From assembly GCA_019931185.1 (NCBI GenBank), contig JAINDK010000023.1, positions 1-64,000 of the forward strand: a stretch of DNA of 64,000 nt, in the 5' to 3' direction. The notes under the pieces are model-generated. The model was not told the DNA's origin. It saw only the letters and a program-made list of their open reading frames with translations, and made no database searches. Below are positions 1-64,000 of the stretch, one piece after another; within the stretch, counting starts at the first letter, position 1, and every line of letters starts with the position of its first letter. Source of the stretch: Bryobacter sp. CoA8 C33 (GTDB taxonomy: Bacteria; Acidobacteriota; Terriglobia; Bryobacterales; Bryobacteraceae). The translations under genes and the position numbers were made by a program.

Positions 1-365
1 GCGAGTTTGTCGGCTGGGCGGGCGGTTTCGGGCAGGAGGTTGGAGATTTCGCGGCCGGACTGGCCGTGGTGTTGAAAGGAGAAGGGGGAGGCGACGAAGC
101 GGCGGGGGCGGGCGAAGAGGTTGGGCTGGTCGGTTTTCTTTTCCTTGGACCAGTCCATGATTTTGCCGTCGAGGTCGCGGAGTTTGGGTTTGGGGTCGAA
201 GGTATCGACCTGGCTGACGCCGCCGAGCATACCGAGGAAGATGCAGGCATCGGCCTTGGCCTGGTGATGGGGGCCGCGGCCCTGTTCGGCGGCGAGGAGG
301 TGGCCGAGGGCGGCGCTGGAGACGCCGAAGGCTCCCTGGTAGGCGAATTGTCTGCGGTTGATCAT
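1..365 (-). CDS. DUF1501 domain protein, N-terminal part (runs off window)
   Basis: The ATG lies at 365 and the frame stays open to the window edge, giving 121 residues. The start MINRRQFAYQGAFGVSS is a Tat-like leader with adjacent arginines. It is followed by MLGGVSQVDTFDPKPKLRDLDGK, which matches the DUF1501 signature seen complete in the protein at 28354-29739. DUF1501 proteins are sulfatase/phosphatase-fold exported proteins that almost always travel with PSD1 cytochromes. Here the start is only 2 bases after the PSD1 stop, so the two are one operon. Catalytic function in this family is unproven. Only the N-terminus is visible. Confidence 0.85.
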   Translation of the reverse strand, partial: MINRRQFAYQGAFGVSSAALGHLLAAEQGRGPHHQAKADACIFLGMLGGVSQVDTFDPKPKLRDLDGKIMDWSKEKKTDQPNLFARPRRFVASPFSFQHHGQSGREISNLLPETARPADKL

Positions 366-367
366 GG

Positions 368-2731
368 CTACTCCACAAAGAGGAATTCGTTGAGATTGAA
401 CAGGACAGCGGCCAGGGAGGCGAGGCCATCGGGGCCGGAGGCGGTGAGGTTGGCGGCGGATTGGCGCTCGGCGGGGGAGGGGTCGCGGGCGAGGGTGAGC
501 CAGAAGGCTTCGGCGAGGGGGTCGGCGGCGCGGGCGAGGCGGGCGGCGAAGTGTTTGGATTCGGTGCGAGTGAGTTCACCGTGGAGGAGGGTGAGGGCCT
601 GGGGGGCGACGATGGTGGTTTGGCGGCGGGAGCAGGAGGTGCTGAGGTTGGGGGCGTCGAAGGTTTCCGACAGGGGGTGGAGGACGCTGCGGCGCTGCAT
701 GAGGTAGATGCTGCGGCGGAGTTGTTGGGGTTCGGGGGAGGGGAACCATTTGAAGAACTCGAAGCCCTGGGCGACGTCGTCGGGGACGGGGAAGAGGACG
801 GGTGGGCCGAACATCTCGGGGTTGAGGCGGCCGCTTAAGGAGAGGACGGAATCGCGGATGACCTCGGCGTCGAGGCGGCGCCAGTTCATGCGCCAGAGGA
901 GTTTGTTGGTGGGGTCGGCGGCGGCATAGAGGGATTGTTCGGGGTGGACGCTCGACTGGCGGTAGGCGGCCGAAAGGAGGATGAGTTTGTGGAGGGCCTT
1001 GATGCTCCACTTGTTGTCGACGAAGTGGACGGCGAGCCAATCGAGGAGTTCGGGGTGAGTGGCGGGCTCGCCGTTCTTGCCGAAGTCACTGGGGGTGCGG
1101 ACGATGCCTTCGCCGAAGTGGTGTTGCCAGACGCGATTGACGATGACGCGGGCGGTGAAGGGGTTGTCCTTGGAGGCGATCCATTCGGCGAGGGCGACGC
1201 GGCGTCCGGTGCTGCCGCCGGCGAAGGGGATGGCGGCGGGGGCGGTGCGGCCGGTGACGCAGGAGAGAAAGGCGGGTTCGACTTTTTCGCCGCGGGCGTC
1301 GAGATCGCCGCCGGTGAGCACGAAGGTATCGGGGATATCGGGGGCGGCGGGCGGGGCGATGTCGCGGACGGAGTAGGCGAGGGCCTGGTAGCGGCGGGCG
1401 AGTTCCTGTTCGCGCTGCATGCGGTCGCGGGTGTCGAAGTAGGCGTGGATGGGCTCCTTCCAGCCGGGTTCCTTGACGAGAGGCAGATCCTGTTCGAGGA
1501 AGAAGAGGTTTTTGATGTTGAGGCGATTGAGGAAGCGTTTGAGTCCGTCGTCGTTTTCGTTGACCTGGAAGAGGGAGAGATAGCGTTTCTTGAGGAGGTC
1601 GCGTTGTTGGTCGAGTTCTTGCTGGGCGGCTTCGGCGGCGTCTTCGTGAGCGCGCTGGCGGCGTTTCATGGCGGCGGGGTTTTCGACGGGGTCGAAGGGG
1701 GCGGGGAGGTCGGCGGTGGCCGTGGCGGCGAAGAAGGCCTGGAGGCGGTAGTAGTCTTTTTGCGGGATGGGATCGTATTTATGGTCGTGGCATTGGGCGC
1801 AGCCGGTGGTCAAGCCGAGGAAGGCGGAGCCGACGGTGGCGGTGATGTCGTTGAGGAAGTCCTGGCGGAGGAGCTTTTTGGAGTTGGCGTCGGCTTCCCA
1901 GGGGGCGAGGCGGAGGAAGCCGAGGGCGACGAGGCGTTCGGAGAGGGGGGCGGGTTTAGGGCCGCGGTATTCATCGCCGGCGAGTTGTTCGAGGATGAAC
2001 TGGTCGTAGGGCTTGTCGTCGTTGAAGGCGCGGATGACGTAGTCGCGGTAGCGCCAGGCGGTGGGGCGTTCGCTATCGATGGCGAAGCCATCGGATTCGG
2101 CGTAGCGGACGAGGTCGAGCCAGTGGCGGCCCCAACGTTCGCCGTAGCGTTTGTCGGCGAGGAGTTTATCGATGAGTTGGGGATAGGCATCGGGGGCGGG
2201 ATTGGCGAGGAAGGCGCGGACTTCGCCGGGGGGAGGGGGGACGCCGAGCAGGTCGAAGTAGAGGCGGCGGATGAGGGTGCGGCGGCTGGCTTCGGGGGCG
2301 GGCTTCCAGCCGCGGAGATCGAGTTTTTGGCGGAGGAAGGCATCGATCGATTGGGGACCATCTTTTGAGGGGAGCGGGGGACGGAACAGGCTTGGGCTAG
2401 CGGTGAGGGTGGTTGTGGGGGGCATGGCGTCGATGGACTTTTCGACGGTGGCGATGAGGGCGGGATCGAGGGCGGGGGCGCCGAGGGGCATGCGGGGTGT
2501 TTTGAGGCCCTTGAGGTAATCGACGAGGGAGGACTGGCTGGCGTGGCCGGGGAGGAGGGCGGGGCCGCGCTTGCCGCCTTTGCGCAGGGCTTCGATGTTT
2601 TCGACGGAGAGGCCGGCCTGGGGAGAGGGACCGCTGTGGCAGCCGGCGCAGTGTTGGCGGAGAACGGAGAGCAGGGCGGTATCGTCGGCCCACAGGCAAA
2701 GACCCGGCAGGATCCAGAGAAGTTTCTTCAT
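368..2731 (-). CDS. PSD1/PSCyt-type cytochrome c domain protein (DUF1549/DUF1553)
   Basis: A 787-residue exported protein with a signal peptide at residues 1-15. A haem-binding CAGCH (C28, C31, H32) lies in an N-terminal planctomycete-type cytochrome c domain. A DUF1549 domain follows at about 125-330 and contains the family motif [11 protein letters not shown] near 310. DUF1553 runs from about 505 (start RVALAEWIASKDNPF) to 760. A strong ribosome binding site GGAGGTG (2734-2740) sits just before the ATG. The DUF1501 partner follows after 2 bases. Such pairs are abundant in Planctomycetes and Acidobacteria and are suspected to act in polysaccharide or sulfated-glycan breakdown in the periplasm, but no reaction is established. 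Length and domain order are normal for the family. Confidence 0.92.
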   Translation of the reverse strand: MKKLLWILPGLCLWADDTALLSVLRQHCAGCHSGPSPQAGLSVENIEALRKGGKRGPALLPGHASQSSLVDYLKGLKTPRMPLGAPALDPALIATVEKSIDAMPPTTTLTASPSLFRPPLPSKDGPQSIDAFLRQKLDLRGWKPAPEASRRTLIRRLYFDLLGVPPPPGEVRAFLANPAPDAYPQLIDKLLADKRYGERWGRHWLDLVRYAESDGFAIDSERPTAWRYRDYVIRAFNDDKPYDQFILEQLAGDEYRGPKPAPLSERLVALGFLRLAPWEADANSKKLLRQDFLNDITATVGSAFLGLTTGCAQCHDHKYDPIPQKDYYRLQAFFAATATADLPAPFDPVENPAAMKRRQRAHEDAAEAAQQELDQQRDLLKKRYLSLFQVNENDDGLKRFLNRLNIKNLFFLEQDLPLVKEPGWKEPIHAYFDTRDRMQREQELARRYQALAYSVRDIAPPAAPDIPDTFVLTGGDLDARGEKVEPAFLSCVTGRTAPAAIPFAGGSTGRRVALAEWIASKDNPFTARVIVNRVWQHHFGEGIVRTPSDFGKNGEPATHPELLDWLAVHFVDNKWSIKALHKLILLSAAYRQSSVHPEQSLYAAADPTNKLLWRMNWRRLDAEVIRDSVLSLSGRLNPEMFGPPVLFPVPDDVAQGFEFFKWFPSPEPQQLRRSIYLMQRRSVLHPLSETFDAPNLSTSCSRRQTTIVAPQALTLLHGELTRTESKHFAARLARAADPLAEAFWLTLARDPSPAERQSAANLTASGPDGLASLAAVLFNLNEFLFVE

Positions 2732-2821
2732 TGCACCTCCGTGGCGCGCAGTAGTGGCGGGGCGAGAGCCCCAAGACGAAGATACTGTAAGCGGGCGGCG
2801 ATGTCCAAGGGGGGTGGGGAG

Positions 2822-3778
2822 TTAGTTGGGACGCCACAATTGGCGGATTTGGGCGACGAAGTTGTGGGGGTCGGCTGTGTCGAGGAGAATGGGCGTGCCG
2901 TCCGGTTGGGAGGGGGGCAGCAAAACGAGTTGCTGGGCACCGGTGGAGAAGAGCTTGATGGATTGGCCGTTGGCGGTGCGGAAGTTGCCGGCGCTGAAGT
3001 AGAAGTTGCGGAATCCGTTGGTTCGCAGGACGGACTTCCAGCCGGGCTCGACGGTCAAATCGACGACGCGGATACCGGACGGCTGGACGGTGGAGGCGGG
3101 GACGGTGAGGCCGTAGAAGGGGGAGAGGATGACGAGGGCGTTGCGGGTTAGCTGGAGCGGCGGTTTGCCGGGGTTGTAAAGGAGAGCGGCGGGGAGAGGG
3201 AGCAGGAAGAGGATTATGACGAGGAGGGTGGGTCTGATTGCTGGAGCGGGCCGCGGCGTGGCGGGGGGAGGGGCGCTGGCTTGAGGCTGCTGGAGGGCGG
3301 CGATGAAGGCTTCCTGGTTCTCCGGGCTGACGAGGATAAAGCGTTCCTGATTGCTGAGGACCAGGGCTTTGTGGCGATCGGTAAGATACCAGCGCGAGCG
3401 GCCGAGCGCGTTTGACCAGAACAGGCCGTAGTAGCCAAAGAGGCCGTCGCTGCCCCAGAAACGGACGCAGCCGTGGAGGTCGTTTGGGCTGGCGTCGCGG
3501 ACAAAGCGGATTCCGTCCAAGGGGAACACGAGGTCGCCGAGGAGCCGCTTGATGCGGAACTCGCTGCCGGAAATTTCATAGCCACGGGGTGAGTAGGCGT
3601 AGGCGAGGGCGATGACGAGGATGGAGAAGAGGGCGAGGAGAGCCGCGGCGAGGGGATTGGAGCGGAGGGGGAAGAGGGGGGCGGCGGTGAGGAGAGCGAT
3701 GACGAAGGCGGAGGTGAGCTTGGCGCGCCGGTCGAGTTGGGCCGGGAACATGAAGTGAGCGAGTTGGGCCGGGAACAT
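2822..3778 (-). CDS. membrane protein with bacterial PH-like domain
   Basis: The 318-residue protein has two hydrophobic segments at about 22-60. A PH-like region follows (YSPRGYEISGSEFRIKRLLGD to about 150), the usual layout of membrane proteins with a bacterial PH domain. A third hydrophobic stretch lies near 185-200 (LLVIILFLLPLPAALLY), after a proline/alanine linker. The C-terminal third is a soluble domain without a family I can name. Function is unknown. The first ATG at 3778 has AGAAGG upstream. A second in-frame ATG at 3751 arises from a short duplication of the start region, so the first nine residues may be dispensable. No operon partner is evident. Confidence 0.75.
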   Translation of the reverse strand: MFPAQLAHFMFPAQLDRRAKLTSAFVIALLTAAPLFPLRSNPLAAALLALFSILVIALAYAYSPRGYEISGSEFRIKRLLGDLVFPLDGIRFVRDASPNDLHGCVRFWGSDGLFGYYGLFWSNALGRSRWYLTDRHKALVLSNQERFILVSPENQEAFIAALQQPQASAPPPATPRPAPAIRPTLLVIILFLLPLPAALLYNPGKPPLQLTRNALVILSPFYGLTVPASTVQPSGIRVVDLTVEPGWKSVLRTNGFRNFYFSAGNFRTANGQSIKLFSTGAQQLVLLPPSQPDGTPILLDTADPHNFVAQIRQLWRPN

Positions 3779-3784
3779 GAAGTG
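3733..3784. repeat. 25-bp tandem direct repeat duplicating a start codon
   Basis: The 25 bases at 3733-3757 recur exactly at 3760-3784, with period 27 (nine codons). Each copy holds one ATG of the minus-strand gene ending at 3778, so the protein begins MFPAQLAHF and then MFPAQLDRR. The period keeps the frame. Confidence 0.9.
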
Positions 3785-3860
3785 CGAGCCTTCTCTGAAT
3801 GCGACCCTAGCATGAGGTTTTGTGCCGCGTCAAGGGGGAAGGGGAGCGGGAGGGTGGGGG

Positions 3861-5153
3861 TTAAGCGCCGGGCCAGCCTTGGGTGCAGAAATGAGATTCG
3901 CGAGGGGGCTGATAGCGGATGGCGGCGAGGCTGGGGGTTTCGAGGCGTTTGTGGCCCTGGATGCGAGACTCCAAGGCGAAGTCGAGGATGCCGCTGGTGA
4001 GGAGAGTGCGTTCGACGGGATAGGGGGCGCGGCCGGTTTCGAACATTTGCTCGATTTTCTTGACGAGGCAAGCGAAGTGGTGGTGAGGGGGGCCATTTTG
4101 CAGGTGCATCAACAAGGTGAGTGGTTGGGGCTGTCCTTCGATGTCTATGGCGAGGGTGAAGTCGGCGACGAGGCCGGTCATCAAAAAAGCGGCGCCTTGT
4201 GTGCCGTCAGCGTAATCGACAACAAAGACGGAGGGGTCTCGAACGAGATCGCGGGGGTTACCGGGCTTGCGTGTCCTGCTACGGGAGAGGGCGGCGTCGA
4301 AGAGGGAATTTCTGGCGGCGAAATCCCAACAGGCCTGGCCTTGGAGGCACTGAACGGCGCGGACGCCGGTCTCGCCGCCGCGCCGGCGTTCGGTGATGCA
4401 CTGGAGGGATTCGAGAACATGGAAGCCGTAGATATCGAGGCCGCTGTAGGAGATTGCGACCGTGCTGCGTTGGCGGGCGCCGAGGGGAGCGTCGATGGCG
4501 GGGACGCGAAAGGCGACGGGCACGGAGCTGCCGGCGAGCATGGGGAATTTGAGTTCCTGGGAGATTTCGACCATGCGCCGGGCCTGACGGAAGCTCCAGG
4601 AGAGATGCTTGTCGTTGAAGATGGGGACGGAGCGGCGCGATTGGCGGAAGACATCGGTGATTTTGAGGAACATTTCAAAGCGGGGGTAAAGCTTCTGTTG
4701 TTTGTCGTTGGTTGGGTAGTCGCCGTGTTCACCGATGAGGATGACGCCGTCGACGCTCAATTTGCCGGTGCCGAGAGTGAGGGCCTCTTCGACGGTGCGG
4801 TAGATGGGCACGTTGAAAGCGGCGGCGCGATCACGGCTGATATCGGATTTCGGCACCTGTTCGGTGAAGAGGGAGACGATTTTCGAGCGGGGGTAGGGGG
4901 GCTTGGAGTTCTGTTCAAAGCCCTGGAGATACTTGCCGATGATGACGTCGGCGTGGGAGCCGGGAGTGTATTCGGTGAGGATGGCGGCGATTCGCTTGGG
5001 CGGGGCGGACTGGGCCAGGAGAGCGGCGGGGGCGGTGAGCAGGGTTCGCCGCGCGACTGCTTGGAGGCCATTGTTGCCGATTGGATTTTGGGGAGTGGCG
5101 AGGGGCCGCGAGGGCGGGTGGTGGGGGAGTGAGCTTTTGAGTCGCTGATTCAC
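3861..5153 (-). CDS. conserved exported protein, function unknown
   Basis: A 430-residue protein. Near residue 34 it has AVARRTLLTAPAALLAQSAP, a Tat-like twin-arginine leader followed by a hydrophobic stretch and an Ala-rich cleavage region. The preceding 33 residues are Pro/Ser-rich and may be untranslated, but I find no ATG, GTG or TTG closer to the leader, so the ATG at 5153 is kept. The mature part begins KRIAAILTEYTPGSHADVIIG, a Rossmann-like opening resembling oxidoreductase-like proteins of Acidobacteria and Planctomycetes. It also has a VDGVILIGEHGDYP segment. I cannot assign a reaction. A hairpin lies downstream of the next gene rather than here, and no operon partner is clear. Confidence 0.7.
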   Translation of the reverse strand: MNQRLKSSLPHHPPSRPLATPQNPIGNNGLQAVARRTLLTAPAALLAQSAPPKRIAAILTEYTPGSHADVIIGKYLQGFEQNSKPPYPRSKIVSLFTEQVPKSDISRDRAAAFNVPIYRTVEEALTLGTGKLSVDGVILIGEHGDYPTNDKQQKLYPRFEMFLKITDVFRQSRRSVPIFNDKHLSWSFRQARRMVEISQELKFPMLAGSSVPVAFRVPAIDAPLGARQRSTVAISYSGLDIYGFHVLESLQCITERRRGGETGVRAVQCLQGQACWDFAARNSLFDAALSRSRTRKPGNPRDLVRDPSVFVVDYADGTQGAAFLMTGLVADFTLAIDIEGQPQPLTLLMHLQNGPPHHHFACLVKKIEQMFETGRAPYPVERTLLTSGILDFALESRIQGHKRLETPSLAAIRYQPPRESHFCTQGWPGA

Positions 5154-5268
5154 TTCTTACACGATAAAGGGATCTGGGCCGCAGGGGGTGAGGCCGTTGG
5201 TGGAATTGTGTGAAGTTGGGTGGACTGGGGTGTGCGACTCGTGCCGGGCTGCTGGGGTTGTAGGGAGT

Positions 5269-5290
5269 GGCCCGGAGTATTCTCCGGGCC
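5269..5290. terminator. hairpin at the end of the first TonB receptor gene
   Basis: A perfect 9-bp stem (5269-5277 with 5282-5290, loop TATT) lies just after the stop of the minus-strand receptor gene at 5299. On the plus strand it is followed by a T-rich run, and on the minus strand by no clear T tract. It probably ends receptor transcription or stabilises the 3' end. Confidence 0.6.
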
Positions 5291-5298
5291 TTTGTTTG

Positions 5299-8200
5299 TC
5301 AGAACATCAGCTTGAGGGAGAGCTGGATGTTGCGGGAGTCGCGGGCGGAGGTGATGACGCCGAAGGCGCCGGATTGGTTGAAGCCGTTGGGGCCGGGGAC
5401 GAAGGTGGTGTTGGGGGCGCCGAGGTTGACGTTGTTCATGAAGTTGAACATTTCGGTGCGGAACTGGAGATTGAAGCGTTCGGTGATGCGGGTGTTCTTG
5501 ATGAAGGAAAGATCCCAGTTGAAGGTGCCGGGGGTGCGGACGTCGGGGATGACGCGGCCGACGTTGCCGAAGGTAAAGGGAGCGGGGTTGATGAAGGCGG
5601 TGGTGTCGAACCAGCGCTGGGCGGTGGGATTGTCGATGGCGGGGGATTTGCCGGTGGAATCGGGCCGGTCGGCGCGCTGGTTGTTGGCGCCGCGGATGAG
5701 CAGGGGCAGGCCGGTTTGCATGATGCCGATGGTGTTGATCTGCCAGCCGCCGGTGAGGCGGCCGAGGCCTTTTTGGCTCTTGCCGAAGGGAAGCTCGTAG
5801 AGGAGGCTGACGGTGGAGCGCTGGCTGACGTCGGCGGGGTCAACAGAGCGTTCGGCGGCGCGATTGAATTTGCCGTTCTGGTAGCCGACGACGGAGGCCT
5901 GTTCGATGGGGCCGAAGTTGACCGGGGTGGCGATGGAATCGGAGATGATCTTGCCGCCGGTGTAGGAGAAGAGGAAGGTGAGGCCGCGGCTCATGCGCTT
6001 TTCGGCGCTGAGGAGGATGAGGTGCGAGTTATAGGAACCGAGGCGGGGGTTGCGCACGGTGATGCCGGTGAAGTGGGGGAAGGGCCGGAGGCTTTGTTCG
6101 CGGGAGATGGTGGCGGCGCCGAGGGCGCCGGGGACGAGGCCGGCGTTGGGGTTGGGCACCTGCTGGGTGAGGGCCTGGCCGAGGGAGAGGAATTGGGGAT
6201 CGAGCTGGTTTAAGTCATAGCCGCCGGCGGTGAGGCCGCGGCCGAGATTGCCAGCGTAGGAAGCTTCAAAGAGCCAGGACTTCCAGAGCTGCTGCTGGAG
6301 GCTGAGGGTGAACTGCTGGATGCGGGGGATGCGGCCGTCGGACTCGTCATAGGCGACGCCCTGGCCGAGGAAGGCCGCCGGCCCGAGGGCGCGGCCCTGG
6401 GGGGGCACGGGGGCCGAGGGGAAGCCAATGCGGAGGGCGAAGGCAGGGCGGAGGGAATCGTTCTGGGGATAGGTGGTGTTGGTTTGGGCGAAGCCGGCGG
6501 CGTTGCCGTAGTTTTCACGCCACATCTGCGAGGGGTACATCATGCCGTAAGCGCCGCGGACGACGGTTTTGGTGTTGCCGAAGACATCATAGGCGAAGCC
6601 GAGGCGGGGGGCGATGTTGGAGAAGTCCTCATTGCGCCAGTTGCGGGGCTGGCCGTCGACACCGGCGAAGACGGTGCAGCCGGGGAGGCCATTGGGGAGG
6701 CGGCAGGTGGGGTCGAAGTTGGTGATGCCGTTGTTGCGTTCGACGGCCTGGGACTGGTAGTCGTAGCGGACGCCGAGGTTGAGGGTGAGGCGGCGGGTGA
6801 TCTTCCAGTCGTCCTGGAAGTAGCCGGAGAGGCTGTGGGTGACCTGGGATTCGCCGAGGTGGGTGGTGACGCTGGCGTTGGAGACGGCGCCGGTGAGGAA
6901 GCTGGCGTAAGCGCTGCCGGTGCCGGCGGGGGCGGTGGGGTTGCCGGTGAGGCCGGCGGCGAAATTGAAAGAGCCGGAGGGAGCTGAGCGCTGGAGGTTG
7001 TGGCCCTGGAGGAGGCGGAGGTCGACGCCAATCTTCATGGAGTGTTTGCCGCGGACGATGTTGACCTGATCGAGGAACTGCCAGTTGAGACTGCCGCGGA
7101 GGCCGGCGGTGCCGGTATTGAAGCCGGTGAGGCCGTTATTGATCGCGGGGAAGGTGTCGGCGGGGACGATGTTGGGCATGCCGAGTTTTTGCGGCCAGCC
7201 GCCGCCGAAGCTGCGGACGACGAAGGGGAAGTAGCCGCGGGTGGCGCCGAGGCGGAATTCGTTGACGACGGTGGGAGAGAGGGTGTGGGTGTCGGAGAGG
7301 ACGATGTTCCAATTTTTGAGATCGTCGTCGCGCTTGCCGACGACTTCATTGGGGTAGAGGGCAGCGCCGCCGCCGCCGTTGTCGGTCTTGTGATTGAAGA
7401 AGGAGTAGCGGGCGAAGAGGGAGTTTTTGTCGGAGAAGCGGTGGTCGCCCTTGAGGGTGTACTGACGCATGGACTGGACTTCGCTGGCGTTATTGATGAA
7501 GTTATTGGCGTTGGTGAAGCGATCGGTGGGGGTGCGGTTGGGGAGAGGGTAGAACTCGTTGATGGCGCGGGCGACGGGGTCGATCTGGCTGGGCGGAACG
7601 ATGTTGCCGGGGTAGATGGCGCGGGTGGCGGCGGCGCCGGAGCCTTGGGTGGAATAGGGGTCGTAGATGGGGATGAGAGCGCCGCCGGCGGTGAAGAGAT
7701 CGGAGAAGTTGCCGATGCGCTGGCCGGCGGTGGGGAAGCTGGCGATGAGGGCGCGGGAGCGGCGGTAGCGGTATTCTTCCCAGTTGCCGAAGAAGAAGGT
7801 TTTGTCCTTGATGACGGGGCCGCCGACGGAGGCGCCGAACTGGTTGTAGCGGAAGGGGGGGCGCGTGGCGGCGAAGGTGTTGCGGGCGTCGAGTTTATCG
7901 TTGCGGAAGAACTCATAGACGGAGCCGTGGAGCTGGTTGGTGCCGGAGCGGGTGACCATGTTGATGACGCCGCCGGCGGTGAAGCCGTATTCGGCGGACA
8001 TGCCGCCGGACTGGACTTTGAACTCTTCGACGGAGTCGACGCCGGGGTTGATGGCGACTTCGCCGATGTAGGACTGGATGTTATTGCCACCGTCGAGGAG
8101 TTGGCCGTTCATGGCGTTGGGGCCGCCATTGATGGAGATGCTGGAGAGCTGGATGCCGCGGTCGGCGAAGCCGGAGGCGGTGGGGCCGGCGTTGGACTTG

Positions 8201-8673
8201 ACGCTGGGGGTGAGGAGGGTGAGGGCGAGGGCGTTGCGGCCGTTCAAGGGGAGTTCGGCGACGCGCTTTTGGTCGACGACCTTGCCGATGGAGGTGTTGG
8301 AGGTATCGACGAGGGGGGCTTCGCCCTGGACCTCGATGGTTTCGGCGAGCTGGCCGACTTCGAGGCGGATGTCGACCTGGGCGCGCTGGTCGACCTGGAG
8401 TTGGATGCCGGAGCGGACGACCTTACGGAAGCCCTGCTGTTCGACGGTGAGGGAGTATTCGCCGACGGCGAGGTTGGAGGCCTGGAAGAGGCCGTCGGAG
8501 GTGGTGCGGGTTTCGATCGTCTGGTTGGTGGCGCGGCTGGTGACGCGGACGGCGGCATTGGCGACGGCGGCGCCGGAGGAATCGGTGACGGTGCCGAGGA
8601 TGGTGCCGCGGCCCTGCTGGGCGAGGGCGAGGAGGCTGGACAGGAAGAGAGAAAGGAGGAGCTTGTGCAACAT
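5299..8673 (-). CDS. Oar-type TonB-dependent receptor with carboxypeptidase regulatory-like domain
   Basis: A 1124-residue outer-membrane protein. It has a signal peptide at 1-19 (MLHKLLLSLFLSSLLALAQ), a carboxypeptidase-regulatory-like domain at about 22-105 (GTILGTVTDSSGAAVANAAV), and a plug domain starting near 120 with VAELPLNGRNALALTLLTPS. A long beta-barrel ends in a terminal phenylalanine (LSLKLMF). The ATG at 8673 is chosen because the signal peptide begins there and AGGG precedes it. The frame continues open upstream for 52 further residues without a signal. This receptor class is massively expanded in Acidobacteria and is thought to import large organic substrates using TonB energy. 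The ligand is not deducible. Confidence 0.93.
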   Translation of the reverse strand: MLHKLLLSLFLSSLLALAQQGRGTILGTVTDSSGAAVANAAVRVTSRATNQTIETRTTSDGLFQASNLAVGEYSLTVEQQGFRKVVRSGIQLQVDQRAQVDIRLEVGQLAETIEVQGEAPLVDTSNTSIGKVVDQKRVAELPLNGRNALALTLLTPSVKSNAGPTASGFADRGIQLSSISINGGPNAMNGQLLDGGNNIQSYIGEVAINPGVDSVEEFKVQSGGMSAEYGFTAGGVINMVTRSGTNQLHGSVYEFFRNDKLDARNTFAATRPPFRYNQFGASVGGPVIKDKTFFFGNWEEYRYRRSRALIASFPTAGQRIGNFSDLFTAGGALIPIYDPYSTQGSGAAATRAIYPGNIVPPSQIDPVARAINEFYPLPNRTPTDRFTNANNFINNASEVQSMRQYTLKGDHRFSDKNSLFARYSFFNHKTDNGGGGAALYPNEVVGKRDDDLKNWNIVLSDTHTLSPTVVNEFRLGATRGYFPFVVRSFGGGWPQKLGMPNIVPADTFPAINNGLTGFNTGTAGLRGSLNWQFLDQVNIVRGKHSMKIGVDLRLLQGHNLQRSAPSGSFNFAAGLTGNPTAPAGTGSAYASFLTGAVSNASVTTHLGESQVTHSLSGYFQDDWKITRRLTLNLGVRYDYQSQAVERNNGITNFDPTCRLPNGLPGCTVFAGVDGQPRNWRNEDFSNIAPRLGFAYDVFGNTKTVVRGAYGMMYPSQMWRENYGNAAGFAQTNTTYPQNDSLRPAFALRIGFPSAPVPPQGRALGPAAFLGQGVAYDESDGRIPRIQQFTLSLQQQLWKSWLFEASYAGNLGRGLTAGGYDLNQLDPQFLSLGQALTQQVPNPNAGLVPGALGAATISREQSLRPFPHFTGITVRNPRLGSYNSHLILLSAEKRMSRGLTFLFSYTGGKIISDSIATPVNFGPIEQASVVGYQNGKFNRAAERSVDPADVSQRSTVSLLYELPFGKSQKGLGRLTGGWQINTIGIMQTGLPLLIRGANNQRADRPDSTGKSPAIDNPTAQRWFDTTAFINPAPFTFGNVGRVIPDVRTPGTFNWDLSFIKNTRITERFNLQFRTEMFNFMNNVNLGAPNTTFVPGPNGFNQSGAFGVITSARDSRNIQLSLKLMF

Positions 8674-8731
8674 AGAAAAACCCTGAAATCTGAAATAAAG
8701 TATCACAATTTGGTGGCGGCGGGTATGGTCT

Positions 8732-10117
8732 TTACGTGTAGATAAATTCACCCGAGAGAGTGGCGGCGGTGCTGGAGGTGAGGCGGACCCAGTGGGCGGA
8801 GAAGCCGGTGGGGAAGACATGGTGGGCATAGCGGGAGAGGGTGATCTTGTCGTAGGGGACCCAGGAGCCGTTACCGAGGAAGTCGATTTCGATGGAGATG
8901 ATGGTGGTCTTGTCGGTGGCGAGGTGGAGGACTTTGTGGCCGAAGCCGGTCATGAGGAAGGGGTCGGAGGGGGAGTTGGCGGCGACTGGAGTTTTGCGCC
9001 AGGGGCCGCCCCAGCCGGAGGGTTTGCCCCATTGCCAGAGGTCGTCGGACTTGCCGAACCAGATGCCGGACTGGGGTTGGCCAACGTAGCGGTTGTTGTC
9101 GTTATTGGGAGAGGTCTGGTTGCCGGCGAGGGCGAGGAGGCCGCGGAAGGCGGTGAAGTCGGGGATGATGCGGAGGTGGTTGCAGATGGGTTTGACGCCC
9201 CAGATGGAGTCTTGCCAGGCGATGGGCTGGAGTTCATAGAAGAGGCCGTGGATGTCCATGAGGTAGTGTTCGGTTTCGACTTCGCGGATGCGCATCCATT
9301 CGGTTTGCCAGGCGTGGTTGTGGACATGGCCGCCCTTGGGGAGGCGGTAGCGTTGCCACTTGCCCTTGATGAGGGCCCAGAAAAGGACGGAGCTTTCGTC
9401 CCAACCGGTGCAGAAGATGACATTGCCCATGTTTTCGCGGCCCATGCATTCCATGTGGGGCTTGCGGGAGAGGACGTTCCATTTGGCGCCGTCGAATTCG
9501 GCGAGGCCGGGGTCTTCTTCGCCGAATTCGTAGAAGCCGTTGTTGGCGACGAGGACGCGGCCCTGGCCGGTGAAGGCGCCCTTGAAGTGAGCACGGCGCT
9601 TGCGGCCGAGGCGGGTGGTGAGGTCATCGAGGAGGCGGGCCTGGAGGGTGGAGACGTCGACTTCGTAGAATTCGCCTTCCATGCCGAGCATGTAGATGAG
9701 GTTGGCGGGGTTCTTGAGGTGGGTCATGGCGCCGGTGAGGCGGACGTCCTTGAGGGCCTCAATGAAGCGCCAGTTGCCTTTGGCGTCGATGGCGTAGGGG
9801 CCGATGAAGGCCTGGGAGGATTCTTTGTGGAGGTAGCGGTTGGCGTGGGTGCCGTTGTGGATGTGAATTTGTTCTGTCTTGAGATCGGAATCGATGCGGT
9901 AGAGGGCGAGGCCGGTGCCGGTGGGGGCTTTATGGGAGTTGTAGGTGACGGCCCAGAGGGCATCGGCCCAGGGCATCAGGGCACCGACGCCGCACTCAGA
10001 GCGGGTGGGGACGGCGTCGGATTTGAGGCCGACATTGGGGAGGTTGGCGGTCTGTTGAGCGGGAAGAGAGGCGGCGCCGAGGAGGGCGGCGAGGGATTGG
10101 CGGCGGGAAAGCGACAT
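8732..10117 (-). CDS. conserved exported protein, probably beta-propeller-like
   Basis: A 461-residue protein with N-terminal MSLSRRQSLAALLGAASLPAQQ, a Tat/Sec-type leader. The body is rich in aromatic residues and in repeated short beta-strand-like segments (for example ECGVGALMPWADALWAVTYNS and NPANLIYMLGMEGEFYEVDVS) separated by Gly/Asn turns. This suggests a propeller, though I recognise no named family. It lies downstream of nothing on its strand and is divergent from the transmembrane regulator at 10190, with 72 bases between starts. That arrangement makes regulation by that protein possible but unproven. Confidence 0.75.
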   Translation of the reverse strand: MSLSRRQSLAALLGAASLPAQQTANLPNVGLKSDAVPTRSECGVGALMPWADALWAVTYNSHKAPTGTGLALYRIDSDLKTEQIHIHNGTHANRYLHKESSQAFIGPYAIDAKGNWRFIEALKDVRLTGAMTHLKNPANLIYMLGMEGEFYEVDVSTLQARLLDDLTTRLGRKRRAHFKGAFTGQGRVLVANNGFYEFGEEDPGLAEFDGAKWNVLSRKPHMECMGRENMGNVIFCTGWDESSVLFWALIKGKWQRYRLPKGGHVHNHAWQTEWMRIREVETEHYLMDIHGLFYELQPIAWQDSIWGVKPICNHLRIIPDFTAFRGLLALAGNQTSPNNDNNRYVGQPQSGIWFGKSDDLWQWGKPSGWGGPWRKTPVAANSPSDPFLMTGFGHKVLHLATDKTTIISIEIDFLGNGSWVPYDKITLSRYAHHVFPTGFSAHWVRLTSSTAATLSGEFIYT

Positions 10118-10189
10118 TGCATTGTGACTGTAGCGAAAAAGAGGGATTTTGTGGAGTCCCGGGTGTGTTGCAGGGAGAAAGCGAATGGG

Positions 10190-11428
10190 ATGAATGAGTT
10201 GCCGGGCGTTACGAGAACGTTATATGGTGGCCAGTGGATGTTGAAGACTGCGGTGGATAAGCGGCGGGTGGTTGAGGAGTTGCTCGAGAGCGAGACGTTC
10301 CGTCGGGCTGAGCAGATGAAGCGGTTGTTGCGTTACCTGGTGGAGCAGGAGGAGGCGGGGCGGAGCCACGAGGTGACGGAGTATGAGTTGGGGGTGGCGG
10401 CGCTGGGGCGGCGTGAGGACTTCAGCCCGGAGACGGACTCGAGTGTGCGAACGCGGTTGCATGGATTGAGGCAGAGGCTGGAGGAGCATTACGCGGGCCG
10501 GGAAGGATGGCGGCTGGAGGTGCCGAAGGGGAGCTACCGGCCGGTATATGTGAGGGTGGGTGAGGACAAGGAGGTGGAGCGGGGGAAGTGGTGGGGAGGG
10601 GCGGCGGTGGTGGCGGGGGTGGTGGTGTTGTTGTTGGCGGCGTGGTGGGGCTGGCCGCGGGAGAGCGCGATGGAGAGGTTGTGGCGGCCGGTGGTGGGGG
10701 CGGGGGTAAAGCCGGTCTTGCTGGTGGGCCAACCAGTGCATGTGTGGGTGAGGGACATACAGGGGCAGGCGGAGGAGGCGCTCGATTATCCGCACTTTCC
10801 GGATGCGTTGCCGGAGTCGGAGTTTTTTCGCCGCTACTGGAAGCCGCGGATGAACGAGGGGGCACGGCTGGTGTTGCATCCGAGCCCGAACGCGACGCTG
10901 TGGGGGGATGCGGTGGGGGCGGCGGGGGCGGCGCGGTTTTTGGGACTGCGGATGGTGAATTCGGAGATGGTGCCGGAGTCGGCATTGCGCAGTGAGGTGG
11001 CGCTGAAGGGCAAGCCGGTGTTGGCGTTTGGGCGGCCGGAGTATAGCTTGGCCATTGCGCGCTATCTGCGGGCGGCGGGGGGCTATGAGGTGGGGATGGT
11101 GAATGAGTTGAAGCGGTATGCGATTTACCGGGGGGCGGAGCGGTATGTGAACGAGCGGGGGGCGAATGAGACGAATCATGGGCTGGTGACGGTGATGCGG
11201 GATGGAGGGGCGCGGGTGATGGTGTTTTCCGGGATCACGTCGGACGGGTCGGCGGCGGGGATCGAGTATTTGACCGAGGAGCGGATGGTGGGGGAACTGT
11301 GGGAAAAGCTGCGGGGGGAAGGCTACGGGGACTGGCCGGCGGTGTTTCAGGTGGTGCTGAAGATCAGCTCAAGCAATGGCTATGCGATGGCGGCGCGCTA
11401 CGAGAAGCACCTGGTTTTGCAAAAATAG
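10190..11428 (+). CDS. transmembrane winged-helix transcriptional regulator
   Basis: A 412-residue protein. The N-terminal 110 residues carry a winged-helix domain typical of Acidobacteria (RRAEQMKRLLRYLVEQ, then TEYELGVAALGRREDFSP, then EVPKGSYRPVYV). One membrane segment follows at about 130-155 (GGAAVVAGVVVLLLAAWWGW), then a roughly 250-residue periplasmic domain of unknown ligand. This is the layout of CadC/ToxR-like one-component sensors. GGGAG at 10173-10177 supports the ATG at 10190. The frame is open far upstream only because it runs antisense to the neighbouring gene. The thioredoxin-like gene starts 3 bases after its stop, so the two are co-transcribed. Confidence 0.85.
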   Translation: MNELPGVTRTLYGGQWMLKTAVDKRRVVEELLESETFRRAEQMKRLLRYLVEQEEAGRSHEVTEYELGVAALGRREDFSPETDSSVRTRLHGLRQRLEEHYAGREGWRLEVPKGSYRPVYVRVGEDKEVERGKWWGGAAVVAGVVVLLLAAWWGWPRESAMERLWRPVVGAGVKPVLLVGQPVHVWVRDIQGQAEEALDYPHFPDALPESEFFRRYWKPRMNEGARLVLHPSPNATLWGDAVGAAGAARFLGLRMVNSEMVPESALRSEVALKGKPVLAFGRPEYSLAIARYLRAAGGYEVGMVNELKRYAIYRGAERYVNERGANETNHGLVTVMRDGGARVMVFSGITSDGSAAGIEYLTEERMVGELWEKLRGEGYGDWPAVFQVVLKISSSNGYAMAARYEKHLVLQK

Positions 11429-11431
11429 GGC

Positions 11432-12448
11432 ATGTTCTGGCTGGCGGCAATGATGGTGGCGCAGGTGGTGGAGTGTCCGCTCGAGCGGGAATTGCGGCTG
11501 CCGCCGGGCGGGGACTGGAAGAGTGTAGTGTTGCGGGCGGTGAAGGCGGAGAAGGGTTTTGAAACGTGGAGCGGGGAGGGAATGGAGCTGACGCGGCGGG
11601 GAATGGACGGGGCGATTGGATTGAAGATGGAGGGCCGGGTGGTGGCGTTGCGGGCGATGGGGCTGGTGGGGGTGGAGGGAGTGGGAGAGATGCGGGTGGG
11701 GGAGATGGGATTTATGAGTGGGCCGGTGGCGGTGCGGGTGAGGCGGGGAGCGCTGGGATTCGGGGCCAGAGAGGTGGTGGTCGAGCGGAGCGGGAGCTGG
11801 TTTGTGGGGGCGCGCTGTGGCGGGAAGCTGGTGGTGAGCGAGTGGCGGGGCGAGGGGGGCAAGGGAGTGGATGTGAATGGAGACGGGAAGGTGGATGTGA
11901 ATTCGCCAGCGGAGTATGCGCGGGGGAAGGGAGGGATGGCGAAGTTTGCCTGGGAGGGGAAGGGTTATGTGATGGAGGGTGTGGATTGGGCCAAGCGAGT
12001 GATGGTGATGCGGGAGACGGAGGTGGGGCCGGAATTTCGCGTGGGTGAGGTGGTGGAGGACTTTGCTTATGTGGACCGGCTGGGGGTGGCGAAGCGATTG
12101 AGCGAGGGGGCGGAGGATTTTACGGTCATTGATTTTTGGGCGTCGTGGTGTGGGCCGTGTATTGCGGCGTTTCCGCAGTTGCAGGCGATGGGGGAGCAGT
12201 ACCGGTTGCGGGTGTTGGGGGTGAACGGGGATGAGGACCGGGAGGCGGCCTCGAAGGTGTTGGCGCAGTTTGTGGTGATGTGGCCGGATGTGCAAGAGAC
12301 GCGGCCGGGGTGGTTATATGAATACCGGTTGCGGGTGGGGTTGTATCCGACCTATTTGTTGCTGGACCGGGAAAGGAAGATTGTGTGGCGGGGGGAGAGC
12401 ACGGTGGAGTTGCTCGAGGAGGTAAAGCAGCGCGTCATGAGACGTTGA
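11432..12448 (+). CDS. TlpA-like exported thioredoxin-fold protein with EF-hand-like loop
   Basis: 338 residues. A short hydrophobic start (MFWLAAMMVAQVVE) suggests export. The C-terminal 115 residues form a TlpA/ResA-type thioredoxin domain with the redox motif WCGPC at 239-243 and the cis-proline region GLYPTYLLLD. About residues 147-158 read DVNGDGKVDVNS, a calcium-binding EF-hand or dockerin-type loop, in the otherwise unassigned N-terminal domain. It probably reduces or isomerises disulfides in periplasmic partners. It is tightly coupled to the upstream membrane regulator and followed 32 bases later by a DUF2490-like gene. The N-terminal domain may be a substrate or calcium-dependent recognition module; this is inference. 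Confidence 0.88.
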   Translation: MFWLAAMMVAQVVECPLERELRLPPGGDWKSVVLRAVKAEKGFETWSGEGMELTRRGMDGAIGLKMEGRVVALRAMGLVGVEGVGEMRVGEMGFMSGPVAVRVRRGALGFGAREVVVERSGSWFVGARCGGKLVVSEWRGEGGKGVDVNGDGKVDVNSPAEYARGKGGMAKFAWEGKGYVMEGVDWAKRVMVMRETEVGPEFRVGEVVEDFAYVDRLGVAKRLSEGAEDFTVIDFWASWCGPCIAAFPQLQAMGEQYRLRVLGVNGDEDREAASKVLAQFVVMWPDVQETRPGWLYEYRLRVGLYPTYLLLDRERKIVWRGESTVELLEEVKQRVMRR

Positions 12449-12474
12449 CACGTTTGTAACAACTTTGAAACAAT
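12445..12474 (+). promoter_or_regulatory. candidate promoter before the DUF2490-like gene
   Basis: TTGACA at 12445-12450 overlaps the stop codon of the TlpA-like gene. AACAAT follows after 18 bases at 12469-12474. The -35 is a perfect consensus but the -10 is weak. Transcription would start close to the GTG at 12481, leaving little or no leader. Confidence 0.3.
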
Positions 12475-12480
12475 TTGGGG

Positions 12481-13080
12481 GTGCGCTGGTTCGCCTTATT
12501 TTTGCCTGTGATCGTGAGTGCCCAGGATTGGGGGGGGCTGCATGTGGTGCAGGGGGATGTGGATGTGAGCAAGCGGTTTACGCTGCAGTTGCATGCACGG
12601 ATGCGGACGAATGACCACTTTGGGCAGTTCTTTCAAAGCCGCGGGGGGCCGATCGGGTTTTTTCTGCTGAGCAAGAAGGTGTCGCTGGTGGGCGGGTATT
12701 ACTTTATTGGGGAGAAGAGCCGGAGCGGGGCGTTGAACGATTTTCACCGGTTTTTTGGCGGGGCGCAGTACCGGTTGGCGGAGGGGCGGAAGTGGAAGCT
12801 GGACGGGAGGACGCTTGTGGAGCAATTCGCGGGTGTGGCGGCGGGAAACTTTCAGCGGGGGCGGCAGAGGATGACGATGACAATGGGGCGGGGCATGGTG
12901 CGGCCGTATTTACAGGGCGAGGGATTGAGGCAGGAGGGGCGTTGGCTCGGACGGCTGAGCGGGGGGGTGAATGTGAAGAATTTCGCAGTGGGTTATGAGT
13001 TGAGACAGGGGGCGCATGGGGGTTACATGCATCTGATTACGACGACGATGACGATGAGGTTGAGGACGGTAGAAAAGTAA
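12481..13080 (+). CDS. DUF2490-like outer-membrane beta-barrel protein
   Basis: About 199 residues. A signal peptide (VRWFALFLPVIVSAQ) is followed by alternating strands rich in aromatic and charged residues, including the pattern LNDFHRFFGGAQYRLAEG and KLDGRTLVEQF typical of DUF2490 barrels. The start is GTG at 12481, with an in-frame TTG at 12475 as alternative; neither has a strong ribosome binding site. It is the third gene after the regulator and TlpA-like gene and is followed by a strong hairpin. DUF2490 function is unknown. A barrel whose assembly depends on the adjacent redox protein would fit the context, but that is inference. Confidence 0.72.
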   Translation: MRWFALFLPVIVSAQDWGGLHVVQGDVDVSKRFTLQLHARMRTNDHFGQFFQSRGGPIGFFLLSKKVSLVGGYYFIGEKSRSGALNDFHRFFGGAQYRLAEGRKWKLDGRTLVEQFAGVAAGNFQRGRQRMTMTMGRGMVRPYLQGEGLRQEGRWLGRLSGGVNVKNFAVGYELRQGAHGGYMHLITTTMTMRLRTVEK

Positions 13081-13081
13081 A

Positions 13082-13116
13082 AAGCGCTGGAGCGGGGTTG
13101 GCCCACTCCAGCGCTT
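13082..13116. terminator. bidirectional hairpin terminator between convergent genes
   Basis: A perfect 11-bp stem (13082-13092 with 13106-13116, 13-base loop) lies between the stop of the DUF2490-like gene (13080) and the stop of the second TonB receptor (13131). It can serve both converging transcripts. No long T tract follows on either side. Confidence 0.65.
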
Positions 13117-13130
13117 GGAATCGTTGCGGA

Positions 13131-16100
13131 TCAGAAAGCGTACTTGAGAGCCATCTGCCACTGACGGGGTACGTAGGCTGGGAAGGCGCCGAAGATACGG
13201 CCGGCAACGCCGGGGCAATCAACACAGGCATTCGGGTTAGCGAGGTTGGTGTGATTGGTGAAGTTGAACGACTCGGCGCGGAACTGAATCGAGTGGCGTT
13301 CGTTGATGGCGAAGGTCTTGAAGAAAGACATGTCGAGTTGGCCGAAGTTGGGGCCGTAGATACGGTTGCGGCCAACGGTGCCGAAGCGGGCGCGTTGGGG
13401 GCGCTGCCAGGGGCCATCGATCTGACCGTTGGCGACAAGAGGGGTGCTGGCGGTCTTGAACCAGCCGAACTGGCTGGGATTGGGGACGGAGAAGTCGCCG
13501 ATCAAGTCGGGGCGGCACCAACCCGTATCGCGGTCGGCGTTGCAATCGCGGTAGCTGGGGGTGAAGGGTTGGCCGGCCATGTAGTTCCATGTGCCATTGA
13601 GCTGCCAGCCGCCGATGAGGAAGTCGAGGGCGCGGGAGGTGTTGCTCATGAACTTGCGGCCCTTGCCGAAGGGGACTTCGTAAAGGGAGGCGAGGAAGAA
13701 GACATGGCGGCGATTGTTGTTGGAGACGCCGCGGGCGAGGCGGGCGTCGCGGGGGTAGTAGGTGCCGTCATAGTCGATGTTCTTCGACCAGGTGTAGTGG
13801 GACATGACGTTAAAGCCGCTCGAGAAACGCTTGTCGAAGCGGACCTGCATGGAGTGGTAATTGTTGCTCGCGTCACTGCCGTAGTAGCGGAGGTTTTGCG
13901 ACCAGCCGAAGAGGTTGAAGAAAGGCCGGCGCTGGTTGGTATTGAGAGTGCCGAAGCCATTGATGTCGGGCTGATTGGGGTCGTAGTCGCCACCGGTGCC
14001 GGCGAAGACGTGGGTGCCCTTGGTGCCGACATAGGCGACCTCGAAGGAGGAGGAAGCGTTGATCTGGCGCTGGATGGTGAAGTTCCAGGCATCGACGGTG
14101 GGGAAGCGGATGGGGTTGGTGATGACGAAGGCGGTGACGCCGTTGGGGAGGATGTTGCGGCCGTTGGGACCCTTGCGCTGCGCGGCGAGGATGGTAGCCG
14201 GATCGAGGGCGGTGGGTCCGTTGGCGAGGGTGAAGACGGCATCGAAGTTATTGGTGGGCTGGTTGCTCTGGATGCCGAGAATGGGGAGGTTCTGGGTGAC
14301 GTTGTGGCCGAAGATGGAGCCGAAGACGCCGAGATTGAAGCCGCGTCCGTAGCCGGTGCGGATGACGGTCTTCTGGTTCAGCTGGTAGGCGATGCCGAGG
14401 CGGGGGGCGAAGAGCTTGTTGGAGGTCTTGACGTTGAGGTCGAGACCGACGCCGTCGCGTCCAGCGACGAGGACTTCACCGGTTGAGATATCGACAAAGC
14501 CACCGTTGCCGGGAGCGTTGACGCGTTGGGGCCGGTAGTTTTCCCAGCGGAGGCCGTAGTTGACGGTGAGTTTGCTGGTGACGCGCCAGGAGTCTTGCGC
14601 GAAGAAGAAGAAACGGTTTTGGGTTTCGCTGGCGTCGAGGGCATTGGAGACGTAACGTTCGAAGCGGGAGACGTCACCGACCAGGAAGGAAGCCAGACCG
14701 GAGCCGCCGCCGGTGGGGCCTTGGGTACGGGCGGGGTCGAAGTTGAGTTCACCGGAGCGGTGACGGTCGGAGGGGACGCGGAGGTTGCGGGCGTGGCGGA
14801 CGTCGGCACCGAACTTGATGGTGTGGTTGCCCTGGATCTTGGTCCAGTTGTTGACGAACTGATACTGCTTTTCGTCCTGGATGAGGGGGCAGTTGCAGCC
14901 GTTGACGCCGAGGGCGTAACCGAAGCGGAAGAGGTTATTGCCATAGCCATTGATGAAGAAGGCGGGCATACCGGAATTGAACTTGTCGTCGACGTTCAAG
15001 CCGGGGATGCCGGCATCCTTGGCCGGGGCGGTGCCGAGGCCGTTGGGCTGGCCGAAGACGTAGTAGCGCATGAAACCGAAGCGGAAGTCGGTGAGGAGGT
15101 TGGGGCGCATGTTGTAGTCGAAGCCGCCGGCGACGGAGTGGTTTTGAGAGTCAGATGCGCCGGCGTAGGCATTGGTGGAGCCGGAGGCGTCGAGGCCGGG
15201 GCCGCCGGCGACCAAGCCGAAGGAACCGGGAGCGACCATCGCGAAATCCTGGATGGAGTAGCGGCCGAAGAGGTGGAGCTTATCGGTGGTGTAGTGGTCG
15301 ACGCGGACGTTGAAGGCGTTGTCGTTGAAGCGGACGCCGCCCGAGGAGGCGAAGTTGGGCTGGTCGAGAATGGCATTGATATTGGGGCCGGGGATGAAGC
15401 GGAGGAGGGCCTGAGTTTGTGGAGCGAGGCGATTGGCGGGGATGATGTTGCCGGGGAAGGGCGCGCGGGAAGCGGGCGCGGCGCCGGAGGCGGGATCGAA
15501 GATGTTGATCCCCGTGGCGCTCATGTCGCCGGCGCGTTCAGCCTGGGAGGGGACGCGGAGAAGCGTACCGCCACCGGTGTTACGGCGCGTGCCCTGATAG
15601 TCGCCGAAGTAGAAGAGCTTGTTTTTGATGATGGAGCCGCCGATGGAGCCGCCGAACTGATTCCACTGGGTGAGGGGGATGAGGCGCCCGTTGGAATTGG
15701 GAATGGGGCGGGACTGGGTGAATGGATTGCGGGCGATCATCCTGTCGTTGCGGAGGAACTCGAAGAGGGAGCCGTGGAGTTGGTTGGTGCCGGACTTGGT
15801 TTGGGCGCTTACGACACCAGCGGAGGCGACGCCGAACTCGGCGTCATAGTTGGCTGTGGTGATCTTGGCTTCGGTGACGGATTCGAGAGTGGGGTTGATG
15901 ACGATCCAGCCGAGGACGGCGTCGTGGTTGTCGGTGCCGTCGAGGAGGTGGGAGGTGCCGGCGAAGCTCTGGCCGTTGACGAGCATGCGGTAGGAGCCCT
16001 GGGGATTTTCCGCCGAGGCGGCGGTCATGGAGGTGGGGAAGGCGACGACGCCGGGGGTCATCAACTGGAAGTTGGTGAAGCGGCGGTTGAGGACGGGGAG

Positions 16101-16535
16101 TTCGGTGACGGTGCGCTCGGTGTAGGTGGAGGCAACGTCGGAACGCTCGGTTTTGAGGACGCTGGCTTCAGCGGTTACTTCGAGGGTTTGGGTGACATCG
16201 CCGACTTCGAGTTTGGGATCGACGCGGATTTCGGTATCAACGGATACAGGGATGTTGTCCTGAACAAAGGCCTTGAAGCCGCCGGCTTCGACACGGAGAC
16301 GGTAGCGGCCGACGATGAGGAAGCGCTGATTGAAATTGCCGGAATCGTTGCTAGTGGTGGTTTGAGTGACTTGGCGGCCGGTGTCGGTGATGATGATCTT
16401 GGCGTTGGGTACGGCAGCGCCTGATCCGTCGGTAACGGTGCCGACAATTGAACCATAGACGGCTTGGGCGAAAGCGGCCGGGGAGTTAAGGAGTAGCGCC
16501 AGAATCGACAACAGGGGCAAGGTAAAGCGTTTCAT
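13131..16535 (-). CDS. Oar-type TonB-dependent receptor with carboxypeptidase regulatory-like domain
   Basis: A 1134-residue outer-membrane receptor. It has a signal peptide at 1-24 (ending AAFAQ), a regulatory-like domain at 26-110 (GSIVGTVTDGSGAAVPNAKI), and a plug domain starting near 130 with TVTELPVLNRRFTNFQLMTP. A long barrel ends in the outer-membrane terminal phenylalanine (MALKYAF). The ATG at 16535 is well supported by GAGGA at 16546-16550 and a good upstream promoter. It is a paralogue of the receptor at 5299-8673 with the same architecture but clearly diverged sequence, so probably different cargo. The downstream hairpin at 13082 ends the transcript. Confidence 0.94.
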   Translation of the reverse strand: MKRFTLPLLSILALLLNSPAAFAQAVYGSIVGTVTDGSGAAVPNAKIIITDTGRQVTQTTTSNDSGNFNQRFLIVGRYRLRVEAGGFKAFVQDNIPVSVDTEIRVDPKLEVGDVTQTLEVTAEASVLKTERSDVASTYTERTVTELPVLNRRFTNFQLMTPGVVAFPTSMTAASAENPQGSYRMLVNGQSFAGTSHLLDGTDNHDAVLGWIVINPTLESVTEAKITTANYDAEFGVASAGVVSAQTKSGTNQLHGSLFEFLRNDRMIARNPFTQSRPIPNSNGRLIPLTQWNQFGGSIGGSIIKNKLFYFGDYQGTRRNTGGGTLLRVPSQAERAGDMSATGINIFDPASGAAPASRAPFPGNIIPANRLAPQTQALLRFIPGPNINAILDQPNFASSGGVRFNDNAFNVRVDHYTTDKLHLFGRYSIQDFAMVAPGSFGLVAGGPGLDASGSTNAYAGASDSQNHSVAGGFDYNMRPNLLTDFRFGFMRYYVFGQPNGLGTAPAKDAGIPGLNVDDKFNSGMPAFFINGYGNNLFRFGYALGVNGCNCPLIQDEKQYQFVNNWTKIQGNHTIKFGADVRHARNLRVPSDRHRSGELNFDPARTQGPTGGGSGLASFLVGDVSRFERYVSNALDASETQNRFFFFAQDSWRVTSKLTVNYGLRWENYRPQRVNAPGNGGFVDISTGEVLVAGRDGVGLDLNVKTSNKLFAPRLGIAYQLNQKTVIRTGYGRGFNLGVFGSIFGHNVTQNLPILGIQSNQPTNNFDAVFTLANGPTALDPATILAAQRKGPNGRNILPNGVTAFVITNPIRFPTVDAWNFTIQRQINASSSFEVAYVGTKGTHVFAGTGGDYDPNQPDINGFGTLNTNQRRPFFNLFGWSQNLRYYGSDASNNYHSMQVRFDKRFSSGFNVMSHYTWSKNIDYDGTYYPRDARLARGVSNNNRRHVFFLASLYEVPFGKGRKFMSNTSRALDFLIGGWQLNGTWNYMAGQPFTPSYRDCNADRDTGWCRPDLIGDFSVPNPSQFGWFKTASTPLVANGQIDGPWQRPQRARFGTVGRNRIYGPNFGQLDMSFFKTFAINERHSIQFRAESFNFTNHTNLANPNACVDCPGVAGRIFGAFPAYVPRQWQMALKYAF

Positions 16536-16569
16536 GACTATTGGGTCCTCAGAAAAATAAGGTCATACG

Positions 16570-16598
16570 ACATTAACAGCGAACGATTTGGGCGTCAA
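16570..16598 (-). promoter_or_regulatory. sigma70-type promoter of the second TonB receptor
   Basis: On the minus strand TTGACG (16593-16598) and TAATGT (16570-16575) are separated by exactly 17 bases. They lie 35 bases upstream of the receptor start codon, in an AT-rich patch that stands out from the surroundings. Confidence 0.6.
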
Positions 16599-16714
16599 GG
16601 GTAGTTTCACTTGTAAATCATGGTGGAAGTGATGAGAAATCGAGAGTTATTCGTGATGCCTGGGATCAGTATGATGAGGAGAGAGCCGGGAACGTTTGAG
16701 AAGCGGAGTGAGGG

Positions 16715-17950
16715 ATGGGGCTAGCGATAATGCCGATAGTCATGATGGTGTTGGTGATGGGCATCGACTGGGCCGCGGAGGGCAAGGCGCGTAAGGCGAG
16801 GGGAGATGCAGCGGGAGCTTTGGAGGCGTTTGGAGAGGCGGCGCGGGAGAATCCGCGGGCGGCATGGTTGCATGATGAGATGGGTTTTTTGCTGGCGGTG
16901 TTGCGGCGGCCGGAGGAGGCGATCGGGCAGTTTGAAGAGGCGGTGAGGCTGGATCCGCGGCTAGGGGTGGGGCATTACCATCTGGGGGTGGCGCGGTGGT
17001 TGAAACAGGAGCGGGAGGCGGCGATTGCGAGCTTAGGGCGGGCTGTGGAGGTGGAGCCGGGCAATGGGGAGTACCGCTACCGGATGGCGGGGATGTTGTA
17101 CGAGACGGGGCAGTTGGAAAGAGCCGCCAAGGAGGCGGAGATGGGGACGCGCCTGGAGCCCAGGCGGGCGGAGGCATGGAATCAACTGGGGATGATCGAG
17201 CAGGCGCGGAATCGGAACATGGGGGCGCGGAAGGCGTATGAGCGGGCGGTAGCGTTGAGGCCGTTGGAGAACGATTACCGGAACAATCTGGGGTTGATGC
17301 TGGTGGAGACGGGGGACGCGGCGAGGGGGATTGCAGAATTTGAGCAGATTCTGAAGCGGGCGCCGGGGGATCGCAGCGCGCGAATCAACATTGCGTTTGC
17401 GCTGCTGCAGAAGGGGGATTACGACGCGGCGCTCGAGCGGCTGCGGGGATTGGCCAAAGAGTTTCCGGACGTGGGGGTGGTGCGCTACAACCTGGGGCTG
17501 GCGCTGAAGCAGAAGGACGAGCTGGCGGAGGCGAAGAAGGAGTTTCGCGAGGCGTTGCGGCTGCAGCCGGATATGGCGGAGGCTTATTACACTTTGGGGA
17601 TCACGGCGTGGCAGGAGGGGGAGTTTGAAGAGACGATCGCGGCGATGCGGAGCGCGGTGGAGCAGCGGGCCGAATATGGGCCGGCGCATTACATGTTGGG
17701 GACGGCTTTGAAGCAGAAGGGGGATCTGGAGGGGGCGGTGAAGGCGCTCGAGGAGGCGATCCGGCTGGATCCGACGACGCCGGGGCCATTCAACACGCTG
17801 GCGCAGGTAAGGCAGCAGCAGGGGGATGCCGGGGCGGCGCGGGAGTTGTTCGCCAAGGCGGCGGAGGTGAAGAAGAAACTGGAAGCGGACCAGGTGAGGC
17901 GGTTATCGACGATGGGGGCGGGAGGGGCGGCGATGCCGTCACGCCGGTGA
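16715..17950 (+). CDS. tetratricopeptide repeat protein
   Basis: 411 residues with a hydrophobic N-terminus (MGLAIMPIVMMVLVMGIDWA) that may be a signal or anchor. About ten consecutive TPR units cover residues 20-385, for example AAWLHDEMGFLLAVLRRPEE and AEAWNQLGMIEQARNRNMGA. It is a protein-protein scaffold, probably at the periplasmic side. It converges on the CRTAC1-type gene and overlaps its stop by 12 bases. TPR proteins commonly neighbour CRTAC1 proteins in Acidobacteria and Planctomycetes, which hints at a joint role that is still undescribed. A GTGAGGG stretch just before the ATG may serve as ribosome binding site. Confidence 0.88.
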   Translation: MGLAIMPIVMMVLVMGIDWAAEGKARKARGDAAGALEAFGEAARENPRAAWLHDEMGFLLAVLRRPEEAIGQFEEAVRLDPRLGVGHYHLGVARWLKQEREAAIASLGRAVEVEPGNGEYRYRMAGMLYETGQLERAAKEAEMGTRLEPRRAEAWNQLGMIEQARNRNMGARKAYERAVALRPLENDYRNNLGLMLVETGDAARGIAEFEQILKRAPGDRSARINIAFALLQKGDYDAALERLRGLAKEFPDVGVVRYNLGLALKQKDELAEAKKEFREALRLQPDMAEAYYTLGITAWQEGEFEETIAAMRSAVEQRAEYGPAHYMLGTALKQKGDLEGAVKALEEAIRLDPTTPGPFNTLAQVRQQQGDAGAARELFAKAAEVKKKLEADQVRRLSTMGAGGAAMPSRR

Positions 17951-19642
17951 GGACCCTTCGACGACTTTGACGATTTGATTGACGGGTAGATCGGTGAGGC
18001 GGTCATGGAGGCCGCTGGGCCAGAGGATCTCGATGGTGGCGCGCTCGGCGGAGGCGAGGCCGAAGTGGACGCGGAGGTCGTTTTGGGAGAGGTAGCTGCC
18101 GCCGCTGGAGACTTCGGCGATGAGGCGGCGTCCGGCGGCGTGGCAGATGACGCGGGCGCCGATGGCGCTGCGGTTGGAGCGGACGCCGACGGCTTTGACT
18201 TTGATCCAGTTGTGTTTGAGGGTGGACTGGCAACGGAGGAGCTGGGGAAGATCATTGACGCAGTTGACGAGGACGTCGAGGTCGCCGTCGTTGTCAAAAT
18301 CACCGATGGCCATGCCGCGGCCAGGGACCTGTTCGAGGATGCCGGGGCCGAGGGAGGCGGAGATTTCGGTGAACTTGCCGTTGCCGAGGTTGCGGTAAGC
18401 GACTTTGCGCTGGCGGTAGCCGGACTCGGTGCTGGATTCGCCGACTTCGGGGAAGACATGGCCATTGCAGAGGAGGATGTCGGGGTAGGAGTCGTTGTCG
18501 AAATCGAGGAAGGCGGCTCCCCAGCCGAGGAAGCGGGTGACGCGGCCGAGGCCAGCCTGGAAGGTCTGATCGTCGAAGATGCCTTTGCCGAGGTTGCGGT
18601 AGAGGCTGGTGGTGTCGCCGGCGAAGTTGGTTTTGACGATGTCGAGGAGGCCATCGCCGTCGTAGTCGGCGGTGGCGACGCCCATGCCGGCCTGGGGCTT
18701 GCCGTCGGCGGAGTAAGCGGCGCCGGCTTCGATGGCGATATCGGTGAAGGTGCCGTCGTGGTTGTTCTTGTAGAGAGTGGAAGAAGTGGAGTCGTTGGCG
18801 ACGTAGATGTCGGGCCAACCGTCGTTGTCGAGGTCGGCGGCGATGACGCCGAGGCCATAGGTACCGGGGGTTTTGAGGATGCCGCTTGAGGCGGAGACAT
18901 CGGTGAACTTGCCGTTGCCCTCGTTGTGGAAGAGGATGTTTTTGCCACCCTGGAGGCCGGGGGGGCCGCAGGCGACGAGGATGCCTTTGTACTTGCAGGG
19001 GCCGGATTCGGGAAGAGGAGCGGTTTTGGGATCGAAGTCGATGTAGTTGGCGATGAAGAGGTCGAGGTGGCCGTCGCGGTCGTAGTCGAGGAAAGCGCAG
19101 CCGGTGTTGTGGCGTTTGAGGCCGGAGGTGGCGCGGGTGGTGACGCCGGCGGAGGCGGCCACGTCGACGAACTTGCCGTTGCCGAGGTTTTTCCAGAGTG
19201 AGCAGTCGCCCCAATAGGAGACAAAGAGGTCGTCGAGGCCGTCGTTGTTGTAATCGCCGACGCAGCAGCCGGAGCCCCAGCCGGTGCGGGCGATGCCGGC
19301 GGGGATGGTGACGTCGGTGAAGGTGCCGTCGCGATTGTTCTTGAACAGGCGGCTGACGGGTGCGCCGCCGGCGGGCCAAGTGGTTTCAAAGCGGGTGCCG
19401 TTGACGAGGAAGATGTCGAGCCAGCCGTCGTGATCGAAGTCGAAGAAAGCGGCGCCGCAACCGGTGGTTTCGATGAGGAATTTGTTACGGGCCTGGCTGC
19501 CGTAGATGGTTTTGGCGCGGAGGCCGGAATCTTTGGCGACATTGACGAATTCGACGCCAAGGGGGAGGCCGGCGAGAAGGTCGGCGCCGGTGAAGACGGC
19601 CGCCGAGCGGGAGAGGGAGCGAATTAGAGTCCTGCGGGTCAA
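17939..19642 (-). CDS. CRTAC1-family FG-GAP/ASPIC-UnbV repeat protein
   Basis: About 567 residues. Seven FG-GAP/VCBS units each have a calcium-binding D-x-D-x-D-G type loop (for example FDFDHDGWLDIFLVNG, GDYNNDGLDDLFV, ADYDGDGLLDIVKTN, GDFDNDGDLDVLVN). A C-terminal ASPIC/UnbV domain follows (IGARVICHAAGRRLIAEVSS to ILWPSGLHDRLTDLP). The start is taken as TTG at 19642 (LTRRTLIRSLSRSAAVF). It follows the stop of the RraA-like gene at 19686 and gives a twin-arginine leader; no ATG or GTG is available nearby. The predicted product is an exported calcium-dependent beta-propeller with adhesive or carbohydrate-related role. It overlaps the convergent TPR gene by 12 bases. Confidence 0.9.
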   Translation of the reverse strand: MTRRTLIRSLSRSAAVFTGADLLAGLPLGVEFVNVAKDSGLRAKTIYGSQARNKFLIETTGCGAAFFDFDHDGWLDIFLVNGTRFETTWPAGGAPVSRLFKNNRDGTFTDVTIPAGIARTGWGSGCCVGDYNNDGLDDLFVSYWGDCSLWKNLGNGKFVDVAASAGVTTRATSGLKRHNTGCAFLDYDRDGHLDLFIANYIDFDPKTAPLPESGPCKYKGILVACGPPGLQGGKNILFHNEGNGKFTDVSASSGILKTPGTYGLGVIAADLDNDGWPDIYVANDSTSSTLYKNNHDGTFTDIAIEAGAAYSADGKPQAGMGVATADYDGDGLLDIVKTNFAGDTTSLYRNLGKGIFDDQTFQAGLGRVTRFLGWGAAFLDFDNDSYPDILLCNGHVFPEVGESSTESGYRQRKVAYRNLGNGKFTEISASLGPGILEQVPGRGMAIGDFDNDGDLDVLVNCVNDLPQLLRCQSTLKHNWIKVKAVGVRSNRSAIGARVICHAAGRRLIAEVSSGGSYLSQNDLRVHFGLASAERATIEILWPSGLHDRLTDLPVNQIVKVVEGSSPA

Positions 19643-19685
19643 GAGTCGGATTCCCGGGAAAGCCCGTGAGGGAGACGGGGTGGAG

Positions 19686-20417
19686 TTAAATGCGGTTGAA
19701 GCGCTGCACGGTTTGGGTGAGGCTTTTGAACTGCTTGATGAAGGGCACCATTTTGGATTCGCGGTCGTCGATTTCCTGAGCGCGCTTGAGGATGGCATTC
19801 TGTTGGGTCTGGGGTACGACGACAACGCCATCTTCGCCGGCGATGATGATGTCGCCGGGGGAGACGGAGATGCCGCCGCAGGTGACGGGGATGTCCTTGG
19901 CGACGCTGGCGAAGCGGCTGACACTCGAGCCGGGGCTGACGGAGCGGGCGAAGACGGAAAGGCCGAGGGAGCGAATTTCGGCGAGGTCGCGGACGCCGCC
20001 ATCGAGGACGATGCCGGCCATGCCGCGGGCTTTGGCGGCGGTGGCCATGAGGCCGCCGAGACCAGCGAGATCGAGGCTGTCTTCGACGACGATGATGCCG
20101 ACTTCACCGGGTTTGGCGGCGTCAATCATGGCGACGCTGTGTTGGGCGGAGAGGGCGGCGGTGGCTTTTTCCCTGGGGGCGGCTTTGAGCAAGGCCGTGG
20201 TGGCGCGGCCGACGAAGGCGCCGCCGACGCGGGGGCGCATGTCGTGAGACATATAACCGCGCTGGCCGGTGATCTGATCGACGGCATCGGCGACGGAGGC
20301 GACCGTGGAGCGGGCGAAACCGGCGAGGAGGGGGTCGGAGTAAGCGGGCTTGGTGGCCTGCGCAAAGCTGACGACAAGAAGGGCGGCGAGGGGGATGAAG
20401 TAGAGGAGCTTTTTCAT
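19686..20417 (-). CDS. RraA-like aldolase-fold protein with signal peptide
   Basis: 243 residues. Residues 1-20 (MKKLLYFIPLAALLVVSFAQ) form a convincing Sec signal peptide. The rest matches the RraA/HMG-CHA aldolase family: a glycine-rich segment, the family motif GGVRDLAEIRSLGLSVFAR and PGDIIIAGEDGVVVVPQ. The GxxRD arginine and aspartate used by the aldolases for metal and substrate binding are present. Typical family members are cytoplasmic, so an exported version is unusual. It may act on a periplasmic keto acid or have lost the catalytic role. The next gene downstream is CRTAC1-like and the upstream gene is ATP-grasp (6-base gap), all on one strand. Confidence 0.85.
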   Translation of the reverse strand: MKKLLYFIPLAALLVVSFAQATKPAYSDPLLAGFARSTVASVADAVDQITGQRGYMSHDMRPRVGGAFVGRATTALLKAAPREKATAALSAQHSVAMIDAAKPGEVGIIVVEDSLDLAGLGGLMATAAKARGMAGIVLDGGVRDLAEIRSLGLSVFARSVSPGSSVSRFASVAKDIPVTCGGISVSPGDIIIAGEDGVVVVPQTQQNAILKRAQEIDDRESKMVPFIKQFKSLTQTVQRFNRI

Positions 20418-20423
20418 GTGAGT

Positions 20424-21359
20424 TTACTTTCCATTGAGGAAGTGGGACCAACGGTATTCGGTTTGGGGGGGATCGTCGGAGAGGGCCTTTTGGACGGCGA
20501 GTTCAGCGACGTGGTGGACGATCCATTTGAAATTTTCGGCGCCGACGGATTCGAGGCCGGCGTCGGGGGCGGGATTCATGAAGTCGATGGCGTAAGGGAT
20601 GCCATTCTCGACGGCGAATTCCACTGTGTTGAGGTCGTAGCCGAGGGCGCGGCAGAGGGTGAGGCAATCCTTGGTGAGACGGTCCTGGAGAGGGGGGGAG
20701 ATGGGAGCAGGATCCTTGACGTAACGCTCGGCGTGGGGGGCGCGGGGGTCATAGGGCATGATATGGACATGCTGCTGGCCGACGACGTAGCAGCGGTAGT
20801 ATTCGGTGAAATTGACGGCGGCCTGGAGGGTCATGCAGAGGGTGCCGGTGCGATCATAAGCGGCGAAGAGTTCTTCGGGGGAATTGACCTGATAGACGTC
20901 GCGCCAGCCGCCGCCGTCGAAGGGCTTGAGAAAGGCGGGGAAGCCGACGTAGTCGAAGATCTCCTGCCAGTTGAGGGGAAAGATGAGATTGCGCATGGAC
21001 TGGGAGGTGGTGCCGGGGGGGTGGGAGTGATGGGGAAGGATGACAGTGCGCGGGATGGCGATGCCGATCTTGGAGGCAAGGGAGTAATTGAAAAACTTGT
21101 CATCGGCACTCCACCAGAAGGGATTGTTGATGACTTGAGTGCCGGTGAGGACGGCGTTCTTGAGGAAGGCGCGGTAAAAGGGAATGTCGTGGCTGATGCG
21201 GTCGACGATGACGCGGTAGCCGGAGGGCTCGGCCATTTTGATGCCGCCGATTTGAAGGTGTTCGGCGAGGACGCCGGGAACCTTCATGGAGTTAATGTAG
21301 TCGACGAGGGCGGGGGGGAAGCTGGTCTCCATTCCATAGACAACGGCGATCTTACGCAT
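20424..21359 (-). CDS. ATP-grasp family carboxylate-amine ligase-like protein
   Basis: 311 residues with a preATP-grasp start (MRKIAVVYGMETSFPPALVD) and an ATP-grasp core. FPAFLKPFDGGGWRDVYQV holds the phosphate-binding glycine loop. YDLNTVEFAVENGIPYAIDFMNPAPD has the acidic/Asn metal-binding residues of the family. No signal peptide, so it is cytoplasmic. It sits 14 bases after an esterase-family gene and 6 bases before the RraA-like gene. ATP-grasp enzymes join a carboxylate to an amine or thiol through an acyl phosphate. The substrate is unknown here. The esterase neighbour suggests a small peptide or ester metabolite. Confidence 0.85.
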   Translation of the reverse strand: MRKIAVVYGMETSFPPALVDYINSMKVPGVLAEHLQIGGIKMAEPSGYRVIVDRISHDIPFYRAFLKNAVLTGTQVINNPFWWSADDKFFNYSLASKIGIAIPRTVILPHHSHPPGTTSQSMRNLIFPLNWQEIFDYVGFPAFLKPFDGGGWRDVYQVNSPEELFAAYDRTGTLCMTLQAAVNFTEYYRCYVVGQQHVHIMPYDPRAPHAERYVKDPAPISPPLQDRLTKDCLTLCRALGYDLNTVEFAVENGIPYAIDFMNPAPDAGLESVGAENFKWIVHHVAELAVQKALSDDPPQTEYRWSHFLNGK

Positions 21360-21373
21360 GGTTGACTCCTAGG

Positions 21374-22090
21374 TTAAGCGAAATAGGCGCGGGCCATGAG
21401 GCGCCACAGAGGCCAGTCGTGAGGGAGGTTATTATTCCAGACATCGAGGCGGTGGGGGATGTGCTTGCGGCCGAGGATATCGGCGAGGCGGTAATTGTCG
21501 CCGAGGCAGATGTCGTGATTGGAGGCGGCGAGGATGATGTGCCAATCGCCGTGGTAATGCGCGTGGAACCAGGCATCGTCGAGTTGGGGGAGATAGTCGA
21601 CGGGGTTGTGGAGGTAGGCGAGCTCGTCGAAGTGGCCGTGGAGGAAGGGACGGTTATCGAAGGCGCCGGATAGGGAGACGCAGCGGGTGACGGCGTCGGG
21701 GTGGCGGAGGGCGAAGTTGACGGCGTGATAGCCGCCGAAGGAGCAGCCGTGGACAGTGAGGTCGATGCGGCCGGAGCGATGGCGGATAAGGGGGAGGACC
21801 TCATGGAGGATGTATTGTTCGTAGGCGTCGTGACGGCGGACGCGATCGGCGGGGTGGGCGGATTTGTTGTACCAGGATTCAGCATCGACGCTGTCGACGC
21901 AGAAGAGCATGAGGTGGCCGTGGTTGAGGCGGTCCCAGAGGGTTTCGACCATGCGGTTGTCTTCGTATTCGTGGAAAGAACCCATCGAGGAGGGGAAGAC
22001 GAGGACGGGGTGACCGGTGTGGCCGAACTGGAGAAGCTGCATGTCCTTGTGCAGACGGGGGCTTGCCCAGCGGTGATACTCGCGGTGCAT
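21374..22090 (-). CDS. esterase-family alpha/beta hydrolase
   Basis: About 238 residues from the ATG at 22090 (MHREYHRWASPRLHKDMQLL). The frame is open further upstream, but that part overlaps the divergent acylase gene. The nucleophile elbow is VHGCSFGGYHAVNFALRHPD (G-C-S-F-G), with typical strand-turn flanks of the EstD/feruloyl-esterase group (PF00756-like). Likely acid and base residues lie in ASNHDICLGDN and NLPHDWPLW. No signal peptide, so cytoplasmic. It is the first gene of a minus-strand run with ATP-grasp (14-base gap) and RraA-like genes. It starts 37 bases from the plus-strand acylase, so the two promoters share a very short region. Confidence 0.86.
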   Translation of the reverse strand: MHREYHRWASPRLHKDMQLLQFGHTGHPVLVFPSSMGSFHEYEDNRMVETLWDRLNHGHLMLFCVDSVDAESWYNKSAHPADRVRRHDAYEQYILHEVLPLIRHRSGRIDLTVHGCSFGGYHAVNFALRHPDAVTRCVSLSGAFDNRPFLHGHFDELAYLHNPVDYLPQLDDAWFHAHYHGDWHIILAASNHDICLGDNYRLADILGRKHIPHRLDVWNNNLPHDWPLWRLMARAYFA

Positions 22091-22127
22091 GAAAGGATCA
22101 GGATAGCAAGCGGAGTATGCTATTCGA

Positions 22128-24131
22128 ATGAAGCTTGAATGTCTGCTACTGGTTGCCGCGCTGGGGATGGAAGCGGCGCCGCGGGGCGTGGAGATCCTCT
22201 GGGACAAATATGGAGTGGCGCATGTTTATGCACGAGACAAAGAGGGGATGTTCTACGGGTATGGATATGCGCAGATGCAAAGCCATGCGAATCTGATCCT
22301 GAAGCTGTATGGGGAATCGCGGGGACGGGGGGCGGAGTATTGGGGGCCGAAGGGACTGGAGCTCGATCAGTGGGTGCATTTGAACGAGGTGCCGCAGCGG
22401 GCCGAGCAGTGGTACCGGATGCAGACGCCGGAGTTCAAGAAGTATCTGGTGGCCTTCGCCGAGGGGATGAACGAGTATGCAAAGCGGCATCCGGAGGCGA
22501 TCGGGGAGGAGTACCGGCAGGTGCTGCCGGTGGAGCCGGTGGACAGTTTGCGGCACGTGCACAGGATTGTGCATTTCAGCTATGTGTCGTCGCAGATGCG
22601 GGTGAAGGCGGCGGCGACAGGACGAAGCGGTGAGGCGGGGGGGATTGGGTCGAATGCCTGGGCGATCATGCCGAAGAAGAGCGCGGCGGGGACGCCGATG
22701 CTGCTGATGAATCCGCACTTGCCGTGGCAGGATTGGTACACGTATTGCGAGGTGCACCTGAACGGGCCGGGGATGAATTTGTATGGGGCGAGCCAGGTGG
22801 GATTCCCGGTATTGCGATTTGTGTTTTCAGACTATCTCGGGTTTACGCAGACGGTGAATTCGATTGACGCGAGCGATCTTTACCGGATCACGCCGGATGG
22901 GGAAGGATACCGGTTTGATGGGGAGAAGAAATCATATGAGAAGACGAGGGCGGTGATCAAGGTAAAGGGTGGGGCGGATGTGGTGATGGAAATCAAGAAG
23001 ACGGTGCATGGGCCGGTGGTGTGGGACGAAGGGGGGAAAGTGATTGCAATGCGGACGGGGGGACTGGACCGGCCGTATCTGTTGGAGCAGTACTGGAAGA
23101 TGGCGATTGCGAAGAATTTCGCGGAGTATCAGGCGCAGGTTTCCCGGCTGGAGGTGCCGACGTTTAATATCACGTACGCGGACAAGGACGGGCACGTGAT
23201 GTATCTGTTTAACGGAACACTGCCGAAGCGCAAGAGCGGGGATCTGGCGTATTGGGCGGGGATTGTGCCGGGCGATCGGAGCGAAACGCTTTGGACGGAA
23301 TATCACCGCTACGAGGAGTTGCCGAAGGTGGTGGATCCGCCGAGTGGCTGGGTGCAAAACACGAATGATCCGCCGTGGACGGCGACGTTGCCGTCGCTCG
23401 ATTGGACGAAGTATCCGGAGTATGCGGCGGGCAAGGACTATACGATGCGGTCGCGGAGTTCGCTTGAGATGTTGACGCGGGAGGAAAAGCTGAGTTTTGA
23501 GAAGTTGGAGGAGTATAAACATTCGACGCGGCTAGTGATGGCAGACCGGATGTTGGATGACCTGCTGGCGGCGGCGCCGGAGGGCGCGGCGAAGAAGGTG
23601 TTAGCGGGGTGGGACCGGAAGGCGGATAACGGGAGTGTGGGGGCGGTATTGTTTGAAGAGTTGATGAAGGGATTCCGGCCGGAATGGAAGCTGGCGGCGG
23701 ACCCGAAGCGGCCGCTCGAGACGCCGATGGGGCTAAAGAACGCGGCGGCTGGGGTGGCGGCGCTCGAGAGAGCAGCGGCGGAGGTGGTGAAGCGGCACGG
23801 ACGGCTGGATGTGCCGTATGGGGAGGTGAACCGGTTGCGGTACCGCGGGGCGAATCTGCCGGGTAATGGAGCTGATGGAGGATTGGGGGCGTTTCGGGTG
23901 ATCCGGTTTGGCCCGAAGGGGCCGGTGCATGGAGAAACGTTCGTGGCGCTGGTGGAGTGGCAGAAGGGAGGGCCGCGGGCAAAGGTGCTGGTGAGCTACG
24001 GGAGTTCGTCGCAGCCGGGGACGAAACATGATGTGGATCAATTGCCGCTGCTGAGCGAGAAGAAGATGCGGAATGCGTGGAGGACGCGCAAGGAGGTGGA
24101 GCGGAACCTGGAGAGCAAGGATGTGTTTTGA
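22128..24131 (+). CDS. penicillin acylase family (Ntn-hydrolase) protein
   Basis: 667 residues with a short signal peptide (MKLECLLLVAALGMEAAP). The family start RGVEILWDKYGVAHVYARDK is followed by the hallmark GGIGSNAWAIMPKKSAAGTP near residue 170. The serine of GSN would become the N-terminal nucleophile of the beta subunit after autocatalytic cleavage. LLMNPHLPW follows as expected. Members hydrolyse amide bonds of acylated substrates such as penicillins, homoserine lactones or N-acyl peptides in the periplasm. Substrate is unknown here. It is transcribed alone and is divergent from the esterase/ATP-grasp run. Confidence 0.9.
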   Translation: MKLECLLLVAALGMEAAPRGVEILWDKYGVAHVYARDKEGMFYGYGYAQMQSHANLILKLYGESRGRGAEYWGPKGLELDQWVHLNEVPQRAEQWYRMQTPEFKKYLVAFAEGMNEYAKRHPEAIGEEYRQVLPVEPVDSLRHVHRIVHFSYVSSQMRVKAAATGRSGEAGGIGSNAWAIMPKKSAAGTPMLLMNPHLPWQDWYTYCEVHLNGPGMNLYGASQVGFPVLRFVFSDYLGFTQTVNSIDASDLYRITPDGEGYRFDGEKKSYEKTRAVIKVKGGADVVMEIKKTVHGPVVWDEGGKVIAMRTGGLDRPYLLEQYWKMAIAKNFAEYQAQVSRLEVPTFNITYADKDGHVMYLFNGTLPKRKSGDLAYWAGIVPGDRSETLWTEYHRYEELPKVVDPPSGWVQNTNDPPWTATLPSLDWTKYPEYAAGKDYTMRSRSSLEMLTREEKLSFEKLEEYKHSTRLVMADRMLDDLLAAAPEGAAKKVLAGWDRKADNGSVGAVLFEELMKGFRPEWKLAADPKRPLETPMGLKNAAAGVAALERAAAEVVKRHGRLDVPYGEVNRLRYRGANLPGNGADGGLGAFRVIRFGPKGPVHGETFVALVEWQKGGPRAKVLVSYGSSSQPGTKHDVDQLPLLSEKKMRNAWRTRKEVERNLESKDVF

Positions 24132-24172
24132 GGGGTGATTGTAAAGCGTGCCAGAGTGAGAGCGGAACGAAC

Positions 24173-24550
24173 TCAAACCTGCACTAACTTCAAGTCTGGG
24201 GAAATTCGGCGGAGATCGCCGGCATCGCTTGTGACCACAGCCTGCTGAGTTCGTTGCGCGCAAACGAGAACGTGGGCGTCGACGATATCGACCGTTGCGG
24301 TTTTGGCCAGCAATCACCCTACGGCAGTAGCGTCTGGACCATGTAATGGCATCAGGTCCGTGCCGGGTTGGCGAATTAGCCGGGAGAGTCTGGCCTGACG
24401 CGCGGGGTTGCGCATGGCCTGAGCTAATGCTGTCGCGGGTATTGTGATTCGAAGGCCCCGCTCCATGGTTCGAGCCAATAAGGCCAGAACTTGGCGGTTG
24501 CCGCGCTTGATGGCGATCAAGCCGCCGGTATCCAAGGTCAGCCCGCTCAT
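24173..24550 (-). pseudogene. VapC-like PIN toxin broken by an in-frame TGA
   Basis: Read through one stop, the frame encodes 125 residues of a typical PIN domain. D7 lies in LTLDTGGLIAIKRGNR, D91 in VDIVDAHVLV, and D109/D112 in VVTSDAGDLRRIS. Codon 79 is TGA at 24314-24316, so the translated product is 78 residues and lacks three of the metal-binding aspartates. A change from CGA would restore GRLLAKT, a common PIN sequence. The gene overlaps its antitoxin by 4 bases (ATGA), the usual toxin-antitoxin coupling. The toxin is probably inactive, unless the stop is a sequencing error or is read through. Confidence 0.8.
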
Positions 24551-24828
24551 GCTGCTTTTCGCTTGCGCGCATGGGCCCGCCGAGGTGGCGACAGAATCGA
24601 ATCAGCCCAATCTCGTTCCTTCCCAGTCAGGGGGCCGCCGGTTTGTTGAAGTGCTTCGGCGAGCATTTCGCGCCATCCCGCGGCGTCGTTCAGGGCAACT
24701 CCAAGGGCATGCTTTACGAAGGCCGAGATCTTCGCTGCTTGACCGGCTTTGACCAGAGCAGGAATTTCTTGCAGCTGGTCTTTGGCCAATGTGGTTGTAA
24801 CTTTCGCGGTCGCTATACCAATGACCAT
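24547..24828 (-). CDS. VapB-like antitoxin partner of the broken PIN toxin
   Basis: 93 residues from the ATG at 24828. The N-terminal part (TAKVTTTLAKDQLQEIPALV, then KISAFVKHALGVAL) resembles a ribbon-helix-helix DNA-binding antitoxin. The C-terminal part is basic (RRAHARKRKAA). Its stop overlaps the toxin start by 4 bases. It begins 23 bases after the carboxylesterase stop, on the same strand, and has an AT-rich upstream segment that may be its promoter. It should bind and neutralise a PIN ribonuclease and autorepress, but the toxin here is interrupted. RHH assignment is by pattern only. Confidence 0.75.
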   Translation of the reverse strand: MVIGIATAKVTTTLAKDQLQEIPALVKAGQAAKISAFVKHALGVALNDAAGWREMLAEALQQTGGPLTGKERDWADSILSPPRRAHARKRKAA

Positions 24829-24851
24829 ACTATTTGGGGTGGCCGGCGTAA

Positions 24852-26348
24852 TTAGGGAATAGTAAGGTCGAGCGCCTGGTAACGGTGTTGGTGTGTATCG
24901 GGGTGGGCGCGGGGGTGAGTGTCGATGTGGAGGACGGGATTGTCTTTGCCCTGTAGGGATGGCCAGGGGGGGAGACCGGGGCCGTTGGGGTTGCCGGACT
25001 TGATGAAGTTGACGAAGTAGGACTGCAGGAGGTGGGAGACTTTGTAGTCGTCGGGCGTCCAGGCGAAGACGGTATTGGTGGAGAGGGTGCCGAGGGCGTA
25101 TTCGATTTCGGCGGAGTGGGAGGCGCCTTTGGCGCCGGGGCGGGGATGAGCGTAGTAATAGCGGTAGACGGGCTGAGTGCTGGAGTGGGCGGCGAGATGG
25201 AGCCACTGCCAGGTGTTGTGGCCGATGAAGTTGTCGCCAGCGAGATCGGTGGCGGCTTGTTGGGCTTCGGCTTCGGTGGCGGGGAGATAGGCTTTGAGGA
25301 CAGCGGGAGCATGGTCTAGAAAAAGCCGTTCGATGGCGGCTTTGAGGTTGGCGAGGGTGGCGGGTTCGCGGCCAAGGACGGCGCGGGGATTTTGTTCAAG
25401 AGAATTCCAGCCGCCGAGGAGGGGGACCTGGGCCTGGCGGCCGGCCTTGAGGATTTCGCGGGGGTGCTCGGGGAAGAAGTGGCCATCGACGATGGGCCAG
25501 AACCAAGGAGTGCCGGGTTTGCCGGCGGCCTCGAAGAGAATTTTGGTATCGGCGGAGCGGAGTTGTTCGAGGGTGGTGAGGCCGAGGTTGGCGGCGAATT
25601 TCCCGCCCTGCTCTTCGGCCTGTTTTAGGGAACCGGTAGAGGGCCGGGCGAGAATGGAGCCGCTCTCGCCGATGACGCCGGAGATGAGGCCGCGGGAGAG
25701 GGGGCTGATCATTTGGGCGGAGGCGGACATGGAGCCGGCGGATTCTCCGGCGATGGTGATGCGGCTGGGGTCACCGCCGAAGGCGGAGATGTTGGCAACC
25801 ACCCAGTGGAGGGCGGCGCTTTGGTCGAGCAGGCCCCAGTTGCCGGAGGCATGGTGGGGGCTCGAGGCAGTGAGAGCGGGATGGGCGAAGAAGCCGAAGA
25901 GGCCGAGGCGGTAATTGACGGTGATGGTGACGATGCCCCGGCGGGCCATGGCCGCGCCATCGTAGCGGGGCTCGGAGCCGTCGCCAGCCTGGAAGCCGCC
26001 ACCGTAGAAATAGACGAGGACGGGGAAACGTTCGCTGGGGGATTTGGCCGGCGTCCAAATGTTGAGGTAGAGGCAGTCTTCACTCATGCCGCGGGAGCGG
26101 AAGACCATGTCATTGAACAGGGGCTGCTGCATGCAGCGGGGGCCGAAGTTGCGAGCGTCCTTGATGCCCTCCCAGGCGTGGATGGGGGCGGGCGGGGCGA
26201 AGCGAAGTTCGCCGACGGGAGGTTGAGCAAACGGGACGCCGCGGAAGATGCGAATGCCGGCGAACTCGGCGCCATCGAGGGCGCCAAGGGGGGTATGGAC
26301 GCGCGTTTGCGCCTGGAGCAATAAGGGGAGAAGGAGGAGGAGCAACAT
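24852..26348 (-). CDS. type-B carboxylesterase (downstream copy)
   Basis: 498 residues with a signal peptide at 1-14 (MLLLLLLPLLLQAQ). It has the carboxylesterase start GALDGAEFAGIRIFRGVPFA and an SEDCLYLNIWTPAK block (signature 2). The oxyanion YFYGGGFQAGDG is followed by the nucleophile FGGDPSRITIAGESAGSMSA. It is a secreted serine ester hydrolase. It follows its paralogue with zero spacing (stop TAA then ATG), so translation may be coupled. It is shorter at the C-terminal half because it lacks a proline-rich insert present in the other copy. The substrate is unknown; such enzymes cleave esters of small acids or plant polymers. Confidence 0.9.
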   Translation of the reverse strand: MLLLLLLPLLLQAQTRVHTPLGALDGAEFAGIRIFRGVPFAQPPVGELRFAPPAPIHAWEGIKDARNFGPRCMQQPLFNDMVFRSRGMSEDCLYLNIWTPAKSPSERFPVLVYFYGGGFQAGDGSEPRYDGAAMARRGIVTITVNYRLGLFGFFAHPALTASSPHHASGNWGLLDQSAALHWVVANISAFGGDPSRITIAGESAGSMSASAQMISPLSRGLISGVIGESGSILARPSTGSLKQAEEQGGKFAANLGLTTLEQLRSADTKILFEAAGKPGTPWFWPIVDGHFFPEHPREILKAGRQAQVPLLGGWNSLEQNPRAVLGREPATLANLKAAIERLFLDHAPAVLKAYLPATEAEAQQAATDLAGDNFIGHNTWQWLHLAAHSSTQPVYRYYYAHPRPGAKGASHSAEIEYALGTLSTNTVFAWTPDDYKVSHLLQSYFVNFIKSGNPNGPGLPPWPSLQGKDNPVLHIDTHPRAHPDTHQHRYQALDLTIP

Positions 26349-27932
26349 TTACTTCAAAGCTTTCTCGATCGTTTCGAAGCGGGAGCGGAGACGGTCGATT
26401 TCAACGCGGGTGTTGACGTTGAGGTGGAGGACGGGGGCGTCGGCCTTGCCGGTGAGGGAGGGCCAATTGGGTAGGCCGGGGCCGTTGGGGTTGCCGGTTT
26501 TGATGAAGTTGGCGAAGTAGGCCTGCATGAGATCGGAGACTTTGTAGTCTTCCGGTTGCCACTGGTAGACGCGGTTGGAGGAGAGGTTGCCGAGAGCGTA
26601 TTCGATTTCGGCGGAGTGGACGGCGCCTTTAGCGGGAGGAGGCGGGGGCGTGGTGGAGTTGCGGATGATGCCACCGGCAAAGCCGGCGGTGGCGCCGGAG
26701 AACTCATCGGTCATGGCGGGGCGGGGGCGCTCGTAGTAGTAGCGATAGACGGGTTTGCCACGGCCGGTGTGGGCGGCGAGATCGATCCACTTCCAGGTGG
26801 AGAAGCCGGTGAATTCGTCACTGGCGAGGTTGGTAGCGGCGAGTTCGACATCGGCATCGGCGGCGGCGGGGTAGGCCTTGAGCATGGCTTCGGTGTCGTG
26901 GGGGTAACGTTTGGCAACGATGGCTTTGAAGTGATCGAGGGTCATGGGTTCGCGGCCCATGAGAGTGCGGGGAGGCTGTTCCTGGGAGTTCCAGCCGGCG
27001 AGGAGGGGGACCTTGGCCTGGTCGCCACGGGAGAACAGGACGAGCGGCGCTTCCGGGAAGAAGTGGCCGTCGATGCACAAATTAAAGCGGGGAGCGCCGG
27101 GTTTGCCATAGGCCTCAAAAAGGGTTTGGACGTCGGCGGAGCGGAGTTGCCCGGCCGTGGTGAGGCCGAGGGAGGAAGCGAACTTTTCGCCGGTGGCTTC
27201 GGCTTCCTGGAGAGTAGTGCGGGCGCGGCTGGACAGGACGGAGCCGCTTTCGCCGATGGCGCCGGCGATGAGCTGGCGAGACAGAGGGGAGACCATCTGG
27301 GCGCTGACGGAAGAGGAGCCGGCGGATTCCCCGGCGATGGTGATGCGGTTGGGGTCGCCACCGAAGGCGGCGATGTTGGCTTTGACCCAGTGGAGGGCGG
27401 CGCTTTGGTCGTGCAGGCCCCAATTGCCGGAAGCCTTATGGGGGCTCGAGGCGGTGAGGGCGGGGTGGGCGAGGAAGCCGAAGAGGCCGAGGCGGTAATT
27501 GACGGTGATGGCGACGATGCCGCGGCGGGCCATGGATTCGCCATCGTAGCGGGGCTCGGAGCCGTCGCCGGCCTGGAAGCCGCCGCCGAAGAAGTAAACG
27601 AGAACGGGGAGGCGTTCGGAGGAGGATTTAGCGGGGGTCCAGATGTTGAGGTAGAGGCAATCTTCACTCATGCCGCGGGAGCGGAAGTTCATGTCGCCGA
27701 ATAGAGGGTGTTGCATGCAGCGGGGGCCGAAGTTGCGGGCATCACGGATGCCTTCCCATTTGGTCATGAGGACGGGAGGGGCGAAGCGGAGATCTCCGAC
27801 GGGGGGCTGGGCGAAGGGGACGCCGCGGAAGAGGCGGATGCCGGCGAACTCGGCGCCGTCGAGGGTGCCCGAGGGGGTGGTGACGCGAGTCTGTGCGGCG
27901 AGGAGAAGGGGAAGAAGCAGGAGAAGCAGCAT
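26349..27932 (-). CDS. type-B carboxylesterase (upstream copy)
   Basis: 527 residues, closely related to the gene that follows it. The signal peptide MLLLLLLPLLLAAQ, the start GTLDGAEFAGIRLFRGVPFA, the SEDCLYLNIWTPAK block, YFFGGGFQAGDG and the FGGDPNRITIAGESAGSSSV nucleophile motif are nearly identical to its neighbour. It has an extra stretch around residues 405-430 (IRNSTTPPPPPAKGAVHSAE) in the C-terminal half. The tandem arrangement with near-identical N-terminal thirds indicates a recent duplication with faster divergence of the C-terminal, substrate-facing part. The first gene of the pair should carry the promoter. Confidence 0.9.
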   Translation of the reverse strand: MLLLLLLPLLLAAQTRVTTPSGTLDGAEFAGIRLFRGVPFAQPPVGDLRFAPPVLMTKWEGIRDARNFGPRCMQHPLFGDMNFRSRGMSEDCLYLNIWTPAKSSSERLPVLVYFFGGGFQAGDGSEPRYDGESMARRGIVAITVNYRLGLFGFLAHPALTASSPHKASGNWGLHDQSAALHWVKANIAAFGGDPNRITIAGESAGSSSVSAQMVSPLSRQLIAGAIGESGSVLSSRARTTLQEAEATGEKFASSLGLTTAGQLRSADVQTLFEAYGKPGAPRFNLCIDGHFFPEAPLVLFSRGDQAKVPLLAGWNSQEQPPRTLMGREPMTLDHFKAIVAKRYPHDTEAMLKAYPAAADADVELAATNLASDEFTGFSTWKWIDLAAHTGRGKPVYRYYYERPRPAMTDEFSGATAGFAGGIIRNSTTPPPPPAKGAVHSAEIEYALGNLSSNRVYQWQPEDYKVSDLMQAYFANFIKTGNPNGPGLPNWPSLTGKADAPVLHLNVNTRVEIDRLRSRFETIEKALK

Positions 27933-28013
27933 GATTGCGAGTACTTTATCGCAAAGAGGGAGGCAACTGACAGGGGGGGCGACTCAGGTTTGGCCGCCAT
28001 TGTAGGCTGAAGC

Positions 28014-28373
28014 GTGGACGAGTTTATCCGGCGGTTTGAAGCAGGGACGCTGCGCAAGGAGGAGTGGACGCATGCGGCGCACCTGCGGATGGCGCACTGG
28101 TATGTGTGGAGCCATGGGGAAGCGGAGGCGGGATTGAGGATCCGGGCGGGCATCCGTCATTTAAACGAGTGCATGGGGGTGGCGAACACGGAAGAGAGTG
28201 GGTTCCATGAGACGCTGACGGAATTTTGGATCCTAGAGGTGAGGGCTTTGGGGCCGGTGGCAGTGGAGGAAGCGATGAAGCTGCCGGCGGATTTATGGAA
28301 GCGGGATTACGGGAGCGACATTGTGCGCAACCGGCGGGCGCGGCGGGAATACGTCAGGCCAGGAGAGGCTTGA
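28014..28373 (+). CDS. small conserved protein of unknown function
   Basis: 119 residues from GTG at 28014 (AGGCTGAA upstream). The sequence has a repeated-looking helical character: [20 protein letters not shown], then [17 protein letters not shown] and [16 protein letters not shown]. Conserved-looking Trp-Thr-His and His-Leu-Arg residues resemble a widespread short family without known function. It is soluble, with no signal. It converges on the DUF1501 gene and overlaps its 3' end by 20 bases. The upstream 80 bases separate it from the divergent carboxylesterase pair. Confidence 0.75.
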
Positions 28374-29739
28374 CAAGGCGGCCGTGCACGTCGGTGAGGC
28401 GGAAGTTGCGGCCCTGGAACTTGTAGGTGAGGCGGGTGTGGTCGATGCCCATGCAGTGGAGCAGGGTGGCCTGGAGGTCGTGGCAATCGACCGGGTCCTG
28501 GGTGACGTTGTAAGAATAATCGTCGGTCTCGCCATGGACGAGGCCGCGCTTGATGCCGCCGCCGGCCATCCAGACGGAGAAACAGCGGGGATGGTGGTCG
28601 CGGCCGTAATCCTCGGGGGTGAGGCGGCCCTGGCAATAAACGGTGCGGCCGAATTCGCCGCCCCAGACAACGAGAGTGTCGTCGAGCATGCCGCGTTGCT
28701 TGAGGTCCGTAACGAGGGCGGCGGAGGCGCGGTCGACCTCGGCGCAGCGTTTGGGGAGGTTTTTCTGGAGGCCGCCGTGGTGGTCCCAATCGCGGTGGAA
28801 GAGCTGAATGGTGCGGACGCCGCGCTCGGCGAGGCGGCGGGCAAGGAGGGCATTGGCGGCGAAGGTGCCGGGTTTGCGGGCATCCTCGCCGTAGAGGTCG
28901 AAAGTGGATTGCGGCTCTTTGGACAGGTCGGTGAGTTCGGGTACGGAGGCTTGCATCTTGAAAGCCATTTCGTACTGGGAGATGCGGGTGGAGATTTCGG
29001 GATCGCCGAACTCATTGAGCTGGGTTTCGTTGAGCTGATTGAGGGTGTCGAGGTAGGAGCGGCGATCCTCACGCGTCATGCCCTTGGGGTCGGAGAGATA
29101 GAGAACGGGGTCACCGACGGAGCGGAACTTCACGCCCTGGTATTTGCTGGGGAGGAAGCCGGAGCCCCAGAGGCGATCGTAAAGAGGTTGGCCCCCGACG
29201 CCTTGACCGGGGGAGATCATGACGACGAAGGCGGGGAGGTCTTCTGTTTCTGAGCCGAGTCCGTAGCTGAGCCAGGCACCGAGAGAGGGGCGGCCGGCGA
29301 TCTGGGCGCCGGTGAGGAGGAAGGTGACGGCGGGATCGTGGTTGATGGCTTCGGTGTGGAGGCTGCGGATGATCGTGATGTCATCGGCGATTTTGGCGGT
29401 GTAGGGAAGCAGGTCGCCGATCCAGGCGCCGCTCGAGCCGTATTGTTTGAAGCCGAAGCGGGAGGGCACGACGGGGAAGCTGGATTGGGTGGCGGACATG
29501 CCGGTGAGGCGCTGGCCGTTGCGGATGGAATCGGGGAGGTTCTGGTTGGCGTATTTGACGAGTTGAGGCTTGTAATCGAAGAGTTCGATTTGGGAAGGGC
29601 CGCCGGACTGAAAGAGGTAGATCATCCGCTTGGCCTTGGCGGGGAAATGGGTGGGGAGGCCTTTGCCCATGAGATTGGAAAGGGCGGCGAGGGCTGGGGC
29701 GGAGGAGGTAAGGAAGCGGCGGCGGAGCATGGGTCTCAT
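28354..29739 (-). CDS. DUF1501 domain exported protein
   Basis: 461 residues. The leader [20 protein letters not shown] is twin-arginine-like. DUF1501 signature elements follow: [20 protein letters not shown], then [17 protein letters not shown] and [20 protein letters not shown] with [18 protein letters not shown] near the end. The family has a sulfatase-like alkaline phosphatase fold. Its activity is unknown. It overlaps the upstream PSD1 gene by 4 bases (ATGA), giving strong translational coupling, and overlaps the convergent small gene by 20 bases at its 3' end. The same partnership occurs at the left edge of the window. Confidence 0.92.
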
Positions 29740-32600
29740 TGTTTGGTGATGGTTTCGTCGAGGTTGAGCAGGAGGCTGGCGACCTGGGTCCAGGCAGCGA
29801 GTTGGGGGCGGTTGATTTTGCGGGGGAAGGGGGCTTCACCCTGGTCGAGGAAGGTGTCCGCGTCGCGGGGGGATTGCGAGAAGCGGTTCAGGAAGCGCTG
29901 GTGAGTGGAGGAAAGGAGCTGGCGTTCGCGGCTGGTGGGGGGACGATTGAGCACGAGGGAGTAAGCGAAGTCGATGGGGTTGGAGCCGCCTTCGCGGAGG
30001 ATGCGTTCGGCGAGTTTGCGGGCGGCCTCGAGGAAGGTGACGTCATTCATGAGGTTGAGTGCCTGCAGGGGGGTATTGGTGCGGGTCTCGCGAACGGTGC
30101 AGGCTTCGCGGGTGGGGGAATCAAAAGTCATCATGGAAGGCGGGGCGATGGTGCGCTTCCAGAAGGTGTAGAGGGAGCGGCGGTAGAGGTTTTCGCCGTG
30201 GTCCTGGGGGTAGCCACCGCCGCCGGCGAGTTCCTGCCAGAGGCCGGCGGGCTGATAAGGCTTGACGCTGGGGCCACCGGTCTTTTCGACGAGAAGGCCG
30301 GAGACGAACAATGCGTTATCGCGGATCATTTCGGGGGAGAGGCGGAGGCGGGGGGCGCGGGCGAAGAGGCGATTCTCCGGGTCCTTGGCGAGCAGCGTGG
30401 GAGTAACGCGAGAGCTTTGGCGGTAGGTGTCGGAGAGAACGATTTGGCGGATGATTTGTTTGGTGTTCCAACCACTTTCTATGAAGTCGACGGCGAGGGT
30501 GTCGAGGAGGTCCTGGTGGAGGGGCCACTCGCCCTGGGAGCCGAAGTCCTCGACGGTCTTGACCAAGCCGAGGCCGAAGAGCATTTGCCAGAAGCGGTTG
30601 ACTGTAACGCGGGCGAGAAGGGGATTATCGCGGGAAGTGAGCCAGCGGGCCAGAGCGAGGCGATCGCGTTTGGCGTCGGGTGGGAGGGGCGGCAGGAAGC
30701 TTGGGGTGTTGGGGTCAACCGGTTCGCCGTGGGCATCGTAGGCGCCGCGCTTGAGGATGTAGGCCTGGCGCTTGGGGCCTTCGCGGAGGATCATGAGCGT
30801 GGGGATGGTTTTGTAGAAGGCATCGCGCTCGGAGGAAGCGAGGCGGAGGGCGGCGAGTTCGGCGGGTTTGGCTTGGTCGAGCCAAGCGAGGCGGAGTTTT
30901 TCCGGGCTGGGCGTGGGGGCGAGGGCGATGACCTCCTCGCGGGTGAGGGCGCGCTTGTAGAGACGCAGATCGCGGATTTCACCGCGGTAATTGAGGCCAT
31001 TGCCGGCGCCGATCTTGAGGGGATACTTGAAGTTCATCGGCCAGTTGAGTTCGTCGAAGAGGATGTTGAGTTCCTGGGGCTGGCCGTCGACGTAGATGCG
31101 AACGCCCTTGGCGTAGCGACTGCCGTCGTAGGTGGCGACGATATGGCGCCACTGGTTGAGGGGGAGGGTGTCCTTGGTTTCGATGCGCATGCCGATGTCA
31201 GTCCAGCGGAAGACGACATTGAGGCGGATGTGGCCATCGCGCAGGAAGAGGCCATGGCCGGAGCCTTCGGCGTAATCTTCAGAGATGGAAAGGACGGCGC
31301 CATCTTTTTCAGCGGGCTTAACCCAGGCGGAGAAGGTGAAGGGGGTGAGGTAGTCGAGGGCGACGGTGCCGGCTTTCTCCTCGACGACACGCTTGCCATC
31401 GAAGACGGGGTCGGTGAGGGGATTGGCGTAAGCGAGGTCTTCGTGGGGGACCCAATCGGTGGTGGGTTTGAACTTTGCGATTTCGCGCTGCCAGCGGGAT
31501 TCGGCGCGCTCAACAGCGCGGCGGGCAGAGGCGAGCTTGGCGTCGAGGGTGGCGAGGCGGGCCTGTTGTTCGCGGGTGGGGGCTTTCATCAGGGGCTCGT
31601 CGTTGCCCCAGTTGTAGACGAGGCCTTTTTCCTCGAGGTTGTTAAAGAAGCCGAAGAGGGAATAGAAGTCGCGTTGGGTGATGGGATCGTATTTATGGTC
31701 GTGGCAGCGGGCGCAGCCCATGGTGAGGCCCATGAAGACGGTAGCTGTGGTTTCGGCGCGGTCGGCCACGTATTCGACACGGAACTCCTCGGGGACGATG
31801 CCGCCTTCGGCGCTGGTGCGATGGTTGCGATGGAAAGCAGTGGCCATTGTCTGATCGAGGGTCGCGTTCGGGAGGAGGTCACCGGCGAGTTGTTCGATGA
31901 CGAACCGGTCGAAGGGTTTATTGTTCTGGAAGGATTCGATGACCCAATCGCGCCAGCGGTACATGTCGCGGACGCCATCGGACTGGTAGCCGTTGGTATC
32001 GGAATAGCGAGCGGCCTCAAGCCAGCGCCAGGCCATGCGTTCGGCATAGCGGGGAGAGGCGAGCAGGCGGTCGACCTGCTTGGCGTAGGCGTTGGGAGAG
32101 GTATCTTTTTCGAAGGCAGCGAGGTCGGCGGGGGAGGGCGGCAGGCCGGTGAGATCAAAGCTGAGGCGGCGCAGGAGCGCGGCGCGGGAGGCGGGAGGAG
32201 AAAGCGCGAGGCCGTTTGAGGCGAGGCGGGCCTTGATGAGGGAGTCGATGGTGGCGCCGGGGGAGCGCTTGGGGGGGATAAAGGCCCAGTGGGATTCATA
32301 GCGGGCGCCGGAATCGACCCAGGATTTGAGCTTGTCGATGTCGGCGGCGGGGAGGGCATCCTTGCCGGAGTAGGCGGGAGGCATGCGAAGGTTTTTGTTC
32401 GCGTGGGTGATGCGGGCGAGCAGCTTGCCGTTGTGGAGGGCGGGGTTATCGGTGTCGAGGCGGAGGTTGGCTTTGCGGTTGTTGTTGTCGGGGCCGTGGC
32501 AGTGGAAGCAATTCTCCGAAAGGATGGGCCGGATGTCCCGGTTGAAGGAGAGGTCCGCCGCCAGGGAAGACAAGGGAAGTAAGAACGACAGGATCCACAT
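29736..32600 (-). CDS. PSD1/PSCyt cytochrome c protein with LamG-like domain
   Basis: 954 residues with a signal peptide at 1-15. A CFHCH haem motif (C31, C34, H35) sits in the N-terminal cytochrome domain ([16 protein letters not shown]). DUF1549 at about 110-330 contains [12 protein letters not shown] laminin-G/concanavalin-like insert covers about 430-570 ([18 protein letters not shown], then [11 protein letters not shown] and [17 protein letters not shown]). DUF1553 at about 640-930 has [18 protein letters not shown]. The LamG insert is absent from the 787-residue paralogue at 368-2731. A sugar-binding lectin-like fold would fit a role at polysaccharides. DUF1501 follows with a 4-base overlap. 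Confidence 0.93.
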
Positions 32601-32640
32601 AAAGCCGCCTTAACTTTATCGTAGTGGCTATCCTAGAAGA

Positions 32641-33855
32641 ATGGCGCTGACCGAGATCGTGGAAGCCGAAGGACATCTGATTGATTCGCACATCATGGAG
32701 CGGATATTCGACACGGTGGTTGAATACCAGGGGCGGTTTGAGGTGGAGCGGTTTCATATCGGAAGGACGAACAGCGACCCGTCGCACTTGAGGCTGCGGG
32801 TGGAGGCGCCGACGCGAGAGGAGATGGACCAACTGCTGAGCCAGCTGTTGGGTTTAGGGTGCGTGCCGGTGGATGCGGGGGATGCGGTGCTTGAGACGAT
32901 CACGCGGGACAAATGCGCGCCGGAGGATTTTTATTCGACGACGAATCACCGGACACTCGTGCGGATTGAAGGTGAGTGGGTGGAAGTGGGCAAGCAGCGT
33001 ATGGATGCGACAGTGGTGGTGTCGGGGAAAAAAGCGGAGTGCCGCAAGCTGCGGGACTTGCGGGTGGGGGACCGGGTTGTCGTGGGTATGAGAGGGATCC
33101 GTGTGGTGCCGGACGCCAAGGACCGGGACCGGCTGAGCTTCAGTTTCATGTCGAACGAGGTGTCGAGCGAGAGGCAAGTGGAGACGGCGGTATCGCAAAC
33201 GGTGGCGATCCTGCGGCAGGTGCGGGAGCAGGGCAAGAAGGTGGTGGTGGTTTCGGGGCCGGTGGTGGTGCACACGGGTGGATCGGGGCCGTTGTCGGAA
33301 TTGATCCGGATGGGGTGGGTGGATGCATTGCTGGCGGGTAATGCGCTGGCGGTGCATGACATCGAGGCGGCGCTGCTGGGCACAAGCCTGGGGATCCGGC
33401 AGAAGGATGGGCGTCAGGAAGAGCATGGCCACCGCAATCACATGCGGGCGATCAATGCGATCTACAACTGCGGCAGCATCGTGGGGGCAGTGGAGCAGGG
33501 GCGGCTGACGACGGGGGTGATGTATGAATGCGTAAAGGCGGGCGTGCCGTTTGTGCTGGCGGGAAGCCTGCGGGATGATGGCCCGCTGCCGGACACAGTG
33601 ACGGACATGAACGAGGCGCAGAATCTGTATTCGCACCATCTGGAGAACGCGGGGATCGTGCTGTGTCTGTCGAGCATGCTGCATTCGATCGCGACGGGAA
33701 ATATGTTGCCGAGCTGGGTGAAGATGATTTGCGTGGATATCAATCCGGCGGTGGCGACGAAGGTGAGTGACCGCGGGAGCGCACAGACGGTGGGCGTGGT
33801 GACGGACGTGGGACTGTTTTTGGACCTGCTGGTGCGAAAGATCAAGGAACAATGA
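32641..33855 (+). CDS. TIGR00300/LOR-SDH family protein, probable ornithine cyclodeaminase
   Basis: 404 residues. The N-terminal domain is the LOR/SDH conserved region (EAEGHLIDSHIMERIFDTVV, then FHIGRTNSDPSHLRLRVEAP). The C-terminal part, from about 190, is a Rossmann-like region with GGSGPLSELIRMGWVDALLAGNALAVHD and LGIRQKDGRQEEHGHRNHMR. This matches archaeal and cyanobacterial TIGR00300 proteins, several of which convert ornithine to proline with ammonia release. The annotation is by family pattern; no other proline gene is nearby. It is the first gene of an overlapping set, with a 4-base overlap to queF. Its start lies 40 bases from the divergent PSD1 gene. Confidence 0.82.
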   Translation: MALTEIVEAEGHLIDSHIMERIFDTVVEYQGRFEVERFHIGRTNSDPSHLRLRVEAPTREEMDQLLSQLLGLGCVPVDAGDAVLETITRDKCAPEDFYSTTNHRTLVRIEGEWVEVGKQRMDATVVVSGKKAECRKLRDLRVGDRVVVGMRGIRVVPDAKDRDRLSFSFMSNEVSSERQVETAVSQTVAILRQVREQGKKVVVVSGPVVVHTGGSGPLSELIRMGWVDALLAGNALAVHDIEAALLGTSLGIRQKDGRQEEHGHRNHMRAINAIYNCGSIVGAVEQGRLTTGVMYECVKAGVPFVLAGSLRDDGPLPDTVTDMNEAQNLYSHHLENAGIVLCLSSMLHSIATGNMLPSWVKMICVDINPAVATKVSDRGSAQTVGVVTDVGLFLDLLVRKIKEQ

Positions 33856-34244
33856 AGCAATACACTGATGACCACGCGGCGAGCGGCGTTGCGGCCGAGT
33901 TGCCGGAGATTGAGACCTGGCCGAATCAGTTTCCCGGCCGTGAATATGAGATCGAATTTGTCAGCCCGGAGTTTACGAGCGTGTGCCCGAAGACGGGTCT
34001 GCCGGATCACGGGACGCTGATTGTGCGCTATGTGCCGGCGGAGTTGTGCCTGGAGCTGAAGAGCTACAAGATGTATTTACTGGGGTACCGGAACCTGGGT
34101 ATTTTCCAGGAGAACATCGTGAACCGGGTGCTCGAGGACATTGTGAGGGCAACGAAGCCGCGCAAGGCCGTGGTGGTAGGAGATTTTTGGGCACGGGGCG
34201 GGATTACATCGAAGATCACGGCGAGCTATGAGCGAAAAGACTAG
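33852..34244 (+). CDS. queF: NADPH-dependent 7-cyano-7-deazaguanine reductase QueF
   Basis: 130 residues, the size of the type-I short QueF. It catalyses reduction of preQ0 to preQ1, the last free-base step of queuosine synthesis for tRNA. The nucleophilic cysteine lies in FTSVCPKTGLPDHGTLIVRY. The QueF motif LELKSYKMYLLGYRN and the region GGITSKITASYE are present. The ATG overlaps the end of the ornithine cyclodeaminase-like gene by 4 bases, and its 3' end overlaps the methyltransferase by 17 bases. No other queuosine genes are in the window. The pairing with an amino-acid enzyme is odd and may only reflect packing. Confidence 0.94.
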   Translation: MKQYTDDHAASGVAAELPEIETWPNQFPGREYEIEFVSPEFTSVCPKTGLPDHGTLIVRYVPAELCLELKSYKMYLLGYRNLGIFQENIVNRVLEDIVRATKPRKAVVVGDFWARGGITSKITASYERKD

Positions 34245-35622
34245 CCCGCGGCAGAGGACGCACGAGGAAGAACTGGAGCAGGCGATCCGGGAGATTCGCG
34301 AGCGCGTATTGGCGCGGTATCCGAGCGGGATGTGGCACGGGTTGGAGCTGCCAGATTTTACGCCGGTTCTTGAGGCGCGGGATCAGGCGAGCGCGAAGGT
34401 TGCGGCCATCGGGCGAGTGAACCCGCGGCAGGGCGGTGTGTTGAACGGGTTGATCCAGGGAGTAAAGAAAACGATCGCGCGGGGCCTGGGATGGTTTGTG
34501 CGGGACCAGGTGGAGTTCAATCATGCGACGGTGCGGAGTCTGGATGCGGTGCTCGAGGGGCTGAATGCGATCAACCGGACGCTGAGGACGATACCGCCGC
34601 GCTTTGAGCCGCCGATGGAGGAGATGCGGCGCGAGGCGGCCGAGCTGCGGGACATCCGGTCGAACTGGATCGTGTGGAAGCGGGAATGGGAAGAGCGGCT
34701 GGGGCGGAACGAGATTCAGTTTTTGCGGGCCGTGGCGGATTTACAGGCAGCGTATGCGCAGCGGACGGCGGTGCTCGAGCAGCGGTTTGAGGAGCGGGTG
34801 GAGGGGCAGCATCGTGATTTCGAGGGGGCGCTCGAGAGGGCGAATTTCGCGATGCAGCAACGGTTCTGGGCGGAGTTGGAAAAGGTACGGGTGGAGTATG
34901 AGCGGATCATTTACGCCGAGATTCGGAGTGTGAGGCAGCAGCCGGCGGAGGTGGGTGGACGGCTGAGCGGGGGCGGGGATGTGCCGGTGGATATCGACTG
35001 GGTGCATTTCGCCAATAAGTTCCGCGGGGATGCGCCGAAGATTCGGGAGCACTTTGCGAAGTACACGGAGCGGTTTGCCGGCTGTGAGCGGGTGTTGGAT
35101 ATTGGCTGTGGGCGGGGCGAGTTTCTGAGCTTGATGCAGGAGCGGGGCATTGCCGCGGTGGGGGTGGATCTGCATGAGGAGAACATTGCGCTGCTGGCGG
35201 GCCAAGGCATGGATGCGCGGCGGGCGGATGTGTTTGAGTTTCTGGCCGGGGAGGGGCCGGGGGCGTTTGACGGGATCTTCTGTGCGCAGGTGATTGAGCA
35301 TTTGCCGCCGGGGATGGTGTGGAAGCTGGTGGAGGCTTGCGGGCGGGCGTTGCGGCGGGGCGGGGTGATCGTGTTCGAGACGCCGAACCCGGAATGTCTG
35401 GCCATATTCTCGACGCATTTTTATCTGGACCCGTCGCATACGAGGCCGGTGCCGCCGGCGCTACTGTGCTTTTATCTGGAGGAAGCGGGTTTTGGACGCC
35501 TGGAGGTGGAGCGGTTCGCGATGGCGTTTGAGGAGCGCCCGGAGTTGCGGGAACTGCCGGCGAGCCTACGGGAAGGATTCTTTGGGGGGCTTGACTACGC
35601 GGCGTTCGCGCGGAAGCTATAG
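34228..35622 (+). CDS. class I SAM methyltransferase with N-terminal coiled coil
   Basis: 464 residues. Residues 1-240 are highly charged and helical with heptad-like stretches (for example EEMRREAAELRDIRSNW and FEERVEGQHRDFEGALERA), consistent with a coiled coil. From about 255 a class I methyltransferase domain follows: VLDIGCGRGEFLSLM at about 289-303, GVDLHEENIALL, then FCAQVIEHLPPGMVWKLVE. The C-terminal HFYLDPSHTRPVPPALLCFY recalls O-antigen or glycan methyltransferases. It is followed by a convergent two-domain glycosyltransferase, so a role in surface polysaccharide capping is plausible. Its start lies inside queF, with a 17-base overlap. Confidence 0.87.
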   Translation: MSEKTSPRQRTHEEELEQAIREIRERVLARYPSGMWHGLELPDFTPVLEARDQASAKVAAIGRVNPRQGGVLNGLIQGVKKTIARGLGWFVRDQVEFNHATVRSLDAVLEGLNAINRTLRTIPPRFEPPMEEMRREAAELRDIRSNWIVWKREWEERLGRNEIQFLRAVADLQAAYAQRTAVLEQRFEERVEGQHRDFEGALERANFAMQQRFWAELEKVRVEYERIIYAEIRSVRQQPAEVGGRLSGGGDVPVDIDWVHFANKFRGDAPKIREHFAKYTERFAGCERVLDIGCGRGEFLSLMQERGIAAVGVDLHEENIALLAGQGMDARRADVFEFLAGEGPGAFDGIFCAQVIEHLPPGMVWKLVEACGRALRRGGVIVFETPNPECLAIFSTHFYLDPSHTRPVPPALLCFYLEEAGFGRLEVERFAMAFEERPELRELPASLREGFFGGLDYAAFARKL

Positions 35623-35641
35623 CGGGAGGAAGGCGGGGATG

Positions 35642-38320
35642 TTAATCGGGTGACTGCAGAAGCTGCTGGTAGAGCGTGTGCTGGCGGCGGGCAATCGAAG
35701 ACCAGGAGTAGCGCGAGACAGCGCTCGAGCGGGCTTGCTGTTCGAGGGATTGGCGAAGCCTGGGGTCGGCCATGAGGGATTGAATGGCGGCGGCGAATTC
35801 AGCAGGGGAAGAGGCGAGGAGGAAATCCGAGCCGGGTGTGAGATCGAGGCCGTTGACACCGCCGGGGGTGGCGACGATGGCCTTGCCGCAGGCCATGGCC
35901 TCCATGATCTTGATGTTGGTGCCGGCGCTGGCGAGAAGGGGGGCGATGACAATTTCGGCCTGTTGGTAGGCGGGGCGAACGTCAGAGACGAAGGCTTCCA
36001 GTTCAATGCCGGGCTGGTTGAGGTTGATCTGTACGCGGTCGCGGTAGAAGTCGAGGTAGTAATCTGGCTTGTTGCCGGCGATGATGTGGAGCGTGGTGTG
36101 GGAGAGGCGGGGGAAGACCTCGTTAAGGAACCAGGCGAGGGCCATGAGATTGGGAAGATGGGCCAAGCTGCCGATGAAGAGGAGGCGGCGAGAAGTGGGG
36201 GGGGTGGTGGACGGGGTGAAGCGCTCGATATCGACGCCATTGGCGATGACGGTTACATTTCTGGCGCCGGTGATGAGTGCGGCATCTTTCTGGCTCATGA
36301 CGACGACGGAATCGACATCGCGCCAAGCCTGGTGCTCGAAGGCCTGCCAGCGGTCAAGCTCGAGGCGGGTGTCAAAGTCGTCGTGGGCGGCCAGGAGCTG
36401 GGAGTAAAGATCGAGGGTGATGTCGTGCTCGACGAGGATGGACCGGGCGGGCTTGACGGCGGCGGCGTATTGGGCCATCTGGGTGAATTCGAGTTGGGCG
36501 AGGCATGGTTGCCAGCGGCGCTGGATCCAGCCGATGGCGGCGGCAAAGGCCGGGGAATCGAAGTCCTCGACAACTTTGGGCCGGGCAGTAGTGCGGCGAT
36601 AGTGGGAGCCGGAGCGGCGGACCGTGATGATTTCGGTGGTGAGGGTAAGGAGTTCGGGGGGAGGGGGATGGTGGGAGTCGACGAAGCTGAGCAGGATGAG
36701 GGAGTAATCGCGGGCGGCTTCGCGCATGAGATTGTACATGCGGACGGCGCCGCCGTGGGAGAGCGGAAAGGGGAGATAGGAGGTGGCGATGAGGAGGCGG
36801 GGTTTCCCGGCGGGTGCGAGGCCAGGAAAGCAGGCGATCTCGCCGGAGCCGAGAGCGAGGATCTGGTCTTCGGGGAAGACGGGTTCAGCGGGGCGGTCCC
36901 AGGAATAGTAGGGTTTGTCGAATGCGGCGAAGCGAAGGCTGAAGATGGCGATGGGGGCGGGTTCGGGGATGGCGGCGAGGAGATTGAGACGATGTACGGC
37001 GGGCCGCCAGAGGGATTCGTAAACGGTGGGTGTGGCGACGGAGGACTGGATCCAGCGGAGAAAGTTTTGCTCGATGGCGAGTTCGATGGTGGCGGCCGAC
37101 AGGAAGCGGGAAGTAGTGGAGCGGTGGTGGTGGACAACCCGGGCGGCGGCGACAAACACAGTGGGCCAGCCTTGTTGCCAGCCGCGCCAACCGATATCGA
37201 GGTCTTCGACATAAGCCGGGCGGAAGCTCTCCTTGAAGCAGCCAAGGGTGAGGAGTTTGGCGGTGTCATAAAGAGAGCAGCCACCGGAGCCGTACAGGAC
37301 AGGGGAGAGGTCTTCACCCTCGACGGGGGTGTCGCAGCGGAGAGGGAAATCGCTGGGGGCCTGGGGAGAATAAACGGCTTTACCGGTCTCCTCGCGGCGC
37401 TTGCCTGGCGGGAGAAAGATCTGGGCTGTAGCGCAGAAAAGGTCTGGTATCTGGCGGAAGGCGGTGTCGAGGGCCGCAAAAAAGCCGGGCTCGATGACCA
37501 TGTCGTTATTGAGCAGGCAGGTGTGGGTGGTACGGGAGGCGCGGATGCCCCGATTGACGGCGGCGGCGAAGCTAAGCGGGTGATCCGAGGACAGAACGCG
37601 GACGAAATCGCTGGCCAAGGAGTGTGTGGTGTCGGAGGAGCCGTTATCAACAAGGATGACTTGTTTGACGAGACCAGGGGAGATGAGGGGTAGCAGGGTT
37701 TCGAGCAGCGCGCGTCCGTCGCGGGTGGGGATGACGACGGTGATACCGGGGGAGAGGGCAGGAGCGGGTTCGGAGCGGAGCGGCTTGGTGGGGAGGGCCG
37801 GACGGCGGGCGGCGATCCAGGCGTAGAGGGGGCGCTCGAGTGAAAAGGGATGGCCGAGGCGCCAGAGCCATGTATAAAGAGGGCCACCGGGATGGATGTG
37901 GTGGCGGATGAGATTGCGGGCGCGCCAGAAGAAATGCCGGAGCAGGGAGGGGATACCGCGGGGATGGAGGGGGAAGTGGCCGTAGTTTTCGTTGAAGAAA
38001 TAGACGCGGGTGGGGAAGAGGCGCAGGGCAAGAAAGCGCATGTTCCAGTAAGGCTGGCGCGGCTGGACGAGGATGCAGTTGAAAAGAACGCGGTGGGCGC
38101 TAAGGTGGAAGCGGATGCGATTGCGGTTAACTTGGAGTGATTCGAAGGGTTGCCAGGGAATCCAGTGGCAGGGAGTGGAGGGCTGGAATTCGGAGACGCA
38201 GTAGACGGGCAGAGAGGGGTTGCCCATGCGGGAAACCTCTTCGACGAATTGATCGATGAGGTCGGGGGAGCAAGCGGCGAAGGCGAGCTTGACGTTAGAT
38301 GAGTTTTCGCCAGTCGGCAC
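35642..38320 (-). CDS. bifunctional glycosyltransferase (GT2 plus GT4 domains)
   Basis: 892 residues. The N-terminal 190 residues are of unknown fold. Residues 193-430 form a GT-A family 2 domain: ITVVIPTRDGRALLETLLP, VDNGSSDTTHSL and the acceptor motif VEDLDIGWRGWQQGWP. Residues about 520-890 form a GT-B family 4 domain: LPFPLSHGGAVRMYNLMRE, then RRLLFIGSLAHLPNLMALAW, APLLASAGTNIKIMEAMACG and ARRQHTLYQQLL. Two glycosyl transfers in one cytoplasmic protein suggest building a disaccharide or short chain. It overlaps the next gene on the strand by 26 bases and converges on the methyltransferase. Confidence 0.9.
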   Translation of the reverse strand: MPTGENSSNVKLAFAACSPDLIDQFVEEVSRMGNPSLPVYCVSEFQPSTPCHWIPWQPFESLQVNRNRIRFHLSAHRVLFNCILVQPRQPYWNMRFLALRLFPTRVYFFNENYGHFPLHPRGIPSLLRHFFWRARNLIRHHIHPGGPLYTWLWRLGHPFSLERPLYAWIAARRPALPTKPLRSEPAPALSPGITVVIPTRDGRALLETLLPLISPGLVKQVILVDNGSSDTTHSLASDFVRVLSSDHPLSFAAAVNRGIRASRTTHTCLLNNDMVIEPGFFAALDTAFRQIPDLFCATAQIFLPPGKRREETGKAVYSPQAPSDFPLRCDTPVEGEDLSPVLYGSGGCSLYDTAKLLTLGCFKESFRPAYVEDLDIGWRGWQQGWPTVFVAAARVVHHHRSTTSRFLSAATIELAIEQNFLRWIQSSVATPTVYESLWRPAVHRLNLLAAIPEPAPIAIFSLRFAAFDKPYYSWDRPAEPVFPEDQILALGSGEIACFPGLAPAGKPRLLIATSYLPFPLSHGGAVRMYNLMREAARDYSLILLSFVDSHHPPPPELLTLTTEIITVRRSGSHYRRTTARPKVVEDFDSPAFAAAIGWIQRRWQPCLAQLEFTQMAQYAAAVKPARSILVEHDITLDLYSQLLAAHDDFDTRLELDRWQAFEHQAWRDVDSVVVMSQKDAALITGARNVTVIANGVDIERFTPSTTPPTSRRLLFIGSLAHLPNLMALAWFLNEVFPRLSHTTLHIIAGNKPDYYLDFYRDRVQINLNQPGIELEAFVSDVRPAYQQAEIVIAPLLASAGTNIKIMEAMACGKAIVATPGGVNGLDLTPGSDFLLASSPAEFAAAIQSLMADPRLRQSLEQQARSSAVSRYSWSSIARRQHTLYQQLLQSPD

Positions 38321-39344
38321 AGCGGGGTCTGTCCTTGGCTGCTTCGAGGAGGGCCTGGAGGCAGAAAATGGTGGAAACAGGGTTGACGTGAGCGGTCATT
38401 TGCCCGTCGCGGCGGCCGAAGCCGAAGCCGCCCCGGAGGGTGGGATCTTCGGAGGCGTATTGGAAGTTTTCGATACTCAGTAGCTCGGCGGGTGAGGGGG
38501 CGAGGCCGAGGCGGAGGCGGATGCGGAGCAACTGGGCGCAGACGTCGCTACGGAGAAAACGGGGAGCCAGCTTTTCGCGCAGTTGTTCACCGTGGATCAG
38601 CGCGCTGCGAGTGAGGAATTGGATGGGTTCGCGATCGGAGACGGGGGTGAGGCCTTCGAGGAAATAAGCCCAGGCATGGAGGCGGTCCATTTTACGGGGC
38701 TCGTCGGTTTCATTGTCGAGGGTCTCGGCGTAGTGCTCAAGGGAAAAGGCGAGGACGCGTTCGTAGAGGTCGAGGAAATGGGTGTCGGCGAGGGTTTCGC
38801 CGAGGTCGCGCCAGGCGAGGGCGGCCTTGAGCTGGAAGGCGCCGGGCATGCGGGACCACCAGATGGAGTAAGACTCGGGGATCTTTTCCGGCAGAAGGAG
38901 GATGGGGTGGAAGCCGCAAGGGGAGGCGAAATCGCGCTCCATCGAAAGGCCGATGTCGCGGGCGTGAGCGAGCCAGAGCTCTTCGCCAGTAAGCCGGTAG
39001 AGCCAGAGGAGGGAGCGGGCGATGATCCCACAATCGAAAAAGTAGCTGTAGCGGGCGGGGGGGCCGAGCTCGAAGGGCATGGTAAGGCACTGGGCGTCCC
39101 AGGCGGTGTGGACGAGGAAGGAAGCGGAGCGGCGGGCGGCGTCGAGAAAACGGCTTTCGCCTGTTTCTTCGAAGAGATAACAGAAGCCGGAGACAGCGTA
39201 ACCAGTGATTTCGGTTGAGACGGGAAGGTATTGCCGCGAGTCGGTCAGGCGGTAACGGGAAACACCACCCTGATCGTTCTGAATCCCCGAATGCAACAGC
39301 CAATCACCTGCTTGTAATGCGGGTATTAGGGCTTTTGAATGCAA
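38295..39344 (-). CDS. probable alpha-barrel (six-hairpin) protein of unknown activity
   Basis: About 349 residues from TTG at 39344. An alternative GTG at 39413 would overlap the divergent exported gene and lie upstream of a good promoter -10. The protein is rich in helical hairpins with aromatic and acidic residues: TEITGYAVSGFCYLFEETGE, FDCGIIARSLLWLYRLTGEELW, and MDRLHAWAYFLEGLTPV. Such patterns fit an (alpha/alpha)6 glycosidase or epimerase-like fold, seen also in sugar-processing proteins. It overlaps the glycosyltransferase by 26 bases and is first in that unit, so a glycan-processing role is likely. I see no specific family motif. Confidence 0.7.
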   Translation of the reverse strand: MHSKALIPALQAGDWLLHSGIQNDQGGVSRYRLTDSRQYLPVSTEITGYAVSGFCYLFEETGESRFLDAARRSASFLVHTAWDAQCLTMPFELGPPARYSYFFDCGIIARSLLWLYRLTGEELWLAHARDIGLSMERDFASPCGFHPILLLPEKIPESYSIWWSRMPGAFQLKAALAWRDLGETLADTHFLDLYERVLAFSLEHYAETLDNETDEPRKMDRLHAWAYFLEGLTPVSDREPIQFLTRSALIHGEQLREKLAPRFLRSDVCAQLLRIRLRLGLAPSPAELLSIENFQYASEDPTLRGGFGFGRRDGQMTAHVNPVSTIFCLQALLEAAKDRPRCADWRKLI

Positions 39345-39350
39345 CTCAAG

Positions 39351-39381
39351 ATTATACTTTGAGACAGGGATGGGGTGGCAA
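39351..39381 (-). promoter_or_regulatory. promoter candidate for the alpha-barrel/glycosyltransferase unit
   Basis: On the minus strand there is a perfect TATAAT at 39351-39356 and TTGCCA at 39376-39381, with a 19-base spacer. Transcription would begin near 39344, the TTG codon chosen for the gene. The same AT-rich patch lies just before the divergent gene at 39370. Confidence 0.45.
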
Positions 39382-39996
39382 CTGAAAGTAGTGGTGCTGA
39401 TGTGGGCGCTCACAGCGGGCCTTTGGGGGCAACCAGGAATTGTGGAAGGGCGGTTGGTGAGGGTAAAGGAGGGGGCTGTGGAGGTGGAATTGGGAGCGGA
39501 CCAGCGCAGGGAGTGTGCCGTGGATGGGCGGACCTATATCGACCGGGAGCGGCAGCGGATGGAACTCGGGGACCTGCGGGCGGGAGACTTACTCGAGTTG
39601 GTGACGGAGAAGCAAGGGGTGGGCGGGCGGTGTTTCGCCCGGATGATACACGTAGTGGGGCAAGAGAAGCGATTTGGCGGAAGGGGAAAAGTGGGTGTGG
39701 TGAAGCGTTCGACGGAGAGTTTCGCGCCGCGGGGGAGCCTGGTATTGACGGGTCTGGTGAGGAGTGTTGACGGGGTGTGGCTGGAGTTGAGGACGAGGCA
39801 GGAGGGGACGATGCGGCTGCGGTTGCGACCGGACACGGCCTTTGTGAATGAGGGCCAGGAGGTGGGACGGGAGGGGTTGGAGCGGCAGACGGCGGTATCG
39901 GTGCGGGCCGGATATGACTTGAGTGGGGAGTTGGAGGTATTTCAGGTGAGTTGGGGCGGGATTGTGCAACCGCAAGGGAGGATTCCCCGTCAGTAG
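39370..39996 (+). CDS. exported protein of unknown function (DUF5666-like)
   Basis: 208 residues with a signal peptide (MGWQLKVVVLMWALTAGLWG). The mature part has two OB-like repeated blocks (IVEGRLVRVKEGAVEVELG and LVLTGLVRSVDGVWLELRT, each followed by a DLRAGD or NEGQEV type stretch). This resembles the repeated DUF5666-type modules of exported proteins. It ends with a short basic, Pro-containing tail. Function is unknown. It is divergent from the alpha-barrel/glycosyltransferase unit and lies 52 bases before the NHL-repeat gene. Confidence 0.75.
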   Translation: MGWQLKVVVLMWALTAGLWGQPGIVEGRLVRVKEGAVEVELGADQRRECAVDGRTYIDRERQRMELGDLRAGDLLELVTEKQGVGGRCFARMIHVVGQEKRFGGRGKVGVVKRSTESFAPRGSLVLTGLVRSVDGVWLELRTRQEGTMRLRLRPDTAFVNEGQEVGREGLERQTAVSVRAGYDLSGELEVFQVSWGGIVQPQGRIPRQ

Positions 39997-40048
39997 GGAG
40001 AACCGGTATACTAGAGGTTTACTCTCACCTGATCCAAACTTAGGAAAA

Positions 40049-42844
40049 ATGTTGATTTATCAGCTTCTAGCAAGCCTGTGCGTCTTTGCGTGCCTGGTAT
40101 CGGCGCAGGATTTTTACACGGGACAGGCGGCCCGCCTGATTATCGGGCAGAAATCGTTCACGGCGCAGTTTCCGGGAAACAGTGATGAAATTCTGGGGGC
40201 GGTCGGGGGGATCGCCGTAGCCGGGAACAAACTGTATGTAGCGGATTCGAGCCGTATCGGCGCCTCGCCGGCGAACCACCGGGTGGTGATCTTCGACAAC
40301 CTGGACCAGACAGTGCCACGGCCGGAGGACCGGCCAGTGCAAGGTGCGCGGTGTCCGGCATGCGTGGGGAAAGCCTCGATGGTACTGGGCCAGCCTAACT
40401 TCAATGTCAAGCCTGAAAACATGTTTCCCTCGCGGGTGGCTGCGAACACGATGCGGCTCGCCACAGCGGTGGCCAGTGACGGGCGAGTGCTGGCGGTGGC
40501 CGACACCGATTTTAACCGTGTGCTGATCTGGCGAAATATTCCGTCTTCGAATGGGCAGCCGGCGGATGTGGTGATCGGCCAGGAGAGCCTAGACCGGTTG
40601 CGGCCGATTGCGACGGATAACAAGAGCCTGCGCGGGCCGCAGGGGGTTTGGGTTCAGGATGGGCGGCTGTTTGTAGCCGATACGCAAAATCACCGTGTAT
40701 TGATCTGGAACCGGATTCCGACCTCGAACGATCAACCGGCGGATATTGTGCTGGGGCAACCAAACTTCACGACCGTGCCGCAGGTGGATATTTCGCGGGC
40801 GACATTTGATCCGAAGCAGAACAATCTGCTGAATCCGGTTTCGGTGACGAGCGATGGGCGACGGCTGTATGTGGCCGATCTAGGGCATAACCGTGTGCTC
40901 GTATGGAATACCATCCCGACTTCGAATCAGGCGCCGGCGGACCTGGTGCTGGGTCAACCGGACTTTACCAGCGCAGTGGCGAACAACACCACCAAATTGT
41001 GCGCGGCAACAGGCAAGGATAATGACGGCAAGGACACATTCCCCGGGCGTTGCGGGGCGACGATGAACTTTCCGCGGTTCGCGCTGAGTGATGGGCGGCG
41101 CCTGTTTATTGCTGATGGTGGAAATGACCGGGTGTTGGTTTACAACACGATTCCCACGGCGAACGGGGCGAAGGCGGATGTCGTGCTGGGGCAGCGGTCC
41201 GATTCGTTGAACCTGACGAGTGACGGGGCGTTTCCGAACTTCGTGTCGGCGGCGGACGTGATCCGGACGCCGACTTCGCTGGCCACTGACGGGCAAAATC
41301 TCTATGTGGCCGACCCCTACAACCGGCGCGTGCTGGTATTTACACCCGGGCCGAAGCTGATCGTGGACACGGGTGTGCGCAACGCGGCGAGCCGGGAGAT
41401 TTTCGCCGTGGGCAACATCGTGTTTGCAGGCACGCCGACAGAGAATGAAACGATTCGTGTTCGTGTGAACTACGACGAAAAAGATAAGGACAACACGCAA
41501 TACGAATACAAGATCCCGAAAGATGGAACTCTAGCGGCGGCTCTGAACGAATTGGTGGTGTTGATCAACACGCGCAATGGTGGCAATAAGAATGTGATTG
41601 CGACGCCATTGATCCGGCCTGGATTTGTGGTGATGCTGCTGACGGCGCGCACCTCTGGAGAGGCTGGCAACCAAGTGGCGGTCGCGGCTGAGGTGCTGCC
41701 GGCAAAAGAGGGTGAGACGGCGAAAACAGCAGTGACGGTCTCGGGGGCGAACCTGGCGGGCGGCCAAGACGCGGCGCAGATCGCGGCCGGATCGATTGTG
41801 ACGATCCTGGGTGATAACTTTACGGACGAAACCGAGACTCGTTCCGTACCGTTGACAGCCAGTTTTTGGCCGCGAGGCTTGGCTAACGTGGAAGTGTTTT
41901 TCGATGGTATTTCCGCGCCGATCCAATCGGTGTCTAAGACACAGATCGTGGCGCAGTTGCCGATTGAGTTACGCGATACCTCGGGCACGAACTGCTGGGT
42001 GAGAACGGTGCGGCGCGATGGGAGCATCACCTTTAGCGTGCCGGTGGGGGTGCCGGTGATTCTCCAGAATCCCGGTATTTTTGCCGAGGAAGGCGTAGAC
42101 CCACGGCCAGGCATTATCACGCACTATTCGAGCGCGGCGACGGCAACGATTTCGATCGACGGCACGGCGAAGGCGAATGATGTAGCGACGGTGGTGATCA
42201 ACGGGCGAGAGTACAGCTACACGGTGCAGGCAGCGGATGTGGTGACGGATCAGCCGACAGCAGCGAACTTTGTAGTGCGCGACAAGCTGGTGGAGCTGAT
42301 CAATGCGCGGGACACGGAAGTGGAAGCGTTCCGGAGCGGATTTTTCACGCGTCTGCGCTTGCGCTCGAAGAAGCTGGGACCGGACGGCAACGGATTGCCA
42401 ATCGCGGTGAAGACGAACAGCGATGCGGGCGTGATTCTGACGGCGTTCAACAACGAACTGTGCTGCGCGAACGTGGCCGGGGCGCGTGTGACGGAAGAGA
42501 ATCCGGCGGTGCCGGGCGAAACGATTGTGTTGCTGGCGACCGGCTTGGGCGACATTTTGCCCGACAGTGCGAATGGGATCTTTTTCACAGGCATCGGCTT
42601 TGAGGGGCCAGAGTTCAACGAGCCGAAAGAATTTGTGAGTTCACTGGCGGGCGGCAAGACGGCGAACGTACTATTCGCGGGGCTGCGGCCTGGGCTGATT
42701 GGCCTGTACGAGGTACATCTTGAACTGAACACGGATCTGGACACGAACCCACGGACACAAGTCACGATCGCGCAGAGCTTTCAGGTGAGCAACATCGTGA
42801 CGTTCGCCTTGAAAAACGTGAAGAAGGATGCAGGAATTCAGTAG
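40049..42844 (+). CDS. large exported NHL-repeat protein with Solibacter-type C-terminal domain
   Basis: 931 residues with signal peptide MLIYQLLASLCVFACLVSAQ. ATG at 40049 has AGGA at 40042-40045. Residues 25-440 hold NHL-type units with a repeated RVLIWN-IPTSN-PADIVLGQPNF phrase, forming a beta propeller. Two similar inserts near 470-570 and 695-790 (for example TVVINGREYSYTVQAADVV) resemble phage-tail-like beta domains. A TIG/IPT-like segment (GSIVTILGDNFTDETETRSV) and GETIVLLATGLGDILPDSAN at the C-terminus match the Solibacter uncharacterised C-terminal domain (TIGR03437). Base use is more balanced than in neighbouring genes. It is probably an exported adhesion or binding protein; ligand unknown. 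Confidence 0.87.
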   Translation: MLIYQLLASLCVFACLVSAQDFYTGQAARLIIGQKSFTAQFPGNSDEILGAVGGIAVAGNKLYVADSSRIGASPANHRVVIFDNLDQTVPRPEDRPVQGARCPACVGKASMVLGQPNFNVKPENMFPSRVAANTMRLATAVASDGRVLAVADTDFNRVLIWRNIPSSNGQPADVVIGQESLDRLRPIATDNKSLRGPQGVWVQDGRLFVADTQNHRVLIWNRIPTSNDQPADIVLGQPNFTTVPQVDISRATFDPKQNNLLNPVSVTSDGRRLYVADLGHNRVLVWNTIPTSNQAPADLVLGQPDFTSAVANNTTKLCAATGKDNDGKDTFPGRCGATMNFPRFALSDGRRLFIADGGNDRVLVYNTIPTANGAKADVVLGQRSDSLNLTSDGAFPNFVSAADVIRTPTSLATDGQNLYVADPYNRRVLVFTPGPKLIVDTGVRNAASREIFAVGNIVFAGTPTENETIRVRVNYDEKDKDNTQYEYKIPKDGTLAAALNELVVLINTRNGGNKNVIATPLIRPGFVVMLLTARTSGEAGNQVAVAAEVLPAKEGETAKTAVTVSGANLAGGQDAAQIAAGSIVTILGDNFTDETETRSVPLTASFWPRGLANVEVFFDGISAPIQSVSKTQIVAQLPIELRDTSGTNCWVRTVRRDGSITFSVPVGVPVILQNPGIFAEEGVDPRPGIITHYSSAATATISIDGTAKANDVATVVINGREYSYTVQAADVVTDQPTAANFVVRDKLVELINARDTEVEAFRSGFFTRLRLRSKKLGPDGNGLPIAVKTNSDAGVILTAFNNELCCANVAGARVTEENPAVPGETIVLLATGLGDILPDSANGIFFTGIGFEGPEFNEPKEFVSSLAGGKTANVLFAGLRPGLIGLYEVHLELNTDLDTNPRTQVTIAQSFQVSNIVTFALKNVKKDAGIQ

Positions 42845-43102
42845 TTACAGATCGAAAGGTTTGAGATGGAGGCCGCGAATGACCGATTTCGCGGCCTCTG
42901 TCTTTTCCGGCAGGACGTAGAAGAAAACGCCGGTGCGCTCAGAGCGGAACAGAAGGCCGCCGGAGTAGGTATCGAGTTCAATGGCGAAATGGATACCGGC
43001 CTGGGTGAGGGCCTGCTCGAGCGGCAGGGACTCGCGCAGTTTTTTGGCGATAAAGACGAGGTCGAGTTCGGCATCGCCGAAGAATTCAGGTTCCTGGCGC
43101 AC
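42845..43102 (-). CDS. small protein of unknown function
   Basis: About 85 residues from GTG at 43102 (VRQEPEFFGDAELDLVFIA). The frame is open to 43159, but that part overlaps the preceding gene. The start of the protein is acidic, the middle has a mixed alpha/beta pattern (FAIELDTYSGGLLFRSER, then FFYVLPEKTEAAKS), and there is no signal. Its last third is antisense to the terminator hairpin of the NHL gene. It follows a 143-residue hypothetical gene on the same strand after 4 bases, so the two probably form a pair. I do not recognise a family. Confidence 0.6.
   Translation of the reverse strand: MRQEPEFFGDAELDLVFIAKKLRESLPLEQALTQAGIHFAIELDTYSGGLLFRSERTGVFFYVLPEKTEAAKSVIRGLHLKPFDL
42869..42898 (+). 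terminator. intrinsic terminator of the NHL gene, inside an antisense gene
   Basis: An 11-bp perfect stem (42869-42879 with 42888-42898, 8-base loop) begins 25 bases after the NHL gene stop and is followed by TGTCTTTT. It lies within the coding region of the minus-strand small gene. Confidence 0.7.
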
Positions 43103-43106
43103 GGGA

Positions 43107-43538
43107 TCAGGACATGCGGGCGACGATTGCGTCTTTGGCGCCGGGGCCTTTCTGGTCAAACCAGGCGAGGAATTCTTCGCCGACGGATTCGAGATTAGCG
43201 TAGGCGGTGGGATTCTTGACGGAATCGCGGAAGGCGGCGAGGATGGGCCTGAGGCGGAGGTAAACGAGGAGGAGTTCGCCGCCGGAGGCGAAGTAGAGCT
43301 GTTTGTTCAGGACGCCGGAGGTGATGAAGCTGGCAACCATCTCGAAGTAGCTAATGACCTGGCGCATGTGGGCATTCTGGGAACTGCCCGGGGGGGCGAT
43401 GGTGTTCATCTCTTCGAGGGACTGGGGACGGAAAGAAGAGGCGAACCAGGAGCGGGCTTCGCGCATTTTGTCTTCCCGGCGGAGTTCATAGAGGCGGAGA
43501 ATCAGATTCGCGTCATCGTAGGTCGCTTGAGAGGCCAT
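43107..43538 (-). CDS. hypothetical helical protein
   Basis: 143 residues from ATG at 43538 (MASQATYDDANLILRLYELR). The frame is open further upstream, but that extension is proline/serine-rich and runs antisense to dprA. The sequence is almost wholly helical and soluble: REDKMREARSWFASSFRPQS, MRQVISYFEMVASFITSGVL, LRLRPILAAFRDSVKNP. It looks like small conserved Acidobacterial proteins with no assigned function. The ATG lies 69 bases from the divergent dprA start. The small gene at 42845 follows after 4 bases, suggesting a two-gene unit. No motif identifies a role. Confidence 0.75.
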   Translation of the reverse strand: MASQATYDDANLILRLYELRREDKMREARSWFASSFRPQSLEEMNTIAPPGSSQNAHMRQVISYFEMVASFITSGVLNKQLYFASGGELLLVYLRLRPILAAFRDSVKNPTAYANLESVGEEFLAWFDQKGPGAKDAIVARMS

Positions 43539-43606
43539 AGATCGAATATCGCACAGGGCGGGATTTGGGGGAGAGAATTGGGTGGGAGGGGCGACTATTA
43601 CGGTAT

Positions 43607-44746
43607 ATGGCGGTGATGGTTGAACAGGAAGAGGTGCTGTGGCTAGCGTTGCGGATGACGCCACAACTGGGGGCGAGGCGTGCGGTCGAACTGGTGCGGC
43701 GCTATGGCTCGCCCGGGGCGATTTTCCTGAAGGATGCGCAGGAGTTGATGGCGGCGGGGCTGAGCGCGAGCGTGGCGCGGTCGATCGAAGCTGGTTCAGC
43801 GATGGACGATGCGCTCGAGCAGCAGCGGTTGTTGCGGGCAACGGAGACGGAAATCGTGACGCTGATGGATGAGCGTTATCCGGATGGATTGGGTCAGATC
43901 TTTGATCCACCGCTGCTTCTTTTTACGCGTGGAAACGCGGAGTTGATGCAGAATCCGGCGGTGGCCGTGGTAGGGACGAGGCGGCCGAGCGCCTATGGAA
44001 CGGCGGTGGCGGAAAAATTCGCCCGGGACTTGGCCGAGGCGGGGTTGGTGGTGGTAAGCGGCATGGCGCGCGGGATTGATACGGTGGCGCACAAGGCCGC
44101 GCTGGCCGTGGGAGGCAAGACGGTGGCGGTGCTGGGCTGTGGAGCGGATGTGGTGTACCCGGCGGAGAACCGGCAATTGGCGGCTCAGATAGCGCGGGAT
44201 GGCCTGATTTTGAGCGAGTATCCGTTGAGGACACCGGGGTATCCGCAGAATTTTCCGGTGCGAAACCGGATTGTGAGCGGGCTCAGCCAGGGGGTGCTGA
44301 TTGTCGAAGGGGCGCAGTATTCGGGATCTTCAATTACGGCACGGCTGGCGATGGATCAGGGGCGGGAGGTGTTTGCCGTGCCGGGCAACGTTACGTCCAA
44401 GCAGAGCTGGGGGCCGAACTTGCTAATCCGGCAGGGAGCGCGGCTGGTGCAGGAGCCGAGCGATGTGCTGTCGGATCTTCCAGAGGAAACGAGGCGGAGA
44501 TTGAAGATGCAGGGGCGGCAGAGGCTTCTGCTCGATGAGATTCCGCACCCGATGCATCAATTGCGGGAGCGGGTGATGCGGTTGTTGTCGCCAGATGAAC
44601 CATTGACGATTGATGATCTGATTCCGCGGTTGAACGCAAGCGAGGTGGTGAGTCCGTCGGAGCTGATCGCGATTTTGTTCGAGTTGGAGTTGGATGGGGT
44701 GGTGCGGCAGTTGCCGGGCAAGGCGTATGTGAAGGTATGGCAATAG
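43607..44746 (+). CDS. dprA: DNA processing protein DprA (Smf)
   Basis: About 379 residues from ATG at 43607 (MAVMVEQEEVLWLALRM). DprA binds incoming single-stranded DNA during natural transformation and loads RecA. The Rossmann core shows VAVVGTRRPSAYG, VSGMARGIDTVAHKAA, VLGCGADVVYPAENRQL, SEYPLRTPGYPQNFPVRNRI and VIVEGAQYSGSSITARLAM-type motifs of the family. The C-terminal 70 residues form a winged-helix-like DML1 domain (MRLLSPDEPLTIDDLIPRL). The next gene, a GNAT acetyltransferase, starts 10 bases downstream. Neighbourhood with topA, here on the opposite strand, is a frequent arrangement in bacteria. Confidence 0.93.
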   Translation: MAVMVEQEEVLWLALRMTPQLGARRAVELVRRYGSPGAIFLKDAQELMAAGLSASVARSIEAGSAMDDALEQQRLLRATETEIVTLMDERYPDGLGQIFDPPLLLFTRGNAELMQNPAVAVVGTRRPSAYGTAVAEKFARDLAEAGLVVVSGMARGIDTVAHKAALAVGGKTVAVLGCGADVVYPAENRQLAAQIARDGLILSEYPLRTPGYPQNFPVRNRIVSGLSQGVLIVEGAQYSGSSITARLAMDQGREVFAVPGNVTSKQSWGPNLLIRQGARLVQEPSDVLSDLPEETRRRLKMQGRQRLLLDEIPHPMHQLRERVMRLLSPDEPLTIDDLIPRLNASEVVSPSELIAILFELELDGVVRQLPGKAYVKVWQ

Positions 44747-44755
44747 ACTGAAGGG

Positions 44756-45235
44756 ATGGTGGATTTGCGGCGGTTGCGGGAAGAAGATGCCGGAGCGCTG
44801 TTTGCGCTGCTGGAAGGGACGGGGATGGGGGAGGCGGAGTTCGTGGCGGCGATCGCGGAGCGGGTGAGTCTCGAGGAAGCGGGGATGGTGAGGGCGTACA
44901 CGGTGTGGGAGACGGCGAGCGGGGAACTGGCGGGGACGATCCGGATGCTGTACCGCCAGGGGTGGGGGGAGATCGGGTTGTGGTTGGGCCGCGCGTATCA
45001 GGGCCGAGGATTGGGCGGAGAAGCGATCGAGCAAACGCGTGAGCTTGGCTTTTGGCAATTGGGGCTCGAGCGGATCGAGGCACGGATTACTGTGGGCAAT
45101 GAAGCGAGCCGGCGGGCCTTTGCCGGCCGGGGATTCCGGTTGCGGGAAGTACAGAGCCGGGCCGTGCTAGAGGGTGGGCTTTGGCGCGATGTGTTGGTGC
45201 TGGAGGCACGGCGATCAGACTTTGGCTGGCGCTGA
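44756..45235 (+). CDS. GNAT-family N-acetyltransferase
   Basis: 159 residues. RimJ/RimL-like GNAT pattern: N-terminal LRRLREEDAGALFALLEG, then GTIRMLYRQGWGEIGLWLGRAYQGRGLGGEAIEQ. The latter contains the acetyl-CoA pyrophosphate-binding R-G-x-G-L-G loop. ARITVGNEASRRAFAGRGFR is the Asn-Xaa-Ser-Arg/Ala-Phe element. It transfers acetyl from acetyl-CoA to an amine, acceptor unknown. It starts 10 bases after dprA and converges on topA, overlapping its 3' end by 21 bases. Confidence 0.88.
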   Translation: MVDLRRLREEDAGALFALLEGTGMGEAEFVAAIAERVSLEEAGMVRAYTVWETASGELAGTIRMLYRQGWGEIGLWLGRAYQGRGLGGEAIEQTRELGFWQLGLERIEARITVGNEASRRAFAGRGFRLREVQSRAVLEGGLWRDVLVLEARRSDFGWR

Positions 45236-47863
45236 TCGCTTGCGGGCAGACTTTTTTGCTGGGGCACGGCGGGCCTTGGCGGCTTTTTTCGCGGCTTCCG
45301 GGCCGCCGGCCTCAGCGATTTGCTGGGCACGGGCGGCAAGGAGCTCATAGGCCTGTTCGTTGGTGAACTGCATCGGGTCGGCGCCGCGCGGTACCGTGGC
45401 ATTGACTTCGCCGTCGGTGATGTAGGCGCCGTAGCGGCCGCTGAGCAGCTTGACGGCTTTGCCGTTGGCCGGGTTGGCGCCGAAATCCTTCAATGAAGTA
45501 AGGCCACGCACGCCACCGCGGCCGCGAGCCTTGGGTTGGCGGATGAGCTCGATGGCCTGATCGAGTGTAACGTCGATGGGAGAAATGTCGGCCGGGAGGC
45601 TGCGAGTTTCGCTGCCCGATTGAACGTAGGGGCCGAAGCGGCCGTTGGCGGCGATGACGGGCTCGCCGGTATCCGGGAACTCGCCGAGGGTGCGGGGCAG
45701 GGCCAGGAGTTTGGTGGCGTGCTCGAGGTCGACATCCTTGAGATCGGTGCCCTGGACGAGGGAAGCCATTTTGGGCTTGGAGCCATCGCGGCCGTCGCCC
45801 AACTGGACATAGGGGCCGTAGCGGCCAACCTTGAGATAGACCGGCATGCCGGATTCGGGATGGAGCCCAAGGCTTTCTGGCTCTTTGCTAGCCTGGGCGA
45901 GCATGTCGAGCGCCTTGGCGAGGGTGAGTTCGTCAGGCGGCATCTCGTCGGGCACGCTCGAGCGGCGTTCGCCATCACTGATGAAGGGACCGTAGCGGCC
46001 GATGCGAACTTCGACTTTCTTGCCCTCCCATTCACCCAAGGGGAGCCCATTGATGATGCGGGGATCGATTTCTTTTTCGCCATTAGAGACTAGGTCTTTG
46101 AGGCCGGGCAGGCCGTCGCCGAAGTAGAAAGCCTTGAGATATTGAGTGGACTTGCTTTCGCCGCGGGAGATGGAGTCGAGATCGTCCTCAAGCGAGGCGG
46201 TGTATTTGTAATCGAGAAAATTGCTGAAGTGTTGCTCGAGCAGGCCAACAACGCCCATCGCGGTGAAGGTGGGGATGAGGGCCGTGCCTTTCTTGAAGGC
46301 GTAGCTGCGGTTGAGAACGAGTTCGACGATCGAGGCCCAGGTGGAGGGCCGGCCGATACCGAGTTTTTCCAGTTCCTTGATGAGGGAGCCTTCAGTGAAG
46401 CGGTTGGGGGGCTGGGTGGAGCGCTCGAGGGGGTCGGCGGTGAGCGTTTTCAGGCCGTCGCGGGCGGTGAGGGCAGGCAGCACACGATCTTGTTCGCCGC
46501 CGGCGTCCTCATCGACATCCTCGGTGTAGGCTTTGAGGAAGCCGGCAAAGGCAATGGTCTTGCCGCTTGAGCGGAGGGTAGCCTCGCTCGCGTCGATGAG
46601 CACGGTGGTATTGGTGCCCCGGGCATCGGCCATCTGACAGGCCACGGTGCGCTTATAAATGAGGTCATAGAGGCGGAAGGCCTCCTGGCCGAGCGAGGCC
46701 TGGACCTGTTCGGGGGCGGTGAAACGGTCGCCCGCGGGGCGGATGGCCTCGTGGGCTTCCTGGGCGTTTTTGACCTTGGTTTCGTAGGTGCGGACCGAGG
46801 GGGCGAGATATTCCTTGCCGTATTCGGACTCAATGAGATGGCGGGCAGCGCGGATGGCCTCATCGGACAGCGAAGTCGAGTCGGTACGCATGTAGGTGAT
46901 GAAGCCGTTTTCGTAAAGCTGTTGCGCTACCTGCATGGTGCGCTTGGCTGGAAAGCGGAGCTTGGAGTTGGCCTCCATCTGAAGGGTGGAGGTGACAAAG
47001 GGCGCGGCCGGGCGCTGAACGAAGGGTTTCTGCTCGACGGAACGCACGACGACTGGCCCGGCGTTCAGCAGGCCGACCACGCGTTCGGCGCCGGCACGGT
47101 CGAGCAGGATGAGTGCCTCGGGGTCATCCAGCTTGCCGGTGTCGGGGTTGAAGTCCTTGCTGGTGGCGACGCGCTTGCCGCCAAGTTGGAAGAGTTCTGA
47201 CTCGAAGGCAGGCTCGGTGCCGGGTTTAGTCAGTTTGGCTTTGACAGACCAATAGGCGGCTGAGCGGAAGCGGATGCGGGCCCGCTCCCGTTCGACCAGC
47301 AGGCGCACGGCCACGCTCTGGACGCGGCCGGCGCTGAGGCCGGGCGCCATTTTCTTCCAAAGCAGCGGGCTGACCTCGTAGCCGAAGAGACGGTCAATAA
47401 TGCGGCGGGTCTCCTGAGCGCGAACGAGATCTTCATCGATCTCGCGGGCATTCTTGAGAGAGTTCAGAATGGCGTCCTTGGTGATCTCGTGGAAAACAAG
47501 GCGGCGAGTGGGGATTTTCGGTTTCAATACCTCGCGCAAATGCCAAGAGATGGACTCGCCTTCGCGGTCTTCGTCAGTGGCCAAGTAGAGGGTTTCTGAG
47601 CTTTTCAGAAGGTCCTGCAGTTCCTTGACTTGGTCCTTCTTGCTTTTCGGGACGACGTAGATGGGTTCGAAATCCTGTTCGATGTTGACGCCGAGGCGGG
47701 CCCAGGGTTCTTTTTTGAGTTTGGCGGGAACTTCCGAGGCATTTTCCGGGAGATCCCGCACATGCCCCATCGAGGCTTTGACGACGAAATCCTTACCAAG
47801 GAATTTCGTGATGGTCTTTGCTTTTGTCGGAGACTCAACAATCACCAGTGACTTCGATGCCAT
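45215..47863 (-). CDS. topA: DNA topoisomerase I (TopA), lacking C-terminal zinc ribbons
   Basis: 882 residues from ATG at 47863 (MASKSLVIVESPTKAKTITK). It relaxes negative supercoils by a type IA single-strand break. The Toprim start SLVIVESPTKAKT, the acidic ATDEDREGE, and the tyrosine region ENGFITYMRTDSTSLSDEA are all present. After the core come four C-terminal modules with the phrase GRYGPFI/GRYGPYVQ/GRFGPYVQ/GRYGAYIT. A Lys/Ala/Arg-rich tail ends the protein. I see no CxxC pair in the C-terminus, unlike E. coli TopA. A zinc-ribbon protein is encoded divergently 69 bases away. It overlaps the convergent GNAT gene by 21 bases. Confidence 0.95.
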   Translation of the reverse strand: MASKSLVIVESPTKAKTITKFLGKDFVVKASMGHVRDLPENASEVPAKLKKEPWARLGVNIEQDFEPIYVVPKSKKDQVKELQDLLKSSETLYLATDEDREGESISWHLREVLKPKIPTRRLVFHEITKDAILNSLKNAREIDEDLVRAQETRRIIDRLFGYEVSPLLWKKMAPGLSAGRVQSVAVRLLVERERARIRFRSAAYWSVKAKLTKPGTEPAFESELFQLGGKRVATSKDFNPDTGKLDDPEALILLDRAGAERVVGLLNAGPVVVRSVEQKPFVQRPAAPFVTSTLQMEANSKLRFPAKRTMQVAQQLYENGFITYMRTDSTSLSDEAIRAARHLIESEYGKEYLAPSVRTYETKVKNAQEAHEAIRPAGDRFTAPEQVQASLGQEAFRLYDLIYKRTVACQMADARGTNTTVLIDASEATLRSSGKTIAFAGFLKAYTEDVDEDAGGEQDRVLPALTARDGLKTLTADPLERSTQPPNRFTEGSLIKELEKLGIGRPSTWASIVELVLNRSYAFKKGTALIPTFTAMGVVGLLEQHFSNFLDYKYTASLEDDLDSISRGESKSTQYLKAFYFGDGLPGLKDLVSNGEKEIDPRIINGLPLGEWEGKKVEVRIGRYGPFISDGERRSSVPDEMPPDELTLAKALDMLAQASKEPESLGLHPESGMPVYLKVGRYGPYVQLGDGRDGSKPKMASLVQGTDLKDVDLEHATKLLALPRTLGEFPDTGEPVIAANGRFGPYVQSGSETRSLPADISPIDVTLDQAIELIRQPKARGRGGVRGLTSLKDFGANPANGKAVKLLSGRYGAYITDGEVNATVPRGADPMQFTNEQAYELLAARAQQIAEAGGPEAAKKAAKARRAPAKKSARKRSAPAKV

Positions 47864-47932
47864 TCGCAATATTAACCGTTCTTCAGAATTTTGCCGTAAG
47901 AGATACCCAAAAGATCCGCAACCGTTCGGCTA

Positions 47933-48214
47933 GTGAAAAGTGTACAACGAAAACTGGACATGTTCAGTGATGCCATGGAATGCCCCCGTTGCGCGACAGG
48001 GCGTATCGTTCTGAAACAGGCACGGGATGGGCGGTCGTTTTTCGGCTGCAACAGTTATCCGAGATGCACGTTTAGCGCCAAACGCAAGCCGATCGGGGAG
48101 AGGTGTGGGGAATGCTCGAATCCTTGGCTGGAGGAGCACGTGGTGAGAGGGGTGAAGTGGGCGCGGTGTCCGGTGACGGGGTGCCGTTTTGAAAAAAGAT
48201 TGAGCCAGTTTTGA
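47933..48214 (+). CDS. stand-alone topoisomerase-type C4 zinc-ribbon protein
   Basis: Up to 93 residues. Start options are GTG 47933, ATG 47960 and ATG 47975; the motifs fit any of them. C17-P-R-C20 then FFGC39NSYPRC45 is the classic zf-C4_Topoisom pattern (CxxC, then GCSxYPxC). A second pair, C58-G-E-C61 with C78-PVTG-C83, forms another ribbon. Such ribbons normally sit at the C-terminus of TopA and bind single-stranded DNA. Here TopA lacks them and the gene starts 69 bases away on the other strand, so the two share a control region. Inference: it supplies the missing DNA-binding module in trans. Confidence 0.85.
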   Translation: MKSVQRKLDMFSDAMECPRCATGRIVLKQARDGRSFFGCNSYPRCTFSAKRKPIGERCGECSNPWLEEHVVRGVKWARCPVTGCRFEKRLSQF

Positions 48215-48236
48215 ATCACTGGGGCGAGATTAGTGT

Positions 48237-48251
48237 CTACTAAGTTAGTAG
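48237..48251. promoter_or_regulatory. perfect 15-bp palindrome, probable TetR operator
   Basis: CTACTAA g TTAGTAG is a perfect inverted repeat with one central base. It ends 10 bases before the tetR ATG at 48262. A further copy of the half site (CTAGTAG) and a partial one flank it. Position and symmetry fit autorepression by the TetR product and control of the efflux operon. Confidence 0.65.
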
Positions 48252-48261
48252 GCGCTAGTAG

Positions 48262-48879
48262 ATGGCTATAGCAACTAGACTCAGTGGTCAAGATCGCCGC
48301 TCGATGATTCTCAAGGAAGCGATCCGGCTTTTCAGTGAAAAAGGGTTCCGGGGCGTGACGACGCGTGAGCTGGCGGCGAGTATCGGTGTCAGCGAGCCCG
48401 TGTTGTACCAACATTTTCCAAACAAGAAGGATTTGTACACGGCGATTCTCGAGGCATCGAAGGACGAGTATTACGTGGAGGCGCTTGAGCGGCTGCGGGC
48501 CCTGGGTGAGGGCGCGGATGATGAAGCGTTTTTCCGACATTTAGCCGAGTCGATGATCGAGTGGCACCAGCAGAAGCCGGAACTGGTGAGGCTGAAGATG
48601 TTTTCGAGCATGGAAGGGCATGAGCAGATGCAGGAGTTTCACGATAAGCAGGCCAAGCCATTCTTGGAAGTAATTGTTGGCTATATCGAGAAGCGGCAAA
48701 GGGAGGGGGCTTTCGCGGCGGTGGATCCGCTGACAGCTGCCTTTGTTTTCGCGGGGGCCATTGCGAACTACTGCCAGTCGACGATCGTATTTCGCTCGCC
48801 GTTGTGCGCCGGGATTGGTCAGGTGGAGATGGTGAATTTGTCGGTGGGACTTTTCTTGAATGGAATTCGGAAGGGATAG
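48262..48879 (+). CDS. TetR-family transcriptional regulator of the efflux operon
   Basis: 205 residues. The N-terminal helix-turn-helix (MILKEAIRLFSEKGFRGVTT then RELAASIGVSEPVLYQHFPN) is a standard TetR DNA-binding domain. The C-terminal region is a helical ligand pocket (PFLEVIVGYIEKRQREGAFA and AFVFAGAIANYCQSTIVFRS). It is the first gene of an operon with the adaptor (3-base gap) and the pump. A palindrome directly upstream of the ATG is a likely operator. It should repress until a pump substrate binds; the ligand is unknown. Confidence 0.9.
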   Translation: MAIATRLSGQDRRSMILKEAIRLFSEKGFRGVTTRELAASIGVSEPVLYQHFPNKKDLYTAILEASKDEYYVEALERLRALGEGADDEAFFRHLAESMIEWHQQKPELVRLKMFSSMEGHEQMQEFHDKQAKPFLEVIVGYIEKRQREGAFAAVDPLTAAFVFAGAIANYCQSTIVFRSPLCAGIGQVEMVNLSVGLFLNGIRKG

Positions 48880-48882
48880 GAC

Positions 48883-50067
48883 ATGAAGCGGAATTGGATT
48901 TTGTTTTTGGCGCTGGTCGCGCTGGCGGGTTGCGGAGCCAAGCAAGAGGCGAAGAAGGAAGAGAAGAAGGCGCCGGAGGTGATTGCCGTGCGGGTGGAAC
49001 CGGCCGTGGCGCGAACGTTGGATAAGTCGATTGATGTGACGGGGACGCTTGAAGCCGATGAACAGGTGAACCTGAGTTTTGAGATACCGGGGCGGGTATC
49101 TGGGCTGCGGGTGGATTTTGGCCAACAGGTGAAGAAGGGAGATGTGATTGCCGAATTGGACCGGCGGGAGTACGAATGGCAACTGGAGCGTGCGAAGGCG
49201 AACGTCGTGAACCTGTCGGCGCGGTTGGGGATGAAGAGTCCAGAGGAGGCATACCCGACCGTGACGGCGGCGATGCGGCAGGCGCGGGCGAACTATGACG
49301 ACGCGAAGTCGAAGTATGAGTCGGCGGCGAAGCTGGTGCAGAGCGGGGATATATCGCGGGAGCGGGCCAATGAGCTTGAAAAAGCGCTGCAAGCGCGGCA
49401 GGCGGTGATCGATTCGGCGCGGGATGAGATGAACGGCTTGATCGCCCAACTGCGGGCGCAGAAGGCGGATCTGGAGATCGCGACGAAGCGCTTGGCCGAT
49501 ACGGTGATTCGCGCGCCGTTTGATGGGGGGATCAGCGCGAAGTTGATCAGTCCGGGGCAATACATCAAGGACAATACGCCGGTGGCGACACTGGTGAAGA
49601 CGAGTCCGCTGCGGCTGCGGGTGGAAGTGCCGGAGAGCTATTCGGCGTTGATCCGTGTTGGGAGTGTGGTGACGTTTACGACGGATGCGGCGCCGGGAAA
49701 GGAGTTCAGCGCGGTGATTCAGAAATTGAACCCGGCCTTTGAGGCAAAGAGCCGGACGCTAATGGCGGAATCGAAGGTGGCGGCGACAGATGGGCGGCTG
49801 CGGCCGGGGAGTTTCGTGCAGGTCAAGCTGGTGACGAAGAAATCGGATGCGGTGGTGATGGTACCGCGCAGCGCGGTGTACAGTGTGGCGGGGTTAAACA
49901 AGGTTTATGTGATCCGCAACGGCAAGGCGGTGGAGGTGAGGATGGCTCCGGGAGCGGAGGTGGACGGCTATGCCGAGGCGCCGGCGGGGGCCGTGGCGGC
50001 TGGTGAGGCCATCGCGGTGAGCAATCTGTTGAACCTGGTGAACGGCGCGGCCGTTCGGACGCTGTAG
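48883..50067 (+). CDS. RND efflux periplasmic adaptor lipoprotein
   Basis: 394 residues, with lipobox LAGC (lipidated cysteine C17) after MKRNWILFLALVALAG. Hallmarks of the membrane-fusion family follow. The barrel-sandwich half SIDVTGTLEADEQVNLSF with GRVSGLRVDFGQQVKKGDVI comes first, then a coiled-coil hairpin at about 90-200, then DTVIRAPFDGGISAKLISPG, and a beta-barrel with VMVPRSAVYSVAGLNKV. It links the inner-membrane pump to the outer-membrane channel. The next gene starts 13 bases later. It has Lys/Glu-rich residues just after the lipid anchor. Confidence 0.93.
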   Translation: MKRNWILFLALVALAGCGAKQEAKKEEKKAPEVIAVRVEPAVARTLDKSIDVTGTLEADEQVNLSFEIPGRVSGLRVDFGQQVKKGDVIAELDRREYEWQLERAKANVVNLSARLGMKSPEEAYPTVTAAMRQARANYDDAKSKYESAAKLVQSGDISRERANELEKALQARQAVIDSARDEMNGLIAQLRAQKADLEIATKRLADTVIRAPFDGGISAKLISPGQYIKDNTPVATLVKTSPLRLRVEVPESYSALIRVGSVVTFTTDAAPGKEFSAVIQKLNPAFEAKSRTLMAESKVAATDGRLRPGSFVQVKLVTKKSDAVVMVPRSAVYSVAGLNKVYVIRNGKAVEVRMAPGAEVDGYAEAPAGAVAAGEAIAVSNLLNLVNGAAVRTL

Positions 50068-50080
50068 GAGGCCGAGAGAA

Positions 50081-53000
50081 ATGCAGAAACTAGCTGAGAT
50101 TTGTATCAAGCGTCCGGTCTTCGCCACGATGTTGATCATGGCGCTGGTGGTGCTGGGGCTGGATTCCTACCGGCGGCTGGGCGTGGATTTCTTTCCCAAA
50201 GTGGAGTTTCCGTTCGTGACGGTGACGACGCTGTTGCCGGGAGCGGCGCCGGAGGAAGTGGAAAGCCAGGTGAGCAAGCGGATTGAGGAAGCGGTGAACA
50301 CGATTTCGGGGATCGAGGAACTGCGATCGGTCTCGAGCGAAGGCACCTCGCTGGTTTCGATTCAGTTCAGTCTGGATAAGGACGGGGACGTGGCGGCGCA
50401 GGAGGTGCGGGACAAGGTGAATCAGGTGCTGAACCAGTTGCCGCGGGACGCCAAGCAGCCGGTGATTCAGAAGGTGGCGACGGATGCCTCGCCGGTGATC
50501 AGCATCGTGGTAAGTTCGCCGCGGGATATTCGCGAGACGACGAAGCTGGTCGATGACTTGGTCAAGAAAAACATCGAGAGCCTGAACGGGGTGGGCGAGG
50601 TGCGCTTTGTCGGGGATCGCACGCGGCAAATCCAGGTGGTGCTCGATGGAGAGAAGCTTTACAGCTATAACCTGAACGTGGACCAGATCCGGGCGGCGCT
50701 GGTGGCGCAGAACGTAGAGATCCCGGGGGGGAGGTTGGACCAGGGATCACGCGAGGTGAGCGTGCGGACGCTGGGACGGCTGACGCGCCCGGAGAATTTC
50801 GCCGACATCACGATCGGGACGCTGAACGGTGCTCCGGTGCGGATCCGGGACGTTGCGCAGGTGGTGGATGGGGTGCAGGAGCCGCGGTCGATGGCGCGGC
50901 TGAACGGAGTGGCGGCTGTGGTGATGGAGGTGCGCAAGCAGGCGGGCACGAACACGCTCGATGTGATCGGCGTGGTGAAGGAGCGGATCGCGACGCTGCA
51001 GGAATCCGGGTTGATCCCGGCGGATTTACGAGTCGATTATTCGCGCGATCAGAGTTTCTTCATCCGTGGGGCGTTCGAGGCGGTACAGGCGCATCTGGTG
51101 GAGGGGGGGCTCTTTGCGGCGATTGTGGTGCTGCTGTTTATCCGGAGTTGGCGGGCGACGATAATCGCGGCGATTGCGATTCCGACATCGATTATTTCGA
51201 CCTACACGCTGATGAACCTGATGGGCTTCACGCTGAATCAGATCTCGATGCTGGCGCTGGTGCTGATGGTAGGTATCGTGATCGATGACGCGATCGTGGT
51301 GCTGGAGAATATTTTCCGCTTCCAGGAAGAGAAGGGCATGGGCCCGATGGAGGCGGCTGTGGAAGGGACGCGGGAAATTGGTCTGGCGGTGCTGGCGACG
51401 ACGCTGAGCCTGGCGGTGGTGTTTATGCCGGTGGCGCTGATGTCGGGTATCGTGGGCCGGTTTATGTCGAGCTTCGGCTTCACGGCGGCGTTCGCGATCA
51501 TGGTGAGCCTGCTGGTGAGCTTCACGCTGACGCCGGCTTTTTCGGCACGGTTTTTGAAAGCGGCGCCAAAGGGAGCGCATGAGGGGACCAAGCAAGGATT
51601 TCTGTTCCGGATCGTGGCGCGGCCCTACATGGCACTGCTGGGCTGGAGCATGAGGCACCGATGGGTGATTGTCGTGGTGTCGCTGGCGGTGGTGTATTCG
51701 ACGGGACCGTTGTTCATGAGCATGGGAAAGGATTTTCTGCCCGTGGATGACCAGAGCTATTTCGAGGTCACCGTGAGGACGCCGCCGGGGTCTTCGCTGG
51801 AGGGGACGACGAAGGCGATCGATGCCGTGGAGGCGGAGATGAAGAAACTGCCTGGCCTGAAGTATCTGTTGACGACGGTGGGCGCCGATATTCAGAAGCG
51901 AGTCGACCGGGGGAGCATTATTGTGCAATTGGTGCAGCCAAAGGAACGGCAATACTCGCAGCAGCAGTTAATGGAGATGTCGAGACAGATGCTGAGCAAG
52001 ATGCCAAAGGAGATGGTGGTGGGGGTGCAACTGCCGGCGCTGATCAGCGGCGGTGCGAGCGACCGCGACTATATGTACTACGTGCAAGGGCCGGACCTGG
52101 CGCAATTGGAGAAGTATTCGAAGGCGATCATGGGAAAGCTGAAGGATGTGCCCGGCGTGGTGGACATTGACTCGTCCTATGAGCCAGGCAAGCCAGAGTT
52201 GCGCGTGGATATCAACCGCGACAAGGCGGCGGACCTGAACGTGAATGTGAACAGCATCGCCGGCGCCCTGCGGACGCTGGTGGCGGGTGATGACCAAGTG
52301 ACCACATATCGTGAGGGGGATGACCGCTACGACGTGCAACTGCGGGTGGACCGGGCGTTCCGGACCTCGCCGCGGGCGCTGAACCGCTTGTTTGTGCCAT
52401 CGGCGACGTTGGGCAATGTGCCGGTGTCGAATGTGGCGAGCCTGAAAGACGCCACCGGGCCCTCGGCGATCGAGCGCTACAACCGGCAGCGGCAGATCCT
52501 GATTCAGGCCAACATCGCCAAGGGTGGTTCGCTGTCGGAGGCAATCGAGGCGACGCAGCGGATTGTGGCGGAGCTGAACATGCCGCCGCAGTATGCGACG
52601 GGCACGGTGGGACGGTCGAAGGAGTTTGGCAAGGCGGCGGTGAATTTCGTAGCGGCCTTCGTTCTGTGTTTCGCGTTTATGTACATGATTCTGGCGGCGC
52701 AGTTTGAAAGCTTTATCGACCCGGTGACGATTCTGTTGTCGCTGCCGTTGAGCGTGCCCTTTGCGCTGTTGAGCCTGAAGATCGCGGGGGAGAACTACAA
52801 CATCATCTATACGTCGGTGGGCATCCTGGTGCTGTTCGGGATCGTAAAGAAGAACTCGATTCTGCAGGTGGACCACATCAAGCGGCTGCGAGAGCAGGGG
52901 CTTGAAAGGCTGCCTGCGATTCTCAAGGGATGTGAGGACCGGTTGCGGCCGATTCTGATGACGACGGCGGCGCTGGTGGCGGGCATGATCCCGCTAGCGC

Positions 53001-54757
53001 TGGGCGGCGGAGCGGGAGCCGGTTCGCGGCGAACGGTGGCGATTGTGGTGATTGGTGGGCAGACGATGTGTCTGCTGCTGAGTTTGCTGGTGACGCCGGT
53101 GGTGTATTCGCTGTTTGATGACATGGCGAACTGGCGGTTGATTTCGCGGTTGAATGGCGTGCTGAAAAGGCGGCGGCTAAAGGAAGCCTTTGCCGGGCTG
53201 ATTGGAATGTTGCTCGTGGTGGCGGTGGCGCAAGCGGCTGAGCCGGGGCGCGTGGGCTTATCGGGCAGCCAGAAGCGAATGATGCTGAAGGATGCGATCG
53301 AGATGGCTCTGGCGAATAACCTGGACCTCGAGATAGAGAAGACGAATTCGGTTTTGAGCCGGAGCCAGTACCGCCAGACCTTTGGCGTCTGGGATCCGGT
53401 GCTGGGCTACCGCCCGAATATGACTTATAACGTGACGCCGACTTCGAGCCCGCTGCAGGCTGTGGACGGGAGACTTGTGGACCGGAATTTCAGCAACAAC
53501 CTGACGCTGTCGCAACGTGCGCCCTGGCAGGGAGCGCGGCTTGACGTGCAGTTCAATAATTCGCGGGTGAGCACGACGAATCCGTTCGTGGGCTTGAATC
53601 CCTTGACGCAGTCGACGCTGGGGATCAACCTGACGCAGCCGATTTTGCGGGGGCGCAAGCTCGACAACGAGCGGAATCAGATTCGATTGCGCCGTAAGCA
53701 GATCGATCTGAGCGAAGCGGATTATGAGTTGCGGGTGACGCAGGTGGTGACGCTGGTAACGCAGGCGTATTGGGATCTGGTGGCAGCGCGGCAGGATATC
53801 GAAGTGAAGAAGCAGAGTGTCGAGCTGGCGCGGGATCAATATGAACGGTCCAAGCGGCAGATCGAAGCAGGGACACTGGCGCGCGTGGAGTTGTCGGCGG
53901 CGCAGGCGGAGTTGGAGCGACGGCAGGATACGTATTATTCGAGCGTGGGATTGCTGACGGAGATTGAGAACAACCTGAAGGGTTTGTTGGCCGGGGGCCG
54001 GGATCAGACGGTATGGGGCGATGAATTGGTGCCGGTGGAGACGCGGAGCGTGGCGCCGCCGGCAACCGAGGATGTGAGGCGGGCCGTTGATGGGGCCATT
54101 GGAAAGCGGCCGGAGTTGAAGAGCCTGAAGCTGCGGCTGGAATCGAACGAATTCCAGAAGGAATTTGCCCGCGACCAGACACTGCCTGGGGCGAATCTGG
54201 TGGCGGGCTACACGATGGCGGGCCTGGCCGGGGCGAGGAGTACGGCCCGGAATCCTTTTTTTAATGGACCGGCCGGGCAGTTGGTGCCGCCAGCCTTTGT
54301 GGGAGGCTATGGAACGGCGCTGCGGCAATTGCTGGGCCAGGACTTTACGGGCTGGCAGGCGGGATTACAGATCGACTGGACGGCGCGGAACCGCTCGGCA
54401 CAGGAGGCGGTGGCGCAGACGAAGTTAACCGAGCGGCAGTTGAATTTGCAGAAGACGAGAATTGAACAGCAAATAGAGGTGGAGGTGCGCAACAGTTTGC
54501 AGGCGCTGCGTACCGCCGAGCAGCGGATCGTGGCGGCCGAGGCGAGCGTAAAAGCAGCGCAGGAGAAACTCGACAGTGAGCAGCGGCTGTTCGAAACCGG
54601 CGAGAGCACGAATTTTCTGGTGTTGACGCGGCAGAACGAATTCGCGGATTCGCAGCGCCGGGCGCTGGTGGCGCGGCTGGATTTCAATAAGGCGATTGCG
54701 CGGCTTGAGCAGGCCCTGGGGGCGACGCTGGAGACGCACAGCATTACGTTGAAGTAA
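50081..54757 (+). CDS. RND efflux pump fused to a TolC-type outer-membrane channel
   Basis: One 1558-codon frame with no internal stop. Residues 1-1027 are an HAE-type RND permease: start AEICIKRPVFATMLIMAL, proton-relay Asp pair in VGIVIDDAIVVLENI (near 400), and twelve membrane segments ending VTPVVYSLFDDMA. Residues 1029-1053 are KRRRLKEAFAGLIGMLLVVA then VAQAA, a signal-peptide-like stretch with AQA cleavage motif at 1050-1052. Residues 1054-1558 are a TolC-family protein: AIEMALANNLDLEIEKTNSV, then TLGINLTQPILRGR, a helical hairpin, and RLEQALGATLE. RBS AGGAGG lies at 50067-50072. With adaptor and TetR it forms a complete three-gene efflux operon. Confidence 0.93.
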   Translation: MQKLAEICIKRPVFATMLIMALVVLGLDSYRRLGVDFFPKVEFPFVTVTTLLPGAAPEEVESQVSKRIEEAVNTISGIEELRSVSSEGTSLVSIQFSLDKDGDVAAQEVRDKVNQVLNQLPRDAKQPVIQKVATDASPVISIVVSSPRDIRETTKLVDDLVKKNIESLNGVGEVRFVGDRTRQIQVVLDGEKLYSYNLNVDQIRAALVAQNVEIPGGRLDQGSREVSVRTLGRLTRPENFADITIGTLNGAPVRIRDVAQVVDGVQEPRSMARLNGVAAVVMEVRKQAGTNTLDVIGVVKERIATLQESGLIPADLRVDYSRDQSFFIRGAFEAVQAHLVEGGLFAAIVVLLFIRSWRATIIAAIAIPTSIISTYTLMNLMGFTLNQISMLALVLMVGIVIDDAIVVLENIFRFQEEKGMGPMEAAVEGTREIGLAVLATTLSLAVVFMPVALMSGIVGRFMSSFGFTAAFAIMVSLLVSFTLTPAFSARFLKAAPKGAHEGTKQGFLFRIVARPYMALLGWSMRHRWVIVVVSLAVVYSTGPLFMSMGKDFLPVDDQSYFEVTVRTPPGSSLEGTTKAIDAVEAEMKKLPGLKYLLTTVGADIQKRVDRGSIIVQLVQPKERQYSQQQLMEMSRQMLSKMPKEMVVGVQLPALISGGASDRDYMYYVQGPDLAQLEKYSKAIMGKLKDVPGVVDIDSSYEPGKPELRVDINRDKAADLNVNVNSIAGALRTLVAGDDQVTTYREGDDRYDVQLRVDRAFRTSPRALNRLFVPSATLGNVPVSNVASLKDATGPSAIERYNRQRQILIQANIAKGGSLSEAIEATQRIVAELNMPPQYATGTVGRSKEFGKAAVNFVAAFVLCFAFMYMILAAQFESFIDPVTILLSLPLSVPFALLSLKIAGENYNIIYTSVGILVLFGIVKKNSILQVDHIKRLREQGLERLPAILKGCEDRLRPILMTTAALVAGMIPLALGGGAGAGSRRTVAIVVIGGQTMCLLLSLLVTPVVYSLFDDMANWRLISRLNGVLKRRRLKEAFAGLIGMLLVVAVAQAAEPGRVGLSGSQKRMMLKDAIEMALANNLDLEIEKTNSVLSRSQYRQTFGVWDPVLGYRPNMTYNVTPTSSPLQAVDGRLVDRNFSNNLTLSQRAPWQGARLDVQFNNSRVSTTNPFVGLNPLTQSTLGINLTQPILRGRKLDNERNQIRLRRKQIDLSEADYELRVTQVVTLVTQAYWDLVAARQDIEVKKQSVELARDQYERSKRQIEAGTLARVELSAAQAELERRQDTYYSSVGLLTEIENNLKGLLAGGRDQTVWGDELVPVETRSVAPPATEDVRRAVDGAIGKRPELKSLKLRLESNEFQKEFARDQTLPGANLVAGYTMAGLAGARSTARNPFFNGPAGQLVPPAFVGGYGTALRQLLGQDFTGWQAGLQIDWTARNRSAQEAVAQTKLTERQLNLQKTRIEQQIEVEVRNSLQALRTAEQRIVAAEASVKAAQEKLDSEQRLFETGESTNFLVLTRQNEFADSQRRALVARLDFNKAIARLEQALGATLETHSITLK

Positions 54758-54783
54758 GCTGGACGTTAATCGGCGCTAGCTAA

Positions 54784-55242
54784 TTAAAGCCAGCGGCCGT
54801 TGTGAAGATAAAAGACGATAGACCCTTTCTCGGGAAAAGCAAAGCCGATTCCATGATGGGAGAGCGGATGCGGAGGGCGCGGCACGCCGGAGGATCGGAA
54901 GTAGCGGTAATGATCGAGAATCCATTTCGCGCCGACACGGCTCAAGTAGAGCGGCGTTGAGAAATCATTACGACAGGGAATCGAAGCAAAACGGGGATCC
55001 CCTCCAAAGTAAACGATTAGCTAAGTGGAATCTCTGGTTTGGCAGAGCACAGCCCAATCCAGTTGGCCCTGGACGGCGAAAAAGCCGATGATTACGTTGT
55101 GTGCGTTTGGCGCGGAGATCTGGGGAATGCGGCATCCACGGCGGTGGAGAACCCGGTGAATCTCTGGGGGCAGATGGGGAAATGCGCGGAGTGGTAGGGA
55201 TGGCTCAAGTAACAGGAAAGGCAAAATCCACGAAAAGATCAC
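54784..55242 (-). pseudogene. exported protein interrupted by one TAG stop
   Basis: From GTG at 55242 the frame gives 73 residues with a hydrophobic leader (MIFSWILPFLLLEPSLPLRA), then PPEIHRVLHRRGCRIPQIS and GQLDWAVLCQTRDST before TAG at 55021-55023. The same frame continues for another 79 codons (LIVYFGGDPRFASIPCRND, then GAKWILDHYRYFRSSGVP and HHGIGFAFPEKGSIVFYLH) to TAA at 54784. The whole looks like a known type of small exported proteins that have DWAVLCS and HHGI with a WL ending; I do not know a function. The intact length would be 152 residues. One CAG-to-TAG change is the simplest cause. Confidence 0.7.
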
Positions 55243-55245
55243 AGC

Positions 55246-55254
55246 TTATCCACA
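55246..55254. promoter_or_regulatory. perfect DnaA box upstream of dnaB
   Basis: TTATCCACA is the exact consensus DnaA-binding 9-mer. It lies 37 bases before the dnaB GTG at 55291 and immediately upstream of the minus-strand pseudogene start. A lone box suggests DnaA-dependent control of dnaB rather than an origin. Confidence 0.6.
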
Positions 55255-55290
55255 AAGCAATTCACAGTATCTTGAGGCCATACTAGCAGT

Positions 55291-56676
55291 GTGGCGATGA
55301 ACGTACAGGATATTGCGTTCCAAAAGGGATTGCCGGCAAACCTCGAGGCGGAGCGGCTAACGCTGGGGGCGGTACTGGTGGACGCGGAGTGTTTTCCGAT
55401 GGTGGGTGGGGAGTTGACGCCCGAGGACTTCAGTCTCGAATCGCACCGGAAGATCTTTGTGCGGATGAATGCGCTGGCTGAGCGAGGGGAGAGGATCGAT
55501 CGGGTGGCGCTGGCCAATGAGCTGATGCGGCATTCGGAGCTGGAAAGCGCGGGCGGGTTGACGTATCTGATGAGCCTGGATGAAGGCATTCCGCAATCGC
55601 TGAACGTTTTTGGCTACGTGAAGATCGTCAAGGAGAAGGCGACGCTGCGCAAGGTGATCTTTACGGCGCAGAGCGTGATGGACAAGGCGTTTCTGGGTGT
55701 GGATCAGGCGGATCACATTCTGGCGGAGGCGGAAGAATCCTTTCTGAACATCGGCGCGGCGAAGGCGAAGAACACGCTGGCGACGCCGGAAGACATCATC
55801 AATGAAATCGGGATCGACCAGTTTCTTGATCCGTCGAGCCGGATCCGGGGGGTGTCGACGGGATTCACAAAGTTGGATGAGATGACGGGTGGGTTCCGCG
55901 AAGGGGAGTTGATTATCATCGCTGCACGGCCGGCGATGGGTAAGACGGCTTTTGCGCTGAATATCGCGCAGCACGTATGCGGGCCGCGGGTACAGCGGCC
56001 GGTGGCGGTGTTTTCGCTCGAAATGTCGAAGGAGAGTCTGCTGACGCGCATGGTGTGCGCGGCGGCGCGCGTCGACCAGCATAAGTTCCGCACGGGTTTT
56101 CTGAATGAGGATGAACGGCGGATGCTGGCGCATGTGGCCGATGAATTGATGGGGGCGCCGCTTTATCTCGATGACTCGCCGGGCATTAATTTGATGGATA
56201 TCCATGCGAAGCTGCGGCGGGTGCAGGCGGAAAAGGGGCTGGGGCTGGTGGTGGTGGATTATCTGCAACTGATGCAGGCGCGAGGCACGCACGATAGCCG
56301 CACACAGGAGGTGAGCTCGATCTCGCGCGGATTGAAGCTGTTGAGCAAGGAATTGAGAGTGCCGATTGTTGCGCTCAGCCAGTTGAGCCGCGCGCCGGAA
56401 ACGCGACCAGGCGATCACCGGCCGCAGTTGAGTGACTTGCGGGAATCCGGTTCGATCGAGCAGGACGCGGATATGGTTTGTTTTCTGTTCCGTGAGGAAG
56501 TTTACAAGCCGGACCGGGAGGACTTGAAGGGGCGCGCGGAACTGCTGATTGCCAAGCAGAGAAATGGCCCGATCGGCAAGGTGGATCTGGCATTTCTCCA
56601 CAAGTTCACGAAGTTTGGGAATCTGGCTGAGGATATGGGCGCTGATCCGGGTTCGGGTCGGGATGACTATGTCTGA
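55291..56676 (+). CDS. dnaB: replicative DNA helicase DnaB
   Basis: 461 residues; GTG at 55291 or ATG at 55297. It is the hexameric 5'-3' helicase that unwinds the replication fork. The N-terminal domain begins LPANLEAERLTLGAVLVDAE. The RecA-like C-terminal domain has Walker A ARPAMGKTAFALNIA near 211-225, SLEMSKESLLTRMVCAAAR, Walker B LVVVDYLQLMQAR, and LSQLSRAPETRPGDHRPQLSDLRESGSIEQD near 366-396. No intein or insertion is present. Length is normal. Its 3' end overlaps the convergent desaturase gene by 71 bases. A DnaA box lies upstream. Confidence 0.96.
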   Translation: MAMNVQDIAFQKGLPANLEAERLTLGAVLVDAECFPMVGGELTPEDFSLESHRKIFVRMNALAERGERIDRVALANELMRHSELESAGGLTYLMSLDEGIPQSLNVFGYVKIVKEKATLRKVIFTAQSVMDKAFLGVDQADHILAEAEESFLNIGAAKAKNTLATPEDIINEIGIDQFLDPSSRIRGVSTGFTKLDEMTGGFREGELIIIAARPAMGKTAFALNIAQHVCGPRVQRPVAVFSLEMSKESLLTRMVCAAARVDQHKFRTGFLNEDERRMLAHVADELMGAPLYLDDSPGINLMDIHAKLRRVQAEKGLGLVVVDYLQLMQARGTHDSRTQEVSSISRGLKLLSKELRVPIVALSQLSRAPETRPGDHRPQLSDLRESGSIEQDADMVCFLFREEVYKPDREDLKGRAELLIAKQRNGPIGKVDLAFLHKFTKFGNLAEDMGADPGSGRDDYV

Positions 56677-57484
56677 GGAAGGGTAGGGCGAGCAGGCGCA
56701 GGGGGTTGTTTATGGGGTGAGGGTGGGTCTCGGTAAGGCCGACGCGGATGCTTACAAGAGTGCTCGGTGTGGCGGGGGTGAGGGTTCCGAAAAGACGGTC
56801 CCACAGGGAGAGGAGGATGCCGTAGTTCGATTGCTGGTGGGGGATTTGATCGGAGTGGTGGAGGCGATGCAGGTTGGGCGATATCCAGATACAGTCGAGC
56901 CAGCGGGCGAGCGGGGTGGGGAGGATGAAGTCGGCGTGCGAGACGAGGTTCTGGATGCTGATCAAGAGAACGAAAAGGAGGATCGACTCCGGCGGCAGGC
57001 CGATTATGAGCACGCCAATTGACTCGATCATCAGGGTAACCAGGGATTCGGATATGTGGAAGCGATAGCCTGTGGACCAGTCGAAATCCTCATCGTTGTG
57101 ATGGATGGAATGGAAACTCCAGAGCCATGAGGAGTGGTGGTACAGGAAGTGGGAGGCGTAGTGAATCAGGTCGAGCAGGAGAATTCCGAGTATGCAGCGA
57201 ATGCCAAGGGGGAGGGAAGTAAGGCTAAAGAGGCCGATTTGATGGGAGGTCGCCCAAGCGGCAAGAGCGTGGCCGGAGATGGCACGCAGTGGATTTAAGC
57301 ACAACTGGATCAGGATCGTGAGAAAAACATGAGCAGACCAGCGTTGCCAGACCGGCAGCAGGAGCGGTTGGGCTTCACGGAAAACCTCGAGAATGCCCAC
57401 GATGATGAGGACCGTTAGGGTGACAGACCAGAAGTGGCTGGTTGACCAGAGTGCCCAGCCAGTCCAGTCCCAATTCAGGGTCAC
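56606..57484 (-). CDS. sterol desaturase/fatty acid hydroxylase family membrane protein
   Basis: 292 residues from GTG at 57484, with about four hydrophobic spans (for example VTLTVLIIVGILEVF, ILGILLLDLIHYASHFLYHH, ILLFVLLISIQNLV). The di-iron histidine clusters are present: H108-YAS-H112, H125-SI-H128-H129, and NLHRLHH near 208. Such enzymes hydroxylate or desaturate lipids at the membrane. The substrate is unknown. The last 25 residues (ending RHSHPDPNPDQRPYPQPDSQ) are antisense to the dnaB 3' end, with a 71-base overlap. They look unlike a folded domain, so the frame may have been extended by loss of an earlier stop. Confidence 0.88.
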   Translation of the reverse strand: MTLNWDWTGWALWSTSHFWSVTLTVLIIVGILEVFREAQPLLLPVWQRWSAHVFLTILIQLCLNPLRAISGHALAAWATSHQIGLFSLTSLPLGIRCILGILLLDLIHYASHFLYHHSSWLWSFHSIHHNDEDFDWSTGYRFHISESLVTLMIESIGVLIIGLPPESILLFVLLISIQNLVSHADFILPTPLARWLDCIWISPNLHRLHHSDQIPHQQSNYGILLSLWDRLFGTLTPATPSTLVSIRVGLTETHPHPINNPLRLLALPFLRHSHPDPNPDQRPYPQPDSQTS

Positions 57485-57493
57485 GATCAGGGG

Positions 57494-57651
57494 TTACTTT
57501 TTACGGAACTTCTTTAGAGCCAGAAGGCCAAGCCGGCTGTGCCGATCATCAGCCAAATGGAGGGTTCGGGAACTGGGTTATCTGGCAAGGTGCCAGCGAA
57601 AACAAACGAGGCAAATACAGAGAGCAATAACGCAATGCGAGCCGAATGCAT
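57494..57651 (-). pseudogene. tiny PEP-CTERM protein with a single-base frameshift
   Basis: ATG at 57651 gives 45 residues: leader MHSARIALLLSVFASFVFAG, then TLPDNPVPEPSIWLMIGTAG and LAFWL before TAA at 57514-57516. The next frame of the same DNA continues into ALKKFRKK and TAA at 57494-57496. Insertion of one base around 57517-57522 would yield PVPEPSIWLMIGTAGLAFLALKKFRKK-like ending, the classic PEP-CTERM sorting signal (PEP motif, hydrophobic span, basic tail). The protein is almost only leader and sorting tail. It lies between the desaturase and a TlpA-like gene. No exosortase gene is in the window. Confidence 0.65.
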
Positions 57652-57668
57652 AGTACAAGGTACTAGCA

Positions 57669-57695
57669 CCAGTGCTCAAGGAATGCGAGTACTGG
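57669..57695 (-). terminator. hairpin after the TlpA-like gene
   Basis: Arms at 57669-57677 and 57687-57695 pair over 9 bp with one mismatch and a 9-base loop. They start right after the stop of the minus-strand gene at 57697. No strong T tract follows. Confidence 0.45.
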
Positions 57696-57696
57696 G

Positions 57697-58602
57697 CTAG
57701 AGAATGGGACTGATCTTGGCAGCGAGTTGGTCGGCCGTCATTTTGCCGGGGTTGTAGAGGCGGACAATGCCGGATTTATCGATGAGAACGAGGGTAGGCG
57801 TCGTGGAGGAGCCGTAGACACGGAAGTTTTCTTCGCTTAAGGGAGCGGCCATGCCGGGGATGTTGGTGTAGGACTTTTCGAAGACCGAGGCAATCCAGGC
57901 TTTTTCGGCGGCGGGGGAGGCTGATTCTTCGGTTGGAGTGTAGCCGTAGCGCTGGGTGGGGCCGACGATAACGAGGCCGCGGTTGGCGTAGCGGGCAGCC
58001 AATTCAGCGAGGAACATGCCCTGGGCTTTGCAATCGGGGCACCAGTGAGCCCAGAAGAAGAGCAGGACGGTTTTGCCCTTGAGGTGTGAGAGCGGGTGTG
58101 GGGTATGAGGGCCGATAGAATCCTTGAGCTCGAGGGTGGGTGCGGGTTTGCCTTCGAGGGAAAGAAGGTTGAGGTTCTTCTGGATGCGGGTGCGGATGGA
58201 GGTGGAGAACCAGGCTTTGCGTTCGCGCTGGAGAAAGGCGACGGCTTCGGCGAGTTGGCCCTTGCCAGCCAGGGATTGGCCCTCGACTTCGATCGAGGCG
58301 CCGAGGCCAATGGGGAGGCGCTTTTCGTCATCCAGCTTACGGGTCTTAAGGGCAGCGAGGGCGAGCTTGCGGGTTTCGGCGGAATAAGCGAGAGCCTGAT
58401 CGTACTGCTTGGCGGCGAGGGCGCCGCGGCCGAGCCAGGAGTGGGCCTCGATGAGTTCGGGAGTCCAGGGGCCGTTTGCGCGCTGGGTAGAGATGAGTTT
58501 CTCGGCCGCGGCGAAGTCCTGCTTGGCGAGCAGGGCGCGGACTTCGGGGACGATGGCGGCGGGCAGCGAAATGGCTGTGAGAAGAAGGAGAAAGAGTTTC
58601 AT
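57697..58602 (-). CDS. exported TlpA/ResA-like thioredoxin protein
   Basis: 301 residues with signal peptide MKLFLLLLTAISLPAAI. Residues 20-140 are helical (TPELIEAHSWLGRGALAAK), likely a TPR-like scaffold. The C-terminal 160 residues are a TlpA-type domain: APTLELKDSIGPHTPHPL, HLKGKTVLLFFWAHWCPDC (W187 to C191), and VYGSSTTPTLVLIDKSGIV with the cis-proline. The C-P-D-C centre differs from the C-G-P-C of the paralogue at 11432. It is a periplasmic disulfide reductase or peroxiredoxin-like enzyme. It overlaps the upstream gene by 4 bases (ATGA). Confidence 0.9.
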   Translation of the reverse strand: MKLFLLLLTAISLPAAIVPEVRALLAKQDFAAAEKLISTQRANGPWTPELIEAHSWLGRGALAAKQYDQALAYSAETRKLALAALKTRKLDDEKRLPIGLGASIEVEGQSLAGKGQLAEAVAFLQRERKAWFSTSIRTRIQKNLNLLSLEGKPAPTLELKDSIGPHTPHPLSHLKGKTVLLFFWAHWCPDCKAQGMFLAELAARYANRGLVIVGPTQRYGYTPTEESASPAAEKAWIASVFEKSYTNIPGMAAPLSEENFRVYGSSTTPTLVLIDKSGIVRLYNPGKMTADQLAAKISPIL

Positions 58603-59615
58603 GCGAGGAGTTTCTGAGTGTATTCGATGCTGAGTTCGAGGTCGCGGCGTTCTTTTGCGAGAGCGACTTCTTTTTCGAGTTTTGGCGGGTCGGCCTGAGG
58701 GGAACCCTTTTCCGCGATGGCGAGGAAGCGGGCAAATTCCCAGGCGGGGGTGTTGCGGTAGGCGTCCCAGAATTTACGGCTGAGAGTTTCGAATTTACGG
58801 GCGCCGGTGACGATGATTTCCATGGACAAGGCTTTGCCGGGGCAGAGTTCGCGGTAGCGGCGGACCCAGGCGGCGATATCAACGTTGCCTTCGCCCATGC
58901 GGGTCCACTGGACGGCGATGCCTTCGGGGGTCTTCCAGAGATAGGAGTCGCGGACGTGGCTGGTGAGGATGTAGGGGGCGAGGATTTCGAGGGTGAGGTG
59001 GGGATCCTCGAGCGCCCAGACGGGGTTGCCAGAATCGATGACGGCGCCGACGAATTCTTTGCCCGCCAGTTCGATGAGGCTTTTGAGTTCGCGGGCCTGC
59101 ATGTCGCCAGCGTGGTTTTCAACGGCGATTTTGACGTTGTGATCCTGGGCGAAGGAGCGGCAGGCACGGAGAGTTTTGGCGGTGTTGGCGATGTGGTCTT
59201 CGAGGGGAATCGCAGTTTGACGATCGGCCATGGAGCCGAGGAAGCAGCGCACGAGGCGGGAGCCAGCGAGGTGGGCGGCATGGATGACGCGGCGGAGTTG
59301 TTCCTCGGCCGTGCCCTGCTTGGGGTCAAAGAGAGTGGAGGTAGGGCAAACAGAGCGCATGCCGATCTCGAGCGTGATGCCAAGTTTCTGGGCATGGGCG
59401 GCGACCTTCCGTACATGGTCGTCTTCGAGGGAGCCGAGGAAGCGGATTTCCGAGAAGTGGACCACTTTGGCGCCATGGCGGGCGGCAAAATCAAGATGCT
59501 CGAAGGGGGACCAGCCCTGGGAGCGGACGCTGAATAGGTCGATGCCGAGCAGGACATCATTGGCGGCGAGCGCGGAGTGGAGAAGAGGCATGGCGGTAAA
59601 GAGGCGGCGAGTCAT
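58599..59615 (-). CDS. sugar phosphate isomerase/epimerase-like TIM-barrel protein
   Basis: 338 residues. The N-terminus (MTRRLFTAMPLLHSALAAND) is leader-like with RR, so export through Tat is possible. The barrel is of the AP-endonuclease-2/xylose isomerase-like fold: LGIDLFSVRSQGWSPFEHLD, EIGMRSVCPTSTLFDP, KIAVENHAGDMQARELKSLI, VGAVIDSGNPVWALEDPH, TSHVRDSYLW and CPGKALSMEIIVTG. Glu and His metal ligands typical of the family are visible. Substrate is unknown. It is translationally coupled to the thioredoxin-like gene (4-base overlap) and directly follows the hydrolase gene, whose stop is adjacent to its ATG. Confidence 0.88.
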   Translation of the reverse strand: MTRRLFTAMPLLHSALAANDVLLGIDLFSVRSQGWSPFEHLDFAARHGAKVVHFSEIRFLGSLEDDHVRKVAAHAQKLGITLEIGMRSVCPTSTLFDPKQGTAEEQLRRVIHAAHLAGSRLVRCFLGSMADRQTAIPLEDHIANTAKTLRACRSFAQDHNVKIAVENHAGDMQARELKSLIELAGKEFVGAVIDSGNPVWALEDPHLTLEILAPYILTSHVRDSYLWKTPEGIAVQWTRMGEGNVDIAAWVRRYRELCPGKALSMEIIVTGARKFETLSRKFWDAYRNTPAWEFARFLAIAEKGSPQADPPKLEKEVALAKERRDLELSIEYTQKLLA

Positions 59616-60458
59616 CTAAAGGATCTTTCTGCGGGCCAGGAACTCGAAGATGGCGGAAAAGATTTCGGAATACTGAGCGGGAGTGAAATTGCCATGGTCG
59701 CCCTGGTGAATGGGTAGCAGTTCCGCACTATTGCCATGTTTCATGAGTTCCTTGGTGATGTCAACGCCGTGCTCATAGGGGACAACGGGGTCGGCGTCGC
59801 CGTGGATGGTGAGCACAGGTGGCAGCTTCTTACGGACCCAGGTATAAGGCGAGACGCGGCGGGCGATTTCCTGCTGGTCGGCAAGAGAGGAAGGGACCCA
59901 GGTGGTGGCGTAAGAACGCATGTGTTCGCCTTCGAGTTGGTCCTGGACGTCGGTAATGCCATAGAAGTTGATGACGGCGGCGAGCTTGGCGGGGGGGCCG
60001 AGTTTGGCTTGTTTGGGAGTGAGGCCAACCATGAGCGCAAGATGGCCGCCGGCGGAGTCACCGGTGACGACGATGCGGCGGCGATCGACGTTGTAGCGGG
60101 AAGCATTGTTGTGAACCCAGCGGGCCGCCAAGAGCACATCCTCCACCGCGGCCGGGGCCAGCGCGGCGGCGGCAAGCCGGTATTCGACGTTGAAAACGAC
60201 GAAGCCTTTCTCGAGATAAGGCAAGCAATGGCGGTTGAACATATTCTCCTTCTTGCCGCCTACCCAGCCGCCACCGTGGATGACGATTACTGCGGGACGG
60301 CGCACCGCTGATGAGGGACGGCGGGACTGATAAACGTCGAGAACCGTCTGGGGGTGGGTGGAATAGGCAACATTGGACTCGACGCTGACCCAATCGGGCA
60401 CAGCGGGTTGAGCGACGGACAAAAGGGGAACTAGGATCAAAAGAAGCCGGAACTTCAT
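59616..60458 (-). CDS. exported alpha/beta hydrolase (BD-FAE/esterase-lipase type)
   Basis: 280 residues from ATG at 60458. Signal peptide MKFRLLLILVPLLSVAQPAV. The family blocks are RPAVIVIHGGGWVGGKKENM (oxyanion HGGG), DRRRIVVTGDSAGGHLALMV (G-D-S-A-G nucleophile), VLTIHGDADPVVPYEHGVD (Asp), and QGDHGNFTPAQYS (His). It hydrolyses carboxylic esters, possibly feruloyl or acetyl esters on polysaccharides. The stop touches the ATG of the next gene. It is divergent from the CBM9-like gene with only 24 bases between starts. The frame is open upstream, but that part is antisense to the CBM9-like gene. Confidence 0.9.
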   Translation of the reverse strand: MKFRLLLILVPLLSVAQPAVPDWVSVESNVAYSTHPQTVLDVYQSRRPSSAVRRPAVIVIHGGGWVGGKKENMFNRHCLPYLEKGFVVFNVEYRLAAAALAPAAVEDVLLAARWVHNNASRYNVDRRRIVVTGDSAGGHLALMVGLTPKQAKLGPPAKLAAVINFYGITDVQDQLEGEHMRSYATTWVPSSLADQQEIARRVSPYTWVRKKLPPVLTIHGDADPVVPYEHGVDITKELMKHGNSAELLPIHQGDHGNFTPAQYSEIFSAIFEFLARRKIL

Positions 60459-60464
60459 AGATCT

Positions 60465-60476
60465 CAATATATATTG
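60465..60476. promoter_or_regulatory. AT-rich palindrome between two divergent genes
   Basis: CAATATATATTG is a perfect 12-bp palindrome in the 24 bases between two divergent start codons (60458 and 60483). Reading either strand gives a TATATT-like -10 element. Transcripts would be almost leaderless in both directions. Confidence 0.5.
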
Positions 60477-60482
60477 GGATAA

Positions 60483-61166
60483 ATGATAAGACTGACATGG
60501 ATGATGATGGCCGCCGCGGTGGTTTTGAGCGGCGAAGCGCTGAAAGTGAAGCAGGCGGCGCGCGATGTGGCGCCGAGCGCAGACCCGAAGTCGGCATTCT
60601 GGCGCGATGTGACGCCGGTTTTCGCGACGGCGGACAATCTGGGAAAAGAATTGCCAGACAACCGCACGGAGATCCGTGTGCGCTGGACGGAGCGCAACTT
60701 TTACGTGTTGATGGTGTGCCCGTACAAGGAAATGTACGTACTGCCGAACCCGAAGGTGAAGGAAGAAACGAACAAGTTGTGGGAGCGGGATGTAGCCGAA
60801 GTATTTCTGGGGGCGGACTTTGAAAAGATCCACCAATACAAGGAGTATCAGTTGAGCCCGCAGGGCGAATGGGTGGACCTGGATATTGACAACAAGCAGC
60901 CGCTGCCCGAGGGGGGATGGAAATGGAATAGCGGCATGGTGACGAAGGCGCGTGTTGATTCCGCGGCCAAGGTCTGGTACGGAGAATTTCGGATTCCGTT
61001 GGCCGGGGTGACGGCGAAGAAGGTGGAGGCGGGAATGAAGTTGCGGGGGAATTTTTACCGGTTTCAAGGCGGCCCGAATCCGCGGCAAATGGTGGCATGG
61101 CGCCCGACGGGGCGAATCAGCAACCATACGCCGGAGAAGTTCGGCGAATTGGAACTGGTGAAGTAG
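60483..61166 (+). CDS. exported CBM9-like carbohydrate-binding protein
   Basis: 227 residues with a short signal peptide (MIRLTWMMMAAAVVLSGEA); ATG at 60483 is followed by further ATGs at 60498-60504. The mature part has the CBM9-like pattern: DPKSAFWRDVTPVFATADNL, TEIRVRWTERNFYVLMVCPY, ERDVAEVFLGADFEKIHQYK, YQLSPQGEWVDLDIDNKQPL and AKVWYGEFRIPLAGV, then FRFQGGPNPRQM-like ending. Such domains bind sugar chain ends or act in polysaccharide-associated proteins. Its start is 24 bases from the divergent hydrolase, so they may be co-regulated. The phosphomutase gene starts 6 bases after it. Confidence 0.85.
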   Translation: MIRLTWMMMAAAVVLSGEALKVKQAARDVAPSADPKSAFWRDVTPVFATADNLGKELPDNRTEIRVRWTERNFYVLMVCPYKEMYVLPNPKVKEETNKLWERDVAEVFLGADFEKIHQYKEYQLSPQGEWVDLDIDNKQPLPEGGWKWNSGMVTKARVDSAAKVWYGEFRIPLAGVTAKKVEAGMKLRGNFYRFQGGPNPRQMVAWRPTGRISNHTPEKFGELELVK

Positions 61167-61172
61167 GACGGG

Positions 61173-62534
61173 ATGTCGAGTTCGCTGCGCATCAGCACCG
61201 TGGGGGTGAGAGGGGTGGTGGGGCCGGGGTTGAAGGCGCATCATGCGCTGGAGTTCGCAGCGGCGTTCAGCGTCTTTCTAGGCCGGCCGGATCCGGTATT
61301 GATTGCGCGGGATCCGCGAGCCTCAAGTGTAATGCTGCGCGAGGGAATCGTCGCGTCGCTGCTTGCGAGCGGGCGGGATGTGATCGATCTCGGGTTGGTA
61401 TCGACGCCGGTGCTGCAGCATGCGATTCAGCGCTCGAATGCTGCTGGGGGTATTTCGATCGGGGCCTCGCACAACAACGCCGATTGGAATGCACTGAAGT
61501 TTCTCGGGCCGAATGGGACTTATCTGTCGAGCGGCGAGGCTTCGGAGTTGCTCGACATTTACCACTTGAGAAAGTTTGAGTTCCGCGACTGGACGAGCGT
61601 CGGGATGCTGCATTACGATGACGAGGCCCTCGACCGGTATATGGAAGAATTGGAGCAAGTGTTTGATCTGGAGGCGCTGAAGGGCTTGCGGATCGTGGCG
61701 GATTGCTCCTCGGGGTTATCGAGCATGATTCTGAAGCGAGTCAAGCAGCGGCATAATGTCGACATCACCATGATCAACGCCACGCTCGAGCCCAAGGCTT
61801 TTGCGCATACGCCGAACACCAACGCGCGGACGGTGGGGCTGCAGTTGGCGCCGGTGGTGCAGGCGATTGGAGCGGACCTTGGTGTACTTTTTGATATGGA
61901 CAGCGACCGGATCGCGGTGTGCTGCGGAGACGGTGACGTGGTGAGCGAGGAGATGATCCTGCCTTTGCTGGCCGAGTATCAGTTGAAGCGCATGCCTGGA
62001 AGAATGGTGATCACGAACTTGTCGGCGACCTCGGTGGTGGAGCATGTAGCGGGCAAGTATGGAGCATCGGTACTTCGGGTTCCGGTGGGGCGGCAGCATG
62101 CGATGGATGCAATGGCGATGTATCCGGCTGACCGGATCGCGATCGCCGGGGAGGGAACGGGAGCGGTGATGCTGCCGGAGTTCCGGTTTGTCTATGACGG
62201 CATGGCGAGCCTGCTGGCACTGGCGAGCCACATGCATGGGGAACGGGCGTCGCTGAAGAAGCTGCTGGCCGGGATGCCGCGTTTCGATATGAGGAAGGCG
62301 GAAGTCGAGTTGGACGCCAAGCGGATCCCGGAGTTGATGACGGAACTCGAGGAGCGCTATGAGGGGGCGCAGAAGAGTACGCTCGATGGCCTGCGGGTGG
62401 ATTTTGAAACCGGCTGGTTTCATGTGCGCGTATCGAACACGGAGCCGGTGGTACGCGTGATCGCGGAGGTTCGGGAAGGGAACGCGGAGGAACTAATGTC
62501 GAAGCTGCTTGATGTGGTGCGCAGCTATGCGTGA
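61173..62534 (+). CDS. phosphohexomutase (phosphoglucosamine/phosphomannomutase family), copy 1
   Basis: 453 residues. The alpha-D-phosphohexomutase motifs are present: ISTVGVRGVVGPGLKAHHAL, catalytic serine in GGISIGASHNNADWNAL (usual TASHN becomes GASHN), metal loop FDMDSDRIAV with three Asp, sugar loop AGEGTGAVMLPEF, and phosphate loop VRVSNTEPVVRV. It shifts phosphate between C1 and C6 of a hexose or hexosamine. Key residues are complete. It sits 6 bases after the CBM9-like gene and overlaps the second mutase by 8 bases. The substrate cannot be chosen from sequence alone. Confidence 0.93.
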   Translation: MSSSLRISTVGVRGVVGPGLKAHHALEFAAAFSVFLGRPDPVLIARDPRASSVMLREGIVASLLASGRDVIDLGLVSTPVLQHAIQRSNAAGGISIGASHNNADWNALKFLGPNGTYLSSGEASELLDIYHLRKFEFRDWTSVGMLHYDDEALDRYMEELEQVFDLEALKGLRIVADCSSGLSSMILKRVKQRHNVDITMINATLEPKAFAHTPNTNARTVGLQLAPVVQAIGADLGVLFDMDSDRIAVCCGDGDVVSEEMILPLLAEYQLKRMPGRMVITNLSATSVVEHVAGKYGASVLRVPVGRQHAMDAMAMYPADRIAIAGEGTGAVMLPEFRFVYDGMASLLALASHMHGERASLKKLLAGMPRFDMRKAEVELDAKRIPELMTELEERYEGAQKSTLDGLRVDFETGWFHVRVSNTEPVVRVIAEVREGNAEELMSKLLDVVRSYA

Positions 62535-63882
62535 GCACAAGTTGAAAGTGGGTGTGTCGGGGGTGCGCGGCGTGGTGGGCGAGTTCCTGACGCCGCTGCT
62601 GGCGGCGGATTTCGCACAGGCGTTTGGGGCCTATGTGGGGAGGGGGCGGGTGGTGCTCGGGCGGGATACGCGCTTCACGGGGCCGATGATCGAACATGCC
62701 GTGGCGTGCGGGCTGCTGGCAGCCGGCTGTGAGGTGGTGAAAGTAGGGGTGCAAACCACTCCGACGATGCAGATCTATATCGCCGAGACGGGGGCGGTGG
62801 GCGGTATTGCCGTGACGGCTTCGCACAATCCCGCCGAATACAATGCGCTGAAACTGTTTAATGGCGAGGGGCTGTTCTTCAATCACTATGAGCGGACGGA
62901 GCTGCTTGACTTATTCCACCAGGGTGAGTTTCAGGTGGCGACGAACGAGCAGATGCTGGGCATTGTGGTGGACGATGTGACGCCGTGGAAACGGCATATC
63001 GACCGCGTGTTGAAGCACGTGGAGGTGGAGCGGATCCGCAAGCGGCGCTTCCGCGTGGCGCTCGATGGGGTAAATGGGGCGGGATCGCGGATGAGCGTGT
63101 GGTTTCTCGAAGAGGTTTTGGGCTGTGATCTGCATGCGATTCATGTGGATCCAACCAAGACCTTTCCGCGCGAGGCAGAGCCGAAGCCGGAGACGCTGGG
63201 CGAGTTGATGCTGCTGGTGCGGGCGCATGGATGTGACGTCGGCTTTGGCCAGGACCCGGATGGAGACCGGCTGGCGGTGTGCGATGAGCTGGGCGTGATG
63301 ATCGATAACGACGACATGCTGGCGTTGGCGATCGAGGCGGCGCTGGCCAAGCAGGGCGGCGATGTTGTGGTGAATCTGACGACATCGAACGTGGTGGAGG
63401 ATGTCGCGGCCAAGTATGGGCGAAAGCTGTACCGGGCGGCGGTGGGTGAGGCGAATGTAGTGGATCGGATGAAGCGTGTGAATGCCTTGATCGGGGGGGA
63501 AGGTTCGAGCGGAGGCGTGATTTTTTCGGGCACGCATCTGTGCCGGGACAGCTACACGGCGATGGCGCTGTTGCTGGACCGGATGGCGGGCGAGGGGGCG
63601 AAGCTTAGTGAATTGGGCCGGGCTTTGCCGCGCTATCACCGGCGCGGGGGCAAAGTGCAATTCGCTCACGGCAAGCTGGGCGGGCTGATGCTGGCAATGG
63701 AGCGGCAGTATCCGGCGGCTGAGCTGGAGCGCAGCGACGGGCTGAAGTTGAATCTGGAGGATGGCTGGATTCACCTGCGTGCCTCCAACACGGAGCCGAT
63801 CTTGCGCGTTGCCGTGGAGAGCCGAAGCGAGGCGCGGGCCGAAGAAATGTTTCAGCGGGCGATGACACTGCTAAAGGGTTGA
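62527..63882 (+). CDS. phosphohexomutase (phosphoglucosamine/phosphomannomutase family), copy 2
   Basis: 451 residues from ATG at 62527, which lies inside the end of copy 1 (8-base overlap). Motifs: VGVSGVRGVVGEFLTPLLAA, canonical VTASHNPAEYNALKLF, metal loop GFGQDPDGDRLAV, sugar loop GGEGSSGGVIFSG, and phosphate loop RASNTEPILRV. It is more canonical than copy 1 in the catalytic and sugar loops. The two are diverged paralogues (similar layout, different loops), so they probably act on different sugar phosphates or form a pair. One could be GlmM, needed for UDP-GlcNAc, but this is not decided here. Confidence 0.93.
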   Translation: MREHKLKVGVSGVRGVVGEFLTPLLAADFAQAFGAYVGRGRVVLGRDTRFTGPMIEHAVACGLLAAGCEVVKVGVQTTPTMQIYIAETGAVGGIAVTASHNPAEYNALKLFNGEGLFFNHYERTELLDLFHQGEFQVATNEQMLGIVVDDVTPWKRHIDRVLKHVEVERIRKRRFRVALDGVNGAGSRMSVWFLEEVLGCDLHAIHVDPTKTFPREAEPKPETLGELMLLVRAHGCDVGFGQDPDGDRLAVCDELGVMIDNDDMLALAIEAALAKQGGDVVVNLTTSNVVEDVAAKYGRKLYRAAVGEANVVDRMKRVNALIGGEGSSGGVIFSGTHLCRDSYTAMALLLDRMAGEGAKLSELGRALPRYHRRGGKVQFAHGKLGGLMLAMERQYPAAELERSDGLKLNLEDGWIHLRASNTEPILRVAVESRSEARAEEMFQRAMTLLKG

Positions 63883-63931
63883 GGGCATTGGGAGAGCGGT
63901 AGCGCGGAAACTGTGACAAGGTGGAATTGAG

Positions 63932-64000
63932 ATGGCAAGACCTGACGTAATCGATTTGGAAGACTTTCCGCGGCGGCGGCGGACGGGGCAGGAGCAAAGC
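63932..64000 (+). CDS. unidentified gene, N-terminal 23 residues only
   Basis: ATG at 63932 with GGTGGA at 63920-63925 as ribosome binding site. The visible product starts MARPDVIDLEDFPRRRRTGQ, with an acidic then arginine-rich stretch and no leader. The rest lies beyond the window. It begins 49 bases after the second mutase stop and may be in the same operon. No family can be assigned from 23 residues. Confidence 0.55.
   Translation, partial: MARPDVIDLEDFPRRRRTGQEQS

Follow-up and report, generated by a model that had tools for sequence, protein, structure and literature searches.

The closest described counterpart of the protein considered here is YrdD of Escherichia coli, a 180 aa protein made up of C4 topoisomerase ribbons that stand alone, the TopA resident in E. 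coli having a different C-terminus. Its function was termed unknown in 2004, when it was noted to resemble the C-terminus of TopA from B. subtilis and H. pylori and yrdD was found to be repressed by relaxation (PMC545778); Zn-dependent binding of single-stranded DNA (ssDNA) has also been reported for it (PMC4678816). In the gene order of E. coli MG1655, smf(dprA)-smg-yrdD-tsaC-aroE, yrdD occupies the place that topA holds in the Neisseria order dprA-smg-topA; across phyla, co-localisation of dprA with topA is seen in 14 of 24 (PMC5817196). Among the topoisomerases themselves, the TopA of Acidobacterium capsulatum has five ribbons and no Toprim_C_rpt (C_rpt) repeats (PMC9369019). The Mycobacterium-type TopA has the domain order Toprim, Topoisom_bac, four Toprim_C_rpt and a Lys-rich tail, with no zinc.

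We analysed a stretch of 64,000 nucleotides from Bryobacter sp. CoA8 C33 (hereafter the window), in which the following features are relevant.

43565..44746, + strand: dprA, the ancestral neighbour of topA, marking the locus of the TopA exchange
45215..47863, - strand: topA, DNA topoisomerase I of the Toprim_C_rpt type, the displacing enzyme (Pfam domains, TopA trees)
47864..47959, no strand: divergent intergenic region of 96 bp, presumed promoter region (conserved blocks in 8 genomes)
47960..48214, + strand: stand-alone two-ribbon gene of 84 codons, homologous to the two C4 ribbons that end the native acidobacterial TopA (Pfam, alignments, tree)
47981..48067, + strand: ribbon 1 (C8, C11, C30 and C36 in 84-aa numbering); F27 and Y33 occupy ssDNA-stacking positions
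48104..48184, + strand: ribbon 2 (C49, C52, C70 and C75); W67, three residues before the third Cys, is invariant in 8/8 congeneric genomes
48262..54757, + strand: genes for a TetR regulator, an HlyD subunit and an RND pump, 3' of the ribbon gene in this genus only

The product of topA (882 aa, starting at the ATG at 47863 on the - strand) comprises Toprim, Topoisom_bac, four Toprim_C_rpt stretches and a Lys-rich tail according to Pfam, and the same scan found no Zn_ribbon_Top1 in it. Its single cysteine lies in ...ACQMADARG, which makes a C4 ribbon impossible anywhere in this protein. An earlier note on this DNA had described four GRYGPYV-type modules, a Lys-rich tail and no CxxC, a description that the domain scan confirms, and zinc ribbons sought elsewhere in the enzyme were not found. 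With its TOPRIM domain, catalytic Tyr core, C_rpt repeats and lack of zinc, the protein is a type IA topoisomerase I of the Toprim_C_rpt type, and it is the sole Topoisom_bac protein in the 5.05 Mb of genome searched.

The small gene starts at ATG 47960 and has 84 codons: a start at GTG 47933 was rejected because that frame is interrupted by a TGA in two of the eight congeners, and the Met at 47960 is common to all eight. The divergent gene proposed in the earlier note is therefore real, although its length of 93 codons and its distance of 69 bases from topA become 84 codons and 96 bp. The two C4 ribbons of the TopA-fused type that had been read in it are likewise present. Zn_ribbon_Top1 (PF01396) matches ribbon 1 only, at 43.1-43.5 bits against a curated cut-off of 32 bits; ribbon 2 falls below the Pfam threshold, yet its four cysteines are invariant in the eight genomes, as are all eight cysteines of the two complete ribbons. 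This gene is the only place above the PF01396 cut-off in the 5.05 Mb genome. An AlphaFold model made from a two-row alignment consists of beta-ribbons with a mean pLDDT of 84. Foldseek with this model gave no match at E <= 0.001, generic zinc ribbons including that of E. coli TopA appearing at E 0.3, and VIA-align gave Z scores of at most 4.1, with the E. coli TopA ribbons among the matches (Z 3.4-3.9); these structural matches support a predicted ribbon fold and do not point to a specific function. Querying PDB by sequence with the small protein gave no match, nor did PADLOC.

The linkage to topA, for which a check of acidobacterial neighbourhoods had been proposed, is kept throughout the genus, the small gene being present and divergent from topA in 8/8 genomes. 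In these genomes the eight cysteines never vary, nor do F27 and W67, and there are no indels; dN/dS ranges from 0.07 to 0.27 where dS is measurable, compared with 0.02-0.09 for topA. The 96 bp between the two start codons, which had been supposed to be a shared control region, hold three conserved blocks in the eight genomes (AACCGTTC, TCCGCA.CC and GAAAAGTGTACAACGGAA), with 70-80% of their columns invariant, versus 8/84 third codon positions of the ribbon gene; neither a sigma-70 promoter nor a terminator was found within 47700-48350. On these grounds the small gene is real and maintained, and its sequence is under purifying selection. That it is a functionless remnant awaiting loss is accordingly hard to credit. 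Such decay would fit its absence from some genomes with a C_rpt TopA (see below) and its dN of 0.04-0.59 versus 0.06-0.10 for topA (leaving out the near-identical pair G529-G532), but it would not account for the invariant residues, the lack of indels and the low dN/dS, nor for the Trp that lies three residues ahead of the third Cys in ribbon 2, present in 9/9 two-ribbon proteins versus 0/56 fused TopAs.

A different partnership is suggested by the other side of the gene, where tetR, hlyD and the RND genes follow on the same strand in 8/8 congeneric genomes, tetR beginning 47 bp downstream. One may postulate that the ribbon protein serves these efflux genes, for instance as a regulator, and is unrelated to TopA. 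We consider this unlikely, since in the genera g279 and g280 the ribbon gene stands beside topA without such efflux neighbours, and topA is its constant neighbour.

The source of the ribbons can be traced within the phylum. Matches to the small protein occur in 305/396 genomes of the phylum and, among the matches listed, lie mostly in frames of ~700-1000 aa in which the ribbons are fused to TopA. The ribbon frames of ~1000 aa in the sister family are UvrD-type helicases, judging by the one examined. Nearly all related Acidobacteriota carry a TopA different from that of the window, one whose catalytic core is joined to ribbons. A gapless alignment of 74 aa, at 33-41% identity, pairs the small protein with the last two ribbons (4 and 5) of the family's native fused TopA. 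In a tree of two-ribbon units, the stand-alone copies and the relic copies described below formed one group (96/93) inside the fused ribbons of the family; this tree rests on 72 columns and contains long branches, and long-branch effects are possible given so few columns.

The resident TopA has a separate history. The Toprim_C_rpt type occurs in 21/237 genomes of the family, belonging to seven genera (20 found by match, together with G532, in which the contig cuts topA), and the remaining genomes carry ribbon TopAs ~43% identical to that of the window. In the TopA trees, all C_rpt enzymes of this family and of its sister family, f89, formed one clade (100), separated from the native ribbon TopAs by long branches (0.63 and 0.86). 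Actinobacterial TopAs fall in the wider clade, and the Mycobacterium-type enzyme has the same domain order as the window TopA; the nearest relatives outside Acidobacteriota are nevertheless planctomycetal, and no ribbon gene lies nearby at the actinobacterial loci examined. Adjacency of dprA and topA holds for both TopA types. The family forms a single clade (100) in the DprA tree, within which C_rpt genomes are scattered among ribbon-type genomes, with six changes, and dprA itself is, on this tree, native. Since both types adjoin a native dprA and the C_rpt genomes are scattered, topA was swapped at its own locus while dprA stayed in place; the exchange took place more than once or was followed by patchy retention.

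The ribbon gene is absent from 9/21 family genomes with a C_rpt TopA and is thus dispensable in some lineages. Its presence in three genera whose dprA genes do not form one clade leaves room for movement of the gene pair as a unit within the family, and could be taken to mean that the C_rpt topA and the ribbon gene were gained jointly from an outside donor. Such a joint gain is highly improbable: no ribbon was found within about 6 kb, where sequence was available, at any of 79 C_rpt TopA loci outside the family, none adjoins topA in those sister-family genomes that carry a C_rpt TopA, and the ribbons cluster with the family's own fused ribbons. The stand-alone form would have arisen either once, followed by transfer of the pair, or by several retentions, the ribbon tree showing one group and the dprA genes being scattered.

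The sister genera preserve other arrangements of the locus. In g279 (3/3 genomes), topA is immediately followed, in the same orientation, by a frame of about 320 aa. Over its first ~150 residues this frame is collinear with the native enzyme's TOPRIM domain (hhalign probability 93, E 4.6e-8; the best of 30 column shuffles reached E 0.044) but has other residues in place of the DxDxE acids; it lacks the Topoisom_bac core and with it the active tyrosine, and its C-terminal end corresponds to the last three ribbons (E 4e-34). Across the three genomes the topAs are 96-98% identical and the remnants 55-68% identical, with dN/dS of 0.10-0.25 for the ribbon part, a stronger constraint than on the TOPRIM part (0.29-0.42). 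A third genus (G603) has a two-ribbon gene that begins 9 nt past the stop codon of topA, with strand and frame unchanged. The divergent layout is confined to the window's genus; in the two other genera the ribbon gene comes downstream of topA and shares its strand. In the window's genus topA has the opposite orientation to dprA and the ribbon gene lies on the strand of dprA, as would be expected from one inversion of topA.

These arrangements bear on the proposal, made in the earlier note, that one TopA had been split into two parts. For such a fission, an ancestral TopA would have had both Toprim_C_rpt repeats and ribbons, the latter then being cut off as a gene of their own. Enzymes with both domain types do exist (that of Caulobacter has 1 ribbon and 3 C_rpt) and the in-frame position of the G603 gene would suit this scenario, but in two-type TopAs the ribbons sit directly after D4, ahead of the C_rpt repeats (PMC9369019), and the 79 related C_rpt loci have neither fused nor nearby ribbons. 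Moreover, the g279 remnant has a decayed TOPRIM of its own, unobtainable by fission, and the ribbons are nested in the tree within native fused TopA ribbons. We therefore judge fission to be quite improbable. The alignment, the TopA and ribbon trees and the TOPRIM fossil indicate that the two pieces do not come from one TopA and that the ribbons descend from another, displaced one.

The explanation we favor is that displacement of the native TopA spared its terminal ribbons, which live on as the 84-aa gene, most likely now in a YrdD-like role; we consider this probable because of the gapless match, the nested ribbon tree, the foreign lineage of the resident TopA and the g279 fossil. Homology, conserved linkage, selection, displacement and the fossil were computed, and from them we infer the order of events. 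A native ribbon-type TopA next to dprA would have been displaced in situ by a Toprim_C_rpt TopA of another lineage, and the old topA would have lost its catalytic core while selection kept the terminal ribbons. These may first have persisted as a downstream remnant, with a decayed TOPRIM still attached in one sister genus, and then have been reduced to a minimal two-ribbon protein; in the window's genus, a later inversion of topA would have produced the divergent pair. The genomes examined include none with the two TopAs intact and adjacent, and the displacement intermediate is accordingly itself a deduction. The 84-aa product could now be, like YrdD, a small protein that binds ssDNA in a Zn-dependent manner at underwound stretches, possibly aiding TopA in trans or touching RNA polymerase.

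Several observations are consistent with such a role. F616 and Y622 of E. coli TopA flank C619 at -3 and +3 and make stacking contacts with the bases of ssDNA (PMC4678816), and F27 and Y33 around C30 of the window protein match these positions in a position comparison. The Trp fixed in ribbon 2 of the two-ribbon proteins suggests, from its distribution among the sequences, a possible adaptation to working alone. In E. coli, the free C-terminal domain of TopA competes with TopA for RNA polymerase (PMC9352719). We give about even chances to ssDNA binding with a topology-related role; direct contact with TopA seems less probable than that.

The parallel with YrdD is close in some respects. Like YrdD, the window protein is stand-alone, with no catalytic domain, and its ribbons are of the type found in dprA-locus TopA, not of the resident TopA's type. 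YrdD has four ribbons and the window protein two, so the latter was not filed as a YrdD orthologue; YrdD also belongs to another phylum, presumably reflecting an independent event, and E. coli topA lies elsewhere in the genome, by cysB, and is not adjacent to yrdD. YrdD is 42% identical to the window protein over 64 aa. Its similarity to the ends of native acidobacterial TopAs is 33-46% over 161-207 aa, with E down to 2e-44 (41-46% over 161-176 aa for 4/7 of them), compared with about 28% and E 3e-8 for E. coli TopA. These comparisons suggest that YrdD may be the leftover of a dprA-linked TopA, an independent case parallel to that in Acidobacteria, and no published statement to this effect was found in the literature searched. 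We lean slightly toward the broader view that displacement of ribbon-type TopA at dprA repeatedly leaves behind a selected, stand-alone ssDNA-binding ribbon gene, of which yrdD and the acidobacterial genes would be independent products; if true, repeated retention implies that the ribbons do a job beyond the reach of the catalytic replacement.

Stand-alone topoisomerase ribbon proteins are a known kind, and the variant described here is new; its origin is explained, and its function is what we infer. The locus captures an essential enzyme in mid-replacement at its own site, with one small part of the old enzyme kept, and the fossil with its dead TOPRIM reveals the route of that replacement. 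As the C-terminal type of TopA switches between close relatives, it is a poor guide to phylogeny. The findings also offer a possible origin for E. coli YrdD, and they predict that the function of the terminal ribbons of topoisomerase I would be separable from relaxation.

Downstream of the stand-alone ribbon gene, domain matches place an RND permease and an outer-membrane factor in a single frame:

50081-54757, + strand: RND permease (PF00873) joined to a TolC-type outer-membrane factor, 1558 aa

The TolC-type part consists of two OEP stretches. This fusion looks real, since frames of comparable size, 1558-1581 aa, occur in most congeners.

Several topoisomerase-related frames were also observed in related genomes. 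One genome of the sister family f89, G512, carries two differing Toprim_C_rpt TopAs (at loci L302 and L309), each adjoined by a separate DprA; this pairing may reflect contamination (4%) or a true duplication. In the same sister family, a frame at L310:5274-8324 (- strand) encodes a UvrD/helicase IV-type protein with two topoisomerase-type zinc ribbons at its C-terminus. Many genomes of the window's family contain weakly similar TopA-like frames of about 1300-1450 aa, and none of this length was found in the window's genome. In the congener G449, Toprim, Topoisom_bac, DEAD, Helicase_C and RecQ_Zn_bind domains lie in a single frame (L124:1-3288, - strand), an arrangement that is apparently a natural topoisomerase III-RecQ fusion.

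Between topA and the ribbon gene, directly 5′ of the ribbon start, lies a block that is nearly invariant across the 8 genomes of the genus:

within 47864-47959: GAAAAGTGTACAACGGAA

No fit to the sigma-70 consensus was found within this block, and its sequence could act as an operator or promoter, serving either topA or the ribbon gene.
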